From Collinsella sp. BA40 (GTDB taxonomy: Bacteria; Actinomycetota; Coriobacteriia; Coriobacteriales; Coriobacteriaceae), in contig NZ_VOWY01000007.1 of NCBI RefSeq assembly GCF_008014645.1, positions 1 through 64,000 on the forward strand: DNA of 64,000 nt. Reading direction: 5' to 3'. The position numbers and the translations under genes are program-made. Positions 1 to 64,000 of the stretch are shown here, piece after piece; position 1 is the first letter of the stretch; each line of letters starts with the position of its first letter. The notes below the pieces were generated by a model that did no database searches, was not told where the DNA came from, and was given only the letters and a program-made list of their open reading frames with translations.

Positions 1-16
1 CGGCACTTCGGTGCAT

Positions 17-57
17 GGAAGGGGTCCTCCCGCGGGGGAGGGCCCCTTCCTTCGTTT
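17..57 (+). terminator. Intrinsic terminator of a gene left of the window
   Basis: A GC-rich hairpin with an outer stem of GGAAGGGG pairing with CCCCTTCC is followed by a short T-rich tail. It ends a transcript entering from the left edge; the gene itself is outside the window. Confidence 0.7.
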
Positions 58-346
58 AAGGGGCCCGGCGGGGCGAGCGGCTATCGAGCACGGTTCTTGG
101 CTATAGGGTTTCAAGCGCATCTTTTTTCGTGTATATCAGGACCATTCTTGCGGGCAGGCGTTGCTGTCCCTTTTCTTTGATCTCATTGCTTTGATGGTTG
201 TGCTTTGCGGTCAAGCTGAATCCTTTGGATGTTGCGAATAGCCAGGAGTGATTGCCGGCTTCGTGTCGATACTGCGAGCAGCGTCTGAAAACAATATAAG
301 TGGGCATACTTTTCAACGTTATTAACTCATGTATAGGAGGCTCCTT
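58..346. other. Non-coding stretch upstream of the superoxide reductase gene
   Basis: I see no credible gene here. The stretch is noticeably AT-richer than most of the window. A possible -10 element (TATAAG, 295-300) lies about 45 bases ahead of the superoxide reductase start, but no good -35 is paired with it. A long reading frame on the minus strand overlaps the superoxide reductase gene and looks like an antisense artefact. Confidence 0.4.
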
Positions 347-712
347 ATGGCTCAGTTTTTTAAGTGCATTGCTGACGGTTCCTTCCTGACAAGTTTGTCG
401 AATGACTCTGCTGCGCCTGCTGGCTACGAACTTGTTGAGGCGAATTCTGTTGACGCTGCTGTTGAGAAGCATGTTCCTTCTATTGAGCTGCAGCGCGATG
501 GCCACATTATTCACGTGACTATTGGCGAGGTCGAGCATCCGATGACGGCCGAGCACTATATCGAGTGGGTCGCGCTTGAGTCTGGTGACCGTCTGGAATT
601 CCATTATCTGAAGCCCGGACAGACGCCTACCACCTTCTTTGCGGGCGGCGTTAAGTCCGGAACGGTATATGCATATTGCAACCTTCATGGTTTGTGGAAG
701 GCATCGTTTTAG
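347..712 (+). CDS. Superoxide reductase (desulfoferrodoxin family) with degenerate N-terminal iron site
   Basis: This is a 121-residue cytosolic protein expected to reduce superoxide to peroxide without releasing oxygen, a defence typical of anaerobes. The catalytic-iron ligands of the family are visible: H42 in EKHVP, H64 in EVEHP, H70, and C111 and H114 in the C-N-L-H segment near the C-terminus. The first 35 residues align with the desulforedoxin domain of desulfoferrodoxins, but only C7 of the usual four cysteines remains, so centre I should be absent (class III-like). I chose the ATG at 347 because TAGGAGG lies just ahead; an ATG six codons upstream would put that ribosome site inside the gene. 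It is transcribed alone between terminators. Confidence 0.88.
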   Translation: MAQFFKCIADGSFLTSLSNDSAAPAGYELVEANSVDAAVEKHVPSIELQRDGHIIHVTIGEVEHPMTAEHYIEWVALESGDRLEFHYLKPGQTPTTFFAGGVKSGTVYAYCNLHGLWKASF

Positions 713-741
713 AATCGTTTTTGTATATTGTTATAGACATT

Positions 742-775
742 TAGAAGGGGGTTTTAAGCCCCCTTCTTTATGCTT
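742..775 (+). terminator. Terminator after the superoxide reductase gene
   Basis: The hairpin GAAGGGGG / CCCCCTTC with a short loop is followed by a T-rich stretch, about 30 bases past the stop codon. It separates this gene from the following NadE-like gene. Confidence 0.8.
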
Positions 776-829
776 TTCAGCACAACGTTGTATGATAATG
801 ACGGTTTATAGTCGTGCTAAAGGGGATTC

Positions 830-2824
830 ATGAAGGTCGCGCTTTCTCAAATTCATCTTCCGATTGGGGATCTTGAGGCCTTTCAGATGCGCGCTCGTTC
901 TCAGCTCCATATGGCCGAGTCTCGCGGTGCCGATCTGATCGCATTTCCCGCACCACTTATATGTGGGTCCCAGCCTGGCACCTTTGCTGGGAGTTCGGCG
1001 TACCAGACGCGCCTTGTTGACGCGCTACACTCTTTGTCCTCCGATGTTCAGGCGTCGGGGGTTCATGCTGCCCTTGTTCCCGCTCCCGTTGCTTATGGGG
1101 AGGGGGTCTTATTCGAAACGTTTTATCTTCGAAACGGACGTGTGATTCCACTCCGGCTTCTGGCCTCTCAATCCCGCATGAAGATGGATGAGTCAGCGGA
1201 TCCCTGGGCGCCCATCTGCTTCGATCTTGATGGCCTCCGAATCGCGCTTTCATTCGATCTCAATCGCGACATTGAATTGCTGCCCCCGGGCACCGACGCA
1301 TGCCTCTACTTTCAGCTATCTCCTTTCTCTGTGGATGAGCTCAGCGCTACCTTGGGTGCGGGTTCATGTATCTCCCAATATCGTAATCTTGCCGAACAGC
1401 ATCGCATTTGGATTGCATGTATGGCTCCGGTAGGTCTCTATGATAGCGACCTGTATGTCGGCGGCTCATTTGTACTTGATGATTCGGCGAATATCATTGC
1501 TTCTGCCGCACTTTTCGAGCAGGATCTTTTGGTCTGCGATTTCGGTAAAATCTCCGGCGAGAAGCCTTCTACTTCAAATGCTCTGGAGAGCATTTCGTCT
1601 TCCGAGCTTTTGTGGGGTGCGTTGCGCCGCAGTGTTACGGATTTCGTTGAGTCTTTCGATGCTCGAACGGTTCTCGTTGAACTTGATGGATCGGTATCGA
1701 GTGCTTTGGTGGCGGCGCTTGCCGCCGATGCGCTGGGTTCTAGGCGTGTCGTTGCCCTTGCCTTTCCGACCTACGGTCAAGCTACGGCCAAGGCGATGCA
1801 AGAGGAGGCTACAGCCTTTACCAATGCTCGTGCTGAAGCGGATACGCTCCACATTCGCTATGTGGAGCACTCTGTTCCCGATTCGCTGCAAGGGCTTTAC
1901 CGCGAATTTGAACTTACGGATTGCGATCTTGGATCATTGTATAGGTACCTAGTGCTCGAATCATATGCGTCGCGCCTGAATGCCGTGGTGCTGTCCTCAT
2001 ATACGAAAACTGATTACGCGTTGGGCGGAGCTCGTGAATTTGAGTTGCATTTCGCATTCGCTCCGTTTGGCGATTTGTATTTATCTGAGCTCGCACCTCT
2101 GGTCGAGTATCGAAATCGTGTTTCTGAGGTCGTGCCGGTCGAAGCTGTTTCGATGGACGCCATTAATCGGACTGCTGTCAGCGCGGTCGATCGTGCTCTA
2201 ACTTCATTGCGGCGAATTCACTCGGTGCATGGCGACCTGCTTTCGGTTTTGGAGGATTCTGCCCACAATCTTGATGCCGACACCCTTGACACATTTCTGA
2301 AGGAACATATTGCCCAGGGGAAGCCGGGCGCTCTGACGGGCGTCGGCCAGATGTTCCCCGAGCTTATGCGGGCTCTGTGCTTCTTGGTGCAAAGCGGAGC
2401 TTCCTTGTGTCGTCGAATGCCCGCGTTTCCATGCGTTTCTTCGTCGCCCCTTGCGGCGCGAACATGGCCTCTGTCCATGAATTGGCTTGAGCCGGCTGAG
2501 GGGGTGCGGCCCGATGCCGTCAAGGGGCTTGTTGATTATGAGATGGAGCGTGAGGAGCGCCGGCTTGAGGACGCGGGCCAGCGGGCGCGTCAGGAAATCG
2601 CGGGGCTCATCGGCCAGTTTTTAGGACTGCACCAGATGAAGCCCGACGACGGGCAGGACTCTTCTCTAGAATCCGACGAAGCCACGAAGGGGGAATCTGT
2701 CGATCTTGGCAACGAGTCCTCTCCAAGATATCTGGAAGATGATGCCCCTGGTATTGATCTTTCGAGTGAAGAGGCAGTTCCTCCGGGATTTCGTATGGGC
2801 GGTCCGTTCTTTTCCGTGAACTAA
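830..2824 (+). CDS. NAD synthetase-like two-domain protein, probably catalytically inactive
   Basis: This 664-residue protein has the architecture of glutamine-dependent NAD synthetase: a nitrilase-like domain (about 1-240), a synthetase-like domain (about 260-520) and a charged C-terminal tail. In the nitrilase part the glutamate of the usual F-P-E motif is alanine (F39-P40-A41), and the segment that should carry the nucleophilic cysteine reads IALSFDLNRD, without cysteine. In the synthetase part the pyrophosphate loop SGGVDSS has become DGSVSSA (from D286), and the downstream G-T-x-N-K-S-E motif reads S-S-Y-T-K-T-D. The fold seems kept while both active sites are lost, so a binding or regulatory role is more likely than NAD synthesis. 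It lies about 70 bases upstream of ruvC. Homology is clear; inactivity is my inference from motifs. Confidence 0.8.
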   Translation: MKVALSQIHLPIGDLEAFQMRARSQLHMAESRGADLIAFPAPLICGSQPGTFAGSSAYQTRLVDALHSLSSDVQASGVHAALVPAPVAYGEGVLFETFYLRNGRVIPLRLLASQSRMKMDESADPWAPICFDLDGLRIALSFDLNRDIELLPPGTDACLYFQLSPFSVDELSATLGAGSCISQYRNLAEQHRIWIACMAPVGLYDSDLYVGGSFVLDDSANIIASAALFEQDLLVCDFGKISGEKPSTSNALESISSSELLWGALRRSVTDFVESFDARTVLVELDGSVSSALVAALAADALGSRRVVALAFPTYGQATAKAMQEEATAFTNARAEADTLHIRYVEHSVPDSLQGLYREFELTDCDLGSLYRYLVLESYASRLNAVVLSSYTKTDYALGGAREFELHFAFAPFGDLYLSELAPLVEYRNRVSEVVPVEAVSMDAINRTAVSAVDRALTSLRRIHSVHGDLLSVLEDSAHNLDADTLDTFLKEHIAQGKPGALTGVGQMFPELMRALCFLVQSGASLCRRMPAFPCVSSSPLAARTWPLSMNWLEPAEGVRPDAVKGLVDYEMEREERRLEDAGQRARQEIAGLIGQFLGLHQMKPDDGQDSSLESDEATKGESVDLGNESSPRYLEDDAPGIDLSSEEAVPPGFRMGGPFFSVN

Positions 2825-2894
2825 ACATTCGCATGACCAACTTGCCGGCTCATGATATAGTAGAACAGATGTTCGAGTATGAGCGGAGGTGGAT

Positions 2895-3392
2895 ATGATC
2901 GTCTTGGGTATCGATCCAGGTTTGGCCAATACCGGATGGGGCGTCATAGAAGAACGCAAGGGCCAAGTTCGTTGCCGAGCCTATGGCTGTATTCAAACGT
3001 CCGCTGGAAACGATCTTGCCGCTCGCTTGTGCCGTATCGCGGACGAGTTGCATCGTGTGGTTGATCGCTATCGCCCTACTGAAGCAGCTGTCGAGGGTAT
3101 TTACTTTGGAGCGAACGTGCGCTCTGCGATTCCTACGGCTCACGCCAGGGGGGCTGCCCTCGTTGCCTGCGCTTTGTGCGGCGTTGAGATCGGTGAATAT
3201 ACCCCTATGCAGATCAAGCAGGCAGTCGTGGGAACAGGGTCCGCAGACAAAGATCAAGTCATCTTTATGGTGAGGCGCTTGCTGCAGCTCGATCACGATC
3301 CACGGCCGGACCACGCTGCAGATGCTCTTGCATGCGCTATCTGCCATGCGCACTTGAGGCGTACTGCCGCATTGAGCAACGGCGCATATTGA
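2895..3392 (+). CDS. ruvC: Crossover junction endodeoxyribonuclease RuvC
   Basis: RuvC resolves Holliday junctions as a dimer that cuts both strands symmetrically, working with RuvAB. The 165-residue protein has the expected acidic site: D7 in GIDPG, E67 in AAVEG, and H140 and D143 in the C-terminal DHAADALA segment; histidine at the third position is known in other RuvC proteins. The ATG at 2895 is preferred over a GTG six bases upstream because CGGAGG sits five bases before it, overlapping the GTG. It is the first gene of a ruvC-ruvA-ruvB operon, 25 bases from ruvA. Confidence 0.95.
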   Translation: MIVLGIDPGLANTGWGVIEERKGQVRCRAYGCIQTSAGNDLAARLCRIADELHRVVDRYRPTEAAVEGIYFGANVRSAIPTAHARGAALVACALCGVEIGEYTPMQIKQAVVGTGSADKDQVIFMVRRLLQLDHDPRPDHAADALACAICHAHLRRTAALSNGAY

Positions 3393-3417
3393 TGAAGGGA
3401 AAGGAGCGGCCGCGTTT

Positions 3418-4038
3418 ATGATTTCGATGTTGAGGGGCGTTTTGGTCGAGGCGACGCCAAGTTCGGCGCTTGTCGATGTCGGCGGCGTTGGATTCGAGGT
3501 CGGCATCTCGCATACCACGGCAGCGCAGCTGCCAACGCTTGGGCATGAATGCGTTTTACATACGAGGCTCCAGGTGCGGGAGGACTCGATGACGCTCTTT
3601 GGATTCGCGCATACCGAAGAGCGATTGATGTTTGACAGGCTTATTGCGGTTAGCGGGGTCGGACCGAGGCTCGCGCTTTCGATCCTGTCGAAATTTAGTC
3701 CCAGTCAGGTGTACACCATGGTTATGGCTGAGGATGACAAGGGGATGTCGTCGGTATCCGGTGTTGGAAAAAAGACCGCGCAACGCCTGATCCTTGAGCT
3801 CAAGAGCGTGTTTGAAAAAGATGCCTCACTGTGGTCGGTTCCCGATGTCGAGCCGCATGCCGCAGCGAGCGCGGCTCCCAAGCTTTCAACGAATATGGAT
3901 GATGCCAGAATGGCGCTATTGTCAATGGGCTTTAGCTCACAAGAGGCAGAGTTGGCGTTGGAGGGGCTTGATGACACCGGACAGCGGGTCGAGGTGTTGC
4001 TGGGCTCTGCTCTGAAGCGACTAGGAATGGACGCATGA
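3418..4038 (+). CDS. ruvA: Holliday junction branch migration complex subunit RuvA
   Basis: RuvA binds the four-way DNA junction as a tetramer and loads the RuvB motors. The 206-residue length and order fit the family: an N-terminal OB-fold ([12 protein letters not shown] onward), central helix-hairpin-helix elements around [13 protein letters not shown] and [13 protein letters not shown], and a UBA-like C-terminal domain ending in [10 protein letters not shown] that contacts RuvB. An AAGGAG site precedes the start by about a dozen bases. The stop overlaps the ruvB start (ATGA), indicating translational coupling. Confidence 0.96.
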
Positions 4039-5111
4039 TGTGGGAAGCAGATGCGGGTAGGGATCTTTGGGATGATGCTTCGGGCCTGCCTACAGGTCCT
4101 TCACCGGAAGCTGGAAGGTTTGTAACGGGTGATTTGACAGCGGCCGATCTTGATGTGGAGCGAACGCTTCGACCACAGAGGTTGGAAGATTACTGCGGCC
4201 AGGAACATATAAAACAGAGTCTAAAAATCCTTATTCAGGCAGCGCAAAACAGGGGTGAGAGCCTTGACCATGTGATCTTTTCGGGCCCGCCGGGTTTGGG
4301 AAAGACGACGCTGGCCACTGTGGTTGCGAATGAGTTGGGCGCGCAGATCAAGACGACATCTGGTCCGGCGATAGAGCGCACTGGAGACCTCGCCGCTATA
4401 CTTACGAATCTTCAACCGGGAGACGTGCTATTTATCGACGAGATTCACAGGTTGAATCGTTCCGTGGAGGAGATTCTGTATCCTGCGATGGAGGACTTTG
4501 CCCTTGATATCGTCATCGGCAAAGGTCCGGCTGCTCGTTCGATTCGCCTTGATGTGCCGAGGTTTACCTTGGTTGGCGCCACCACGCGGTCGGGAATGCT
4601 CACAGGTCCATTGCGCGACCGTTTTGGCATTTCCTTCAGGCTTGATTACTACTCGATCGAAGAGCTTGCGACCATCGTTGAGCGTTCGGCTTCTATATTG
4701 GGCGTATCGATCGACCACGATTCCGCTCTTGAGGTTGCCTCGCGCTCTCGAGGTACGCCTCGCCTTGCGAATCGCTTGCTCAAGCGAGTGCGAGACTACG
4801 CTCAAGTTCGAGGGTCTGGTCCTATTGAAATCAGCATCGCGCGAGAGGCGCTTTCGTTTTTCGAAATCGATGAGCTTGGCTTGGATTGGATGGACATCAG
4901 GATCTTGGAAACGCTGTGCAAGACGTTTCGCGGTAGGGCGGTTGGATTGAGTACGTTGGCAAGCGCTGTGGGCGAAGACCCTTCAACACTTGAGGATGTA
5001 TACGAGCCATATTTGTTGCAGCGCGGATTGATCGTGCGAACGCCTCAGGGGCGCGTTGCCACGCTTACCGCATTCGAGCACCTTCGTCTAGAGCCTCCCG
5101 CCCACGCGTAA
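4035..5111 (+). CDS. ruvB: Holliday junction branch migration ATPase RuvB
   Basis: RuvB is the AAA+ motor that drives branch migration with RuvA. The 358-residue protein shows Walker [10 protein letters not shown], Walker [10 protein letters not shown], the sensor region [18 protein letters not shown], and a C-terminal winged-helix domain near the end ([18 protein letters not shown]). The N-terminus is about 25 residues longer than in E. coli, which is common in Gram-positives. The start overlaps the end of ruvA by four bases. Confidence 0.97.
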
Positions 5112-5165
5112 GCGTTTCGCGCTATTCTGTATGAGTTGGTAATCCCCTTTTCAGGAAGGAACATC

Positions 5166-6833
5166 ATGCTGTCAGACATTGAGATCGCCCATTCCGTGAA
5201 GCCCCTTCCCATTCTCGAGGTTGCAAAAGAGGCCGGCGTGGACGAGTCCCACCTCATTCCGTATGGCTTCGATAAGGCGAAGGTCGATTATTCCCTGCTG
5301 AACGAGGAGACGGATCATAAGGCGAAGCTCGTACTGGTAACGGCCATTAATCCGACTCCCGCTGGAGAGGGTAAGACCACTACCACGATCGGACTTGCCG
5401 ATGCCCTGCGTCGCCGTGGCGTGAAGAGCGCCGTTGCGTTGCGTGAACCCTCGCTCGGCCCGGTATTTGGCGTGAAGGGCGGTGCCGCCGGCGGCGGCTA
5501 TGCCCAGGTGGTCCCGATGGAGGATATCAATCTTCATTTCACGGGCGACTTTCATGCTATCGGAGCGGCTAACAATCTGCTCGCCGCTATGATCGACAAT
5601 CATATTCAGCAGGGCAACGCTCTTGGCATCGATGTGAAGCGCATTACCTGGAAGCGCGCGGTCGATATGAATGACCGACAGCTCCGCCATATCATCGACG
5701 GCATCGGGGGCAAGGCGCAGGGTGTTCCACGTGAAGATGGTTTTGATATTACGGTCGCATCCGAGGTGATGGCGATCCTCTGCCTGTCTACCTCCATCAC
5801 TGACTTGAAGAACCGCTTGGGCGAGATTGTCGTTGGTTATTCGTACAGTGGCGAGCCGGTCCGTGCGAGCCAGTTGAATGCGCAGGGCGCCATGGCAGCC
5901 CTGCTTAAGGACGCGTTGAAGCCGAATCTGGTTCAGACGCTCGAGCATACTCCTGCGTTCGTGCACGGCGGCCCGTTTGCGAACATCGCCCACGGCTGCA
6001 ACTCCATCATGGCTACGCGCATGGCGATGCGCTTCGGTGATATCGCCATCACGGAGGCTGGTTTTGGCGCCGACCTCGGTGCGGAGAAGTTCCTTGATAT
6101 CAAGTGTCGCATGACGGGCCTGCGCCCCGATGCGGTCGTGGTCGTCGCCACCGCGCGCGCGTTGAAGTACAACGGCGGCGTTGCGAAGGCTGAGCTGAAT
6201 AACGAGAACCTCGAGGCCCTGAAGGCGGGTATGCCCAACCTGTTGAGGCATGTTGCGAATATTCAGGATGTCTTCGGTCTGCCGTGCGTCGTCGCCATCA
6301 ATCGTTTCCCGAGCGATACCCAGGCCGAGCTCGACCTGATTGCTTCCGAGTGCGAGAAACTTGGCGTCAACGTGCGTCTTTCCGAGGTTTGGGCCAAGGG
6401 CGGCGAGGGCGCGCTCGACCTTGCCGACGAAGTGCTTCGCTTGGTCGAGGAGCCGCATGAGTTCAATTACTGCTATCCTGACGGAGCCGATGTTGCCGAT
6501 GCGCTCGAGGCAATTGCGACCAGGGTCTACCATGCTGACGGCGTTGACTTCTCGCCCGCAGCGAAGCGCCAGCTTGCCGAGCTTCGCGAGAACGGCTTTG
6601 GCAACCTGCCGGTATGCGTTGCGAAGACCCAGTACTCATTCAGCGACCGGGCGACCGCTTTGGGTGCTCCCGAGAATTTCCGTATCACGGTTCGCGAGCT
6701 GAAGGTGAGTGCTGGCGCCCACTTCGTCGTCGCGCTGACCGGCAATATCTTGACGATGCCCGGATTGCCTAAGGTTCCCGCGGCGGAGCATATCGATGTC
6801 GACGATAACGGCGTGATTTCGGGTCTCTTCTAA
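5166..6833 (+). CDS. fhs: Formate--tetrahydrofolate ligase
   Basis: The enzyme makes 10-formyl-tetrahydrofolate from formate, THF and ATP, feeding purine and fMet-tRNA synthesis in anaerobes. The 555-residue protein begins [16 protein letters not shown] and carries the ATP-binding loop [14 protein letters not shown] and the family signature around [16 protein letters not shown] placed the start at the ATG 5166 behind AGGAAGGA rather than ten codons upstream, where family similarity stops. Codon use is strongly biased compared with the ruv genes upstream, suggesting high expression. folD follows after 32 bases, a logical functional pair. Confidence 0.97.
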
Positions 6834-6865
6834 TCCGTTTGTTTCATCCTTGAGGAGTTTTATAC

Positions 6866-7723
6866 GTGACGACGATAATTGACGGAAAGCGACTGGCTGC
6901 TCGCGTGCGCGAGCAAGCGGCAATAGATGTGTCCGAGCTTGTTGAGCACGGCGTTCATCCCCATCTGGCGGTCGTGCTTGTTGGCGATGATCAGGCTTCC
7001 GCCACCTACGTTCGCTCTAAGCTTAAGGACTGCGAGGAGTGCGGCATAGCATCGCAAGATTACAAGCTCCCTTCCGCCACCTCTCAGGATGACCTTATGA
7101 ATCTGGTCGAGCACCTGAATGCCGACCCGGTTGTTACGGGTATTCTCGTCCAGATGCCCTTGCCTGCGCATCTGGATGCCGAGAAGGTCATTGCGGCCAT
7201 TTCGCCCGATAAGGACGTCGATGGGTTTCATCCCGAAAGCCTCGGCTGTCTTGTTCGGGGCCTTCCCGGTCTTCGTCCGTGTACGCCCGCGGGTATCATG
7301 GCGATGCTTGACGAATACGGTATCGAGCTTTCGGGCAAGAACGCTGTGATTGTCGGCCGTTCTTCGATTGTTGGAAAGCCTATGGCATTTATGCTGCTGG
7401 AACGCGATGCGACGATTTCGGTCGCCCATTCGCGTACACGTGATATCGCAGATGTATGCCGTACGGCAGATGTGCTGGTGGTGGCATGCGGTATTCCCAA
7501 GATGGTTCAAGGCGACTGGTTGAAGCCGGGTGCCGTCGTCATCGATGTGGGCATGGATCGCGATGAAAACGGCAAGCTCTGCGGCGATGTGGATTTTGAT
7601 TCCGCTGCACGCGTTGCAGGGGCTATTACCCCCGTTCCCGGCGGTGTCGGTCCTATGACCCGTGCCATGTTGATGAGCAACATCGTTCAGGCCGCCCGTC
7701 TGCAGCTGGGGCGAGCTCTCTAG
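6866..7723 (+). CDS. folD: Bifunctional methylenetetrahydrofolate dehydrogenase/cyclohydrolase
   Basis: FolD interconverts 5,10-methylene-THF and 10-formyl-THF with NADP, linking to the product of the upstream fhs. The 285-residue protein has the catalytic region ATYVRSKLKDCEECG, the substrate motif VTGILVQMPLPAHL, the Rossmann motif VIVGRSSIVGKPMA and the C-terminal signature PVPGGVGPMTRAML. The start is GTG, preceded by TGAGGAG. A strong terminator lies about 25 bases after the stop, closing a two-gene folate operon. Confidence 0.97.
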   Translation: MTTIIDGKRLAARVREQAAIDVSELVEHGVHPHLAVVLVGDDQASATYVRSKLKDCEECGIASQDYKLPSATSQDDLMNLVEHLNADPVVTGILVQMPLPAHLDAEKVIAAISPDKDVDGFHPESLGCLVRGLPGLRPCTPAGIMAMLDEYGIELSGKNAVIVGRSSIVGKPMAFMLLERDATISVAHSRTRDIADVCRTADVLVVACGIPKMVQGDWLKPGAVVIDVGMDRDENGKLCGDVDFDSAARVAGAITPVPGGVGPMTRAMLMSNIVQAARLQLGRAL

Positions 7724-7747
7724 CTCGTGTTTCCGTTTTGTTACCGT

Positions 7748-7792
7748 GAGCGTCCCTCGTGCCGATACGGCTGGCACGCGGGGCGCTCTTTT
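7748..7792 (+). terminator. Terminator of the fhs-folD operon
   Basis: A long imperfect hairpin whose arms begin GAGCG and end CGCTC, with CGTGCC / GGCACG near the loop, is followed by TTTT. Confidence 0.85.
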
Positions 7793-7845
7793 GCGACATC
7801 GTATTTGTGGGCGGACGGGCCATCGATGAGGGGTACTATTACACC

Positions 7846-7875
7846 CAGCGCGCAGCACGGTTATTTCGCGCGCTG
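7846..7875 (+). promoter_or_regulatory. Hairpin in the 5' leader of the cold-shock gene
   Basis: CAGCGCGC and GCGCGCTG form a perfect eight-pair stem with a 14-base AT-rich loop, ending 34 bases before the cold-shock start codon. A possible -10 (TACTAT, 7834-7839) is just upstream, so the hairpin would be near the 5' end of the mRNA. Cold-shock mRNAs are often controlled by leader structure; the role here is inferred. Confidence 0.4.
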
Positions 7876-7909
7876 ACGATGCTCGCAAGGGCGGGAAGAA
7901 AGGGATAGC

Positions 7910-8137
7910 ATGGCAACCGGTACTCTTAAGAAATCGTTCTTCCGTGAAAAGGGGTTTGGCTTCATCACCCCTGACGATGCTCCGGAGGGCTCGCATTCGG
8001 ATGTGTTCGTTCACTTCAGCGCTATCCAGATGGATGGGTTCAAGTCGCTCGACGAGGGCGATCGCGTGGAGTATGAGGTCGGACCGGGCAAGAAGCCCGG
8101 TGAGACCCAGGCTATGAATGTTCGCAAGATCGGCTAA
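7910..8137 (+). CDS. Cold-shock domain protein (CspA family)
   Basis: A 75-residue single-domain RNA/DNA chaperone. Both nucleic-acid motifs are present: RNP1 as KGFGFIT and RNP2 as VFVHF. A seven-residue insert (APEGSHS) lies between the motifs. The start follows GAAAGGGA. It is monocistronic, with a terminator hairpin shortly after the stop. Confidence 0.93.
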
Positions 8138-8154
8138 GCATATACGAATGCGTG

Positions 8155-8177
8155 CGGGGCGCCCTTTGGGGCGCCCT
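8155..8177 (+). terminator. Hairpin terminator after the cold-shock gene
   Basis: GGGCGCCC and its complement form a perfect stem with a TTTG loop. There is no T-run afterwards, so termination may be weak. Confidence 0.5.
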
Positions 8178-8260
8178 GCTGCTATAGCGCGCTTAATTCT
8201 TGAGCGCTACACTGTGCAAAATGGGCATGCGCACGCGCGCACAACTACTAGGGAGGCACC

Positions 8261-9880
8261 ATGGCCTGTACGACTATTCTTGTAGGCAAGCTGGCGAGTT
8301 ATGATGGGTCGACAATCGTTGCCCGCAACGAGGACTCTCCGGGCGGGCAGTTCGAGCCCAAGCGCATGCAGGTTGTTATGCCCAGCGATCAGCCGCGGAC
8401 GTACGTGAGTTCGGAATCCCATCTGACGGTCGAGCTTCCCGAGGAGCCCATGCGCTATACGTCGGTCCCCGATGCTCTTCCAGGTCATGGCGTGTGGGCC
8501 GCTGCAGGTTTCAACGAGTGCAACGTGGGCATGAGCGCGACTGAAACCATCACCAGCAACGATCGCGTGCTGGGGGCGGACCCCTTGGTCGTATACACTC
8601 CTCCGCAAGGGGTTGCCGGCGACGCGAGCTATGCCCCCGAGGTTCCCGGAGGCTTGGGTGAGGAGGATTTCGTTACCCTCGTCTTACCTTATATCCATTC
8701 GGCGCGCGAGGGCGTGGAGCGCCTGGGAGCGCTTCTCGAGCGTTATGGTACGTACGAGATGAACGGTATCGCATTCTCCGATCTCGACGAGATCTGGTGG
8801 ATGGAGACGATCGGCGGACATCATTGGATCGCCAAGCGCGTTCCCGACGATGCCTACGTGACGATGCCCAACCAGCTCGGTATCGACTGGTTCGACTTGG
8901 CAGATGCCGAGGGCGAGCAGCTGGAGCATATGGCCAGCGACGACCTGCGCGTATGGATGGAGGAGAACCACCTCGACCTGACGATGCGCGACGCCGACTA
9001 CTACATGAGCGGTGACCTCGAATATGCCATCGACGATGAGTGCGATGGAGCATGCGACGATGACGCCGACGATGGCGTTGATATAATCGAGATCGATCTT
9101 GATCGCGCACAGGATATCTTCAATCCTCGCGATGCGTTCGGTTCGCATTCGGATAGCGATCATGTATACAACACGCCGCGTGCCTGGTATATGCAGCGGT
9201 GCCTGAATCCCCGTGACGAGTGGGAAGGTCCTATGGCGACGTGGGGTCCCGAATCAGACGATATTCCCTGGGCCCGCGTACCCGAGCGCAAGGTGACGAT
9301 CGAAGACGTTAAATATGTTCTCTCGGCTCACTATCAGGGAACCCCGTACGACCCCTATGGTAGGAAGGGCGATGACGCGTCGCGCGGGCTGTATAGGCCT
9401 ATCGGCATCAACCGCAACGGCCAGCTTGCGGTCCTTCAGCTGCGTCCGTACGCGGATCGCGCATATCGTGCGATCCAGTGGATGGCGTTTGGTTCCAACC
9501 CGTTCAACGCGTTGGTTCCGCTTTACGCAAACGTCGACGAAATGCCGGAGTATCTTTCGAATACGACCGATCGCGTCACGACCGATAGCTTCTACTGGAC
9601 GAATCGCATCGTGGCCGCGCTGGCGGATGCGCGCTTCCGCGATAACGCCGCGCATATCGAGCGCTATCAGCAAAAGGTCGGCGGAATGGGCCATGCCTTC
9701 TTGCGCAAGACCGACGCCGTAGCGCGCGACCTGGGTCCTGACGAGGCGCCGGCATACCTTGCGCGGGCGAATGCGGAATTGGTGTCAGCTGTACGCTTGG
9801 AGACCGAGGACCTGCTGGCGAAGGTGCTCTACACGACGAGCTGCGCGATGAAAAACGCCTTTGCGATGTCTGACAATTAA
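8261..9880 (+). CDS. C69-family dipeptidase
   Basis: This 539-residue protein belongs to the Ntn-hydrolase dipeptidases of family C69 (PepD type). C3 in MACTT is the expected nucleophile, exposed after removal of the first residues; the conserved GSTIVARNED and later NTPRAWYMQR segments are present. No signal peptide is visible, so it should be cytosolic and complete peptide breakdown. An unusual acidic insert rich in Asp/Glu with two cysteines occurs around residues 253-275. It stands alone, with a weak terminator before it and about 97 bases after it. Confidence 0.88.
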   Translation: MACTTILVGKLASYDGSTIVARNEDSPGGQFEPKRMQVVMPSDQPRTYVSSESHLTVELPEEPMRYTSVPDALPGHGVWAAAGFNECNVGMSATETITSNDRVLGADPLVVYTPPQGVAGDASYAPEVPGGLGEEDFVTLVLPYIHSAREGVERLGALLERYGTYEMNGIAFSDLDEIWWMETIGGHHWIAKRVPDDAYVTMPNQLGIDWFDLADAEGEQLEHMASDDLRVWMEENHLDLTMRDADYYMSGDLEYAIDDECDGACDDDADDGVDIIEIDLDRAQDIFNPRDAFGSHSDSDHVYNTPRAWYMQRCLNPRDEWEGPMATWGPESDDIPWARVPERKVTIEDVKYVLSAHYQGTPYDPYGRKGDDASRGLYRPIGINRNGQLAVLQLRPYADRAYRAIQWMAFGSNPFNALVPLYANVDEMPEYLSNTTDRVTTDSFYWTNRIVAALADARFRDNAAHIERYQQKVGGMGHAFLRKTDAVARDLGPDEAPAYLARANAELVSAVRLETEDLLAKVLYTTSCAMKNAFAMSDN

Positions 9881-9977
9881 CAGCGGCGGCATCGAATCGT
9901 TTGGGGCATCTGCTACGGGGTAGAAGCTTATTACAACAGCGAGCGGCGGCTCCGCGAACCGCCTAGGATGGGAGGCC

Positions 9978-10400
9978 ATGATGGCAACCAAGTTCGAGGA
10001 ACTGGTCAACGGCATGATTAACGTCGGCTTCGGGATGGCGGCAACGGCCGCAGAAAAGAGCCGGGAGATGCTCGAGGACTTCAACGCGAAGGGTGCTGAA
10101 GTGCGCACCGATGCGACTTCGGGTGATTTCGCTCGTTCGATGTCGGACGTGTTCGAGCGCGCCGGCGGCGTATTCACCGAAACCACCGAACGCTTTAGCG
10201 CCGAGGGCGAGACGGTTGCCGAACGCGTGCTCGACGAGCTGATCGTCGCGCGTCTGCGCATGCTCGATTCCCCAAGTCGCGCAGCGTTTCTCGTGCATGT
10301 GGGCGACCTGGTCACCGCTGTCGAGAGCGAGACCGTTAACGTGCCCGTAGAGTCGGTCGATGGGGCTGATGTGGCCGAGACCGAGGAGAAGGGCGAGTAG
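9978..10400 (+). CDS. Phasin-like helical protein
   Basis: This 140-residue protein is predicted to be mostly amphipathic helix, resembling the PhaF/phasin-like coiled-coil family in its N-terminal ELVNGMINVGFGMAATAAEKSREMLEDF segment read in parts. No enzyme motif or membrane segment is seen. It begins ATGATG behind GGGAGG and ends seven bases before the start of a UbiB-family gene, so the two are almost certainly co-transcribed and translationally coupled. A role as a membrane- or lipid-associating partner of the UbiB protein is an inference from this pairing. Confidence 0.7.
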   Translation: MMATKFEELVNGMINVGFGMAATAAEKSREMLEDFNAKGAEVRTDATSGDFARSMSDVFERAGGVFTETTERFSAEGETVAERVLDELIVARLRMLDSPSRAAFLVHVGDLVTAVESETVNVPVESVDGADVAETEEKGE

Positions 10401-10407
10401 ATATTTC

Positions 10408-12174
10408 ATGGCAGCGAGTGAAAACGACAACAGCCGCTGGGACACAAGGGGTTTTGGAGATTCCCCGCGCCCTGGTGCCCCATCGATGGACGCATCGGGT
10501 GTTTCTCGTCATCGTGAGCGCGCGGTAGACGAGTTTCCAGATGAGCCTGCCGTTGTAGCTCCTGGCGAGAAGTACCAGCTCACGTCGGCAGGACGGCGCT
10601 GGCGTATCGGCCAGATCATCAAGTTGCTACGAAAATACGAGGTCTGGAACGATATTACTCCGGTTCGCCTACGCTGCCTGCTCGAGGAGCTCGGCCCCAT
10701 GTTTGTGAAGATGGGGCAGATCTTGGCCAACAGGTCGGAGATCTTGCCCCAGCGCTTCTGCGACGAGCTGCGAAAGCTGCGCACCGATGTCGACCCCGTT
10801 CCGTTCGGGACGGTGCGCGACTGCTTGAAAGCGGAATATCGACGTCCGATGGAGGACGTGTTCGAATGGGTTGATGAAGAGCCGCTGGGCAGCGCCTCGC
10901 TCGCCCAGGTGCATCGCGCGCGCCTGAAGACGGGCGAGGAGGTGGCGGTAAAGGTCCAGCGCCCCGGTGCGCAGCAGATCATGGCGCAGGATATCGATAT
11001 CATGCGCTCCTTGGTGCGCATGGCATCTCGTTTCGTGAAAACGGACCAGTTCGTGGATCTGCATGACGTGGTCGAGGAGCTGTGGCAGTCCTTCCGGGAG
11101 GAGACGAACTTCCTCATGGAGGCGCGAAACCTTGAGGACTTCCATACGTTTCACAAGGATACGAAGGGCATAGCGTGCCCGCGCCCGTATCTGGGCCTGT
11201 GTACCGAGCACGTGGTCGTTATGGACTACATCGAGGGTGTCTCCATTGCCGATCCGGAGGGGCTGGTGCGCGCCGGCTACGATTTGAAGCAGCTGGGTGC
11301 GCGCATCGTCGAGGACTATTCGACGCAGGTGCTCGACGACGGCTTCTTTCATGCTGATCCCCATGCGGGCAACATCATCGTGAAGGACAACGTTATCTTT
11401 TTTATCGACCTGGGCATGGTGGGCAGGATGTCGAACCACGATCGCCTCATCGTGAAGGACATCATCTACTCGGTGGCCGAGGGCGATGTCTCCAAGCTTA
11501 AGGATTCACTGATGCGCTTCGCGGTGTCGCGCGGCGATTCCGATTCGCTTGACCACGCGTCCTTCCTCAGCGACCTCGACTACATCGTCGCCGATTTCGC
11601 CGGGCTCGATTTGAAGGATCTGGACATCGGAGAGTTTCTCACATCGCTGGTCAACCTTGCTCGCAAGAACGATGTGGAGCTCCCCAGCGTGGTGACGATG
11701 TTTGCGCGGGGCATGGTGACGCTCGAGGGGCTTCTTTCGGAATACATGCCCGATATCAACATGATAGAGATCATCTCGTCGCATATCGCCCACGAGAAGA
11801 GCTCCTTTGCGCGCCTGGAAGAGATGATGCGCGAATTGCAAGGAAGCAGCCTGCGCGCGGCAAGGGGGTCGCTTGAGGCGGCTGAGCATCTCGGGCTGGC
11901 GGCGCATATGCTCACGCGCGGCCAGCTTAAGGTGAACACGCAGGTCATGGGGTCCGAGGAGGTGCTGAGGCATATCGGAGGCATCGTCGACCGCATGTCT
12001 ATGGCCATCGTAATCGCCGGTCTCTTCATCGGTTCGTCGGTCGTGTACTTCGCTAAGATCGAGCCGGTTATCTTCGGCATCCCCGTCATTGGGTTCTTCG
12101 GGTACGCCAGCGCGCTGTTTTTGGCGTTGGGACTGGGTCGGGAGATCTGGCGAAACAGCCACGGCAAGCGCTAG
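10408..12174 (+). CDS. UbiB/ABC1/ADCK-family protein kinase-like ATPase
   Basis: This is a 588-residue atypical-kinase-like protein. It has the family-specific KMGQ segment (from K101) with NRSEILP, an alanine-rich loop in GSASLAQVHRARL, the lysine of EVAVKVQRPG, FHADPHAGN (about 314-322) and FIDLGMVGR as the metal-binding aspartate. Two membrane segments end the protein (about 531-585), placing it at the membrane. In respiring bacteria UbiB supports ubiquinone synthesis; no quinone gene is near, so the role here is probably general lipid or isoprenoid handling. The start at 10408 follows GAGAAGGGCGAG, seven bases after the phasin-like gene. It converges with rlmA and overlaps its end by four bases. 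Confidence 0.85.
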   Translation: MAASENDNSRWDTRGFGDSPRPGAPSMDASGVSRHRERAVDEFPDEPAVVAPGEKYQLTSAGRRWRIGQIIKLLRKYEVWNDITPVRLRCLLEELGPMFVKMGQILANRSEILPQRFCDELRKLRTDVDPVPFGTVRDCLKAEYRRPMEDVFEWVDEEPLGSASLAQVHRARLKTGEEVAVKVQRPGAQQIMAQDIDIMRSLVRMASRFVKTDQFVDLHDVVEELWQSFREETNFLMEARNLEDFHTFHKDTKGIACPRPYLGLCTEHVVVMDYIEGVSIADPEGLVRAGYDLKQLGARIVEDYSTQVLDDGFFHADPHAGNIIVKDNVIFFIDLGMVGRMSNHDRLIVKDIIYSVAEGDVSKLKDSLMRFAVSRGDSDSLDHASFLSDLDYIVADFAGLDLKDLDIGEFLTSLVNLARKNDVELPSVVTMFARGMVTLEGLLSEYMPDINMIEIISSHIAHEKSSFARLEEMMRELQGSSLRAARGSLEAAEHLGLAAHMLTRGQLKVNTQVMGSEEVLRHIGGIVDRMSMAIVIAGLFIGSSVVYFAKIEPVIFGIPVIGFFGYASALFLALGLGREIWRNSHGKR

Positions 12175-13016
12175 ACCTTGCTGTCGTCGAATCGCGCTAC
12201 CAGCACTTCGGCATCTACCGTTATCTGCGTGAGCCGCCCGATTTCGAGTTCGTTTGCGTTGCATCCGAAGGTGACGGGGCTCATGCGAACGAGGTCGCGG
12301 GCTTGCTCGCCGTCGACCGGCAGGGTCTGCGCTGCTCGCGTGCGCGCTAGGATTTCGGCGTGGCGCTCGAGGTGCGAGACGATGGGCTCGTTTGAGTATG
12401 CATTGTCAATCGAGGGCTTGCCGGTGAGCGCACGGAGCTCCTGCATGTGACGCGAGCCGGGCACCACTTTCACGAGGGTGCCGCCGGGTGCGAGGACACG
12501 CTGGAACTCCTGGTAGTTGGCGGGCGTGAAGACATTGATGATGCAGGCGGCGGTGTTCGCGGCAAGCGGCATGTGCGCGAGGTCGGCCACGAGCCAATGG
12601 ACGGCGTTGCCTCCGCGTGCGGCGATGCGGATGGCGTCTTTGGAATAATCGATACCGATGGTGCGGCAGCCGGTGCGCTGCCGAATCGATTTGGCGTAAT
12701 AGCCTTCACCGCAGCCGGCGTCGACCACGGTCGAGCCGGCTGCCAGATAAGGAAGCTCCTGCAAGATGGCATCGAGCACATGATGGTAAAAGCCCGCATC
12801 CATGATACGCGCGCGGCTTTCGAAAAATGCCGCATCGTAGCCCTTGAGCGGGGCGACGTTGGGCACCAGCGTCAAAAAGCCCTTGGCGGAGATATCGAAG
12901 CGGTGCGCGCGGCTGCAGGCGAGGGAGCCGCCTTCGGCGTGCAGGGCCGATCCGCAGAGCGGACAGCGCAGCGCCGGCGCAAGGTCGAGGTATGCCTGGA
13001 TGCGGGAGCGCGCCAT
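12171..13016 (-). CDS. rlmA: 23S rRNA (guanine-N1)-methyltransferase, RlmA family
   Basis: This 281-residue SAM-dependent enzyme is expected to methylate a guanine in 23S rRNA domain II; some relatives confer macrolide resistance (TlrB/RlmAII). An N-terminal zinc finger is visible with C18, C21, C34 and H38, followed by the SAM-binding motif VVDAGCGEGYY and the segment INVFTPANYQEFQRVLAPGG read in parts. Which of the two target guanines it modifies cannot be told. It lies two bases after the acetyltransferase gene on the same strand, so they form an operon. Confidence 0.85.
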   Translation of the reverse strand: MARSRIQAYLDLAPALRCPLCGSALHAEGGSLACSRAHRFDISAKGFLTLVPNVAPLKGYDAAFFESRARIMDAGFYHHVLDAILQELPYLAAGSTVVDAGCGEGYYAKSIRQRTGCRTIGIDYSKDAIRIAARGGNAVHWLVADLAHMPLAANTAACIINVFTPANYQEFQRVLAPGGTLVKVVPGSRHMQELRALTGKPSIDNAYSNEPIVSHLERHAEILARTRAAQTLPVDGEQARDLVRMSPVTFGCNANELEIGRLTQITVDAEVLVARFDDSKV

Positions 13017-13018
13017 CG

Positions 13019-13558
13019 TTAGACCAGGACCTTTTCGAACGCGATGCGCAGCGGATCGTACTGGCCGGTGTGGCCGAGCGTGATGACGCCGCAGCGTTCG
13101 TAGCCGAGCTTGCCCACGAGGCCCTGCACGGGGATGTTGCGCTCATGCGTGTCGATGCGAATGCTCGCGGCCCCGCGATCGCGAGCGATGCGCTCGCCCT
13201 CCTCGAACATCTCGGTCATGATGCCGCGGCGCGCCGCAGCCTTGCTGATCGCGCAGCGATGGATGACGGCGTACGAGGGGTTGGCGGAGCTGGACTGGGT
13301 GAGCCAGGCGCCGTCGATCTTGTCGTAGGTGTGCTCTCCGTTAAAGGAAAGCGCCATGATGCCCAGGATCGTTCCATCCTCATCGATGGCGACGTAGGAC
13401 GCGCCCTCGGCCATATCGGCCTCGATGTCGATGTGGTTGGGATACTCCTCCTGCCATTGGGGGATATCCATGGCGGCAAGCGAGGCTTTGCCATCGTTCA
13501 GCACCTGTTCGGCCGCATCAACATCGGCGGGCACCGTCGGTCGAATACAAATCGTCAT
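13019..13558 (-). CDS. GNAT-family N-acetyltransferase
   Basis: A 179-residue acetyl-CoA-dependent acetyltransferase of unknown substrate. Family features include the acceptor side strand YAVIHRCAI, the acetyl-CoA loop region SKAAARRGIMTEMFEEG, and the helix-strand pair VQGLVGKLGYERCG. I took the ATG at 13558 because GAAAGG lies seven bases upstream; a TTG five codons earlier is possible. It is co-transcribed with rlmA and may share a transcript with the MetRS-like gene upstream. Confidence 0.83.
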   Translation of the reverse strand: MTICIRPTVPADVDAAEQVLNDGKASLAAMDIPQWQEEYPNHIDIEADMAEGASYVAIDEDGTILGIMALSFNGEHTYDKIDGAWLTQSSSANPSYAVIHRCAISKAAARRGIMTEMFEEGERIARDRGAASIRIDTHERNIPVQGLVGKLGYERCGVITLGHTGQYDPLRIAFEKVLV

Positions 13559-13592
13559 CAGAGAACCTTTCAAAAATGAGGATGAACCATCG

Positions 13593-13606
13593 GGGCCGCG
13601 CGGCCC
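13593..13606. other. GC palindrome between the MetRS-like and acetyltransferase genes
   Basis: GGGCCGCGCGGCCC is a perfect 14-base palindrome about 15 bases after the MetRS-like stop (minus strand). A short T-run follows only after a further 15 bases, so it is a doubtful terminator. Confidence 0.3.
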
Positions 13607-13619
13607 GGCTGATCAGACC

Positions 13620-15776
13620 TTAAAACTGGCTCGGGTGCTTCGCGAAGAAGTCGAAGCGCGGGGGCAGCGCTTTGATGGCGTGCTCGCCCGGATGCTCGCC
13701 GAGCGAGACGACGAGCTCGTCGTTCGTCTCGAAGATATGATTCCACGAGAAGAAGGTCGCGGGCTCGATGGCGAAGTGCTCGCAGATCTTCTCGCAGCCT
13801 GCGGGAACGATGCCGTGCATGAGGACGGTGGCGACGCGTAGCTGGTGGAACGCATCGACGAGCGCCTGAGCCATGGCGGCGTCGTCGGAGGCGTTCTTCG
13901 CAGCCTTGGAGGCGTCGCTCCAGCGCTTGTTCGCGGAGCGCAGGAACTCATCGCATACGCCCAGGGCATGGTGCAGCTCGAAAGTGTGCATGGCCTGCTC
14001 GAAGGCGAGGACGGCCTGTTCGGTCTCATCGATGACCGCGGCGCCCGGGGCGCCTGCGGGGATGCATCCGGTGCGGTATGCGGCCTCGTCGCCGTCCTTG
14101 GGGGCGACGCCGTAGAAGCAGGAGCGGGCCAGGCGGTTGAAGACGCCGGTGAGCAGCGCGCCCTCCTTGAGGGCGGGGTCGATCACGCGCTTGTCGTCGC
14201 GGGCGAGCACGGGGTTGCCTTGGCTGTCCTTGCCGGTCTCGCGCAGGTCGAAGGCCTTCGGGGAGAAGCTGACGGGCTTCTCGCCCAGGCCGAGCGACAG
14301 CCAGTGGGCGCGCAGCTGCTCGGGCGTGTAGTGGTCGAGCATCTCGTGCGCCAGGGGCGGCGGGGTCTGGGAGCTGGAGCTGGCCTTCTTGCCCATGTAG
14401 AGGATGTGGTAGTTGGCGGCGACGCAGGACTGCTGCATGTTCCAGTCGAGCGCCTCCCACATGCCGGACTGCGCGATGCAGTAGAAGTAGATGTTGTCCT
14501 GGCCGATGAACTGGTAGGCGCGTGCGTCCTCGCTCGCCCACCAGTCGCGCCAGTCGAGGCTGGCATGCGTGTAAGCAGGCTCGTCCATGATCATGGCAGG
14601 GGCTTCGCCCACGAGCTCGGCGTCGGCGACGGCGGTCGGGGCGAGCTCGGATGCTGGCGTGCCCGCGGCCTCGAGCTTGGCGGCATCGCGTGCGAGCACG
14701 GCGCGGGTGAAGCTGATGGGCGCCCACAGGCTCTCGGGCCAGACCCAGGCCGTGAGGTCGCGGCAGCCCTCGACCTCGGGCAGGGGCACGCCCCACTCGA
14801 CGTTGCCCGAGATACGGAACGGCACGAGCGCCTTGCCGGAGCGGAAGCGCACGCCGGCTCGGTTGAGGACCTCGTGGGCCTCGTCGCGCTCGCGCCAGGT
14901 GGGGAAGACCACCGTGAAGGAGCCCTTGTTGCCCTCGGCCTCGATGACCTCGTGCGCGGGCAGCTCGCCGCGGACGACCTCGAATTCATCGCGGAACTTG
15001 ATCTGGATGAACAGGCGCGGAGCGTCGAGCCATTCCTGCATGGTCTTGGATACCACGGAGCGCACGGTGGGATCGGCGGCAAGTCGCTCGGTGTGCTCCC
15101 GTATGTACTCGGTGTAGGAGGGCAGGTCGAAGTAGAGGTTGTCGACCGGGACGAGCTCGGGCGTTTCACCGGTGAGAGCGCTCTTGGGGGCAATGAGCTC
15201 TTCGGGCTCGAACTGATGGCCCAGGTCGCATTCGTCGGCGTAGGCCTTCTCGGACTTGCAGCCCTGGATGGGGCAGCGGCCGAGGACCTGGCGGCCGTTC
15301 AGGAACTGCCCGGCGCTCGGGTCGTAGAACTGCTTGGTGGACATCTTGGCGAGCTTGCCCTGCTCGTGCAGGCGCTCGACGAGCTCGGCGGTCATGCGCT
15401 CGTGGATGTGCACGGCGGGCTCGAGCGCGCTGCCGGCGTACAGGTCGCAGGACACGTCGAAGCTGGCGAGGTCGGTCTCCTGGCTATCGTGGTTCTCGCG
15501 TACGTAGTCGGAGATGTGCTTGGCGTAGCCGTCGGCCTCGCGGAGCTTGCGGAAGCCCTCCATGATGGGGGAGCCGTAGCAGTCGGTGCCGGAGACGAAG
15601 ACCACGTTCTCGCGGCCCAGGCGGTCGCGCAGGAAGCGGGCGTAAAAGTCCGCCGGGACGAAGACGCCGCCCACGTGGCCGAAGTGCAGGCCCTTGTTGC
15701 CATAGGGCATGCCCGCGGTGACCACGGCGCGGCGCGGCCAGGCGGGACGATCTTCACGGCTATAGGTGTGTGCCAT
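13620..15776 (-). CDS. metG: Methionyl-tRNA synthetase-like class I tRNA ligase with divergent motifs
   Basis: The 718-residue protein has the layout of methionyl-tRNA synthetase: a Rossmann catalytic core with HFGH (31-34) as the HIGH motif, a zinc knuckle CPIQGC ... C ... H in the connective domain, and a C-terminal helical anticodon domain. Key signatures deviate: the DEHG motif reads DCYG (65-68), and the KMSKS position reads KKASSSS (463-469) inside the segment YMGKKASSSSQ. There are also extra residues in the core compared with short bacterial MetRS. It may be the genome's working MetRS in a divergent lineage or a paralogue. The ATG at 15776 follows AAGGAG with good spacing. The symbol reflects family, not proven activity. 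Confidence 0.75.
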   Translation of the reverse strand: MAHTYSREDRPAWPRRAVVTAGMPYGNKGLHFGHVGGVFVPADFYARFLRDRLGRENVVFVSGTDCYGSPIMEGFRKLREADGYAKHISDYVRENHDSQETDLASFDVSCDLYAGSALEPAVHIHERMTAELVERLHEQGKLAKMSTKQFYDPSAGQFLNGRQVLGRCPIQGCKSEKAYADECDLGHQFEPEELIAPKSALTGETPELVPVDNLYFDLPSYTEYIREHTERLAADPTVRSVVSKTMQEWLDAPRLFIQIKFRDEFEVVRGELPAHEVIEAEGNKGSFTVVFPTWRERDEAHEVLNRAGVRFRSGKALVPFRISGNVEWGVPLPEVEGCRDLTAWVWPESLWAPISFTRAVLARDAAKLEAAGTPASELAPTAVADAELVGEAPAMIMDEPAYTHASLDWRDWWASEDARAYQFIGQDNIYFYCIAQSGMWEALDWNMQQSCVAANYHILYMGKKASSSSQTPPPLAHEMLDHYTPEQLRAHWLSLGLGEKPVSFSPKAFDLRETGKDSQGNPVLARDDKRVIDPALKEGALLTGVFNRLARSCFYGVAPKDGDEAAYRTGCIPAGAPGAAVIDETEQAVLAFEQAMHTFELHHALGVCDEFLRSANKRWSDASKAAKNASDDAAMAQALVDAFHQLRVATVLMHGIVPAGCEKICEHFAIEPATFFSWNHIFETNDELVVSLGEHPGEHAIKALPPRFDFFAKHPSQF

Positions 15777-15859
15777 GTGCGGCTCCTTTTTCGTTACTTT
15801 TCGTATGCATGACGTCACATTATCGCACATCGGGCGGGGTGAATGGGTATGCTTGCATC

Positions 15860-16489
15860 ATGAAGAAAATCGACGGCATACATACGTTTGAGGATGAGGG
15901 CTTCCTGGCTCGCATCACGCGGACGTCGTTCGCGGTGATGCTGGCTGCAGCCGCGGTTTGCGCTGTGTGGGGGGTATGCTCGCTGATCCCCGGATCCCCG
16001 GCTCCCGCGTTCGAGCTGGCCTCACCCGTCCACGCGCCATCGAAGCTCGGATGGCTGCTCGCCCTGGCGGTGGGGGTGCTCGTATCGCTTGTGGCTCACG
16101 AGGCAGTGCACGCCGCGGTGTTCAAGCTGTTCGCTCCCAAGGGCTCCCGCATCACGTTCGGTGCCAATTGGAGATGCGGGATGCTGTTCGCCTGCGCGGA
16201 TGGCATCGTGTACACGCGCCGCCAGTACCTGGCTATCGTCTTGGCCCCGACGCTTGTGGTCACGTTGGCGTTGGTGGCCGCGGGGGCGCTGGTCTCGTGG
16301 CCGCTATGGACGCTTGTCGTGGTCGCACTGCACCTTTCGGGCTGCGTGGGCGATTGGGCGTACGCGGCCCATATCGCGGCGGACCCCGCGATCGCGTACT
16401 GCGAGGACACGGAGTGGGGCGTCCAGTTTTACGGGGTCGGGGAAGATGGCCGCGATGAAGATGCCGATGGTGGCGAAGGAGCTGCTTGA
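15860..16489 (+). CDS. DUF3267-type membrane zincin-like protein
   Basis: A 209-residue membrane protein with about four hydrophobic segments. HEAVH in the second helix matches an HExxH zinc-protease motif, as in the DUF3267 family of putative membrane zincins; a conserved GD pair (CVGDW) in the last helix could supply the third ligand. The C-terminus is acidic. The start at MKKID is chosen by loss of sense upstream; the ribosome site is weak. Its stop overlaps the ATG of queH (TGATG), so the two genes are translationally coupled. Substrate unknown. Confidence 0.72.
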   Translation: MKKIDGIHTFEDEGFLARITRTSFAVMLAAAAVCAVWGVCSLIPGSPAPAFELASPVHAPSKLGWLLALAVGVLVSLVAHEAVHAAVFKLFAPKGSRITFGANWRCGMLFACADGIVYTRRQYLAIVLAPTLVVTLALVAAGALVSWPLWTLVVVALHLSGCVGDWAYAAHIAADPAIAYCEDTEWGVQFYGVGEDGRDEDADGGEGAA

Positions 16490-17079
16490 TGACGAGACTG
16501 CTGTTGCATGCGTGCTGCGCGCCGTGCTCGCTGGAGCCGGTGCGCTTGCTGGTCGAAGAGGGCTTCGAGCCCACGATCTGCTGGACCAATCCGAATATCC
16601 AGCCGGCCGCAGAGCGCCGCCGGCGGCTGGAGGAGCTGAGGCACTGGTGCGGCCAGGTGGGTATCGACCTCATCGAGGCGCGGGAGGACCTCGCGCGCTG
16701 GGAGCGCGGCGTCGCGACCGTGGGCGCCCGCGATCGCGAGCGTCGGTGCCGCGCGTGCTATGCGCTGCGCCTGGCCGAGGCGTGCCGCGTGGCGCGCGAG
16801 GGCGGTTTCGAGTACATCGGCACGACGCTCGCCGTATCCCCGTATCAGCTGTTCGACACCTGTAACGAGGTGCTGGAGAAGCTGGCGCGCGCCCATGGCC
16901 TCATGCCGGTGATACGCGACTTTCGTCCCTGGTATCCCGAGGCGACGCGTCGGTCGCGCGAGCTGGGGATGTATCGCCAGCAGTATTGCGGCTGCCGCTT
17001 CTCCGCCGCCGAGTCGGTGCTCGACCGCGCACGCATGCGCGACGAGCGCCGTGCGCGCCGCGACGAGACGTCGGCATAG
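16489..17079 (+). CDS. queH: Epoxyqueuosine reductase QueH
   Basis: QueH (DUF208) performs the last step of queuosine synthesis, reducing epoxyqueuosine in tRNA, as the non-B12 alternative to QueG. The 196-residue protein has the N-terminal CCAPCS motif (C9, C10, C13), a middle CRACY motif and a C-terminal QYCGC motif, which supply the cysteines for its iron-sulfur and metal centres. AAGGAG precedes the ATG that overlaps the stop of the zincin gene. queA follows after 99 bases, and tgt is 7.5 kb downstream. Confidence 0.93.
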   Translation: MTRLLLHACCAPCSLEPVRLLVEEGFEPTICWTNPNIQPAAERRRRLEELRHWCGQVGIDLIEAREDLARWERGVATVGARDRERRCRACYALRLAEACRVAREGGFEYIGTTLAVSPYQLFDTCNEVLEKLARAHGLMPVIRDFRPWYPEATRRSRELGMYRQQYCGCRFSAAESVLDRARMRDERRARRDETSA

Positions 17080-17178
17080 CGGTTCGGAGAAGATGCGCCG
17101 CGCATACGGGGAGTGCGCGGGCGGACGCGCTATCATAGGGCGCCGTGAGAAGTGAACGTTTGAACGCGAGGAGCGCAT

Positions 17179-18357
<1,179 letters not shown>

Positions 18358-18377
18358 TCGGCACCTATGTGCTAACG

Positions 18378-18416
18378 AAAGGGCGCCGGCATCCCAGCGG
18401 GGTGCCGGCGCCCTTT
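18378..18416. terminator. Bidirectional terminator between queA and the XRE regulator
   Basis: AAAGGGCGCCGGCA pairs with TGCCGGCGCCCTTT around an 11-base loop; T-residues follow on the plus strand and A-residues precede it, so it can serve both convergent genes. Confidence 0.85.
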
Positions 18417-18441
18417 GCGTTGGCGGATGATGGAAATCTAC

Positions 18442-19149
18442 TTACTCCCGGTGCTTTTTATTAGATAGGGCTTCTTTCAGTGGATGGGATGGGTCGAGCA
18501 GGATCTCGAGTACGATCCAGAGGACGGCGAAGGCGATGGTGGCCGGCAGCGACTCGCTGAGCGCGAAGACCACGTCGAGCACGAACCAGAACAACATGCC
18601 GACGATGATCGAGATGATGAAGTAGTTGCGTTTGACGAACGACGCGAAACTGCTGTCCGCGCGGTCAGCGGAGCCCTTCTTGATATCTCCCAGCATGTAG
18701 TCCCCGACCTCGACATCGTTTGAGAGGTGATGCTTGCGCGTAAGGAAGGCGATGCGCCCTATGGTGGCGGCGAGCGCCGCGAGAAAGAGCAGCATGATGA
18801 CGAGCGAGAGGTTGCCCTGGTACGTTTTGTCTTCGAGCAGTTTGTCGACGGGGAAATAGAGGATCGCGATGCCGAGCAGGACGATCCAGAGCAGCTTGAG
18901 TTCCCGACGGTCGGCAGAGATGCGCTTGGCGACCCGCGCCTCTTCATCCGAAACGAGCTCCTCGAGTTCGATATCGAATATATTGGCGAGGGAGGCGACG
19001 GTTTGGATGTCGGGAAGCGTCTTCGCATTCTCCCAAGATGAGATGGTTTGCCGGGAGACATGGCAGGCGCACGCGAGCTCTTCTTGGGACATGCCGAGTG
19101 CCTCGCGATGGACGCGGATCCGCGAGCCGATTGCCTTCGATCCCTTCAT
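18442..19149 (-). CDS. XRE-family transcriptional regulator with four membrane segments
   Basis: A 235-residue protein. Residues about 8-62 form a lambda-Cro/Xre helix-turn-helix (MSQEELACACHVSRQTISSWE). After a charged linker come four hydrophobic stretches, two around residues 87-135 and two around 175-225. This arrangement suggests a membrane-tethered sensor regulator, a pattern common in Gram-positives, usually regulating an adjacent transporter or itself. No target gene is obvious; a 600-base non-coding stretch lies upstream. The ligand is unknown. Confidence 0.8.
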   Translation of the reverse strand: MKGSKAIGSRIRVHREALGMSQEELACACHVSRQTISSWENAKTLPDIQTVASLANIFDIELEELVSDEEARVAKRISADRRELKLLWIVLLGIAILYFPVDKLLEDKTYQGNLSLVIMLLFLAALAATIGRIAFLTRKHHLSNDVEVGDYMLGDIKKGSADRADSSFASFVKRNYFIISIIVGMLFWFVLDVVFALSESLPATIAFAVLWIVLEILLDPSHPLKEALSNKKHRE

Positions 19150-19392
19150 GGTGTCCTCCTTTGCTTTTGGGGTGGTATCTATCGCCTTAAGGGTAGGCGA
19201 GCGCGTCGCTACCGTCTGTCAAAAGGCCTTTACATGGGGGCGCATTTTGATTGGAAAACCGTCTGCGGTTACAAACCTACCGCTTGCGGAGAATGTGGTT
19301 TCGAATGAAGATACCAGCACTATATGGGAATAAAGAGGGCGAGCAAAGAAACAGTCGCCCCAAGAAAGCGACCGACGCAGGAGGTGATTCCG

Positions 19393-19452
19393 GTGGGCAG
19401 TGAAGAGATATCAGCTTTTGGGCCCGCCGATGGCGCGGTCGAGGCCGAGTAG
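19393..19452 (+). CDS. Possible 19-residue peptide
   Basis: A GTG-initiated frame of 19 codons encodes an acidic, glycine/alanine-rich peptide ending in VEAE. What makes it notable is AGGAGGTGATT at 19379-19389, an almost complete match to the 16S rRNA anti-Shine-Dalgarno, eight bases before the GTG. It has no recognisable family and could be coincidence within a structured RNA. Confidence 0.3.
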   Translation: MGSEEISAFGPADGAVEAE

Positions 19453-19598
19453 TTGAGGGCGAGCGGACTCGCCTCGTGAGCATCCCGGCGACGTATCGGG
19501 GGCGGCCGCAAGAAGGCGTGCTATCCGGGCTCGTTCGCATAACCGCATACCGGCACCTGCGGTAGGAGATTCGAGGGGATTCCAAAGTACAGGTCACG

Positions 19599-19634
19599 CG
19601 GCGGCGTCGCAGATGCGGCGCCGCCGTTTTTGCC
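19599..19634 (+). terminator. Terminator of an unidentified short transcript
   Basis: CGGCGGCG pairs with CGCCGCCG around a 12-base loop and is followed by TTTTT. No gene of normal size precedes it on this strand for over 1 kb, so it probably ends a small RNA or small-ORF transcript. Confidence 0.75.
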
Positions 19635-19752
19635 TTCGCATCGGGCGCGGGAAGCGGCCTCATCGTGCTGTTCGGATCAGGGCGTATTGAGGCGGCGCGC
19701 GATGAGGGTCTATGATAGCTCTGTCAATGGGGATGCGCGATTGGAGGAGTGC

Positions 19753-21300
19753 ATGATGAATACTGGGAAGCGCGCAAGGGCTGTGGTAACGGGGGGCTTG
19801 GCATGCTTGATGGCGCTGGGGGTTGGTGCGCCAGCCGCCCTGGCGTTCGCCGATCAGCCCTCGGCGGCGCCTCTTGAAGCCGGCGACCGGTCCGCCACCA
19901 TGATGTCCGTCTTGTTCCGGCTTGTCGTTGTCGATGAGGACGGTCATAGCTTGGATTCGCCGCAGCCCACGGGGCTGTATGCGAAAATCGCGGAGGGCGA
20001 GACGTTCAACGGCGCTTGCTCGGGACAAATCGCAGGGCTTCGTGATTTCGCACGGCGTTACGCGTCCGAGAGCGGCGGGTCGTTTGCCGGGATTCGCAAC
20101 GTTTTCTTCGTTTCTGCCACCAACGGGGTGGCTAGCGTCGTCATGTGCGAAGAGGTCGATCTGGATGCACCCGTGCGCTATGTGCCCGGCGAGAATATCC
20201 TGGAGCTGCGGGCGATCGTGTCGGTACCCGGGTGCTCGCATGGCCTTGATACGCGCGGCACGGTGGTGACGAGCAAGGACCGCGCTATCGATGTGCCCGT
20301 ATACGATGCGGAGAGCGGGTCCATGGTGGCCGGGATCACGGCAAGAGCGGTGCTGAGCGGCGCCAACGTGCCGCGTGGTTCGCGCGTGTTCCTGAGCACC
20401 GTCCCCGTCGGCGGGGGCAATATCGAAGACGGCGGCGACCGGTTTGGTATTGGCTTTCACCTGTTCGTAGATGGCGTGTATGTGCATCGCGATTTCGGTT
20501 GCATCGAGCTGATGACCCCGCTGCTCTATTCAGGTGTCCCTGACGGCCTGGTCCATGATGCGGTCGTAGAGGCCTGCGGCCCGGGAATGGTGCCGATCGA
20601 GCGCAAGGTCATCCCCACCATCTGGGATTCGTCTGCCACGGTTTCAATCGGTATTTCCGAGATGCCGGATACCGGCATCATCGTGAGCAGCTACCCCGGT
20701 CCCGTGTCGAAGCGTTTTTGGGATGTGACGAGCGCCACGCCCCATGCGCACGATATCGTATGGATGGCACGCGAGTCCATCTCCACGGGGTTTAGCGATG
20801 GGTCCTTCAAGCCGTATGGCAAAGTTGCCCGGGCCGATATGGCGCAGTTCCTGTATCGCCTGGCGGGCGAGCCCGAATTCGAGCCGGGAGCCCAGGATAG
20901 GGCCGCGTTTGCCGATGTCGATGCGGGCACTCCGCACGCCAAGGCGATTTGGTGGCTGACTGCGACGGGCATATCGACCGGTTGGAGCGAAGCAGATGGA
21001 TCCAGGACGTTCCGTCCCTTTGACTTGGTCGTGCGCCAAGATATGGCTGCCTTCCTGCATCGGTTGAGCACGTGGTCGAAGGCGAGCGGCGCGGCGCTTC
21101 CTGCGGCGTATGCCGGATTCTCCGATGTTACCGCGCAGACGGATCACGCGCAGGATATTGCCTGGCTCGCCTCTTCCAAGGTGTCCGAAGGCTGGTTGTT
21201 GCCAGATGGTAGGCGCGAGTTCCGCGGCATGGAGGAAGTCGCCCGCTGCGATATGGCCGCATTCCTTCGACGTATGGATAGGTACGGCCTGGTAGGGTAG
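19753..21300 (+). CDS. Secreted cell-surface protein with three SLH-type C-terminal repeats
   Basis: A 515-residue exported protein. A signal peptide (about 1-33: basic start, hydrophobic core, ALAFA cleavage region) follows the ATGATG start with GGAGGAG upstream. The middle 310 residues match no domain I recognise. The C-terminal 165 residues hold three repeats of roughly 55 residues with the pattern F-x-D-V ... H-A-x-x-I-x-W-L/M ... GISTG(W/F) ... R-x-D-M-A-A/Q-F-L-x-R-L/M, resembling S-layer-homology domains that bind secondary cell-wall polymers. It is probably displayed on the wall. It is monocistronic, ending in a strong terminator. Confidence 0.82.
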   Translation: MMNTGKRARAVVTGGLACLMALGVGAPAALAFADQPSAAPLEAGDRSATMMSVLFRLVVVDEDGHSLDSPQPTGLYAKIAEGETFNGACSGQIAGLRDFARRYASESGGSFAGIRNVFFVSATNGVASVVMCEEVDLDAPVRYVPGENILELRAIVSVPGCSHGLDTRGTVVTSKDRAIDVPVYDAESGSMVAGITARAVLSGANVPRGSRVFLSTVPVGGGNIEDGGDRFGIGFHLFVDGVYVHRDFGCIELMTPLLYSGVPDGLVHDAVVEACGPGMVPIERKVIPTIWDSSATVSIGISEMPDTGIIVSSYPGPVSKRFWDVTSATPHAHDIVWMARESISTGFSDGSFKPYGKVARADMAQFLYRLAGEPEFEPGAQDRAAFADVDAGTPHAKAIWWLTATGISTGWSEADGSRTFRPFDLVVRQDMAAFLHRLSTWSKASGAALPAAYAGFSDVTAQTDHAQDIAWLASSKVSEGWLLPDGRREFRGMEEVARCDMAAFLRRMDRYGLVG

Positions 21301-21323
21301 GCGCGCTGCAGGTCGGCGCGACG

Positions 21324-21361
21324 CGGCGGGGAGGGTCCAATACGGGCTCCCCGCTGTTTTT
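21324..21361 (+). terminator. Terminator after the SLH-type protein gene
   Basis: GCGGGGAG pairs with CTCCCCGC and is followed by TGTTTTT. Confidence 0.85.
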
Positions 21362-21379
21362 CTAGGCGCGCCGCGCGTC

Positions 21380-22703
21380 CTATTCCCGCGTGCCGTCGCC
21401 GAAGAGCAACTCTCGTTCGGGGCCGACGAGCGCGGCGCGCGCCTGGTCTCGTAGCTCGTTAAGGCCTGAGAGGAATTGCCGCTGCATGACGAGGGCGTAG
21501 TAGCGGCCTTTGGCGGTGAGCGTGAGCTCGTCGGCGGTATTGGTTGCGAAGGCCCCGTTTGCGCGCATGAATGCCATCTCGACCGGAAGGCCGCGTTCGA
21601 CGCTCACGCCGAAATCGTGCTCGAAGCGCTTCTTGTCGAGCCTGAGCGCATAGAGCTCCTGCATGAACCTATAGCGCATGAGGTCGCGCTTGCTCAGCGC
21701 GGCCTTGCCCATGAGCGACATGCGGCCGCCATCGATTGCTTCGTTGTATTCGCGCAGGCTGAATGTGTTGACGTAGATGGTGCCGCCGAGATGCGTGACC
21801 GCGCCCGATCCGATGGCGGGGTATTCCTCATAGGAGACGCCGAATTCGTCGACCGGTATCTCGCCGCAGGCATGGAACCCGCATCCCGCGCGGTTGAATG
21901 TCCAGACGGTGCGCCGTTCGAACGCGGCGCCGTCGCCATCTGCGAGCTCGGCATCGAGGAGCCGGTAGTAGGCATACTCGCGTTCGTAGTCGGGGCTTCC
22001 CAGGGTGTCGAGCATCTTCTTGGTGGTCGCGCGGGAGAAGTACAGGGGCGAGAAGGTCGTTTGCTGGCAACCGCATTCCTTGATGAGCTCGATATCGCGC
22101 CGAAGGACCGATTCGGTCTGCGAAGGGAAGTTGAAGATCATGTCGACGTTGAGGATGTCGAAGCGCGCCGCCGCCTCGCCGATGCGATCGAAGATCTCCC
22201 TGCCGCTGCCGTATTTCTCGTACCGGTCCATCTGCCGTAGCAAGTCGTCGTTGAAGCTCTGCACTCCGACCGACAGGCGCTGGATGCGACCTTCCATCTG
22301 ATCGAGATATGGCTTGGCGAGGTGGTTGGGATTGGTCTCGCAGCTTATCTCTTGTATGGAAAAGAGGTCGCGCGCGAGGTCGAGGGTCTGGCAGAGCTCA
22401 TCGATGAGGATGGTGGGCGTGCCTCCGCCGCAATAGATGCTCTCGAAGTCGTAGCCAAGGTCCTCGAGCATGCGCATCTCTCGGCGCAGGCGGTCGAAGT
22501 AGGCGCGCGATGTCTTCACGGAAGGGATAGCGGTTGAAGCTGCAGTATGGACAGAGCCGTTGGCAGAAAGGAATGTGCATGTAGAGCATGTAGCGCGCGC
22601 CGGGCGTAGGCGCGGGCAGCCGCGCTTCGGTTGCCGGTTCGAGTGCGAGCTCGTGTTTTGCCAGCGTCTGTATGACGCCGGTGAGCATGCGTTCCGATAT
22701 CAC
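21380..22703 (-). pseudogene. Frameshifted radical-SAM coproporphyrinogen III oxidase-like gene
   Basis: Two overlapping minus-strand frames together make one HemN/HemZ-like protein of about 440 residues. The first (GTG at 22703 behind AAGGAGG) contains the radical-SAM cluster motif HIPFCQRLCPYCSFNRYPF. It then runs out of frame, and the continuation (YFDRLRREM, IYCGGGTPTIL, CETNPNHL, LSVGVQSFND) is in another frame down to 21380. The break lies at a GCGCGCG tract (22503-22509). Restoring two bases would read ...IARAYFDRL, consistent with the family. As given, no protein carries both the cluster and the rest of the barrel. It could be a true pseudogene, a phase-variable gene or an assembly error. 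Relatives act in haem metabolism or as radical-SAM enzymes of unclear substrate. Confidence 0.8.
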
Positions 22704-22722
22704 GAGATCCTCCTTGATAACG

Positions 22723-22754
22723 AATGCGCCCGGGCGTGCGGGCCCGGGCGCATT
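22723..22754. terminator. Perfect hairpin, terminator of the coiled-coil protein gene
   Basis: AATGCGCCCGGGC pairs perfectly with GCCCGGGCGCATT. It lies just after the minus-strand coiled-coil gene and just before the ribosome site of the frameshifted radical-SAM gene; the T-tail on the minus strand is poor. Confidence 0.6.
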
Positions 22755-22784
22755 ACAACAGCGAGGGGTAGTGCGGTTTCGACG

Positions 22785-24347
22785 TTAGCTCAGCGCAAAC
22801 CACAGCGTGATACCAATAAGTACAGCGATCAAGACGATGCCGAGCGCGCCCAGGAAGCGCAGGCGCGAGGAGCGCGTGCGCTCTCGCACGTCGCGCTCGG
22901 TTGCGGCGAGCTGCTCGACCTCCTGCGCTTGCTCGCGCCCCTCGGCGAGGTTGCGCTCGAGGTCGATGGCCAGCGATTCGATGACCTCGGGATGGTTGCG
23001 GATCTCGGTGGCCTCGTCCATGACCGCCTGCGCCTCGTTCGCCTCGGCCCGCGCGTCGTCGATGAGGCGGTCGAGCTTCTTCACTTCCTTCTCCTGCTCG
23101 GCGATGTTGTCGCGAAGCGCTCGCTGGCGCTCGGCCGCCTCGTTCTTTGCGCTGTCGAGCGCATCGCGCGCTTCGTCTGCTTCGTTGGTTACCGCTTCAT
23201 GGGCGCGCTTGGCGGCTTCGATGGGCTCTTGGGCCTCGGCTACCGCAGCGCGGGCGAGCGAGACGCTGCGTTCGACCTCGTCCCTGGTTGTTGGCAGGGC
23301 GTTCTCGGCGTCGCGCAGTTGGGCGCAGGCGTCGGAGATATCGAGCTCGAGCTCACCGGACCGGACGGAATAGGCCGCGGTGTTGGCGGATGGGTTGCGC
23401 TCCAGCTCGCGCTTCTCTTCGTTGAGCGCATCGAGGCGGGCCGCTGCGCTCTTCACGGCGTGCTCGGCTGCGGCGATGGCCGTCTCCTCTTCGGAGAGCG
23501 CGACCTGCAGGGCGCGCTTGGCGTCGTCGAGGCGACGCTGCATGCGCGCTCCGGCTTCGCGCGAGGAGGACTCGCGCGCCTCGGCGGATTCCACGGCGGC
23601 CTTCAGGCGCTTCTCGACTTGGGTATCGTCGTCGCGCATGCGCTGGAGCTGCTCTTTAAGCTCTTCGATGCGGGCGCGGGCGGCATCTTGCTGCTGCTGG
23701 GCGGTGGCGACGCGCGTGTGCGCCTCGTCTTGCCGGGAGGTCTGTTCATCCATGATGAGCTCGTAGCGCGAGATGATGTCGCGGCGATGGGCGAGCTCCT
23801 CCTGCTGGTCCTCGATGGTTCGCTGGAGGTAGTCGAGGTGCTCGCGGGCCGATGCATGGGCGCGCTTGGCGGCGTTGACCTCGCGTACGGCGCCGACGCC
23901 CTCGCTGATGAACGAGCCTACGACCTGAGCGGCGCTCGGACCGTCGTCGGCGTTATCCGCGGTGGACGAGTCGTCATCGGAGCCGTCGGCGGTCTCGCGA
24001 ACGGGCTCGAACGCGGGTTCCGGTGCGCCGGGCGCCGCGGCGTCTTCTGCCTTGAACGAGGCCGATGCGGGCCAGGAGCTCGTTCCGCCGTCGATGACCT
24101 CGAAGCCGCGGGGCAGCGGAGCGGGGTCGTCACCGACTTTCTCGTATTCCTCCCGGGTCAGGAACGTGGGGGTAAGGGTCTGGCCCGAGCCCCCATCGCC
24201 CGCGGCGTCGTTGCCGGACGTCGCGTCGGATGCATCGTCGAGTGCGGTGTGTACGCTGGAATCGCCGGGGACGTCCGCGGACTTGTTTGCCGCGGCATCG
24301 ACGGCGGTCTCGTCGTGGCCTTCGACGGTATCGTGCTTCTCGTCCAT
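22785..24347 (-). CDS. Membrane-anchored long coiled-coil protein
   Basis: A 520-residue protein. The first 150 residues are acidic and low-complexity; residues about 155-490 are dense heptad-type coiled coil (runs of A/E/R/K/Q such as EELKEQLQRMRDDD); the last 22 residues form a hydrophobic anchor (ALGIVLIAVLIGITLWFAL) leaving a tail-anchored topology with the bulk in the cytoplasm. There is no signal peptide or catalytic motif. The ATG at 24347 follows AGGAGC. SMC/EzrA-like scaffolding is possible, but I do not recognise the family. The opposite strand also has a long open frame, which I read as an artefact of GC-rich alanine/glutamate codons. Confidence 0.72.
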   Translation of the reverse strand: MDEKHDTVEGHDETAVDAAANKSADVPGDSSVHTALDDASDATSGNDAAGDGGSGQTLTPTFLTREEYEKVGDDPAPLPRGFEVIDGGTSSWPASASFKAEDAAAPGAPEPAFEPVRETADGSDDDSSTADNADDGPSAAQVVGSFISEGVGAVREVNAAKRAHASAREHLDYLQRTIEDQQEELAHRRDIISRYELIMDEQTSRQDEAHTRVATAQQQQDAARARIEELKEQLQRMRDDDTQVEKRLKAAVESAEARESSSREAGARMQRRLDDAKRALQVALSEEETAIAAAEHAVKSAAARLDALNEEKRELERNPSANTAAYSVRSGELELDISDACAQLRDAENALPTTRDEVERSVSLARAAVAEAQEPIEAAKRAHEAVTNEADEARDALDSAKNEAAERQRALRDNIAEQEKEVKKLDRLIDDARAEANEAQAVMDEATEIRNHPEVIESLAIDLERNLAEGREQAQEVEQLAATERDVRERTRSSRLRFLGALGIVLIAVLIGITLWFALS

Positions 24348-24602
24348 GCGCTTGCTCCTATCCAAATCGCCGCGGCGGGGAGGCGCGGCGCGTGTCGTTC
24401 ATTCCTGTATGTTACATGCCCGCGATGACGCCCGCGTGCACGGCTGGCGAATGACCGAAACAAATCGGAAGAATTGATGCGCTCCCGCTACGGTGCGCGC
24501 GTGACCTTACAATAATCCAGCAGAGCAGTGAGCTACGCGTTCGTCGGATGCCGCACATGGGCGGCCGGGCGGGCGCGTGCAGGAAGGTATACGAAAGACG
24601 CT

Positions 24603-25742
24603 ATGGACCAAAAGCTGTTTACCTACGATATAGTTGCCGAGGACCCCAAGACGCATGCGCGAGCGGGCATCCTGCACACGCCGCACGGCGATATCGAGAC
24701 CCCGATCTTCATGCCGGTCGGCACCAAGGCGAACGTCAAGGGCATCCCCACCGAGACGGTCAAGGACCTGGGCGCCCAGATCGTCCTCGCCAACACCTAT
24801 CACCTCGCCATGCGTCCCGGCGCGGACCTGGTCCAGGAGATGGGCGGCCTGCACGCCTTCATGAACTGGCACGGACCCATCCTGACGGACTCGGGCGGAT
24901 TCCAGGTGTTCAGCCATAACGACGCGGTCAAGCTCACCGACGAGGGCGTGCGCTTCATCGCCACCGACTACGACGGATCCCATGTCTTCTGGACGCCCGA
25001 GGACAACATGGAGATCGCCATGAAGCTGGGCAGCGACATCTGCATGCAGCTCGACCAGTGCCCGGGCTATCCGGCCACGCGCAAGTACGTCGAGCGCGCC
25101 GTCGAGCTCTCCAGCATGTGGGCGGAGCGCTGCTATAAGGCGCATACCCGCGACGACCAGGCGCTCTTCGGTATCGTCCAGGGCGGCATGCACCTGGACC
25201 TGCGCCTGCGCTCGCTCAAGCACCTCGAGGAGTGCGGAGACTTCCCGGGCTACGGCATCGGCGGCTACTCGGTTGGCGAGGACCACGAGACCATGTTCGA
25301 GTCGCTCGAGCCGCTCGTTTCCGAGCATATGCCGCGCACCAAGCCGCGCTACCTCATGGGCGTGGGCAACCCCACCACGCTCGTCCGCGCCGTCGGCATG
25401 GGCGTCGACATGTTCGACTGCGTGCTGCCCACGCGCACCGGCCGCATGGGTACCGCGTTCTCGAGCGAGGGCCGTTTGAACTTCCGCAACGCCCGCTTCG
25501 CGCACGACGCGGGCCCCATCGACGAGAAGTGCACCTGCCCGGTGTGCACGGGGGGCTACAGCCGCGCGCTCATCCGGCACATGGTCACCCAGAAGGAGAT
25601 GCTCGGCGGCATCCTGCTGTCGCAGCACAACATCTACTTCTTGCTCGACCTCATGCGCCGTGCCCGCCAGGCGATCATCGAGGGTCGCTACGCCGAGTTC
25701 CGCGACGAGTGGATGGCGAGCGCCGGCGCCAACGACTACTAG
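24603..25742 (+). CDS. tgt: Queuine (preQ1) tRNA-guanine transglycosylase
   Basis: TGT swaps guanine-34 for preQ1 in GUN anticodons, the step before QueA and QueH. The 379-residue protein has the substrate-binding DSGGFQVFS, GGYSVGE, the nucleophilic-aspartate segment FDCVLPTRTGRMG and a zinc site C-T-C-P-V-C-T-G-G-Y ... H. The start at MDQKLFTYDI follows family length; the ribosome site (GAAGG) is weak and distant. It is separated from queA by five unrelated genes, so the pathway is not one operon. Confidence 0.96.
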   Translation: MDQKLFTYDIVAEDPKTHARAGILHTPHGDIETPIFMPVGTKANVKGIPTETVKDLGAQIVLANTYHLAMRPGADLVQEMGGLHAFMNWHGPILTDSGGFQVFSHNDAVKLTDEGVRFIATDYDGSHVFWTPEDNMEIAMKLGSDICMQLDQCPGYPATRKYVERAVELSSMWAERCYKAHTRDDQALFGIVQGGMHLDLRLRSLKHLEECGDFPGYGIGGYSVGEDHETMFESLEPLVSEHMPRTKPRYLMGVGNPTTLVRAVGMGVDMFDCVLPTRTGRMGTAFSSEGRLNFRNARFAHDAGPIDEKCTCPVCTGGYSRALIRHMVTQKEMLGGILLSQHNIYFLLDLMRRARQAIIEGRYAEFRDEWMASAGANDY

Positions 25743-25859
25743 GGCGCGCCGTTCGCCGATGACGTTTTGTCCGACGGCGCCTTGTCGCGCTCGCCCGCGC
25801 GGCGCTCGTCTACCATGGCCGCAATGTCCGTCACGTGCGAGCCGAGAGGATGGCCACCC

Positions 25860-26666
25860 ATGGCGTTTACCGTTTACAACTTCGAAGACAACGACGACGT
25901 GCGCGTTATCGCGCGCGCGGGGCAGTTCAAGGTGGTCCAGTGGGACCGCGACCTTTCCGTGATGCCCTCCAGCGCCGCGACCGCTTGGTTCGCCGCGCAG
26001 ATGGACGTGCGTCGCCGTCAGCTCGTGGCCGACCTCGACGGCAAGACGGGCGTGACGCTCCAGGCGGGCGCCATGCAGTGGACGGTCGGCTCGGTTACGG
26101 CGAACACGGGCGTGAAGGGCGCCGGCGACCTGATGGGCAAGATGTTCCGCGGGGCGGTGAGCCAGGATTCCGTGATCAAGCCCGAATACACCGGTACGGG
26201 CAAGCTGGTGTGCGAGCCCACCTGGCAGCACCTGCTGTTGGTCGACCTTTCGAAGTGGGGCGGCTCGCTCGTGCTCAACGACGGGCTGTTCCTGGCGTGC
26301 GATGCAACGATCAAGCATTCGCTGCAGCGCCGTTCCAACCTGTCGTCGGCGGTCGCAGGCAACGAGGGCCTGTTCAGCCTGAGATTGGACGGCGCGGGGG
26401 TGGCGGTATTGGAGTCGCCGTGCCCCGAGGCGGAAGTGGTCTACGTCGACCTGCACAACGATGAGCTGCGGGTCGATGGCAACTACGCGCTCGCTTGGAC
26501 CGCCGGGCTCGATTTCACCGTCGAGCGTTCGGGCAAGAGCCTGATCGGCTCCGCGGCATCGGGCGAGGGCCTGGTGAACGTGTATCGCGGTACTGGCCGC
26601 GTGATGATGGCCCCGATGCAGGCGGCCACGTACTTCAACACCTATGCACCCGAGGCTACGTCGTAG
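25860..26666 (+). CDS. AIM24 family protein
   Basis: A 268-residue beta-rich protein of the AIM24/DUF124 family, whose bacterial members have no established function. Typical features are GVTLQAGAMQWTVG, the glycine-rich segment GAGDLMGKMFRGAVS and TGTGKLVCEPTWQHLLLVDL read in parts. There is no signal peptide and no cofactor motif. The ATG at 25860 follows GAGAGGATGG. It is single, bounded by a terminator downstream. Confidence 0.85.
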   Translation: MAFTVYNFEDNDDVRVIARAGQFKVVQWDRDLSVMPSSAATAWFAAQMDVRRRQLVADLDGKTGVTLQAGAMQWTVGSVTANTGVKGAGDLMGKMFRGAVSQDSVIKPEYTGTGKLVCEPTWQHLLLVDLSKWGGSLVLNDGLFLACDATIKHSLQRRSNLSSAVAGNEGLFSLRLDGAGVAVLESPCPEAEVVYVDLHNDELRVDGNYALAWTAGLDFTVERSGKSLIGSAASGEGLVNVYRGTGRVMMAPMQAATYFNTYAPEATS

Positions 26667-26702
26667 CGTCGATGCGGAAAGAGCCGAAGAGCGCGTGCAG
26701 AC

Positions 26703-26743
26703 GAGCGCCGCGGGTCCCGTCGGGGGTCCGCGGCGCTTTGCTA
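26703..26743 (+). terminator. Terminator after the AIM24 gene
   Basis: AGCGCCGCGG pairs with CCGCGGCGCT around a GTCCC-rich loop, followed by TTTGCT. Confidence 0.8.
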
Positions 26744-26814
26744 TCTAGCGCTTTGCCCGCACCCGTCAAGCGAGAACCGCTGGCCGATGCGGCGCCGCTT
26801 CACCTCAGAAAAAA

Positions 26815-26861
26815 CTGCAATCCTCTATACAATCAACATATTGGAAATATAGCCATTGCAG
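26815..26861 (+). promoter_or_regulatory. AT-rich promoter region with inverted repeat before the decarboxylase operon
   Basis: Perfect inverted 7-mers CTGCAAT (26815-26821) and ATTGCAG (26855-26861) flank an AT-rich core that includes a -10-like TATACA and the near-palindrome ATATTGGAAATAT. This is the only AT-rich block near the start of the decarboxylase operon, so it is the likely promoter and operator. The exact -35 is unclear. Confidence 0.4.
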
Positions 26862-26898
26862 CTCTGCGATTGCTTGAGGAAGGGGAGGGTTGCGAGAT

Positions 26899-27279
26899 AT
26901 GGGATTGTGCTCATGGCTGCGCGAGCGTTTTCGTCGCACCGATGACGTACCTGCCGAAGCGAGCGCTGCTCGTGCGGGCGCGCGTGCTGAAGCGCCGGAG
27001 ACGTTCGGATGCTCGGCGGGCTCATGGGTGGAGGTACCGCCCTTTGTCGAGGTCGATCCGAAGGACCATGCCGCCGCATGCGTGGTGGCGTCGGCCATCG
27101 CGGCGGGCGACCGGCCGGAAAGCACGATGGTCGTGCGCCGGGTGAGCATCGCGAACGATGAACATCGTCGCGTCGCATGCGTCGCCACGGCCATTGCCGC
27201 GGGGGCGTACGAGATGAGCTCGTTCAAGGTGAAGAAGATTTACAAGCAGATGGAGAGGGGAAGCGAACATGCTGCGTAA
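26899..27279 (+). CDS. Decarboxylase-associated small protein with a duplicated motif
   Basis: A 126-residue protein at the head of the sodium-pump decarboxylase operon. It carries the same short motif twice: A-C-V-V-A-S-A-I-A-A-G, then about ten residues later VRRVSI, and again A-C-V-A-T-A-I-A-A-G followed by FKVKKI. This resembles the small C-terminal motif of delta/epsilon accessory subunits of Veillonella-type methylmalonyl-CoA decarboxylase, here doubled; this relation is from memory of the family and not certain. It has no membrane segment. The stop lies inside the biotin-carrier gene (11-base overlap), implying coupled translation. The ATG at 26899 is preferred to a TTG nine bases earlier because GGAGG would touch the latter. 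Confidence 0.65.
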   Translation: MGLCSWLRERFRRTDDVPAEASAARAGARAEAPETFGCSAGSWVEVPPFVEVDPKDHAAACVVASAIAAGDRPESTMVVRRVSIANDEHRRVACVATAIAAGAYEMSSFKVKKIYKQMERGSEHAA

Positions 27280-27673
27280 ATTCAAGATTTCTATCGATGG
27301 TACCCAGTATCTGGTCGAGATGGAGGAGGTTGGCGCCCCCGTGCAGACGCCGGCGGACGCCGCTGTCCCGGCGCCCGCTGCCGCGCCCGCGCCCGCTGCC
27401 GCCCCGGCGCCCGCGCCCGCTGCCGCCCCGGCGCCCACGCCCGCTGCCGCGCCCGCTGGCGCCCACGTGCAGAGCGCGCCCATGCCGGGCACCATCCTGG
27501 ATATCAAGGTCGCCGTGGGCGATGCCGTGAAGGCCAACCAGCCCATCATGGTGCTCGAGGCCATGAAGATGGAGAACCAGGTCGTTGCCGATCAGGACGG
27601 CGTCATCGCGTCCATCGCGGTCGCGAAGGGCGACATGGTGAATCCCGGCGACGAGCTGTTCAGTTTGAGCTAG
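27269..27673 (+). CDS. Biotin carrier protein of the sodium-pump decarboxylase
   Basis: A 134-residue biotinyl protein that carries CO2 from the carboxyltransferase to the membrane decarboxylase. An N-terminal basic segment is followed by a flexible Pro/Ala linker of about 35 residues (31-65) built from repeated PAPAAA units, then a biotinyl domain with MPGTI, the biotinylation motif EAMKMEN (K100) and a closing GDELFSL. The separate carrier fits with the alpha subunit of this operon, which lacks its own biotin domain. BirA, the enzyme needed to biotinylate K100, is 5 kb away on the other strand. The linker DNA is low-complexity and repetitive. Confidence 0.93.
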   Translation: MLRKFKISIDGTQYLVEMEEVGAPVQTPADAAVPAPAAAPAPAAAPAPAPAAAPAPTPAAAPAGAHVQSAPMPGTILDIKVAVGDAVKANQPIMVLEAMKMENQVVADQDGVIASIAVAKGDMVNPGDELFSLS

Positions 27674-27686
27674 GCCAGGCATCGGC

Positions 27687-27708
27687 GGCGCGGGAGCGCC
27701 GTTTTTTG
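27687..27708 (+). terminator. Intra-operon terminator or attenuator before the beta subunit
   Basis: CGGCGC-GGGA-GCGCCG followed by six T residues is a textbook intrinsic terminator. It lies between the biotin-carrier stop and the beta-subunit start, inside what is otherwise a contiguous operon, so partial read-through would lower expression of the membrane and alpha subunits. Confidence 0.7.
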
Positions 27709-27739
27709 CGTGGCTACTCAGAAAAGAGGCGTGGTTCCA

Positions 27740-28855
27740 TTGGAAACTTTGATTGAAGGCGTACAAGCCCTGGGCGCCGAACCCGGGCGCATCGTGATGA
27801 TGCTCATCGGCTGCATCCTTATGTATCTGGGCATCAAGAAGGAGTACGAGCCCACGTTGCTCGTCCCCATGGGTCTTGGCACCATCCTGGTGAACATCCC
27901 CGGTTCCGGCGTGCTGTCTATCGATGGCGCCGCCGGCCCGTTCCAGGTGCTGTTCGATGCGGGCATCGAGACCGAGCTGTTCCCGCTGCTGCTGTTCATC
28001 GGCATCGGCGCCATGATCGACTTCGGCCCGCTGCTGGCCAACCCGTTCCTGCTGCTGTTCGGCGCCGCCGCGCAGTTCGGCATCTTCTTCGTGATAATCG
28101 TGGCGGCCCTGCTCGGCTTCCATATCGCGGACGCGGCGTCGATCGGCATCATCGCCGCGGCGGACGGGCCCACATCGATCTTCGTGGCAAACTCGCTGGG
28201 TTCGAAGTACATGGGCGCCATCATGGTCGCGGCCTATTCGTACATGGCCCTCGTGCCCATCATTCAGCCGATCGCCATCAAGGCGGTCACCACCAAGAAG
28301 GAGCGCCAGATCCGCATGACCTATCGTCCCGGCGAGGTCTCCAAGACGGCGAAGATCCTCTTCCCGATCATCATCTGCGTGGTTGCCGGCCTCATCGCGC
28401 CCGTCTCGCTGCCGCTCGTGGGCTTCCTCATGTTCGGCAACCTGCTGCGCGAGTGCGGCGTGCTCGACCGCCTGTCGGTCTCCGCACAAAACGAGCTGGT
28501 CAACCTTATCTCCATCCTGCTGGGCCTGTGCGTGTCGGTGAAGATGGTCTACACCGACTTCCTGCAGTTCGATACCTTGCTCGTCATGGGGCTGGGCCTG
28601 CTCGGCTTCGTGATGGACTCGGTCGGCGGCGTGATGTTCGCCAAGTTCCTCAACCTGTTCCGCAAGGAGAAGATCAACCCCATGGTGGGCGCGGCGGGCA
28701 TCTCCGCGTTCCCCATGAGCTCGCGTGTGATCCAGAAGATGGCGACGGAAGAGGACCCGGGCAACTTCATCCTCATGCAGGCGGCGGGTGCCAACGTGGC
28801 CGGTCAGATCGCATCGGTGGTCGCAGGCGGCTTGGTGCTGGGCCTGCTGCTCTAA
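27740..28855 (+). CDS. oadB: Sodium ion-translocating decarboxylase beta subunit
   Basis: This membrane subunit decarboxylates carboxybiotin and exports Na+. The 371-residue sequence is almost entirely hydrophobic (about nine membrane spans) with the family's conserved segments GIGAMIDFGPLL, AADGPTSIFVANSLG and NPMVGAAGISAFPMSSRV. The frame is open back to a GTG at 27710, but that codon sits on the T-run of a terminator with no ribosome site. TTG at 27740 follows AGAGG by ten bases and gives the usual family N-terminus, so I use it with reservation. Confidence 0.9.
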   Translation: METLIEGVQALGAEPGRIVMMLIGCILMYLGIKKEYEPTLLVPMGLGTILVNIPGSGVLSIDGAAGPFQVLFDAGIETELFPLLLFIGIGAMIDFGPLLANPFLLLFGAAAQFGIFFVIIVAALLGFHIADAASIGIIAAADGPTSIFVANSLGSKYMGAIMVAAYSYMALVPIIQPIAIKAVTTKKERQIRMTYRPGEVSKTAKILFPIIICVVAGLIAPVSLPLVGFLMFGNLLRECGVLDRLSVSAQNELVNLISILLGLCVSVKMVYTDFLQFDTLLVMGLGLLGFVMDSVGGVMFAKFLNLFRKEKINPMVGAAGISAFPMSSRVIQKMATEEDPGNFILMQAAGANVAGQIASVVAGGLVLGLLL

Positions 28856-28875
28856 GAAAGGAAGCGTGAGATTCG

Positions 28876-29016
28876 ATGTCAATCGATATGAACGCCCTTG
28901 AGAAGGGCATCGAGATCCTCGGCCTGGGCTGGGGTGGCATCTTCGTCGTCATGATCATCATCTATCTCGTGTCGCTGGGTTTGTGCAAGCTCTTCCCGCC
29001 GAGGAAGGACGACTAG
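28876..29016 (+). CDS. Small OadG-like membrane subunit (46 residues)
   Basis: A 46-residue protein with one membrane span (about 20-38: GIFVVMIIIYLVSLGL) and a short charged tail PPRKDD. Its position between beta and alpha subunits and its one-span architecture match the gamma subunit of Na+-pumping decarboxylases, which anchors the alpha subunit to the membrane. The family's usual long Pro/Ala tail and zinc-binding histidine are missing, so it is a minimal version. An AAGGAAG site lies upstream. It falls below common gene-size cut-offs and is easily missed. Confidence 0.75.
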   Translation: MSIDMNALEKGIEILGLGWGGIFVVMIIIYLVSLGLCKLFPPRKDD

Positions 29017-29061
29017 GAACAGCGACCCGATTGCGAGAATAAGGGAGGTGCGGTTCGCCGT

Positions 29062-30456
29062 ATGGGACGCACGATTCGTTTTATGGAGACCGTGCTGCGC
29101 GATGGGCAGCAGAGCCAGATCGCCACGCGCATGCCCATCGAGGACATGGTTCCGATTCTGGAACAGCTCGATGCCTGCGGCTATGAGTCGCTCGAAGTGT
29201 GGGGCGGCGCAACGTTCGACGCGTGCTTGCGCTTTTTGAACGAGGACCCGTGGGAGCGGCTGCGCACCATTCGCGCGCACGTGAAGCACGCGAAGCTGCA
29301 GATGCTGCTGCGCGGCCAGAACCTGCTGGGATATCACAACTACGCCGACGACGTCGTGGAATCGCTGGTGAAGAAGGCGGTGGAGAACGGCATCGACGTG
29401 GTGCGCGTGTTCGATGCGCTCAACGATACCCGCAACCTGGTCACCTCGATCCGCGCGGCCAAGGAGGCGGGCGGCGAGGTCCAGGCGGCTATCTGCTATA
29501 CCACCAGCGAGGTGCACACGGTCGAGTACTTCGTGGACCTGGCATGCGAGATGGAGCGCGCGGGCGCGAATTCCATCTGCATCAAGGATATGGCCGGCGT
29601 CCTCACGCCCGACGCGGCGTTCGAGCTGGTCTCCAAGATCAAGGCGGCCACGAACGTGCCCTTGCAGGTGCACACGCACGGTACGGCCGGCATCGCCCAG
29701 ATGACCCTGCTCAAGTCCGTCGAGGCCGGGGCCGACATCATCGACACCTGCCTATCGCCTTTTGCCGAGGGAACGAGCCAGCCGTGCTCGGAGTCCATGG
29801 CCATCGCGTTGGAGGGGCTCGGGTACGACACGGGGCTCGACCTGGCTCCCATGGAGTCGGTTGCCGCGGCGCTGCTGCCGGTACGAGACCACTTCCTGGA
29901 GGATGGCGTGCTCAACCCCAAGGTGCTGGCCGTCGATCCCAAGGCCCTGCTGTATAAGGTTCCGGGCGGCATGCTGTCCAATCTGCTCAACCAGCTCAAG
30001 GAGATGCGCATCGAGGACCGCTACGCCGACGTGCTTGCCGAAGTGCCGCGCGTCCGCGCCGACTTGGGCTATCCGCCGCTGGTCACGCCGCTGTCCCAGA
30101 TGGTGGGCACGCAGGCCATGATGAACGTCGTGTCGGGCGAGCGCTACAAGATCGTGCCGTCCGAGATCCGCGACTACGTGCACGGTATGTATGGACGTCC
30201 GCCCGTGCCGATCGCCGACGATATTCGGTCCGCGATCATCGGCGATGACGAGGTGGTGACCTGCCGGCCCGCCGATCTGATCGAGCCGGCCATGCCGCGG
30301 CTGCGCGAGGAGATCTCGCAGTACGCCCGCTCCGAGGAAGACGTGCTGTCCTATGCGCTCTTTCCCGAGCAGGCGCGCGACTTCCTGGGTCGTCGCGAGG
30401 ACCCGTTCTACGATGTGCCCGTGCAGGAAGTGACCGTATCCATCGAAGTCGATTAG
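29062..30456 (+). CDS. Oxaloacetate decarboxylase alpha subunit (carboxyltransferase, no biotin domain)
   Basis: This soluble subunit transfers the carboxyl group of oxaloacetate to biotin on the carrier protein. The 464-residue protein has the carboxyltransferase barrel with RDGQQS (from R13), the metal-site segment HTHGT, and the conserved CIKDMAG. It ends after the carboxyltransferase extension, without the C-terminal biotinyl domain of OadA, consistent with the separate carrier upstream. Relatives are often annotated as pyruvate carboxylase subunit B. GGGAGGTG precedes the ATG. It is the last gene of the operon, followed by a terminator. Confidence 0.9.
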   Translation: MGRTIRFMETVLRDGQQSQIATRMPIEDMVPILEQLDACGYESLEVWGGATFDACLRFLNEDPWERLRTIRAHVKHAKLQMLLRGQNLLGYHNYADDVVESLVKKAVENGIDVVRVFDALNDTRNLVTSIRAAKEAGGEVQAAICYTTSEVHTVEYFVDLACEMERAGANSICIKDMAGVLTPDAAFELVSKIKAATNVPLQVHTHGTAGIAQMTLLKSVEAGADIIDTCLSPFAEGTSQPCSESMAIALEGLGYDTGLDLAPMESVAAALLPVRDHFLEDGVLNPKVLAVDPKALLYKVPGGMLSNLLNQLKEMRIEDRYADVLAEVPRVRADLGYPPLVTPLSQMVGTQAMMNVVSGERYKIVPSEIRDYVHGMYGRPPVPIADDIRSAIIGDDEVVTCRPADLIEPAMPRLREEISQYARSEEDVLSYALFPEQARDFLGRREDPFYDVPVQEVTVSIEVD

Positions 30457-30466
30457 CCGTTCGCTT

Positions 30467-30503
30467 CGCCCCGTCTTCGGCCTCTGGCCGGGCGGGGCGT
30501 TTT
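30467..30503 (+). terminator. Terminator of the decarboxylase operon
   Basis: CGCCCCG pairs with CGGGGCG, with a secondary CGGCC/GGCCG stem in the loop, followed by TTTT. Confidence 0.8.
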
Positions 30504-30618
30504 CGTGCGCATACGCGAGCGCGCCCCCGTCGCCGTATGGCGTGAAGCCGGCCGGCGAGGAGGGCGCTCGCATGCCGCGCGGGCGCTGGAGCGTGCTTGC
30601 CGGCGGCCGCGGGGCAGC

Positions 30619-30654
30619 GAAAACCCCGCCGGAAGGGATGCTTCCGACGGGGCG
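30619..30654 (-). terminator. Terminator of pckA
   Basis: On the minus strand, GCCCCGTCGGAA pairs imperfectly with TTCCGGCGGGG and is followed by TTTT, 25 bases after the pckA stop. Confidence 0.8.
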
Positions 30655-30679
30655 TAAGGAGGATGGGCTGCGTGTGGCG

Positions 30680-32269
30680 CTAGCGCTTCAGCGAGGTGAG
30701 GTCCTCGAGCGAGGTGCCGGGATAGCGCTTCTCGAAGTTCTCCTTGAAGAGCGCGACGAGCTTGGCTGCGGCCTCGTCGTAGGCCTCGGGGTCGTCCCAG
30801 GTCTTGCGGGGCTCCAGCAGGTCGGAGGGGACGCCCAGGCACTCGCGCGGGACGTCGACGTCGAACACGTCGTCGTGGCGATAGCCGGCGTAATCGAGCG
30901 AGCCGTCCATGGCGGCGCGAACGAGGGCGCGCGTGTGCGAGAGGGCGATGCGGTGGCCGGTGCCGTAGGGGCCGCCCGTCCACCCGGTGTTCACCAGGTA
31001 GACGCGGGTGTTATGACGCGCGATCTTCTCGCCGAGCAGATAGGCGTAGACCATGTGGTCGAGTGGCATGAAGGGCTCGCCGAAGAGCGCGGAGAACGTG
31101 GGCTGCGGCTCCACGATGCCCACCTCGGTGCCGGCCACCTTGGAGGTGTAGCCGGTGAGGAAGTGGAACATGGCCTCGGTGCGGTCGAGGCGCGAGATCG
31201 GCGGCAGCACGCCGTAGGCGTCGGCGGTGAGGAACAGGATGACGCTGGGGGTCTCGCCCACGCTGGGCTCGACGGCGCTGGCGATGTGGGACAGCGGGTA
31301 GCCGGCGCGGGTGTTCTCGGTGATGGAGCCGTCGGCGTAATCGGGCTCATGGGTGGCCGGATCGAGGACGAGGTTCTCGGTGAGGCAGCCGAACTTGATG
31401 GCGTCGTAGATCTCGGGCTCGCGCTCGCGGGTAAGGTCGATGCACTTGGCGTAGCAGCCTCCCTCGATGTTGAAGATGCCGCGCGGGCTCCAGCCATGCT
31501 CGTCATCGCCGATGAGGCGGCGGTCGGGGTCGGCGGAGAGCGTCGTCTTACCGGTGCCGGAGAGGCCGAAGAGCACCGCGGTCTTTCCAGTGACGGGGTC
31601 GACGTTGGCGGAGCAGTGCATGGAGAGCACGCCGTCCTCCACGGGGAGCAGGTAGCTCATCGTGGTGAAGATGCCCTTCTTGATCTCGCCGGAGTAGCCG
31701 GTGCCCGCCACGATGATGGTCTTGGCGTCGAAGTTGAGCATGACGGCCGCGTCGCCGTCGACGCCGTCGGCCTCCTTGGTGGTGGTGTAGTCGGGCGCGG
31801 CGAATACCACGATGTCGGGGCGGCCGAAGTTTTCGAGCTCGTCCGCCGTGGGCCGCACGAGCAGCTGGCTGATGAAGAGGGCCTGGCTGGCGCGCTCGCA
31901 GATCACGATGACCTTGCGCGCGTAGGCGCGGTCGGCGCCGGCGTAGGCGCGAACGACGAAGAGCTCGCGCTCGGACAGGTGGGCGGCTACGTTGCCGTAG
32001 AGGCGCTCGTAGGTCTCGACATCGATCGGACGGTTCTGCGGGCTGTCCCAGTTCACGTTTTCGTGTGCCACGGGAGCATCGACGATATAGCGGTTCTGGG
32101 GGGAGCGGCCGGTGTACTTGCCGGTTTCGACCATGAGGGAGCCGGATGCGGTGAGGACGCCCTCACCCGTGCTTACGGCGTGCGCGATGAGCTGGGCCGG
32201 GCACCAGTCAACGTGCACGCGCGCCCGGTCTGCGGTGATACCAAGATCCTGAAGAACGGTTCCAATCAT
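30680..32269 (-). CDS. pckA: Phosphoenolpyruvate carboxykinase (ATP)
   Basis: It interconverts oxaloacetate and PEP with ATP/ADP; in fermenters it often runs toward oxaloacetate to gain ATP. The 529-residue protein has the P-loop GLSGTGKTT (235-243), the substrate segment TGRSPQNRY, and the metal/ATP-binding GDDEHGW. AAGGAG lies nine bases before the ATG. It is opposite to the Na+-decarboxylase operon and shares its substrate, oxaloacetate, so the pair can couple carboxylation state to a sodium gradient. Confidence 0.97.
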   Translation of the reverse strand: MIGTVLQDLGITADRARVHVDWCPAQLIAHAVSTGEGVLTASGSLMVETGKYTGRSPQNRYIVDAPVAHENVNWDSPQNRPIDVETYERLYGNVAAHLSERELFVVRAYAGADRAYARKVIVICERASQALFISQLLVRPTADELENFGRPDIVVFAAPDYTTTKEADGVDGDAAVMLNFDAKTIIVAGTGYSGEIKKGIFTTMSYLLPVEDGVLSMHCSANVDPVTGKTAVLFGLSGTGKTTLSADPDRRLIGDDEHGWSPRGIFNIEGGCYAKCIDLTREREPEIYDAIKFGCLTENLVLDPATHEPDYADGSITENTRAGYPLSHIASAVEPSVGETPSVILFLTADAYGVLPPISRLDRTEAMFHFLTGYTSKVAGTEVGIVEPQPTFSALFGEPFMPLDHMVYAYLLGEKIARHNTRVYLVNTGWTGGPYGTGHRIALSHTRALVRAAMDGSLDYAGYRHDDVFDVDVPRECLGVPSDLLEPRKTWDDPEAYDEAAAKLVALFKENFEKRYPGTSLEDLTSLKR

Positions 32270-32424
32270 GACCTACCACTCCTTATTCGAAGGCATGTAA
32301 TGCACCTTGCATTCGCATGGGCTCCACTATGCCAAAGCGAAGTGCCTGCAGCGCATAACAAATCGGTCAAAGCGATAGGTTTATAGGGAAACGGCGAATG
32401 AGACCGTTCTTCTTGTCATTATGC

Positions 32425-33243
32425 TTACAGTGTGGTAATCGCCTGCGCGTCGACTGGGCGCAGCGAAGCGTCCACGGAGTCGAAGGAGGCCATCTTGCCG
32501 GCGGTGGTGAGCAGCCGGGCGCATCCCCCGAGGTCGACTCCGGTAAAGGTGCCCGTGGCGATGGTGGCGCCGTCGGGCGATACGGCGCGCACGCATCGGC
32601 CGCGATAGGCGAGGCGCTCGTTGTAGGCGTCGACGATGCCGGTGAGGGGCGCGGCATCCGCATCCGCCTGCTCGATTGCGCCGCGCCAGTCGTCCGTGGT
32701 CTCGAGCACGCGCGCGCGGATGGACCGCGCGAGGTCATCGTGGCCGGGGAGGGGGGAGGCGCGCAGGCAGTCATCCAGGCTCGAGACGGGCAGGGCGCCG
32801 TCGACGCGTTCGATGCGGCGCGGCGCGTGGTAGTTGATGCCGATGCCGCATACGGCGATGGTCTCGGATGAATTCGCCCGCGCCTCCACGAGGATGCCGC
32901 CGAGCTTGCCGTCTGCGGACACGATGTCGTTGGGCCATTTGAGCGAGAGCCCGCTCGCGCCCGCCTCCTCGAGCGCGCGCAGGACGCCCAGGCCGCATGC
33001 GATGGGCAGTCCGGGCAGCACGCGCGCGGGGATGGGCGCGCGCAGCAGGATGGAGAGGTAAAGGCCGCCGTCCGGCGAGGCCCAGCTATGGGCGCGGCGC
33101 CCTCGGCCCGAGGTCTGGACGCGTGCGCGCAGCGCCGTTCCGTGACCTGCACCGGCGGCGGCGCGTTCGAGCAGCTCGATATTGGTGGACCCCACCTCGT
33201 CTAAAACGATGAGATCGCTTCGATCGTATGCGCTGGCGTCCAT
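32425..33243 (-). CDS. birA: Biotin--[acetyl-CoA-carboxylase] ligase (class I BirA)
   Basis: It activates biotin to biotinyl-AMP and attaches it to a target lysine, here probably K100 of the biotin carrier at 27269-27673. The 272-residue protein has the biotin/ATP loop GRGRRAHSWASPDGGLYLS read in parts, KWPNDIV and GKLGGILVEA, plus a C-terminal SH3-like domain. There is no N-terminal helix-turn-helix, so it should not act as a repressor. The ATG at 33243 follows AAGGAGG. It is upstream of pckA on the same strand with a 155-base gap. Confidence 0.95.
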   Translation of the reverse strand: MDASAYDRSDLIVLDEVGSTNIELLERAAAGAGHGTALRARVQTSGRGRRAHSWASPDGGLYLSILLRAPIPARVLPGLPIACGLGVLRALEEAGASGLSLKWPNDIVSADGKLGGILVEARANSSETIAVCGIGINYHAPRRIERVDGALPVSSLDDCLRASPLPGHDDLARSIRARVLETTDDWRGAIEQADADAAPLTGIVDAYNERLAYRGRCVRAVSPDGATIATGTFTGVDLGGCARLLTTAGKMASFDSVDASLRPVDAQAITTL

Positions 33244-33452
33244 GTATCCTCCTTGAACCCGGGTTGCGAGGGGCATTGTACTCCCGTTTCACCGCGCTCG
33301 CGCGGCGCCCGGCGCGAGAGGCGCCGACGGCCGATGCGCCCCGCCGTGCGATTCGACGCGCTCGCCCGCGTGCGGCGTTCGGGCGTTCTGCGAATCGGGT
33401 ACCATGGAGAACGTGCGCCATACGGCGCCTTGTGACAAGGAGGAACGTACTC

Positions 33453-34370
33453 ATGGCATATGACCGTAATCGCCGGGGCTCCGACCGTACGGAGCGTCGA
33501 GGCGACCGCAAGAACGAGCGCGCCCGGGAGGCCGAGCTCCACACCAAGAAGATGGCAGACGCTTACGCCAAGGAGATCGAGCGCTGCATCGCCGGCCTTG
33601 CGGTCTACGATGCCTCGCCTGCGGTGGACGCCGAGGGCTGCGTGCCGTCCGTGAGCGTGGTCGATCAGGACAGCGTGGCGACGATCTTGGAGAACGGTCG
33701 CGGCCGCGCCCAGTTCTGCGATATGGCCGTACTCGATTTCGCTTCGTTCACCACGCCGGGCGGCGGCTACGCGCGCGGCTCCATGGCGCAGGAGGAGGCC
33801 CTGTGCGCCGAATCGTTCCTGTATAACGTGCTCAAGAGCCAGGGTGGCTGGTATGGCGAGAACCGTCGTCGCCATATCAACTGCAATCTGTATAAGAATC
33901 GCGGCATGGTGGCGCCCGCCGTGCGCTTCACGCGCGACAAGATCCATGCGTACGCCGACGTGCTCGTGGCGGCGGCGCCGAACGCCCGTCGCGCGCGCGA
34001 GGAGTACGGTGTGAAGGACGATGTCCTGCGCGATGCGATGCGCGACCGCATCCGCTTCGCCCTGGCGCTCGCCGACGCCACGGGTCGCGAGAAGCTCGTG
34101 CTGGGCGCATTCGGCTGCGGCGTTTTCGGCTGGGAGGCCGTGGAGGTGGCCGAGATGATGCGCGCCGAGCTGGCGAGCGGCGCGCATCGTGCCAAGGAGG
34201 TCTTCGTGGCGGTGCCGCGCACGCGCTTCGATGAGAATTTCGCTCAGTTCGCCCACGTGTTCGCCGCGTTCCCCGAGGCCGTCGACGCCCCGTATGCACC
34301 GGCGCCCGTAGAGGAGAAGCCCGCCGTGAGCGAGGAAGAGGAAGACGACGACTGGCGCAAGTACCTGTAG
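33453..34370 (+). CDS. Bacterial-type poly(ADP-ribose) glycohydrolase (TIGR02452/DUF2263)
   Basis: A 305-residue cytosolic macrodomain-fold hydrolase predicted to remove ADP-ribose chains or units. The PARG signature is clear: GGG at 103-105 in TPGGGYARG, followed by Q113-E114-E115, where the second glutamate is catalytic in known PARGs. Upstream residues 1-40 are basic and helical; the last 15 residues are acidic. The frame stays open far upstream across birA, but ACAAGGAGG before the ATG at 33453 decides the start. No ADP-ribosyltransferase gene is seen nearby, so its substrate is unknown. Confidence 0.88.
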   Translation: MAYDRNRRGSDRTERRGDRKNERAREAELHTKKMADAYAKEIERCIAGLAVYDASPAVDAEGCVPSVSVVDQDSVATILENGRGRAQFCDMAVLDFASFTTPGGGYARGSMAQEEALCAESFLYNVLKSQGGWYGENRRRHINCNLYKNRGMVAPAVRFTRDKIHAYADVLVAAAPNARRAREEYGVKDDVLRDAMRDRIRFALALADATGREKLVLGAFGCGVFGWEAVEVAEMMRAELASGAHRAKEVFVAVPRTRFDENFAQFAHVFAAFPEAVDAPYAPAPVEEKPAVSEEEEDDDWRKYL

Positions 34371-34406
34371 CGCACGCGCAGGAGGCCCGCGCCGCCCGCC
34401 CTCAGC

Positions 34407-34433
34407 GAGCACCCTTCGGGGTGCTCTTTTTTT
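34407..34433 (+). terminator. Terminator after the PARG gene
   Basis: GAGCACCC-TTCG-GGGTGCTC followed by seven T residues: a compact tetraloop terminator. Confidence 0.93.
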
Positions 34434-34540
34434 AGGGAGGGCCGCAGGCGGGATGCGCCGGTGTCGAATGGGCGTAAGATAGGTGCATCGCATGGAAACC
34501 ATGGCCGCGCGCAAGCGGCTCGAATGAAACGGGGGCGGGC

Positions 34541-35554
34541 ATGGGCCGTCTGGGCTATATCGTACGGTGCATCGCGCATATGGATTACGGCGCGCTGTTC
34601 GAAACGGTCGGCGAGGTGCATAGGCGCAGCGGCAAGAACCGCGTGGGCCTGTTCTTCGATATCGTGAAGTGCGGCTTCAAGTACGGGGCGGGCTACAAGG
34701 ATTACCTGCTGCTTGAGTTCGAAACCATGACCGAGGCGCAGCGTGCGACGTTTGTGACCCGCGGCGTGAACAACACGATCGTGAGCATGCTCAACGACCC
34801 TGCGTACTACCATATCTTCGATAACAAGAACGAGTTCTATACCGCCTTCGCCGAGTACCTGCACCGCGACTGGCTCGACTTCGGCGCCGCTACCAAGGAC
34901 GAGGCGTGCGCCTTCCTGGAGGCGCGCGAGCAGATCATCGCGAAGCCCCGCGACGCCTCGTGCGGCGTGGGCGTGGAGAAGCTCGCGCGGGCCGATTTCG
35001 AGACGGTCGACGCGATGTACGATTATCTGAAGCGCGCCGATGCCGACCTTATCGAGGACGTGGTGGTCCAGCATCCCGATATGGCGCGTATCAATCCCGG
35101 CTCCGTCAATACCATCCGCGTCTACACGGTGCTTGCGGACGGCGAGGCCAACGCCGTGTACGCGTGCATCCGCATGGGCAATAGCGACCGTCCGGTCGAT
35201 AACATCAATGCGGGCGGCATGTACTCGCCGGTCGATATGGAGACGGGCAAGATCGCCGGTCCCGCGTGCGACAAGCAATTCCGCGTATACGAGGCGCATC
35301 CCCGTACGGGCACCGTGCTTACGGGGTACCAGATCCCGCTGTGGAACGAGTCAATCGCCATGTGCTGCGAGGCCGCCCATAAGGTGCCGCAGATGGGCTA
35401 TCTGGGATGGGATGTCGCTATTACCGAAAACGGGTCGCTGCTCATCGAGGCGAACAACATGCCCGGCCATGACGCCTTCCCGCAGATGCCCTCGCAGGCG
35501 CCGGACAAGATCGGCTTCAAGCCGCAGCTCCAGCGCTATATCAAGGGGCTGTAG
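34541..35554 (+). CDS. ATP-grasp protein of the sugar-transfer-associated type
   Basis: A 337-residue protein with the ATP-grasp layout of the sugar-transfer-associated family (PF14397-like): the lysine-containing segment IIAKPRDASCGVGVEKL, the HPDMARINPGSVNTIRVYT stretch read in parts, and the C-terminal metal-binding segment MGYLGWDVAITENGSLLIEANNMPG read in parts with its E and N residues. Such proteins occur in capsule or wall-polymer loci, but no glycosyltransferase lies here. A GGGGGCGGG site precedes the ATG. Substrate unknown. Confidence 0.8.
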   Translation: MGRLGYIVRCIAHMDYGALFETVGEVHRRSGKNRVGLFFDIVKCGFKYGAGYKDYLLLEFETMTEAQRATFVTRGVNNTIVSMLNDPAYYHIFDNKNEFYTAFAEYLHRDWLDFGAATKDEACAFLEAREQIIAKPRDASCGVGVEKLARADFETVDAMYDYLKRADADLIEDVVVQHPDMARINPGSVNTIRVYTVLADGEANAVYACIRMGNSDRPVDNINAGGMYSPVDMETGKIAGPACDKQFRVYEAHPRTGTVLTGYQIPLWNESIAMCCEAAHKVPQMGYLGWDVAITENGSLLIEANNMPGHDAFPQMPSQAPDKIGFKPQLQRYIKGL

Positions 35555-35583
35555 CCAGGCTGGCGGCTTCGCGTGCGAGTAAG

Positions 35584-35626
35584 GAGGCGCCCGCGCATCG
35601 TGGTAACGCGGTGCGCGGGCGCCTTT
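35584..35626 (+). terminator. Terminator after the ATP-grasp gene
   Basis: GGCGCCCGCGCA pairs with TGCGCGGGCGCC, loop of about 14 bases, followed by TTTTCGTTTT. Confidence 0.9.
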
Positions 35627-35892
35627 TCGTTTTGATGGCCGCTAGACGAGCGGTGGAGGCGGCGTGCGGGCCGATTGTCAGTTGCGAGCGGGCGATCACG
35701 GGCGTAGGCGGCGCCGGAGAGCGGGTGCGAACGTGCCCGCGGGCTGTCGCCGGCTCGATGGCCGAGCGAGGTGATCGGGGCGCGCGAGTGCGTGGCGGCC
35801 GTCTGCATGCGGGGTCGGACGGGGCGCGCGAGTGCGAATGTCTTCGAGGGGCGAGCGCGCGTCGGTCGAACGTGCCTGTGGGCCGCCGCCGG
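35627..35892. repeat. Gene-free stretch with degenerate direct repeats
   Basis: No gene is credible here. Two 28-base near-copies starting CGAACGTGCC and ending GCCGCCGGCT or GTCGCCGGCT lie at 35728-35755 and 35867-35894, and the 16-mer GGGGCGCGCGAGTGCG appears at 35777-35792 and 35821-35836. The second 28-base copy runs into the stop region of yaaA. The pattern suggests decayed local duplications. Confidence 0.5.
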
Positions 35893-36702
35893 CTAGCGCC
35901 TCATGAACACGTACGTGGCGCGTCCGTCTCCCTCGTGCGAGAGCGCGGGATCGAAGACGAACCCGACGTCGAAGCGCTTGAGGTCCTCGAGGCGCCCGGC
36001 GCCCGTCTCGGCCATCCAGCGCACCATGGATCCGCGCGCGGTCTTGCTTTCGGTTGATTTCTGCACCGGTTTGCCGTTTCGCAAGCTGCTCGAGAACACG
36101 CAGGTAGCTACTGGTGTTTCTGCTGAGATGCAGGGGAGCACCGCCTTGGAGTACTCGGCGCTTGCCAGGTTGACGACCTCGGTGTCGTCGCTGGCGCAGA
36201 TGCGTTCCGCCAGGCGCCGGCCCCAGAAGGCGTAGAGGTTGCGCGCGTCGTCGATGGCGAGTTTGGCGCCCATCTCAAGCCGGTAGGGTTGAACGGCGTC
36301 GAAGGGGCGCACGCAGCCGTAGAGCGCGCTGAGGATCCATAGGTGCTCCTGTAGCCATTCGATCGCGCCATCGCCCAGCACGTGCGCCGCCATGCTGCGG
36401 TATTGGATACCCGTATACGAGAAGATGGCGGGGCCGACGCGCCGAGAGGTCTCGGCGTCGTCGAGTTCGCGCGCGTCCGCTACGGGGTGGAAATCGTGCA
36501 GGCGCTCGACGTTTTCAGCCAGCAGCTTGTCGCTCACGGCCCAGAGGCGCTGCAGGCCCTCGGCGCCCTCGTTCTGCTCGACGGCTCGTAGCTCGTCGAC
36601 GATGCGCGCGGTCTCTCGCGGGAACGGCGGGATGCCACGCGGGGCGAAGGCGTCGCCGTCCACGTTCATCTGCTTCGCGGGCGAGATGATGGCTTGTATC
36701 AC
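35893..36702 (-). CDS. yaaA: YaaA family peroxide-stress protein
   Basis: A 269-residue cytosolic protein of the YaaA/DUF328 family, linked in E. coli to lower free iron and less DNA damage under peroxide stress. Family motifs include ISPAKQM at the start, PAIFSYTGIQYRSM, and the C-terminal segment SKTARGSMVRWM. It initiates with GTG behind CGGAGC. The 3' end touches a degenerate repeat. It may serve the same oxidative-stress physiology as the superoxide reductase at 347-712, though the two are not linked. Confidence 0.92.
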   Translation of the reverse strand: MIQAIISPAKQMNVDGDAFAPRGIPPFPRETARIVDELRAVEQNEGAEGLQRLWAVSDKLLAENVERLHDFHPVADARELDDAETSRRVGPAIFSYTGIQYRSMAAHVLGDGAIEWLQEHLWILSALYGCVRPFDAVQPYRLEMGAKLAIDDARNLYAFWGRRLAERICASDDTEVVNLASAEYSKAVLPCISAETPVATCVFSSSLRNGKPVQKSTESKTARGSMVRWMAETGAGRLEDLKRFDVGFVFDPALSHEGDGRATYVFMRR

Positions 36703-36805
36703 GGGATGCTCCGATTCTGGTTCGAGGGTTTTCGGGAACTGCGGGATGTGTGTCTGCCGAAATTGTAACCGCTAACAGCTTTGTTGGATTGCGCGCATCC
36801 GGCTG

Positions 36806-37928
36806 TTGGCGCATCGGCCGGATTTCATGGATTTGCACGATGCCCGCCTGATGCGCTGGTACGGTCGAATCATGGATGTCGTGTTTTGGGGCATATCGGC
36901 TTTGCGCATGTACCGCATGCCTCCGTTTCTTCGCGGGGATCTGGCGGCGCGCTTCGATCGGGAGGATCTTCTGCATCGTCCGTCGAGGGTCGATCAGTCC
37001 GCCGTCGATCTTATCGGACGACCCGTCCACGTTATGGTGCGCTCCCGCGCGGACCGTTGGAGTCTCAAGCACGCGAAGATGCACCTGTGGGGTGGCGATG
37101 TTCCCGTTGGCGCCATTGGGGAATGCGGCCCCTATGCGTCCTGCGCCACGCCGGCTTTCGCGCTTTTGCAGCTCGCGCCGTTTGTCTCGCAGATTCATCT
37201 GTGCATGCTGCTGCACGAAGTATGCGGAGGCTTTACGGTGTGCGAATTGCCCGGGTGCGTGCGCGACGAGCTGCAGGTCCTCGTGGGGAGGGGATGGCAT
37301 GGCAGCGAGGGTTGGCGGCCGGTGTTGGATGGCGCGGGCCGCTTGACCGATCTTTGGCAGCGCCCGGCGTGCATCGACGTGGGTAGCGTTGCACGGTTTG
37401 CCATGTGCAACCAGGGTGCGCGAGGGGGGCTTGCGGCTCCTGCGCGCTACACAGGATTACTTCGGGTGCGCTCGGTCGCCGTTCGAGGTACGGGCGGCAT
37501 TGCAGTACGGGCTGTCGCGCTTGCGCGGCGGCGAGGGAAGGGCCGTTCGTCTTGACGAGAGGATCGACCTCTCCCGGTCGGGAAGGATTCTGACGGGTCA
37601 ATCGGTGTGCTATGCCGATCTGCTTGCCGAGAGCTTGGATGGCTCCAGGCAGCTGGTGCTTGAATGCCAAAGCAGGTTGATTCATTCGGCTGCCGACCGG
37701 CAGCTGCTTGATTTTGACCGGCAAGCCGCGCTGCAGGCGATGGGATATGAGTATATTACTCTCACGTACGCGCAGCTGAGGGATGATGCCAGGCATAGGG
37801 AGATGGCGGAGCTGGTGGGAATGAAGCTCGAGGGCCGTTATCTTGAGAAATCGGCGCTGCTGATGGAGCGCGAGCGCGCGCTTCGCCGGGAGCTCTTCTG
37901 CGACTGGCGTCGCCTGGGCGAGGTATGA
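36806..37928 (+). pseudogene. Frameshifted nuclease-like coriobacterial protein
   Basis: Two overlapping plus-strand frames form one protein of about 370 residues. The upstream frame gives a conserved-looking N-terminal part (LHDARLMRWYGRIMDVVFWG, later LLHEVCGGFTVCELPG, read in parts). At a run of six G residues (37424-37429) sense switches frame: with five Gs it reads ARGGLRLLRATQDYFG and continues to 37928. The C-terminal part (SPFEVRAALQYGL, CYADLLAESLDGSRQLVLECQSRLIH in parts, and an ITLTY strand) resembles the DUF559/Vsr-like endonuclease fold common in Coriobacteriia, but E-x-K is not clear. The start (TTG 36806 or ATG 36827) is uncertain. A slipped G-run makes phase variation, decay or a sequencing error all possible. 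Confidence 0.65.
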
Positions 37929-38169
37929 GCAAGGGCCCTTGCCTGCAGGGCTTATTCGATGGGCGGCCGCCATCCTGGAACGAGCAGGGCGGGGTACGCT
38001 CGAGTGGCTGTTTTGAGATGCTGCGGACGTACGCGGACCGGGCCCTCATGCTGTAAGGGGGCGCCGACCGCGTGCCTGGTCATGGGGCTTTTGACTGCGA
38101 GAGGTCAAGGCTGGCGGGTTCGATCGGGTCCGCCCGCACGCTTTGGATGGAATTCGCGCATTCGTCGGG

Positions 38170-38192
38170 CTTCCCCCCGAAGTGAGTGGAAT
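38170..38192 (-). repeat. Conserved motif copy 1
   Basis: Read on the minus strand: TATTCCACTCACTTCGGGGG, followed by GAAGC. It matches the other two copies in the core TCCACTCAC and the following TTCG-G-GG. Confidence 0.6.
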
Positions 38193-38208
38193 ATCGGGGG
38201 CCGCCAGG

Positions 38209-38235
38209 GCTCTCTCCCTCGAAGTGAGTGGAAAA
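38209..38235 (-). repeat. Conserved motif copy 2
   Basis: Read on the minus strand: TTTTTCCACTCACTTCGAGG, then GAGAGAGC. It is the closest match to copy 3 and is about 39 bases from copy 1 in the same orientation. Confidence 0.6.
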
Positions 38236-38329
38236 ATGAAACAGCCCGATCGCTCGATTCTCGGTAGTGCGATTACCTGGGCCTTTACGGGCGGTTTTGC
38301 GCTGAAAACGCGGTCTGTCCAGGGGTGTG

Positions 38330-38360
38330 AAAATAATCCACTCACATCGAGGGTGAGAGC
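38330..38360 (+). repeat. Conserved motif copy 3 (inverted)
   Basis: On the plus strand: ATAATCCACTCACATCGAGG, then GTGAGAGC. It is oriented toward copies 1 and 2, about 100 bases from copy 2, so the region could form a long stem between copies 2 and 3. Confidence 0.6.
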
Positions 38361-38467
38361 TTTTCGACGCCCGCACCCGGGCTCCTGGCATTCGCATCAG
38401 ACGGCGTTCGCGGCGGGGCGGATGCCGCCGCGCTTCGTATAGGGGCGCCATCGGGGCTCCGATGGAA

Positions 38468-38511
38468 AGAAAACGCCCGCATCGAGCGTTTGGACGCATC
38501 GATGCGGGCGC
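38468..38511 (-). terminator. Terminator of the M18 aminopeptidase gene
   Basis: On the minus strand, CGCCCGCATCGA pairs with TCGATGCGGGCG and is followed by TTTTC. It lies about 120 bases after the stop. Confidence 0.8.
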
Positions 38512-38627
38512 GGGTGCCGTTCTTGGGCCCCCTGGTTTCCGCGAGGGTCGGGGTGATTTCCGGGGCACGTCGGAGCGCCGGGTGCCGGGGCGCGACGCCG
38601 TGTGAAGGGCGCTGTTCGCCGGGTGCG

Positions 38628-40019
38628 CTACGGGCGCTCGATGAAGGCCTTGTAGCCCTTGTACGCCTCGTAGATGTCGGCCTTGTTGGTGGCCTCCCAC
38701 AGCGCGTGCATGGAGATGACGGCCACGCCGGAGTCGATGACGTCCATGCCGTACTCGGCGAGGATGTAGGCGATCGTGCCGCCGCCGCCTGCGCCGATGC
38801 GGCCGAGTTCGCAGGTCTGGTAGTCCACGCCGGCCTCGTCCATGATGTCGCGGATCAGCGCGAAGTACTCGGCGTCGGCGTCGTTGGAGCCGCCCTTGCC
38901 GCGGGAGCCCGTGTACTTGTTGAAGCACAGGCCGTGACCCATGATGGCGGCGTTCTTCTTCTCGAAGCGATCGGCGTAGAGGTGGTCGAAGCCGGCCGAC
39001 ACATCCGAGCTGAGCATGCGGGAGTTCGCCAACGCGCGGCGGAGCGCCAGCGGGGAGTCCTCGCCGGCGAGCGCCATGATCTCGGCTACGGTGTTCTCGA
39101 AGAAGCGGCTGGTCATGCCGGAGGCGCCTACGGAGCCGATCTCCTCCTTATCGACGAGCAGGGTCACGCTCGTGGTCTCGACCTCGGGCGTGTCGAGCTG
39201 GGCGCGCAGGGACGGGTAGGCGCAGACGCGGTCGTCCTGTCCGTGGCCCAAGATCATGGAGCGGTCGAGGCCCATGTCGCGGGCGGGGCCGGCGGGCACG
39301 ACCTCGATCTCGGCGGAGAGGAAGTCCTCCTCCTCGACGTCGTACTTCTCCTTGATGAGGTCGAGGAACATCTGCTTGACAGGCTCCTTGACCTCCTCGT
39401 CGCCCTCGATGACGACGGGGCGGCCGGCGACGATGACGTCGAGGTTCTCATGGTCGACGGCCTTGCCGGCGGGCTTCTCCATCTGCTCGCTTGCCAGATG
39501 GATCAGCAGGTCGGAGATGCAGAAGACCGGATCGGCCGGGTCCTCGCCCACGGCGATGTCGACGGTGGTGCCGTCCTTCTTGCAGATGACGCCGTGCAGG
39601 GCCAGCGGGGTGGCGACCCAGTGGTAGGCCTTCACGCCGCCGTAGTAGTGGGTGTCGAGGTAGGCCATGTCGCCGGCCTCGTAGAGCGGGTTCTGCTTGA
39701 GGTCGAGGCGTGGGGAGTCGATGTGGGCGCCCAGGATGTTCATGCCCTGCTCCATCGGGCGGCGGCCCAGGTTCACGAGCATGAGGGTCTTGTTGTGGCT
39801 GGCGGCGTAGACCTTGTCGCCGGCGGAGAGGGTGCGGCCCTCGGCGATCGCCGTCTCGAGGTTCACGTAGCCGGCTTCCTCGGCCAGCTTGATGCTGGAC
39901 TTCACGCACTCGCGCTCGGTCTTGTTCTCGCTGATGTAGCGGCGATAGCTCTCGCAGAGCTCGTCGAGCTCGGCCAGGGCCGCGTCGTCGTATTTCTTCC
40001 ATGCGTTGGGTCGCTCCAT
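38628..40019 (-). CDS. M18-family aminopeptidase
   Basis: A 463-residue cytosolic zinc aminopeptidase (aspartyl aminopeptidase/ApeB-like). Metal-site segments are visible: GAHIDSPRLD, HGQDDR, VDKEEIGSVG with the catalytic glutamates, and the C-terminal ISMHALWE. It probably releases N-terminal residues from peptides for amino-acid fermentation, alongside the C69 and PepV-type dipeptidases in this window. AAAGGA precedes the ATG. It is divergent from polA. Confidence 0.93.
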   Translation of the reverse strand: MERPNAWKKYDDAALAELDELCESYRRYISENKTERECVKSSIKLAEEAGYVNLETAIAEGRTLSAGDKVYAASHNKTLMLVNLGRRPMEQGMNILGAHIDSPRLDLKQNPLYEAGDMAYLDTHYYGGVKAYHWVATPLALHGVICKKDGTTVDIAVGEDPADPVFCISDLLIHLASEQMEKPAGKAVDHENLDVIVAGRPVVIEGDEEVKEPVKQMFLDLIKEKYDVEEEDFLSAEIEVVPAGPARDMGLDRSMILGHGQDDRVCAYPSLRAQLDTPEVETTSVTLLVDKEEIGSVGASGMTSRFFENTVAEIMALAGEDSPLALRRALANSRMLSSDVSAGFDHLYADRFEKKNAAIMGHGLCFNKYTGSRGKGGSNDADAEYFALIRDIMDEAGVDYQTCELGRIGAGGGGTIAYILAEYGMDVIDSGVAVISMHALWEATNKADIYEAYKGYKAFIERP

Positions 40020-40117
40020 GGGATGCGTCCTTTCTACGTGGGTGATCTGGTGCTGTTCGTCATGGTATCACGTGCGCGTGCGCGCGATGTGCGCGCCATC
40101 CCGTGAACCATCTTGTA

Positions 40118-40142
40118 ATCGTGCGGGTACGCCCGCAGTTTT
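40118..40142 (+). terminator. Terminator-like hairpin in the polA leader
   Basis: TGCGGG-TACG-CCCGCA followed by GTTTTT lies about 105 bases before the polA start. It could attenuate polA transcription if the promoter is upstream of it, or end antisense or spurious transcripts; which is unknown. Confidence 0.4.
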
Positions 40143-40245
40143 TCGGGCATTTCGTAGTCGCCGCGCCGTTGCGGTTTGTGGGTGCGCCCTCGTGCCCCGT
40201 GCCGTAGACTGTAGGTGGAAAACCACGCAGGAACGGAGTTCCCCT

Positions 40246-43047
40246 ATGACCGATACAACCCCCGCCGCCGAGCGCCGCCGCGTATTCGCCGTCATCGACG
40301 GCAACTCGCTGATGCACCGCGCCTTCCATGCGGTCCCGCCCACCATGAACGCTCCGGACGGCCGCCCCACCAACGCCGTCTTCGGCTTCCTCAACATGTT
40401 CCTCAAGATGGTCGACGAGTTCGATCCCGACGGCGTGGTCGTCGCCTTCGACAAGGGCCGCCCGGCGGTGCGCATGGAGATGCTGCCGCAGTACAAGGCG
40501 CAGCGCCCGCCTATGGACGACGGCCTGCGCCAGCAGTTCCCCATGATCAAGCAGCTGCTCCAATCCATCCAGGTGCCGATCGTGGAGGCCGAGGGCTGGG
40601 AGGGCGACGACATCCTGGGAACGCTCGCCCGCGCCGGCGAGGCCGCCGGTTGCGACATGCTGCTCATCACCGGCGACCGCGACATGTACCAGCTGGTCAC
40701 CGACCATATCAACGTCGTCTCGACCCGCAAGGGCCTGTCCGACATCGCCATCATGACGCCCGAGAGCGTGGACGACCTCTACCACGGCATCACGCCCGAG
40801 CTCGTACCCGATTTCTACGGCCTCAAGGGCGACAGCTCGGATAACATCCCCGGCGTGCCCGGCATCGGCCCCAAGAAGGCCAGCGCCCTCATCGCGCAGT
40901 ACGGCAGCCTCGACGAGGTCATCGCCCATGCCGACGAGGTCAAGGGCAAGATGGGCGAGAACCTGCGCGCCCATATCGACGACGCGCTGCTCTCCCGCGA
41001 GGTGGCGCGCATCCGCACCGACGCGCCCGTATCGGTCGATTTCGCCTCGACGAGCTTCCCTGCTTACGATGCCGTCCAGGTGAGCTCCGGTTTGGGGGAG
41101 CTGGGTATCACCGCCATGCAGGGCCGCTTCCTGGCGCTGTTGGGCGAGGGCGCAGCGGCCGACCTGCCCCAGCCCGCATCTTTCGATCTGCCCGAGCCCG
41201 CCGTGCGCGCGATCGCCGAGTCGGGGGAGGGCGTGGCCGACGCCTTGGTCGCGCTCTTCGCCGCCATCGAGGCGGGCGAGTGGGTCTCCGTGGCACTCGA
41301 TGACGACGCGGCGGCGGGCTCGCTGTTCGGCACCACCTGGACCCTGTGGGCGGCGACGTCGCAGGGGCTGCTCGCCTTCGAGGAGATTCACCAGGACGAC
41401 TTCGCGACCGCGCCGCTTCCCGCCGAGGTCGCGGCCAACCTGGGCGTGGACTCCGATGCCGGCCTGGTGCGCGGCGTGCTGCTGTGCCTGTTCGCCAACG
41501 CCTCGGTGGTCTCGCCCGACGTCAAGGCGCTCATCCATGCGGTTTCACCCGTGGACTCGGCGCATCGCGCCTTCCTCGATCCGCTGATGGTCGACCCCGC
41601 CCGCGTCTTCGACGTGGTCGTGGCCGCGTACCTGCTCGATTCGATTCGCTCTGATTTCGACGACGCCTACCTGGCGGAGACCTATCTGCATGTCGGCCTG
41701 CCCGCGGTGCGCGGGGAGAAGGGCGCCCCGGCCGATGCCCCCGCCCGCGGCGCCCGCGCCGCCGTTCTGGCGCAGCGCCTGCTCGAGCCGCTGGCGGCGG
41801 CCCTCGAGCGCGATGGCGACGTCGATGTGTTCACGCGGATCGAGATGCCGCTGGTCCCGGTGCTCGCCGATATGGAGCGCTCGGGCATGCTGGTCGACCC
41901 CGATCGCCTCGCCGGCCTCTCCGCCGAACTGGGCGGGCAGATCGATGCCCTGGCGTCGCGCATCCGCGAGCTCGCGGGCGACGAGACCTTCAACATCTCG
42001 AGCCCCATGCAGCTCTCCCATATCCTGTTCGACGTGATGGGGCTGCCCACCAAGGGCCTCAAGAAGACCAAGACCGGCTATTACTCCACGAACGCCCGCG
42101 TGCTGGAGGAGTTTGCGCGCGACCACGAGTTCGTTCGACTGGTGCTGGAGTATCGCGAGAAAACGAAGATCAAGTCGACCTATCTCGACGCGCTCGGGCA
42201 GCTGCGGCGCACCGATGGCCGCGTGCACACCACCTATAACCAGACGATCACGGCGACGGGGCGCCTCTCGAGTTCCAACCCCAACCTGCAGAACATCCCC
42301 ACGCGCTCCGAGCTCGGGCGCACGGTGAAGACGGCGTTTTCGGCAGGGGAGGGATCCGTGCTGCTCGCGGTCGATTACTCCCAGATCGAGCTTCGCCTGC
42401 TCGCGCACCTCTCCGCCGACGAGCACCTCGTGGCGGCGTTCAACGAGGGCGAGGACTTCCATGCCGAGACCGCCGCGCGCGTCTTCGGCGTCGCGGTCGA
42501 CGAGGTGACCCCCGACCTGCGCAGCCGCGCCAAGGCGGTGAACTTCGGCATCGTATACGGCCAGCAGGCCTATGGCTTGTCGCAGACGCTCGATATCCCC
42601 ATGGGCGAGGCGCGCGAGATGATCGACCGCTACTTCGAGGCCTATCCCGGCGTGCGCGCCTACCTGGATCGCACGGTGGAGGACGCCAAGGCATGCGGCT
42701 ACGCGGTCACGATGTTCGGCCGGCGCCGCCCCATCCCCGAGCTTCAGATGAAGAACCCGGTGCAGCGGGGGTTCGGCGAGCGCACGGCTATGAATCATCC
42801 CATGCAGGGCTCGGCGGCCGACATCATCAAGCTCGCGATGATCCGCGTGGCGCGCCGCCTACGCGAGGAGGGGTTTGCCGCGCGCATGGTCCTGCAGGTG
42901 CACGACGAACTCGACTTCGAGTGCCCGATTTCCGAGGTGGAAGCTCTGACGGCGCTCGTGCGCGAGGAGATGGAGAACGTGGTCGAGCTGCGCGTGCCGC
43001 TCATCGCCGAGGCGAGCACGGGCGTGACCTGGGCCGACGCTAAGTAG
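40246..43047 (+). CDS. polA: DNA polymerase I
   Basis: PolA fills gaps and removes RNA primers during repair and lagging-strand synthesis. The 933-residue protein has an N-terminal 5'-nuclease domain (VIDGNSLMHRAFHA, DSSDNIPGVPGIGPKKAS in parts), a degenerate 3'-5' exonuclease domain and a complete polymerase domain with motif A DYSQIELRLLAHLS, and motif C with H886-D887-E888. The usual D-T-E-T of proofreading motif I reads ALDDDAAAG, so editing is probably absent, as in many Gram-positive PolA proteins. The frame stays open 80 codons upstream, but similarity starts at the ATG 40246. Confidence 0.97.
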   Translation: MTDTTPAAERRRVFAVIDGNSLMHRAFHAVPPTMNAPDGRPTNAVFGFLNMFLKMVDEFDPDGVVVAFDKGRPAVRMEMLPQYKAQRPPMDDGLRQQFPMIKQLLQSIQVPIVEAEGWEGDDILGTLARAGEAAGCDMLLITGDRDMYQLVTDHINVVSTRKGLSDIAIMTPESVDDLYHGITPELVPDFYGLKGDSSDNIPGVPGIGPKKASALIAQYGSLDEVIAHADEVKGKMGENLRAHIDDALLSREVARIRTDAPVSVDFASTSFPAYDAVQVSSGLGELGITAMQGRFLALLGEGAAADLPQPASFDLPEPAVRAIAESGEGVADALVALFAAIEAGEWVSVALDDDAAAGSLFGTTWTLWAATSQGLLAFEEIHQDDFATAPLPAEVAANLGVDSDAGLVRGVLLCLFANASVVSPDVKALIHAVSPVDSAHRAFLDPLMVDPARVFDVVVAAYLLDSIRSDFDDAYLAETYLHVGLPAVRGEKGAPADAPARGARAAVLAQRLLEPLAAALERDGDVDVFTRIEMPLVPVLADMERSGMLVDPDRLAGLSAELGGQIDALASRIRELAGDETFNISSPMQLSHILFDVMGLPTKGLKKTKTGYYSTNARVLEEFARDHEFVRLVLEYREKTKIKSTYLDALGQLRRTDGRVHTTYNQTITATGRLSSSNPNLQNIPTRSELGRTVKTAFSAGEGSVLLAVDYSQIELRLLAHLSADEHLVAAFNEGEDFHAETAARVFGVAVDEVTPDLRSRAKAVNFGIVYGQQAYGLSQTLDIPMGEAREMIDRYFEAYPGVRAYLDRTVEDAKACGYAVTMFGRRRPIPELQMKNPVQRGFGERTAMNHPMQGSAADIIKLAMIRVARRLREEGFAARMVLQVHDELDFECPISEVEALTALVREEMENVVELRVPLIAEASTGVTWADAK

Positions 43048-43097
43048 CGCGGGCGCGCTCGCGACCCCGAGGTCTGCGAAACGCTTTCAAATGATGA

Positions 43098-43135
43098 CGG
43101 GAGGCGGCTCGTAAGCGAGTCGCCTCCCGTTTTTT
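43098..43135 (+). terminator. Terminator of polA
   Basis: CGGGAGGCG pairs with CGCCTCCCG, with GACTC-like inner pairs, followed by TTTTTT. Confidence 0.92.
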
Positions 43136-43212
43136 CGTCCTCGTGCGTTCGCCGCGTATGGTTCGAGGCGCACGGCTTCCGGCGGCCTTTGACGCCGTGC
43201 TCCGCTTGCGTG

Positions 43213-44046
43213 CTAGCGCCGCGCCGCGAGCATCGCCTCGATGACCGTCGACACGCCGCGGTCGTTGTTGCTGGGTGCGAGGTAGTTCGCATGGGCGTGC
43301 ATGTGCTCCTCGGCGTTGGCCACGACGAAGCCATGGCCCGCCGCCTCGAGCATCTGGATATCGTTGTAGGTATCGCCGAACGCGGCCGCGTCGGCGGTGG
43401 AGATGCCGAGGTGCTCGCAGAGCCGTTCGATCCCCGAGCCCTTGTTGATGCCCCGGTTCATCACGTCGATCCACTCGCGGCCGGCGTTGGTCACGTGGAA
43501 GCGGGCGCCCCATGCGTCGCGGTAGGCGTCGGCGAACACCTCTTCGGCGTTTCGCTCGGGAAAGTAGACGGTGTACTTGTTCACCTCGGCGTCGATCCCG
43601 TCCAAGCTGTCGACATAGCGAATCGTCGAGAAGAACTTGCGGAAATAGCCGTCGTGCACGCGGTCGCACGCCCTGATGTAGCAGGCTTCCAGGCTGCAGA
43701 CCGTAGGGCAGCCGCGCCCGTCTTCCAGGGTGAACCCGAGTAGCTCGTCCACATCCTTCGGCTCCATGAGGCTCTTGTAGATGATTTCCCCGCGATAGGC
43801 GATCGCCGCGCCGTTGTCCGACATGAGGGCGATCGCATCGAGGTGGTCGGCGAACATCTCGCGCAGCGTGTAGCAGGGCCGTCCGCTTGCGGCGCAGAAC
43901 ACGATGCCGGCGTCCTCCATCGAGGCGATCAGCTGGTTGAAGCCGGGAGGCAGGGTGCCGTCATCGGCCAGGAGCGTGCAATCCATATCGGTGGCCACGA
44001 GCGCGACGGATGCAAGGGCGGGATCGTCGAGGTAGGAGGGCAGCAT
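43213..44046 (-). CDS. Cof-type HAD-superfamily hydrolase
   Basis: A 277-residue sugar-phosphate/nucleotide phosphatase-like protein. HAD motif I reads TDMDCTLL (D20, D22), motif II lies in FCAASGR, motif III uses K in NKGSGIERL, and motif IV is FGDTYNDIQM. The large C2 cap is typical of the Cof/YbjI group; the substrate cannot be predicted. The ATG at 44046 follows AAAGGA. It is divergent from the amino-acid transporter operon. Confidence 0.88.
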   Translation of the reverse strand: MLPSYLDDPALASVALVATDMDCTLLADDGTLPPGFNQLIASMEDAGIVFCAASGRPCYTLREMFADHLDAIALMSDNGAAIAYRGEIIYKSLMEPKDVDELLGFTLEDGRGCPTVCSLEACYIRACDRVHDGYFRKFFSTIRYVDSLDGIDAEVNKYTVYFPERNAEEVFADAYRDAWGARFHVTNAGREWIDVMNRGINKGSGIERLCEHLGISTADAAAFGDTYNDIQMLEAAGHGFVVANAEEHMHAHANYLAPSNNDRGVSTVIEAMLAARR

Positions 44047-44368
44047 AGGGTCCTTTCGGGGTGCGGCGGTCGTGTGGTTCGATGCCATTGTAGGTCCATC
44101 TGCTCCGTCCCCGGCCGTGATTCTGGGCGCCATCGAGACGGCGGCCCTCCTGCATCGCCGCGGCGTCCCAGTGTATGCGCATCTATGAATATGAAATGTA
44201 ACCAATCTATTTCTCGGAATATGACGTGCTGGCGCTTCATCAAGATGGAGTATCCTGCCAGGCAGCACGCGGAACTTTCACGCATTGAGTTGCAAGGGAG
44301 AGGGGGATGGGCCCCCTCTGGTTGCGTTGTGCGAAAGGGGTCTCAAACTAAAAACCGGAGGTAACATC
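44047..44368. other. Divergent intergenic region with a leader hairpin
   Basis: About 320 bases between the HAD gene and the binding-protein gene, with no gene inside. The middle part (44170-44280) is AT-richer and probably holds the promoters. A strong two-part hairpin lies at 44292-44325, 44 bases before the binding-protein start. Confidence 0.5.
44292..44325 (+). promoter_or_regulatory. Leader hairpin before the amino-acid ABC operon
   Basis: AGAGGGGG pairs with CCCCCTCT around ATGGG, and an outer GCAA/TTGC stem extends it across a small internal loop. No T-run follows, so it is not a simple terminator. It could be a regulatory mRNA structure or simply stabilise the 5' end. I recognise no known riboswitch or T-box motif. 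Confidence 0.35.
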
Positions 44369-45286
44369 ATGACTCACGAGACTGTCGATGTATCGGTACG
44401 ATCCGCCATACGTTCCCGTAGGGAGTTTCTCAAGCTCTCGGGACTCACGGCGTTGGGCATCGGGGGGATGATGTTCCTCACGGGGTGCGGCCCTGCTCCC
44501 CTGGAGAGCGCGGATGATGCGGAGGGCTCTTCGGCCTCTTCCGCGGTGCTGGGCGACGGCGTCACCCTGCGCGTCGGTATGGAGGCGGCATATGCCCCCT
44601 ATAACTGGCAGGTTTCCTCGGCTTCCGATTTCACCATCCCCATCGAGAACGTTTCGGGCGCCTATGCCGATGGCTACGATGTCCAAGTTGCCAAGATCAT
44701 CGCGGAGCAGCTCGGCATGGAGGCCGTCGCGGTCAAGCTCGAGTTCGGCTCGCTCATCGATGCGCTCAACAACGGCCAGGTGGATATCGTGTGCGCGGGA
44801 ATGTCCGTCACGCCCGAGCGCGCCTCGGCGGCGGCGTTCTCCGAGTCGTATGTGGACGACGATATCGTGATGATCACCAAGAAGGATTCCGCGTACGCCG
44901 GCGCCACCACGTTCGCCGACCTCGAGGATGCATCGATCCTGGGCCAGGCGGCCACCATGTACAACGACGTGATCGACCAGATTCCCGAGGTCAACCATAT
45001 GACGCCCGCCGAGACCGTCCCCATGGTCGTGGAGAACCTGCGCAGCGGCACGTGCGACATCATCACCTACTCGAAGCTTTCCGCCCCCAAGCTGCTCGAG
45101 GTCTATCCCGATTTCGTCGAGCTCGAGATGGCCGACGCCTTCGAGGGGTCGCGCATGCCCGACAACGCGGCGGTCGCGAAGGGCAACGATGCCGCGCTCG
45201 CCCGCATCAACGAGATCATCGCCGACATCGATGAACAGGATCGACAGGACATGTGGTCGGCCTGCATGGACCGCCAGCCCGCCTAG
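44369..45286 (+). CDS. Amino-acid ABC transporter substrate-binding lipoprotein
   Basis: A 305-residue extracytoplasmic solute-binding protein of family 3 (polar amino acids). The N-terminus combines a twin-arginine motif SRREFLK (R17-R18) with a lipobox LTGC (C40), so it should be exported folded by Tat and then lipidated. The mature part has LRVGMEAAYAPYNW, DGYDVQVAKIIAEQL and the hinge IVCAGMSVTPERA. CGGAGG precedes the ATG. It heads an operon with a permease and an ATPase; the downstream cysteine-desulfidase gene suggests cystine or cysteine as ligand. Confidence 0.93.
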   Translation: MTHETVDVSVRSAIRSRREFLKLSGLTALGIGGMMFLTGCGPAPLESADDAEGSSASSAVLGDGVTLRVGMEAAYAPYNWQVSSASDFTIPIENVSGAYADGYDVQVAKIIAEQLGMEAVAVKLEFGSLIDALNNGQVDIVCAGMSVTPERASAAAFSESYVDDDIVMITKKDSAYAGATTFADLEDASILGQAATMYNDVIDQIPEVNHMTPAETVPMVVENLRSGTCDIITYSKLSAPKLLEVYPDFVELEMADAFEGSRMPDNAAVAKGNDAALARINEIIADIDEQDRQDMWSACMDRQPA

Positions 45287-45388
45287 CGCTCGCGCGTCGT
45301 CAACCAAGACAACCATCAACGCCCCTGGTGCGCGTTGGGCAAGGGCCCGCGCGCGCCTCGGGCCCTATCGCTCTATCTGGGGGAGACT

Positions 45389-46585
45389 ATGGATTCCACA
45401 CGTTCCGGCATGGGCGGCGCCCTGGCCCGCATGGCCGCGTTCGCTCGCTCCGAACACCGCTACGTCCTGCTCGGCACGAGCGCCGTGGCGGCGGCGGGCA
45501 TGGCGCTGTCGAGCCGCCCGCGTCCCGCGCTCAGCTTCATGGCGCATGCCTACGGCGTCGAGGTCGTCATGTATTACGCGCTCGCCGCCTGGGTCGCCCT
45601 CTCCGCGGTCGCGCTCGCGTTCAAGCTTGCGAGGTGGAGGACGTATGCGAAGACGTCGCCCTTCACGCGTCCCGCTGCGGTTCGCGCGCTTCGTTACGGC
45701 TCGTATGCGGTATGCGCTATGACGCTCGTCCTCGCGATCGACCGCATCGCGATGGGGCTCGCATCGGCATGGCGGGTCGCCGTGACCGCCGATACGCGTC
45801 CCGAGCCCATGCTCGAGAGCATGCTCTTCATGCTCTACGACAGCCGCGCGATCTTCTTCGAGGGCTTCAAGACCACGGTCGCCCTCGCGGTATTCGGCAC
45901 GGTCATAGCGTTCTTCCTGGCGCTGCTGCTGGTGTTCTTGCGTATCCAGGTGGTGGACCGCGCCGATAACGATTTCGTTCGGTTCTGGAAGGTCGCGGGA
46001 GCGGGTTTCGCCAAGGCCTACAGCACCGTGGTGCGCGGCACGCCCATGATGGTCCAGGCGATGATCATCTTCTTCGGCGTGTTCTCGCTGTTCAAGCTGA
46101 CGAGCCTCACGACTACGCAGGTCAATGGCATCTGGAGCACCTTCGCAGCCGGCCTCGTCACCATCGTGTTGAACTCGACGGCCTATATGATGGAGGTCCT
46201 GCGCGGCGGCATCGAGTCCGTCGACGCCGGCCAGATGGAAGCGGCGCGCTCGCTCGGTCTCTCGCAGTGGCAGGCCATGAGGAAGGTCGTCTTCCCCCAG
46301 GGCGTGAAGTTCGCCATTCCCGGCTTGTCCAACGAGCTGGTCATCAACATCAAGGACTCCTCGGTGCTGTCCGTAATCGGCACCTTCGACCTCATGTTCG
46401 CCACGACGACCGTGGGCGGCATGTATTACCGCCAATTCGAGGCGGCGCTGCTGACCAGCGTGATCTATCTGTGTCTTACGATGTGCGCCTCGTGGCTGCT
46501 GGGCCGCTTCGCCGCCCGGCTCGACGTGAGGCCCGTCAAGCTCGGCAGCACGTCCGACCAGCCCGTCAACGTGGAGGAGAACTAG
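45389..46585 (+). CDS. Amino-acid ABC transporter permease
   Basis: A 398-residue membrane protein. The C-terminal 230 residues form the His/Glu/Gln/Arg-type permease with the EAA loop EAARSLGLSQWQAMRKVVFPQ read in parts and the conserved VVRGTPMMVQ and NSTAYMMEVLRGGI. The N-terminal 150 residues add about three extra membrane segments not usual for this family. GGGGGAG precedes the ATG at 45389. It lies between its binding protein and ATPase. Confidence 0.93.
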   Translation: MDSTRSGMGGALARMAAFARSEHRYVLLGTSAVAAAGMALSSRPRPALSFMAHAYGVEVVMYYALAAWVALSAVALAFKLARWRTYAKTSPFTRPAAVRALRYGSYAVCAMTLVLAIDRIAMGLASAWRVAVTADTRPEPMLESMLFMLYDSRAIFFEGFKTTVALAVFGTVIAFFLALLLVFLRIQVVDRADNDFVRFWKVAGAGFAKAYSTVVRGTPMMVQAMIIFFGVFSLFKLTSLTTTQVNGIWSTFAAGLVTIVLNSTAYMMEVLRGGIESVDAGQMEAARSLGLSQWQAMRKVVFPQGVKFAIPGLSNELVINIKDSSVLSVIGTFDLMFATTTVGGMYYRQFEAALLTSVIYLCLTMCASWLLGRFAARLDVRPVKLGSTSDQPVNVEEN

Positions 46586-46588
46586 ATC

Positions 46589-47356
46589 ATGAGCATGAAC
46601 GAATCCGCTGTCCCCATGGATGGCTGCATGGTTCGCATCGAGGGCCTTCGGAAGTCGTTCGGCGACCTGGAGGTGCTGCGCGACGTGAACCTGGACGTGG
46701 CGCCGGGCGAGGTCGTGACGATCATCGGCGCGTCCGGTTCGGGCAAGTCGACGCTGCTGCGCTGCATCAACCTGCTCGAGACGCCCGATGCGGGCCACGT
46801 GTGGTTCGAGGGCAGCGACCTGACGGCCGACCATGTGGACGTGAACGGGCTGCGCGAGGATATCGGCATGGTGTTCCAGGGATTCAACCTGTTCAACAAC
46901 ATGGACGTCCTCGATAACTGCACGCTCGCGCCGGTGACGCTCAAGAAGATGGGGAAGGCCGAGGCGGAGGCCGTCGCGTTGGCCCATCTTGAATCCGTGG
47001 GCCTTGCCGATTTCGCGCACGCCGCCCCCGCGACGCTGTCCGGTGGCCAGAAGCAGCGCGTCGCCATCGCGCGGGCCCTGTGCATGAATCCCAAGATCAT
47101 GCTGTTCGACGAGCCGACCTCCGCGCTCGACCCGCAGATCGTGGGAGAGGTGCTCGAGGTCATGCGCGGTCTCGCGCGCGACGGCATGACCATGGTCGTC
47201 GTGACGCACGAGATGGAGTTCGCGCGCACCGTGTCCGACCGCGTGGTGTTCATGGACCGGGGCGTCATCGCCGAGCAGGGCGAGCCCGAGCAGATGTTTA
47301 CAGAGCCCGCGCATCCGCGTACCCGCGCGTTCCTGGCCCGGTACCTTCGGTCGTAG
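46589..47356 (+). CDS. Amino-acid ABC transporter ATP-binding protein
   Basis: A 255-residue nucleotide-binding subunit with Walker [11 protein letters not shown]-loop in [11 protein letters not shown], signature [15 protein letters not shown], Walker [13 protein letters not shown] and switch histidine in VVTHEMEFA. It starts three bases after the permease stop and completes an importer for a polar amino acid. Confidence 0.96.
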
Positions 47357-47490
47357 CGGGCATCCATGTCCGTCGAGCTCGCCCCGTGCGCGCTGGATGG
47401 CGTCCGTTCGGCCGTGAAGGGCGGCATGGTTAGGAAATTTGCGTCGAACCAAGTAGAATTGCAACCATTGGTCGATGCAAGGAGGCAATC

Positions 47491-48882
47491 GTGGGGGAAT
47501 CTGCTAGCGAGGTAACGAGGGATGCCGCGGCGCGCGATCGGGCGCTGTGCGAGCTGCTCGATGGCGAGCTGATCTGCGCGCTGGGATGCACGGAGCCCAT
47601 CGCCGTGGCGTACGCGGCGGCGCTGGCGCGCCTGGTGCTGGGTTGCGAGCCCGAGGCCATGCGCGTGGGATGCTCGGGGAACATCATCAAGAACGTGAAG
47701 AGCGTGACGGTGCCGAACTCCGGCGGCATGCGCGGCGTCGAGGCCGCGGCCGTGCTGGGCGCCGTGGGCGGCAACGCGGCCGCGGCGCTCGAGGTGCTCG
47801 AGGGGGTGGACGATGCGCACCGCGCCCGCACGGTCGAGCTGCTCGGGTCGGACGGCTACTGCGAGGTGGGCCTCGTCGAGGGCGTGCCCAACCTCTATAT
47901 CGATGTGCGCGCCGAGGCCCTGGGCCACGTGGCCGAGGTCGCCATCTCGGAACACCACACCAACGTCGTGCGCTGCACGCGCGACGGCGTGCCGGCGAAC
48001 CGGCTGTGTCCCGCGGCGCGCGGCGGCGAGGTGGAGGATGCATGCTCGGGCACGTGCGCGCTGCTGAATGCGGCGGGCCCCGCTGCTGCCGAGCCCTCCC
48101 ATGCGCGTCCCGTCGAGGGGATGTCGCTCGATATGATCATGGACTTCGTCGAGTCCGGCGACATCGAGGCCGCCCGCGCCGCGCTCGAGCGGCAGCTCGA
48201 GCTCAATCGCGCCATCTCGGACGAGGGCCTGCGCAACTCCTGGGGCGCCGAGGTCGGGCGCACGCTGCTGGCGACGCGCGGCGACGACGTGGCATGCCGC
48301 GCCCGCGCCCGCGCGGCGGCCGGGTCCGATGCGCGCATGAGCGGGTGCGCGCTGCCCGTGGCCATCGTGTGCGGCTCGGGCAACCAGGGTATCACCTGCG
48401 CCCTGCCCGTGCTCACGTACGGCGAGCAGCTCGGCGTGCCGCACGATAGGCTGGTGCGCGCGGTCGCGTTGGCGGACCTCGTGGCCATCCATACCAAGAG
48501 CTACATCGGTGCGCTCTCGGCGTTCTGCGGCGTCGTGTGCGCGGCGTGCGGAGCCGGTGCGGCCATCTGCTGGATGCGCGGCGGCACGCGCGAGCAGATC
48601 GGCGCGACCATCGTGAACACCCTGGGCAACGTCGGCGGAATCGTGTGCGACGGCGCCAAGGCGAGCTGCGCGGCCAAGATCTCGGCGGCGGTGGATGCGG
48701 CCATCCTCGGCTGCGATATGGCGCTCGAGGGCCGCGGGTTCCGCGCAGGCGAGGGCGTCGTGCAGGATACGGTCGAGGAGACCATCGCGGCCATGGGCTA
48801 CGTGGGCCGCGTGGGCATGAAGGATACCGACGTCGAGATCCTTAAGATCATGACGGGCGAGACCGAGGTCGCCGCCTGCTAG
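47491..48882 (+). CDS. L-cysteine desulfidase family protein (CyuA/UPF0597)
   Basis: A 463-residue protein of the UPF0597 family, whose characterised members (CyuA, archaeal L-cysteine desulfidase) split cysteine to pyruvate, sulfide and ammonia using an iron-sulfur cluster. Family motifs seen are ALGCTEPIAVAYA, GCSGNIIKNVKSV, GSGNQGI and the cysteine-rich CDGAKASCAAKI. It starts with GTG behind AAGGAGG, 134 bases after the transporter ATPase; whether it shares their transcript is open. The pairing supports uptake and breakdown of cysteine/cystine. Confidence 0.88.
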   Translation: MGESASEVTRDAAARDRALCELLDGELICALGCTEPIAVAYAAALARLVLGCEPEAMRVGCSGNIIKNVKSVTVPNSGGMRGVEAAAVLGAVGGNAAAALEVLEGVDDAHRARTVELLGSDGYCEVGLVEGVPNLYIDVRAEALGHVAEVAISEHHTNVVRCTRDGVPANRLCPAARGGEVEDACSGTCALLNAAGPAAAEPSHARPVEGMSLDMIMDFVESGDIEAARAALERQLELNRAISDEGLRNSWGAEVGRTLLATRGDDVACRARARAAAGSDARMSGCALPVAIVCGSGNQGITCALPVLTYGEQLGVPHDRLVRAVALADLVAIHTKSYIGALSAFCGVVCAACGAGAAICWMRGGTREQIGATIVNTLGNVGGIVCDGAKASCAAKISAAVDAAILGCDMALEGRGFRAGEGVVQDTVEETIAAMGYVGRVGMKDTDVEILKIMTGETEVAAC

Positions 48883-48905
48883 ATCCATCGCGCACCCACC
48901 ATGTA

Positions 48906-48949
48906 ACCAAGGGCGCCCCCGCGTTCGTTCGCGGGGGCGCCCTTGGGTT
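48906..48949. terminator. Bidirectional terminator between convergent genes
   Basis: AACCAAGGGCGCCCCCGCG and its complement form a nearly perfect long hairpin with loop TTCGTTC, placed between convergent stops at 48882 and 48964. Confidence 0.85.
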
Positions 48950-48963
48950 ATGCATCCGCTTCG

Positions 48964-49725
48964 CTAGGCGCGGGAGGCCGCAGCCTCTTCCTGGCGCCGG
49001 TAGAAGCGCTCCTCGATCTCGTTGAAGCTGGCGGCGAAATCGGCCATCGAGCCCGACCACGTGGCGCGCTCCTGCACGCCGTTGCCCACATAGGCGGTCT
49101 GGATGCCGCAGGCGGGGGCGGGGAAGTCGCGCTTGGGGTCGTTGCCCACCATGAGTACCTCGTGGGGTTCGAGTCCAAGGGCTGCCAGGCTCTCGAGGTA
49201 GTAGGCGGCGCTGGGCTTGCAGTGGTGGGAGTTCTCCATGGTGGTGACGAGCTCGAACGGCATGTCGAGCATATCACCCCAGCCCATGCGGCAGCGTATG
49301 CAGTCCTCGCTGAAGCTGGGGTTGGTGAGCAGGGCCGTGCGCAGACCGCGCGAGGCCACCGCGTCGACGGCTTCGCGGGCGCCGGGGCGCGGCCGCGCAT
49401 GGATGATGGCGTCGTTCCTGTTGGGGAGCACCTCGCGCTCGTAATACTCGAACGCGTCGCGGACCACGGGGTCGTTCATGGGAACGCCGCATCGGCGCAT
49501 GATGAAATCGTCGAAGAACTCGCGGTTGGAAAGGTCTTGGTCGGTGCGCTCGGCGTTGTTGATCTCGAGCATGGCCGAGCCGTAGAGCGCGAACATCGAC
49601 AGCGCGTTCTTGCGTCCGATCTGCGCGAGCATGGACGATTCGTCCCTGGCGAGAACGGCGATGAAAGCGCTCAGGTTCAGGCTGAGCAGCGTGTCGTCCA
49701 TGTCGAATACCACGGCCTTGAGCAT
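48964..49725 (-). CDS. HAD-family hydrolase
   Basis: A 253-residue HAD phosphatase-like protein with motif I VFDMDDTLL, motif II in ALLTNPS, the lysine in HHCKPSAAYY and motif IV MVGNDPKRD. The alpha-helical cap places it near the YjjG/phosphoglycolate-phosphatase groups; substrate unknown. The ATG at 49725 follows GAGGAGG. It is divergent from rpsA. Confidence 0.87.
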   Translation of the reverse strand: MLKAVVFDMDDTLLSLNLSAFIAVLARDESSMLAQIGRKNALSMFALYGSAMLEINNAERTDQDLSNREFFDDFIMRRCGVPMNDPVVRDAFEYYEREVLPNRNDAIIHARPRPGAREAVDAVASRGLRTALLTNPSFSEDCIRCRMGWGDMLDMPFELVTTMENSHHCKPSAAYYLESLAALGLEPHEVLMVGNDPKRDFPAPACGIQTAYVGNGVQERATWSGSMADFAASFNEIEERFYRRQEEAAASRA

Positions 49726-50047
49726 AGCGCCTCCTCTAACGGTCAATCTGTTAACTATAGCACGAGCCCGGGCGGCTCCGGGGAGGGCGGCGGGGCCTTA
49801 CCGTCCCATGATGATCGTCAAGGTGTTCTTATGGACCAGCTGCGTAAAACTTGGGTCTGACGCTTGAAAATAGTCGGAATTACTCGTACTCTAGATGAAC
49901 GTGAATGCAAACGCTTCACATCCGTATCTGTCGGCCCCCGAGTATGTTCCAAACAGTGAGCAAATGCGCCCGGGTAGTTTACCCAATGCAGGCGTTCATC
50001 TGCAGGTCTAGCAAATCGGGGCCCCGTAGTTCGAAAGGGGTCCACCT
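49726..50047. other. rpsA upstream region
   Basis: About 320 bases without a gene. It holds the ribosome site of the minus-strand HAD gene, a good sigma-70-type promoter (49864-49892) and a leader of roughly 150 bases before rpsA. Short open frames here have no support. Confidence 0.6.
49864..49892 (+). promoter_or_regulatory. Likely rpsA promoter
   Basis: TTGAAA (49864-49869) and TACTCT (49887-49892) are separated by exactly 17 bases, in a locally AT-rich stretch. Transcription from here would give a long 5' leader, as is usual for ribosomal protein S1 mRNAs that are autoregulated. Confidence 0.55.
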
Positions 50048-51223
50048 TTGAGTGAGATTCAGAACTCGTCCATCTTCTCCCTCGACGATGTAAACGAAGA
50101 GGAGATGAACAGCCTTATCGACGGTAGCATCACCGATTTCGATGAGGGCGATCTCGTAAGCGGCACTGTCGTGAAGATCGAGCGCGACGAGGTGCTCGTT
50201 GACATCGGATTCAAGTCCGAGGGCGTTATCCCCGTGCGCGAGCTCTCCATCCGCAAGGACGCTAACCCTGCAGACATCGTCGCTATCGGCGATCCCATCG
50301 AGGCCCTCGTTCTCCAGAAGGAGGACAAGGACGGTCGTCTGGTCCTCTCCAAGAAGCGTGCCGAGTACGAGCGTGCTTGGAACCGCATCGAGGAGAAGTT
50401 CAACGCCGGCGAGAACGTCGAGGGCGAGGTTATCGAGGTCGTCAAGGGCGGTCTTATCCTCGACATCGGCCTGCGCGGCTTCCTGCCCGCCTCCCTCGTT
50501 GACCTTCGCCGCGTGAAGGACCTCACCTCCTACATGGGCACCTCCATCGAGGCTCGCGTCATCGAGATGGACCGCAACCGCAACAACGTCGTTCTGTCCC
50601 GTCGCGTCGTGCTCGAGGAGTCCCGCAAGGCCGAGCGCTCCGAGATCCTCTCCAAGCTCAAGAGCGGCATGCGTCTCAAGGGCACCGTTTCCTCCATCGT
50701 GGACTTCGGCGCCTTCGTGGATCTGGGCGGCATCGACGGCCTCATCCACATCTCCGAGCTCTCCTGGAACCACGTCAACCACCCCTCCGAGGTCGTCAAG
50801 GTCGGCCAGGAGGTCGAGGTCGAGGTTCTGGATGTCGACCTCAACCGCGAGCGCATCTCCCTCGGTCTCAAGCAGACCACCGAGGATCCGTGGCGTGCTC
50901 TCGTTAAGAAGTACCCCGTGGGCGCTATCGTCGAGGGCTCCGTTACCAAGCTCGTTCCCTTCGGCGCCTTCGTCGACCTGGGCGACGGCATCGAGGGCCT
51001 CGTTCACATCTCCGAGATGGCGAACAAGCACGTCGACCAGCCCAGCCAGGTTACCCACGTGGGCGACACCGTCCAGGTGAAGGTCATGGAGATCGACCTC
51101 GACCGTCGTCGCATCTCCCTGTCCATGAAGTCCGCCGCCGAGACCCTCGGCGTCGAGATCGAGGTTGCCCCGCTGCCCTCCGAGAAGAAGGACGACGAGG
51201 CCGAGGCTGCTGACGCCGAGTAG
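50048..51223 (+). CDS. rpsA: 30S ribosomal protein S1
   Basis: S1 binds mRNA and helps it dock on the ribosome. The 391-residue protein has four S1 (OB-fold) domains, recognisable by repeats of the type G-x-V/D-F-G-A-F-V-D-L-G; the first, around residues 34-105, is the most divergent, and the last two are the canonical RNA-binding type. A Glu/Asp/Ala-rich tail ends the protein. Initiation is at TTG behind GAAAGGGG. Four domains, rather than six, is usual for Gram-positives. Codon use is highly biased, as expected for an abundant protein. Confidence 0.95.
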   Translation: MSEIQNSSIFSLDDVNEEEMNSLIDGSITDFDEGDLVSGTVVKIERDEVLVDIGFKSEGVIPVRELSIRKDANPADIVAIGDPIEALVLQKEDKDGRLVLSKKRAEYERAWNRIEEKFNAGENVEGEVIEVVKGGLILDIGLRGFLPASLVDLRRVKDLTSYMGTSIEARVIEMDRNRNNVVLSRRVVLEESRKAERSEILSKLKSGMRLKGTVSSIVDFGAFVDLGGIDGLIHISELSWNHVNHPSEVVKVGQEVEVEVLDVDLNRERISLGLKQTTEDPWRALVKKYPVGAIVEGSVTKLVPFGAFVDLGDGIEGLVHISEMANKHVDQPSQVTHVGDTVQVKVMEIDLDRRRISLSMKSAAETLGVEIEVAPLPSEKKDDEAEAADAE

Positions 51224-51260
51224 CGTTCAAGCATCTTTTCTCACACATTACGCGCGCAAG

Positions 51261-51291
51261 GCCTCTGGGTTCGCCCGGGGGCTTTTCTTTT
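51261..51291 (+). terminator. Terminator of rpsA
   Basis: GCCTCTGGG-TTCG-CCCGGGGGC (with G-T pairs) followed by TTTTCTTTT. Confidence 0.88.
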
Positions 51292-51408
51292 GTGGAAGCG
51301 CCGGTTTGAAGGAGCGGGCCCGGTCGGTGGTTGGGGCGTGCCATGCTGGGTAGAATGGGCAAACGTGCTGCGCGCAATGGTTGGCGCAGCGTGGTGAAAG
51401 GGGTTTCG

Positions 51409-52092
51409 ATGCCAGTTTCGAACGGCGCGCCCGAGCGCATGCGCCCGTTGTCTGATTATCCGGTGGTGCTCTTCGATTTCGATGGAACCGTTGCCAACAC
51501 CCAACCGGCTATCTATCGCGTCGCATCAACGGTGCTTCGCAGTCATGGATACGACCACGACGACGCCACGCTGCGTTTGATGATCGGCCCGCCGCTGGAG
51601 GAGGGCTTCGCGCTGGCGGGCGGTATGGATGCCGCCGAGGCGCGCGCGTGCGCCGATGAGTATCGCGCCATCTTCCATGACACCGTGACGCCCGATGAAT
51701 TTCTGCTGATGCCGGGGATGAACGAGTTGCTCGACGGCTTGGTGGCAGCGGGCAAGCGCCTTGCCGTGGCTACATCGCGCATGGAGGATTCGGCGCGCGC
51801 CATGGCCCGCGTCTTGGGGCTTACCCAGTTCGAGGTGATAGCGGGGCGCGTGCACGGCGTTCGCTATTCAAAGGCCGAGTCTATCGAGGCGGCCATCATG
51901 GCGATGCGCGTCTCGGCGCACGATACGCTCATGGTAGGCGACCGCATGCACGACGTTATCGGTGCGGCCGAGTGGGAGATCCCATGCGTTGGGCTGTATT
52001 CCGGCGCGGCGCATCCCGGTGAGCTCGAGGACGCCGGCGCCGTTGCGACCTGCCATAGCGTTGCCGAGCTTTCCGAGCTGCTGGGATTGTAA
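51409..52092 (+). CDS. HAD-IA hydrolase, phosphoglycolate-phosphatase-like
   Basis: A 227-residue protein with motif I FDFDGTVANT, motif II in AVATSRM, motif III around the KAESIEAA segment and motif IV MVGDRMHD. The cap region GPPLEEGFAL matches the Gph/PpaX group, which act on phosphoglycolate or pyrophosphate; the true substrate is not evident. The ATG at 51409 follows GAAAGGGG. A PepV-type gene follows after 44 bases, so the two may be co-transcribed. Confidence 0.87.
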   Translation: MPVSNGAPERMRPLSDYPVVLFDFDGTVANTQPAIYRVASTVLRSHGYDHDDATLRLMIGPPLEEGFALAGGMDAAEARACADEYRAIFHDTVTPDEFLLMPGMNELLDGLVAAGKRLAVATSRMEDSARAMARVLGLTQFEVIAGRVHGVRYSKAESIEAAIMAMRVSAHDTLMVGDRMHDVIGAAEWEIPCVGLYSGAAHPGELEDAGAVATCHSVAELSELLGL

Positions 52093-52136
52093 GATAGAGC
52101 GGATTTCCCTTTGAACCGCTTGAAAGCGAGGTTTGG

Positions 52137-53564
52137 ATGAATGCAGATTTGATGTGCCGCATCGATGCGTACGTCGACGAGGTGTGGGAGGACGTTGTTG
52201 CCGATATCGCTCGCCTGGTGAGCTTCCCGTCGCTCGCAAACGCCGATGCGGCCCGCCCGGGCGCTCCCTTCGGCGCGCCCGTTCGCGGTGCCCTGGATGC
52301 TGCGCTGGGCATTGCCGAGCGCCTGGGCTACGAGGTGAGCGATGACGACGGCTACATGGGCATAGCGGATATTCCCGGCGAGCGCCCCGAGCAGATTGCC
52401 ACGATCGCGCATGTCGACGTTGTTCCCGCGGGCCCCGGCTGGGTCACGGACCCCTTCACCATGGTGCGCCGCGAGGGCTGGCTGCTCGGTCGCGGCGTTA
52501 TCGACGACAAGGGTCCCGCGGTGCTGTCGCTCTATGCCGGCGCCTTCCTGAAGCGCGAGGGCATCGTTGCGCGCTATACCTTCCGCGCGCTGCTGGGATG
52601 CGACGAGGAGGTGGGTATGACCGATGTCCACCATTACCTCGATCGCCATGACCACCCGCTGTTCCTCTTCACGCCCGATGCGGAGTTTCCGGTCTGCAAT
52701 GCCGAGAAGGGCTGCTTCGGTGCCACGTTCACCACGGCGGCCGTACCCGGCGGCCTGATCCGCTCGTGGAGCGGAGCCGAGGCCACCAATGCTATTCCGG
52801 GCGAATCGGTCCTGGAACTCAACCTCGATGCCTCCGTGCTCCCCGCGCCGATGGCGAACGCCGACCGCATCTCGATCGAGCCGGTTGCCGAGGGCGTCAG
52901 CCGCATCGTCGCGCATGGCATCGGAGGCCATGCCTCGCTGCCCGAGGGAACGGTGAACGCCATCGCGCTCATCGTGGGCTACCTGCGCGAGAGCGGCGTG
53001 CTGGGGGATGGCGCGGCGCCCGTGCTCGACCTGCTGGCGAGCATCCACGCGGATACCGCGGGAGCGGGCATCGGCATCGCATCGGAGAGCGCGGCGTTCG
53101 GTCCGCTCACCTGCAACGCGGGCACCATCCGCCTGGTGGATGGCGACCGCCTGGAGCAGACGATCGACGTCCGCTTCCCCGATAGCATCACCGAGGCCGA
53201 TCTGGTTTCGGCGTGCGAGGCGCTTGCCGGCCGATTCGGCGCCTCCGTCGAGGTGAGCCGCGCGAAGCCCCCGTTCTCGGTCGATGCCTCCTCTCCGCAG
53301 GTCCAGACCCTGATCGATATCTACAACGACACCACTGGTCGTGATGCGAAGCCGTTCGCGATGGGCGGCGGCACGTATGCGCGCAACTTCAAGAGCGCCG
53401 TATCCTTCGGTCCCGAGGACAACGCACTGGAGCTGCCGGCGTGGGCGGGCACCATGCACGGTCCCAACGAGGCGGCCAAGGAGGACTTGCTCCGCGAGGC
53501 GCTCAAGATGTACATCCGCGCGATCTTGGAGCTCATGGAGCTCGAGTACGACGAGGCCCGATAG
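52137..53564 (+). CDS. PepV-type M20 dipeptidase
   Basis: A 475-residue cytosolic metallopeptidase of family M20, closest to PepV/Sapep. Zinc-site segments are in order: AHVDVVPAG, the bridging aspartate in RGVIDDKGP, the catalytic glutamates in CDEEVGM, aspartate in TPDAEFP and the C-terminal HGPNEAA. The lid domain lies between about 190 and 360. It cleaves dipeptides for amino-acid use. GAGG lies six bases before the ATG. A terminator follows. Confidence 0.92.
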   Translation: MNADLMCRIDAYVDEVWEDVVADIARLVSFPSLANADAARPGAPFGAPVRGALDAALGIAERLGYEVSDDDGYMGIADIPGERPEQIATIAHVDVVPAGPGWVTDPFTMVRREGWLLGRGVIDDKGPAVLSLYAGAFLKREGIVARYTFRALLGCDEEVGMTDVHHYLDRHDHPLFLFTPDAEFPVCNAEKGCFGATFTTAAVPGGLIRSWSGAEATNAIPGESVLELNLDASVLPAPMANADRISIEPVAEGVSRIVAHGIGGHASLPEGTVNAIALIVGYLRESGVLGDGAAPVLDLLASIHADTAGAGIGIASESAAFGPLTCNAGTIRLVDGDRLEQTIDVRFPDSITEADLVSACEALAGRFGASVEVSRAKPPFSVDASSPQVQTLIDIYNDTTGRDAKPFAMGGGTYARNFKSAVSFGPEDNALELPAWAGTMHGPNEAAKEDLLREALKMYIRAILELMELEYDEAR

Positions 53565-53605
53565 CGCGCGACCACGTGTTGCCGATCGGTTTCCAGCACG
53601 GTTTC

Positions 53606-53641
53606 GGCCGCGACTCCCGTACGGGGGCCGCGGCTTTTTTG
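53606..53641 (+). terminator. Terminator after the PepV-type gene
   Basis: GCCGCG...CCC pairs with GGG...CGCGGC around GTAC, followed by TTTTTT. Confidence 0.88.
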
Positions 53642-53668
53642 TAAGCCGTAACCTGCACGGACGATGCA

Positions 53669-53710
53669 ATGTAAGCGACATGTAAATACAGCGCATGAGA
53701 TGGGTAATGA
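53669..53710 (+). promoter_or_regulatory. Putative Pho-type promoter of the pst operon
   Basis: ATGTAAGCGAC and ATGTAAATACA form an 11-base direct repeat (53669-53690), the helical spacing bound by OmpR/PhoP-type regulators. The second half doubles as a -35 (TGTAAA), with TAATGA (53705-53710) 18 bases on as -10. Phosphate-starvation control of pst operons is well known; the site itself is inferred. Confidence 0.45.
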
Positions 53711-53858
53711 TTGGTCAAATGCAAGTAATGGCCTGCGGGCGCGCGGTTTTCCTCCGCGAACGAGCTCTATCGTACTGATTCGTAGAGCACACAGGCGGCA
53801 ACGGGCTGCCGATGCTTCACGAATGCGCATTGCGCCGTTCATTCTCGGAAGGAGAACC

Positions 53859-54788
53859 ATGTTCGAATACAACTGCTCCCGTCGTCAGTTCCTCGGTCTT
53901 GCGGGCGGCGTCGCCGCCGTTGCCGGCCTCGGTCTCGCTGGTTGCGGCAATTCCGCTGCTCCTGCAGAGGGTTCCGCCGATGCCGCCTCCACCCTTGCCG
54001 GCGAGGTGACCTACGACGGCGCCTCCTCGTTCCAGGCGCTCGTCGAGGCTGCTGCGGAGAAGTTCATGGACCAGAACCCGGATGTGTCCGTCTCCGGCTC
54101 CGGTAACGGCTCGGGCACCGGCCTTACCGCCGTCGCCGCCGGCACCGTCACCATCGGCAACTCCGACGTCTTCGCCGAGGAGAAGCTCGAGGCGGCCGAC
54201 GCCGAGAAGCTCGTCGACCATGAGGTCGCCGTCGTGGGCATGGGCCCGGTCGTTTCCAAGAACGTGACCGTTGACGATCTGACCCTCGAGCAGCTCAAGG
54301 GCATCTTCTCCGGCGCCATCACCAACTGGTCCGAGGTCGGTGGCGAGGACGCCAAGATCGTCGTCCTCAACCGCAAGGCCGGCTCCGGCACCCGCGCCAC
54401 CTTCGAGGCCGCCGTCTTCGCGGGCGAGGAGAACACCTTCAAGGGTGACGCCGAGCTCGACAAGTCCGGCGACGTCCAGACCCAGATCGCCGCTACCGAC
54501 AACGCGATCTCCTATCTCGACTTCTCCCACTTCGATGACACCAAGTTCAACGCCATCAAGGTCGGCGGCGTCGAGCCCAAGAGCGAGAACGTCTTCGACA
54601 ACTCCTTCCCCATCTGGGCGACCGAGCACATGTATTGCGCCAAGGACGCCGACGAGGCCACCAAGGCCTTCCTGGAGTTCATGCTGTCCTCCGACGTCCA
54701 GGAGTCCCTCGTCGAGGAGCAGGGCTTCATCCCCGTCTCCGAGATGAAGGTCAAGAAGGACGCTTCCGGCAAGGTCTCCAACCTGTAA
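53859..54788 (+). CDS. pstS: Phosphate ABC transporter substrate-binding lipoprotein PstS
   Basis: It captures inorganic phosphate outside the membrane. The 309-residue protein has a signal with CSRRQFLGL (R8-R9, Tat-type) and lipobox LAGC (C29), so it is probably a Tat-exported lipoprotein. Mature segments typical of PstS are VSGSGNGSGTGL, LKGIFSGAITNW and the phosphate-site NRKAGSGTRATF. GGAAGGAG precedes the ATG. First gene of pstSCAB. Confidence 0.95.
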   Translation: MFEYNCSRRQFLGLAGGVAAVAGLGLAGCGNSAAPAEGSADAASTLAGEVTYDGASSFQALVEAAAEKFMDQNPDVSVSGSGNGSGTGLTAVAAGTVTIGNSDVFAEEKLEAADAEKLVDHEVAVVGMGPVVSKNVTVDDLTLEQLKGIFSGAITNWSEVGGEDAKIVVLNRKAGSGTRATFEAAVFAGEENTFKGDAELDKSGDVQTQIAATDNAISYLDFSHFDDTKFNAIKVGGVEPKSENVFDNSFPIWATEHMYCAKDADEATKAFLEFMLSSDVQESLVEEQGFIPVSEMKVKKDASGKVSNL

Positions 54789-54829
54789 CGAAGTAAATAG
54801 GTAGCCCTAAGGACTAGAAGGGGTGCGCA

Positions 54830-55735
54830 ATGGCTTCGCATTTGCCAAAGCGCGACCTTGAAAAAGTGGGCATGGGTGTCACGGGCGCGTGCGTCGTGCT
54901 CGTGACACTCGTTGTGTGTGCCCTCATTTTCATGGTTGCACAAAAAGGTCTGTCATCGTTCTTCAAGGACGGCGTGGACGTGGTCGGTTTCTTCACCGGT
55001 ACCGCGTGGGACCTCCACAACACCGATGCGAACGGCATGCCGTTCACCGGTGCGCTTCCGTTGATCGTGACGTCGTTCGCGGTGATGGTGCTCTCGACCG
55101 CCATCGCCCTTCCAATCGCCATCGGCTCCGCGATCTTTGCCGTCGAGATCCAGCCCAAGTTCGGGCAGAAGGTGTTCCAGCCGCTCATCGAGCTGCTGGT
55201 GGGCATCCCCTCGGTCGTCTTCGGCCTGATCGGCTTCTACGTGATCGTGGGCGCCATGAAGGCGATCTTCCATGTGCCCACGGGTCTGGGCATCCTTCCC
55301 GGCTCCCTGGTGCTGGCCATCATGATTCTGCCGACCATCACCACGCTGGCTATCGATGCGCTGCGCGCCGTTCCCGATAGCTACCGTCAGGGTTCCCTGG
55401 CGCTGGGTTATACCCGTTGGCAGACGATCTGGCACGTGGTGCTGCGCTCCGCGGCTCCGTCGCTCATGACGGCCGTTATCTTGGGCATGACCCGCGCCTT
55501 CGGCGAGACGTTGGCGGTCCGCATGGTTATCGGCGGTATCGAGACCATGCCGAACGGACTGCTTGATGCGGCGTCGACCATCACCACGACGCTCACCACC
55601 TCCATGGCGGTCTATGCCGACGGCTCGGTGCAGAACGACGTGCTGTGGTCGCTGGCCCTGATGCTCATGGGCATGTCCCTCATCTTCATCCTCATCATCC
55701 ATCTGATCGGCAAGAAGGGGGGCGACCGAGCGTGA
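54830..55735 (+). CDS. pstC: Phosphate ABC transporter permease PstC
   Basis: A 301-residue membrane protein with six predicted spans and the permease loop ALGYTRWQTIWHVVL, plus AFGETLAVRMVIGG near the C-terminus. It pairs with PstA in the membrane. It lies 41 bases after pstS, and its stop overlaps the pstA start (GTGA). Confidence 0.96.
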   Translation: MASHLPKRDLEKVGMGVTGACVVLVTLVVCALIFMVAQKGLSSFFKDGVDVVGFFTGTAWDLHNTDANGMPFTGALPLIVTSFAVMVLSTAIALPIAIGSAIFAVEIQPKFGQKVFQPLIELLVGIPSVVFGLIGFYVIVGAMKAIFHVPTGLGILPGSLVLAIMILPTITTLAIDALRAVPDSYRQGSLALGYTRWQTIWHVVLRSAAPSLMTAVILGMTRAFGETLAVRMVIGGIETMPNGLLDAASTITTTLTTSMAVYADGSVQNDVLWSLALMLMGMSLIFILIIHLIGKKGGDRA

Positions 55736-56703
55736 GTAGCATCGAAGCGAGCCAGACGGCTCAAGCCGCCTCGCTGCAGACCGCTGCGGCAGAGGCGAGG
55801 CGCGCGAAGCATATCGAGCGCGCCGGCGCCCAGGACCGTATCGCCACCTTCGTGCTCACGGCCATCGTCGCCTTCGTGATGCTGCTGGTCGTGTCCATGG
55901 TCGCCTACATCTTGTACCAGGGAATCGGCATGCTGTTCCACCCCGGGTTCCTCACCGAGGCCTCCCGCGCCAACGGCACGCAGGGCGGCGTCGCCTACCA
56001 GCTGTTCGATTCGTTCTACATGCTGTTCCTCACCTTGGTCATCTCGGTGCCCATCAGCTTGGGCGGCGCGGTGTTCCTGGTCGAGTACGCGCCCGACGGC
56101 CCGATCACCAAGATTGCGTCCACGGCCATCGAGACGCTCTCCTCGCTGCCGTCGATCGTCGTGGGTATGTTCGGCTTCCTGGTGTTTTCCGTGAACCTGG
56201 GCTGGAAGTACTCGATCATCTCCGGCGCGGTGGCGCTCACCATGTTCAACATTCCCATCTTGGTCCGCGTGATTCAGCAGGCGCTCGAGGATGTTCCCCA
56301 GTCGCAGCGCGACGCGTGCCTGGCCATGGGCCTCACGCGCTGGGAGGCCACCATCCACGTGCTCATCCCCGCGGCCATGCCCGCGATCGTGACGGGCATC
56401 GTCCTGTCGGCCGGTCGCGTGTTCGGCGAGGCCGCAGCCCTGTTGTTCACCTCCGGCATGTCCAGCCCGGTGCGCCTGAACTTCCTGTCCCTCAACTTCT
56501 CCAGCCCCACCTGCGCGTGGAACGTCTTCCGTCCCGGCGAGTCGCTGGCCGTGCACATCTATAAGATCTACGGCGAGGGCAGCCCCCAGGCGCAGGAGAT
56601 CGTATGGGGAACCGCGGCCTTGCTGATGGTGTGCGTTCTGATGTTCAATATCGCTGCCCGCGTGGTGGGCAAGATGCTTGCGAAGAGGATGACGGCCGAA
56701 TGA
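55732..56703 (+). CDS. pstA: Phosphate ABC transporter permease PstA
   Basis: A 323-residue membrane protein with six spans and the permease loop [20 protein letters not shown] in its C-terminal half, followed by [13 protein letters not shown]. The first 40 residues form a hydrophilic extension. It starts with GTG overlapping the pstC stop by four bases and overlaps pstB by four bases, so translation of the three is coupled. Confidence 0.96.
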
Positions 56704-57539
56704 GTAACGAAACCGAAAGCTTCATGAGCAGCGTGGCCACCAGCGAGCGCACGGGCAAGGCGTCGCGCGGCCATGCGACCTCGGGCGAGGTGGCGATCTC
56801 CACCAACGACGTGAACGTGTACTACGGCGACCACCACGCCTTGCACGGCACGAGCCTCGACTTCCACAAGGGCGAGATCACGGCGCTCATCGGCCCGTCC
56901 GGATGCGGAAAATCGACCTTCCTGCGCAGCCTCAACCTCATGAACCGCGAGATCCGCGGCTGCCGCGTGACCGGCGAGATCATGTACCAGGGCCGCAACA
57001 TCAATACGCCCAAGGAGAACCTCTACGAGCTGCGCCGCTCCATCGGCATGGTGTTCCAGCAGCCCAACCCCTTCCGCAAGTCGATCTACGAGAACATCGT
57101 GTTCGCTCCCAAGCGCCATGGCGTGACCGGCAAGGCCGAACTCGACCAGCTGGTTGAGGAGAGCCTGCGCGGCGCGGCCCTATGGGACGAGGTGAAGGAT
57201 AAGCTCGACAAGAGCGCCTTCGCGCTTTCCGGCGGGCAGCAGCAGCGCCTCTGCATCGCGCGCACGCTCGCCCTCAAGCCCGATGTCATCCTGTTCGACG
57301 AGCCGTGCTCAGCGCTCGATCCCATTTCCACGCTGGCTATCGAGGACCTGATGAATACCCTGGCGGAGGAGCGCGCCATCATCATCGTGACGCACAGCAT
57401 GGAGCAGGCCTCCCGCGTGTCCAATCGAACCGCCTTCTTCTATATGGGCGATATGGTCGAATACGGCGAGACCGAGCAGATCTTCACGCGTCCGACCGAC
57501 CAGCGCCTGAATGACTACCTCACCGGAGCGTTCTCCTAG
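56700..57539 (+). CDS. pstB: Phosphate ABC transporter ATP-binding protein PstB
   Basis: A 279-residue ATPase with Walker [11 protein letters not shown]-loop VFQQPNPF, signature [18 protein letters not shown], Walker [14 protein letters not shown] and the phosphate-family element FRKSIYENI. About 30 extra N-terminal residues precede the domain. phoU, usually next in such operons, is absent here. Confidence 0.97.
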
Positions 57540-57607
57540 TCCGGAACGCTTCATAACCCGTCGCATGGTTTTCTTGCTACCTGTTCGCCATGCGATGCGG
57601 CCGCTTA

Positions 57608-57648
57608 GCATGCGCGGTGCCCCGGGATTGGCGGGGTGCCGCGCATGC
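57608..57648 (+). terminator. Terminator of the pst operon
   Basis: GCATGCGCGGTGCCCCG pairs (two G-T wobbles) with CGGGGTGCCGCGCATGC around GGATTGG; GCGTTT follows, so the T-tail is weak. Confidence 0.65.
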
Positions 57649-57805
57649 GCGTTTCCGGGCGAGTCGGGTGCGCGCCGCGGTTGGCGCGCCGCGTCATCGC
57701 GCTCCCGTGCGGACGGGAAGGGTAAAAGCCGGTGCCGCGGATGCGCCGGGCGGTCGCGTGCTAGGATGAAGGGCTGTGAGAAAGATACGCGGCAAGGAGC
57801 ATGCG

Positions 57806-59629
57806 ATGGCCATTCTGTTGGGTTGCGATAGCGTGGGGCTCGAGTTCCCCACGAAGCACATCTTCGATTCCGTGACGCTCGGCGTGAACGAGGGCGACCG
57901 CATCGGCATCGTGGGCAAGAACGGCGACGGCAAGTCGACGCTGCTTTCGGTGCTGGCCGGCGCCATCGAGCCCGATGACGGGCGCGTGACCCATCGTCGC
58001 GACGTAACCGTGGGCATGCTGGGCCAGCGCGACCGCCTGGACGATGCCGACACCGTGCATCGCGCCGTGGTGGGCGATGTTCCGGAGTATGAATGGGCTG
58101 CGTCGCCGCGCGTCCGCCAGGTGCTCGACGGCTTGATCGCCGACGTGCCCTGGGAGGGCCTGGTGGGCGAGCTGTCGGGCGGCCAGCGCCGACGCGTCGA
58201 CCTCGCGCGCCTGCTCATCGGCGACTACGACGTCCTCATGCTCGACGAGCCCACGAACCATCTGGATATGCGGACCATCAGCTGGCTTGCCGCCCATCTC
58301 AAGGAGCGTTGGGCCGCCAACGCGGGCGCCCTGCTGGTGGTCACGCACGACCGCTGGTTCCTCGACGAGGTCTGCACCTCCATGTGGGAGGTGCACGACG
58401 GGCGCGTCGACCCCTTCGAGGGCGGCTACTCCGCCTACATCCTCCAGCGCGTCGAGCGCGACCGCATGGCCGCCGTGACCGAGGAGCGCCGCCGCAACAT
58501 GGCGCGCAAGGAGCTCGCCTGGCTCTCGCGCGGCGCGCAGGCGCGCAGCACCAAGCCCAAGTTCCGCGTGGAAGCCGCTCGCGAGCTCATCGCCGACGTG
58601 CCCCCGGTGCGCGATGAGCTGGAGCTCAAGCGCCTCGCCGTGAGCCGCCTGGGCAAGCAGGTCATCGACGTCGTCGATGTTGACGCGGGCTACGCAGGGG
58701 AGGACGGCGGGCAGGGCAAGACGGTGCTCTCGGATGTTACCTGGCTGATCGGCGCGGGCGACCGCTACGGGCTGCTGGGCGAGAACGGTGCCGGCAAGTC
58801 CACGCTGCTCCAGGTGATACAGGGCAAGATCGCGCCCGTCCGCGGCCGTGTGAAGATCGGCGCCACGGTGAAGTTCGGCGTGCTCTCCCAGCAGCTCGAC
58901 GAGCTCGCGCCCCATATGAACGATACGATCCGCGAGGTCCTCAAGACCTGCAAGCACCACTACGTCATCGATGGCAAGGAAACGAGCCCCGAGAAGCTCT
59001 GCGAGCGGCTGGGCTTCACCACGCAGCAGATGTGGAGCCGCATCTGCGACCTTTCCGGCGGCCAGCGCCGTCGTCTGTCGCTGCTGCTCACGATTCTCTC
59101 CGAGCCCAACGTGCTCATCCTGGACGAGCCCGGCAACGACCTCGATACCGATATGCTGGCCATCGTCGAGGACTTGCTGGATGGGTGGCCCGGTACGCTC
59201 ATCCTGGTGACGCACGACCGCTACCTCATGGAGCGCGTGACCGACCAGCAGTGGGCGATCATCGACGGCGAGTTCCGCCATGTCCCGGGCGGCGTGGACC
59301 AGTATCTGCAGCTGGTCGTCCGCGACGAATCCAAGGGGGTCCGTCCGCAGGCCCCCGGATTCGACGCTCCTGCACCCGCCGCCTCGACGGAGAGGTCCGG
59401 CATGTCGAACGCCGAGCGCCAGAAGCTGAAGAAGGAGGTCGCGTCGCTGGAGCGCAAGATGGACTCGCGCCGGACTAAGATCGAGCAGCTCGAGCAGGGG
59501 ATGTTCGATATCGACCCCACCGACTTCGAGGCGCTGACGGCGCAGCAGGAGGCGATAGCCGCCGCGCGCGACGAACTCGACGAGCTCGAGATGGCCTGGC
59601 TCGAGGCGAGCGATCGACTGGAGGGATAG
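57806..59629 (+). CDS. ABC-F family ATPase (Uup-like)
   Basis: A 607-residue soluble protein with two ATP-binding cassettes and no membrane segment. Cassette 1 has GKNGDGKST, LSGGQRRRVDLARLL and LMLDEPTNHLD; cassette 2 has GENGAGKST, LSGGQRRRLSLLLTI and LILDEPGNDLD. A linker of about 80 residues joins them, and a C-terminal coiled coil (about 525-607) is typical of Uup-type members. ABC-F proteins act on the ribosome or, for Uup, in DNA/ribosome quality control. The ATG at 57806 follows AAGGAG. Confidence 0.93.
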   Translation: MAILLGCDSVGLEFPTKHIFDSVTLGVNEGDRIGIVGKNGDGKSTLLSVLAGAIEPDDGRVTHRRDVTVGMLGQRDRLDDADTVHRAVVGDVPEYEWAASPRVRQVLDGLIADVPWEGLVGELSGGQRRRVDLARLLIGDYDVLMLDEPTNHLDMRTISWLAAHLKERWAANAGALLVVTHDRWFLDEVCTSMWEVHDGRVDPFEGGYSAYILQRVERDRMAAVTEERRRNMARKELAWLSRGAQARSTKPKFRVEAARELIADVPPVRDELELKRLAVSRLGKQVIDVVDVDAGYAGEDGGQGKTVLSDVTWLIGAGDRYGLLGENGAGKSTLLQVIQGKIAPVRGRVKIGATVKFGVLSQQLDELAPHMNDTIREVLKTCKHHYVIDGKETSPEKLCERLGFTTQQMWSRICDLSGGQRRRLSLLLTILSEPNVLILDEPGNDLDTDMLAIVEDLLDGWPGTLILVTHDRYLMERVTDQQWAIIDGEFRHVPGGVDQYLQLVVRDESKGVRPQAPGFDAPAPAASTERSGMSNAERQKLKKEVASLERKMDSRRTKIEQLEQGMFDIDPTDFEALTAQQEAIAAARDELDELEMAWLEASDRLEG

Positions 59630-59817
59630 GGGCTTTTCGTCCGGCGCCGCCGCGCCGCGGGTGATCCGCCATCTTGAAACTGTTGCGCGCCCATCGTGAT
59701 GAGCGCATCGATTCTGGGTACGAGAAGCTCATGAAAGCAGCGAGGCGCGAAGCCGCCGCTTCGGGATGGAGCCCGAAGCCCGGCCGCGCCTTTCGTTCAC
59801 GTAGTGGATGGGATCCT

Positions 59818-62800
59818 ATGATCGAGATTCGCGATATCACCAAGACCTATACGACGGGCGACCTGGTCCAGCGCGCGCTGGACGGCGTGTCCGTGACGTT
59901 TCGCGAGAACGAGTTCGTGGCGGTGCTGGGGCCGTCGGGTTCGGGCAAGACCACGTTCCTCAACATCCTCGGCGGGTTCGACCATGCCGACTCGGGCGAT
60001 ATCGTGGTGAACGGCGTCTCGACCCGCGACTATGGTGACGCCGAGTGGGACACCTACCGCAACCACCGCGTGGGCTTTATCTTCCAGAGCTACAACCTCA
60101 TCCCGCACCAGACGGTGCTCGCCAACGTCGAGCTCGCGCTCACGCTCGCCGGCGTCGACCGCGCGGAGCGAACGCGGCGCGCCACCGCCGCGTTGGAGCG
60201 CGTCGGGTTGGGGGCGCATGTGAACAAGCGGCCCTCGCAGCTCTCGGGAGGCCAGATGCAGCGCGTCGCCATCGCACGCGCGCTGGTGAACGACCCCGAG
60301 ATCGTACTGGCCGACGAGCCCACCGGCGCGCTCGACACCGAGACGGGCATCCAGGTGATGGACCTGCTCGCCGAGGTGGCGCGCGAGAGGCTCGTGATCA
60401 TGGTCACGCACAACCCGCAGCTCGCCGAGGACTACGCCACGCGTATCGTGCGCATCCAAGACGGTCGCATCGTGGGCGACACGGATCCCGTCGCGCCCGC
60501 CGAGCTTGAGGCCGCCCGCGCCGCCTCGGCCGAGAACCCGGACGAGGGGCCGGCCAAGCGCTCCTCGATGGGCCTGCTCACGGCGCTGTCGCTCTCCTTC
60601 AACAACCTCATGACCAAAAAGGGCCGCACCATCATGACGGCTTTCGCGGGCTCCATCGGCATCATGGGCATCGCGGCGATCCTCGCGCTCTCCAACGGCG
60701 TGAACGGCTACATCGCCAAGGTGGAGCAGGACACGCTGTCGAGCTACCCGCTCACCATCGCGCGGCAGAGCTACGACCTCACGAGCATGATGACCGGCGA
60801 CGCGGGCGCCGACGGGGACTCGGACGCGAGCGGGCCGGAGCCTTCCGACGGCGACGCGAAGGGGCGCTCGGGGGCGGACGGAAAGGTCGACCCCGGAAAG
60901 CCCATCCCCGTGTTCACGATGCTGTCCGATATGTTCGCCAGCGTGAAGTCCAACGACATGGCGAGCTTCAAGACCTTCCTGGACGAGGACGCGCGCGAGC
61001 TGGACGGCGAGGTCTCGGCCATCCAGTACGACTACGGGATCACGCCCCTCGTCTACCGCGCCGACGCGGCGGACGGCCCCGTCCGCCTGTCGCCCAACGC
61101 GCTGACCACGGCGATGACGGGAGGGGCCTCCAGCGGCGCGATGGCGGGCACCATGATGACGGGCGCGAGCGCGTTCACCGAGATGATCGATAACCCCAAG
61201 CTGCTCGACGAGCAGTACGACGTGGTGGCGGGCCGCTGGGCCAAGGCGGCGGACGAATGCGTGCTGGTGCTCTCGGCGCGCGGCAAGATCTCGGATTTCA
61301 CGCTCTACAGCATCGGCGCGCTGGACCCCGGCGAGCTGACCCGCATGGTGGAGGGCACGATGGGCGGCGCCGGCGCCGTGGACGTCCCGCCGGTCAAGGA
61401 GGGCTTCACCTACGACGACGCGCTTGGCACGAGCTTCAAGGTGCTGGCGGCATGCGACTCCTACCGCAAGAACCCCGAGACGGGCGGATGGACCAACATG
61501 TCCGACGACGCCGCCTTCATGGCGAAGCAGGTCGCGAACGGCCTGGACCTCAAGGTCGTGGGCGTGGTCAAGCCGAGTCCCACGGCCAAGTCAGCCGCGC
61601 TCTCGCAGGGGATCGCCTACACGCACGGGCTCACCGACGAGCTCATGGCGCGCGCCGCGAACTCCGAGATCGTGAAGCAGCAGCTCGCCGACCCCGCGGT
61701 GGACGTCTTCACCGGCAAGCCCTTCGCCACGCTGCAGGAGGAGGCCAAGCGCGGCGTCGACCTCGCGAGCCTCTTCACCGTGGACGAGGTGGGCCTGCGT
61801 CGCGCCTTCAAGGTCGATGCGTCCAAGCTCGGCGCGGGCCTCGACCTGTCCGGGTTCGACTTCGCGGGGGTCGACCTCGGCGGCATCGATATCGACGTGT
61901 CGGGCGCCCTGGATTCCGTTGACCTGTCCGAGGTCCTCGCGGGGGCTCCCATGCCGAATCTCGAGGGCATCCTCGGCGACCTGGAGAACGACCCCGTGCT
62001 TGATAAAGCTCAGCTCGAGCAGGTTTCCAAGCTGTCGGGCGAGTTCGTCCAGAGGTTTATCACCGCCTGGTTGCCCGCGCATGGCGAGGGTCTGCGCCCC
62101 GGCGCCCCCGATTTCGGCGAGAAGCTCGTAGGGCAGTTCCTCGCATACGCCAAGAGCGACGCTCCCGAGGGCGGCGCGGGCCTCCTCGAGCAGGTCGAGG
62201 CCGTCGCCGGCAAGCCCGTGGCCGATCGTTTGGATAAGATCGTGCGCGCCTACGTCCAAGACGACCTGGCGCCCTATATGACCACGGCCCTCAAGGGCGT
62301 GGCGGACCAGGTCTCGCGCCAGCTCGCCGACGCGATCGGCAGCCAGCTGCAGGCGGGGCTCGGCCGGGCCATGGCGGCTATGGCGCCGCAGCTCGGACAG
62401 CGCCTTGCCGCGTCCCTCCAGGGCGCCTTCTCGGTGGACGGCGCGGCCTTCGCCAGCGCGATCCATTTCAACATGGATGCCGAGGACCTGGCGTCGCTCA
62501 TGGCGAGCTACGCCAACGCGGGCAAGCTCACATACGAGAACAACCTGGCGACGCTGGGATACGCCGACGCCGCCGACCCCCAGGCCGTGAGCATCTACCC
62601 GGTCGACTTCCAGGCCAAGGACTCGATCTTGGGCGCTATCGACCGCTATAACGACGAGATGCGCGCCGCGGGCAAGGACGACCGGGTCATCGTGTACACG
62701 GACTACATGGGCGTGCTCATGGGCAGCGTGACCAGCATCGTCAACATGATCTCGCTCGTGCTCATCGCCTTCGTCAGCATCTCGCTCGTGGTGAGCTCCA

Positions 62801-63150
62801 TCATGATCGGCATCATCACCTACATCAGTGTTCTCGAGCGCAAGAAGGAGATCGGCATCCTGCGCGCGATGGGCGCGTCCAAGCGAAACGTTGCCAACGT
62901 CTTCAACGCCGAGACCTTCATCGAGGGGCTCATCGCCGGCGTGCTGGCCATCGCCGTGGTGGTCCTCGCCTCGTTCCCGATCAACGCCTGGGCGCTCGCC
63001 GAGTACCAGGTCGAGGGCGTGATGCGCCTGCCTGTCGAGTCCGCGCTCGCGCTGATCTTGGTATCCGTCGCGCTCACGGTGGTCGCGGGCCTCATCCCGA
63101 GTCGCTCCGCTGCCCGCCGCGATCCCGTCGAGGCCCTGCGCAGCGAGTAG
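59818..63150 (+). CDS. MacB-like ABC transporter, fused ATPase-permease with a giant loop
   Basis: A 1110-residue protein. Residues about 1-225 are a LolD/MacB-type ATPase ([34 protein letters not shown]). A first membrane span (about 272-295) is followed by an extracytoplasmic region of some 660 residues, then three spans of the FtsX/MacB permease (about 965-1105; [20 protein letters not shown]). The loop is far longer than in MacB (about 200-250) and includes Gly/Ala-rich parts and a short run of pentapeptide-like units near residues 675-700. Relatives in Gram-positives export or resist peptides, or move lipoproteins. The start at 59818 has only a weak ribosome site. Confidence 0.88.
61839..61908 (+). 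other. Pentapeptide-like repeat within the MacB-like loop
   Basis: Successive five-residue units [20 protein letters not shown] occur here, with a further VDLSE unit shortly after. The run is too short for a full beta-helix but is regular and distinct from the surrounding sequence. Confidence 0.5.
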
Positions 63151-63159
63151 CCTCGAATT

Positions 63160-63235
63160 GGGGACAGGCACGTTTCCGAGAGGTAGCCGAACCTCGGAAA
63201 AGTGCCTGCGCTCAGAAAAGTGCCTGTCCCTTTTT
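63160..63235. repeat. Nested palindromic REP-like element acting as terminator
   Basis: GGGACAGGCAC (from 63161) pairs with GTGCCTGTCCC (63220-63230); inside it TTTCCGAG-GGT pairs with ACC-CTCGGAAA, and AAAAGTGCCTG is present twice. TTTTT follows at 63231. The sequence GGGACAGGCAC...GTGCCTGTCCC resembles bacterial REP-type intergenic palindromes. It lies between convergent genes and would also terminate the MacB-like transcript. Confidence 0.65.
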
Positions 63236-63242
63236 CGAGCGC

Positions 63243-63947
63243 CTAGAGGCGCTGCATGCGGTAGCCGACGCCCACATGCGTCTGGATCATCGTGGGATGG
63301 GAGGGGTCGGCTTCTATCTTCTTGCGCAGGGTTCGCATGAACACGCGCAGGCTGGCGACGTCGCTATCCCAGCTCGTCCCCCAGATCTCGTGGGTGATGA
63401 AGGTGTGGGTGAGCACCTTGCCGACGTTGCGCGCCAGGAGCACCAGCAGCTTGTATTCCGTGGGGGTGAGGGCGAGCTCGGTGCCGTTTACGAAAGCGCA
63501 GCCGGACGCGTAGTCGATATGGAGCGGGCCGTTGTCGAAGGTGCTGGCCTCGAGTGCCTCGTGGGCGCCCATGGTCGAGCGCCGCAGGCTCGCGCGCACG
63601 CGCGCCAGGAGCTCCTCGACGGAGAACGGCTTGGTGAGGTAGTCGTCCGCGCCGGCGTCGAGTGCGCCGATCTTGTCGGCGTCCTCGGTGCGCGCCGAGA
63701 TGACGATGACGGGGGCGGTGGACCAGCTGCGCAGCTTCTCCAGCACCTTGACGCCGTCCATATCCGGCAAGCCCAGGTCCAGCAGGACCAGGTCGGGGTT
63801 GCCCGAGGCCGCGGCCATGATGGCGGTGTCTCCGCTATCGGCCGTCTCGACGCGGTAGTCTCGCAGGTCGAGCGCGGTCGTTACAAGGTTTCGTACAGCG
63901 GGGTCGTCTTCTACGACCAGGATGCGCGCGTGGGCGTTCTCACTCAT
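63243..63947 (-). CDS. kdpE: KdpE-type response regulator
   Basis: A 234-residue OmpR-family regulator. The receiver domain (1-120) has the acidic pocket E13-D14-D15, the phosphoacceptor D57 in LLDLGLPDMDG and a conserved lysine in DDYLTKPFS; the C-terminal winged helix binds DNA (ALTPTEYKLLVLLARNVGKVLTH read in parts, VGVGYRM at the end). Similarity is strongest to KdpE, regulator of high-affinity potassium uptake. No kdp transport genes are in the window, so the target is unproven. Its start overlaps the end of a sensor-kinase gene by eight bases. Confidence 0.85.
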   Translation of the reverse strand: MSENAHARILVVEDDPAVRNLVTTALDLRDYRVETADSGDTAIMAAASGNPDLVLLDLGLPDMDGVKVLEKLRSWSTAPVIVISARTEDADKIGALDAGADDYLTKPFSVEELLARVRASLRRSTMGAHEALEASTFDNGPLHIDYASGCAFVNGTELALTPTEYKLLVLLARNVGKVLTHTFITHEIWGTSWDSDVASLRVFMRTLRKKIEADPSHPTMIQTHVGVGYRMQRL

Positions 63948-64000
63948 GGATATCTATCTCCTCGGCGGGCAGGGTGAAGCGGAACAGCGCTCCCTGGGGT
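63940..64000 (-). CDS. Sensor histidine kinase, C-terminal end only (KdpD-like)
   Basis: Twenty codons up to a TGA at 63940-63942 read ...GALFRFTLPAEEIDIHE, matching the last strand of a histidine-kinase ATPase domain (G-x-x-F-x-F-x-L-P). The rest lies beyond the right edge. The stop overlaps the response-regulator start, the usual arrangement for a two-component pair. Confidence 0.75.
   Translation of the reverse strand, partial: PQGALFRFTLPAEEIDIHE

Follow-up and report, generated by a model that had tools for sequence, protein, structure and literature searches.

What is a protein with the two-domain architecture of an NAD synthetase (NadE), but apparently without either of its active sites, doing in a bacterial genome that also carries an intact enzyme? 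The question is raised by a gene near the start of a 64,000-nucleotide stretch of Collinsella sp. BA40 DNA, the whole of which is referred to here as the window. The gene and its product, both called pNadE, are made up as follows:

830 to 2824, + strand: pNadE, putative NadE-derived pseudoenzyme, 664 amino acids (open reading frame; Pfam and NCBIfam; fold)
830 to 1549, + strand: N-terminal nitrilase-like (glutaminase) domain, residues ~1–240, active site lost (canonical NadE alignment; Foldseek amidase matches)
1598 to 2494, + strand: synthetase-like domain, residues ~257–555, active site lost (Pfam NAD_synthase at 264–435; model)
2495 to 2806, + strand: C-terminal extension, residues 556–659, a helix (563–597) followed by a poorly conserved linker (model; conservation)
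2807 to 2821, + strand: conserved tail, the C-terminal peptide FFSVN-COOH (conservation across loci; synonymous codon variation)

In the list of the window's open reading frames, pNadE runs uninterrupted through 664 codons from ATG to TAA. It shares ancestry with the NadE enzyme, as seen from homology and from the tree described below. The Pfam NAD_synthase model matches residues 264–435 with 45 bits (cut-off 21), CN_hydrolase stays below its cut-off of 23 with 16 bits, and PRK13981, the model for full-length NadE, covers residues 1–438 with 117 bits, well short of its cut-off of 479. Against the PRK02628 model the score is only 16.5 bits. An AlphaFold2 model of the single chain, built from 47 sequences, has a mean pLDDT of 85.5, with residues 628–664 below 50, and its top PDB matches are the NAD synthetases 3n05, 5kha and 4f4h (E ~1e-25). 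Since the model is confident and its best matches are NadE structures, the two-domain NadE architecture appears to be retained; the predicted model and the PDB matches place pNadE in this fold, and the original prediction of such an architecture over 664 residues agrees with the frame, the Pfam matches and the fold. No match was found in the viral contigs searched.

The catalytic columns were defined on 23 canonical PRK13981 proteins and followed through 64 aligned relatives from the order Coriobacteriales, 32 of them from the window's family (f1), 13 from its sister family (f5) and 19 from other families. The altered sites in pNadE are:

950 to 952, + strand: codon 41, Ala at the position of the catalytic Glu (canonical NadE alignment)
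1160 to 1162, + strand: codon 111, the catalytic Lys column (canonical 107), replaced by Leu (alignment; a gapped region, the column being less certain than the others)
1256 to 1258, + strand: codon 143, Asp at the position of the catalytic Cys (alignment; Asp in 32/32 of the window's family)
1685 to 1705, + strand: degenerate ATP-pyrophosphatase loop DGSVSSA, residues 286–292, canonically SGGIDSA (alignment)
1994 to 2014, + strand: degenerate SSYTKTD, residues 389–395, canonically TTGNKSE (alignment; K393–T394 invariant in the dead clade, that is, in f1 and f5)

None of the three residues of the nitrilase Glu-Lys-Cys triad is kept in pNadE. The codon 41 column holds Glu in at least 95% of the 23 canonical proteins and in 0/64 of the Coriobacteriales relatives, and none of the 64 keeps the Cys or, with the columns placed as in this alignment, the Lys. 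In the synthetase domain, SGGIDS has become DGSVSS (286–291) and NKSE has become TKTD (392–395). Both SGGxDS and NKSE are lost in all aligned sequences from f1 (32/32) and f5 (13/13), a concordance that excludes chance, and both are intact in all relatives that belong to neither family (19/19). Every substitution that had been named at the outset is real and falls in a catalytic column, and the substitutions are conserved among orthologues, in 45/45 aligned members of the two families. Judging from its sequence, pNadE is most probably an inactive pseudoenzyme derived from NadE, as had been proposed. The possibility that other parts of the protein provide the missing catalytic residues was also considered, and neither the alignment nor a scan for derived residues revealed a conserved candidate.

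The erosion extends beyond the catalytic residues themselves. Columns invariant in canonical NadE and lost in the dead clade include G280, S282, G284, D286, N363, Q365, R369, D403 and K416, and the nitrilase E/K/C/W columns have gone in the same way. K393, the Lys of NKSE, is the sole motif residue that is still invariant, while in the loop most members retain G287 and S291. The residues that have become newly invariant are P84, F214, T394 and the C-terminal F-S-x-N, and they do not form a pocket. These patterns bear on the suggestion in the original prediction that the protein senses NAD, ATP or glutamine. A sensor of this kind would bind a nucleotide, NAD, NaAD or glutamine, reporting its level to a partner, and the confidently predicted fold, K393 and the largely kept G287 and S291 speak for it. 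However, most of the invariant columns around both canonical sites have been lost along with the catalytic ones, and the pocket shows no new conserved cluster beyond K393–T394. With conservation gone from the residues that contact the ligands, ligand sensing is considered unlikely.

The order in which the two sites disappeared can be approached through a tree rooted on canonical NadE. All Coriobacteriales sequences form one clade (support 100), with canonical members of the PRK13981 subtype as the nearest outgroup. The dead clade of f1 and f5 (support 100) is nested inside it and adjoins L164, a synthetase-intact sequence from family f3. The tree supports an order of losses in which the glutaminase site would have gone first and the synthetase site later. 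Another f3 genome, G046, also has a relative whose synthetase site is eroded (LAGDLDSS and ACDKTARAL); it is split across two contigs (L220 and L223) and ends in PLFSKN, and the same genome holds a separate single-domain NadE (L213, GISGGKDSS). In the tree this relative joins the dead clade at 94/99, a grouping with L164 is not rejected (p 0.163), and the case may represent a second, independent displacement. In family f2, three single-domain NadE sequences (L195, L196 and L209) are placed inside the dead-glutaminase clade, as if the dead glutaminase domain had been dropped altogether.

The place of pNadE in the genome is nearly fixed. Its neighbours in the window are:

329 to 712, + strand: desulfoferrodoxin-like protein, 127 amino acids, conserved upstream neighbour (Pfam PF01880, 66 bits; synteny)
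743 to 767, + strand: terminator-like hairpin between the desulfoferrodoxin gene and pNadE (pattern scan)
2889 to 3392, + strand: ruvC, conserved downstream neighbour (Pfam RuvC, 175 bits; synteny)
3418 to 4038, + strand: ruvA (open frame, named from sequence and position; synteny)
4035 to 5111, + strand: ruvB (open frame, named from sequence and position; synteny)

The hairpin pattern at 743–767 suggests that pNadE begins its own transcription unit. Among the loci of named Coriobacteriaceae and Olsenella, desulfoferrodoxin lies upstream in 61/61 and ruvC downstream in 60/61, the remaining locus stopping at a contig edge. Twelve further f5 loci have ruvCAB in 11 cases and desulfoferrodoxin in nine. 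The L164 locus has the desulfoferrodoxin neighbour, with no ruvCAB within the stretch of sequence covered. pNadE is present in one copy in 45/45 Collinsella genomes and in 76/81 genomes of the sister family. One f5 genome, G105 (a single contig, 99% complete), has no pNadE match at E 1e-30, and in G094 and G217, of the same genus, the matches are partial only.

Selection on the gene was estimated as dN/dS (ratio of means, Nei-Gojobori) in eight close genomes, more distant pairs being synonymously too diverged. The value is 0.056 for pNadE against 0.096 for the intact NadE in the same eight genomes, and 0.017–0.024 for ruvC, ruvA and ruvB in seven genomes. This is purifying selection, as the open, well-formed frame had been taken to imply. 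A broken pseudogene is ruled out, there being no internal stop in any of the 45/45 Collinsella genomes. Over long distances, pNadE outpaces the intact NadE, ruvC, ruvA and ruvB in change: identity to the window's protein is 30–36% within Collinsella, and dN between far pairs is 0.55, compared with 0.23 for the intact NadE. The low dN/dS among close genomes combined with fast long-range change indicates a protein that is constrained now and has drifted far, although the rapid long-term divergence also fits slow relaxation.

Against this background of change, the C-terminal tail stands out. An F-[SA]-x-N end is found in 64/65 loci of the window's family, the remaining one being truncated by the end of its contig, and in those 64 the sequence closes with F-F-S-x-N, from which few depart. 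FSxN also ends 13/13 of the f5 sequences. Two f3 genomes, that of L164 included, end in FSKN, and seven f6 sequences end in [FIY]-L-x-N; L164 and the three f6 sequences that were checked keep SGGxDS and NKSE. Mean conservation is 0.21–0.33 in the linker and 0.87 in the final four residues. The codons of the tail vary synonymously, which places the tail under selection at the protein level. A cause at the nucleotide level is ruled out by the varying codons and by a distance to ruvC that ranges from 53 to 307 bases. Since the synthetase-intact L164 has both the FSKN end and the desulfoferrodoxin neighbour, the tail probably predates the loss of catalysis. In the window's genome, the tail coding pattern was found at no site other than pNadE; across the genus it recurs at pNadE, and other matches are mostly scattered. 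A few recurrent sites besides pNadE are seen in C. aerofaciens-like genomes. One of these, G014:C1:1738166-1738183 (TTTTTTACGATAAACTAG), would read FFTIN-stop, and the same sequence is present in ~20 C. aerofaciens-like genomes.

These observations also weigh on the idea that pNadE is a slowly decaying relic, made redundant by a second NadE and kept by chance or for the sake of ruvCAB expression. Its divergence across the genus, faster than that of its neighbours, and its apparent absence from a few sister-family genomes are what such a relic would show. However, the low dN/dS, the lack of internal stops in all 45 genus genomes, the invariance of the tail despite synonymous codon changes and the retention of the gene in two families since their common ancestor run counter to decay, and this explanation is regarded as quite unlikely.

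A second, intact nadE, for which the original prediction had proposed a check, is indeed present in the window's genome. It lies on G000:C27, encodes a 725-residue protein of the PRK02628 subtype (809 bits, from joined pieces) and has all its motifs (PELCLTGY, VCEDLW, SGGLDST and GTGDLSE). Every f1 and f5 genome sampled has a PRK02628 NadE, which is rare elsewhere in the order. Outside these two families, the dead-glutaminase gene is the top NAD-synthetase match and nearly always the sole one above 200 bits; G041, G047 and G191 have a second NadE-like frame besides it. Two genomes carry a PRK02628 NadE with no old nadE detected: an f2 genome that is 99% complete (G107:C7:31645-33552) and an f6 genome that is 82% complete (G173:C183:3279-5183). 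The lack of any trace of the old gene in these two indicates that outright loss is possible, and they can serve as examples of the old enzyme being fully replaced.

pNadE could also be pictured as a subunit that regulates or chaperones the intact PRK02628 enzyme within mixed oligomers. The co-occurrence of the two proteins throughout both families speaks for this, as does the oligomeric nature of glutamine-dependent NadE enzymes. However, the two differ in subtype and locus, and G107 and G173, with the PRK02628 enzyme and no detected old protein, show that the subtype does not generally need pNadE; such a role is held to be distinctly improbable. A new enzyme with pockets rebuilt for a different reaction is very improbable, for although a few derived invariant residues exist (P84, F214 and T394), no conserved polar or nucleophilic set to replace the lost residues is seen in either domain.

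The explanation preferred here, which is given about an even chance of being right, is that the original nadE of this lineage was demoted stepwise and kept as a non-catalytic scaffold that shows its C-terminal peptide to a partner. The glutaminase site had already gone when the sampled families of the order diverged, and what was left was an enzyme presumably dependent on free ammonia. The synthetase site followed in the common ancestor of f1 and f5, in genomes with an intact NadE of the PRK02628 subtype; both of these losses can be read from the aligned sequences. The dead protein was then retained under the observed purifying selection and in its fixed place upstream of ruvCAB, probably because the original enzyme already had a second, non-catalytic task. 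The folded body would serve as the scaffold, and the flexible linker would display F-S-x-N-COOH to a partner protein; gene position makes the Ruv proteins one candidate. It is the retention, place and tail of pNadE that point to a non-catalytic function, and conservation that suggests the scaffold. We infer an adaptor of this kind, in preference to a ligand sensor, mainly because the tail is under selection at the protein level and probably predates the loss of catalysis. Counting against the scaffold are the fast long-range divergence of pNadE, its apparent absence from some sister-family genomes, G105 among them, and the failure to find the tail's coding pattern anywhere else in the window's genome. 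It is further possible, though doubtful, that this lineage's NadE carried an additional non-catalytic duty in its F-S-x-N peptide and that the arrival of the other NadE split catalysis from this duty, which is perhaps tied through ruvCAB to recombination repair. If so, pNadE would be what remains of an essential metabolic enzyme once its moonlighting half has been isolated.

Whatever its role, an essential enzyme family appears here to have given rise to a pseudoenzyme that is retained across two families of common gut bacteria. Living relatives represent each stage, with both sites intact, the glutaminase dead, both sites dead or the old gene lost, and a direct test of the enzyme's non-catalytic roles is therefore possible. 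In metabolic reconstructions, pNadE genes should not be counted as NAD synthetases. A literature search, outside of which lay most subscription journals and all supplements, found no description of a NadE pseudoenzyme in Coriobacteria or Collinsella, and Collinsella, Eggerthella and Atopobium are absent from the main text of a survey of NAD synthetase types (PMC3376133). pNadE would be a pseudoenzyme, and the search turned up no other from its parent family.

Among known systems, the closest to pNadE are the short two-domain NadE enzymes of the PRK13981 subtype (5kha, 4f4h and 3n05), with which it shares domain order, fold and homology over residues 1–438. It differs from them in lacking the catalytic residues in both domains and in having about 100 extra C-terminal residues that end in F-S-x-N. 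The long-form PRK02628 enzymes, such as M. tuberculosis NadE (3dla), have the same two domains, but theirs is the subtype of the intact enzyme in the window's genome and not that of pNadE. Single-domain, ammonia-using NAD synthetases make up type N (PMC3376133). The synthetase-intact relatives in the other families are expected to use ammonia in the same way, but they still carry a dead glutaminase domain, and pNadE itself appears from its motifs to have no working synthetase site at all. The PII-regulated NadE-Gln, reported as an active enzyme under PII control (PMC7196632), is likewise a case of NadE being regulated or used beyond simple catalysis; in contrast to that enzyme, pNadE has itself apparently lost its active sites.
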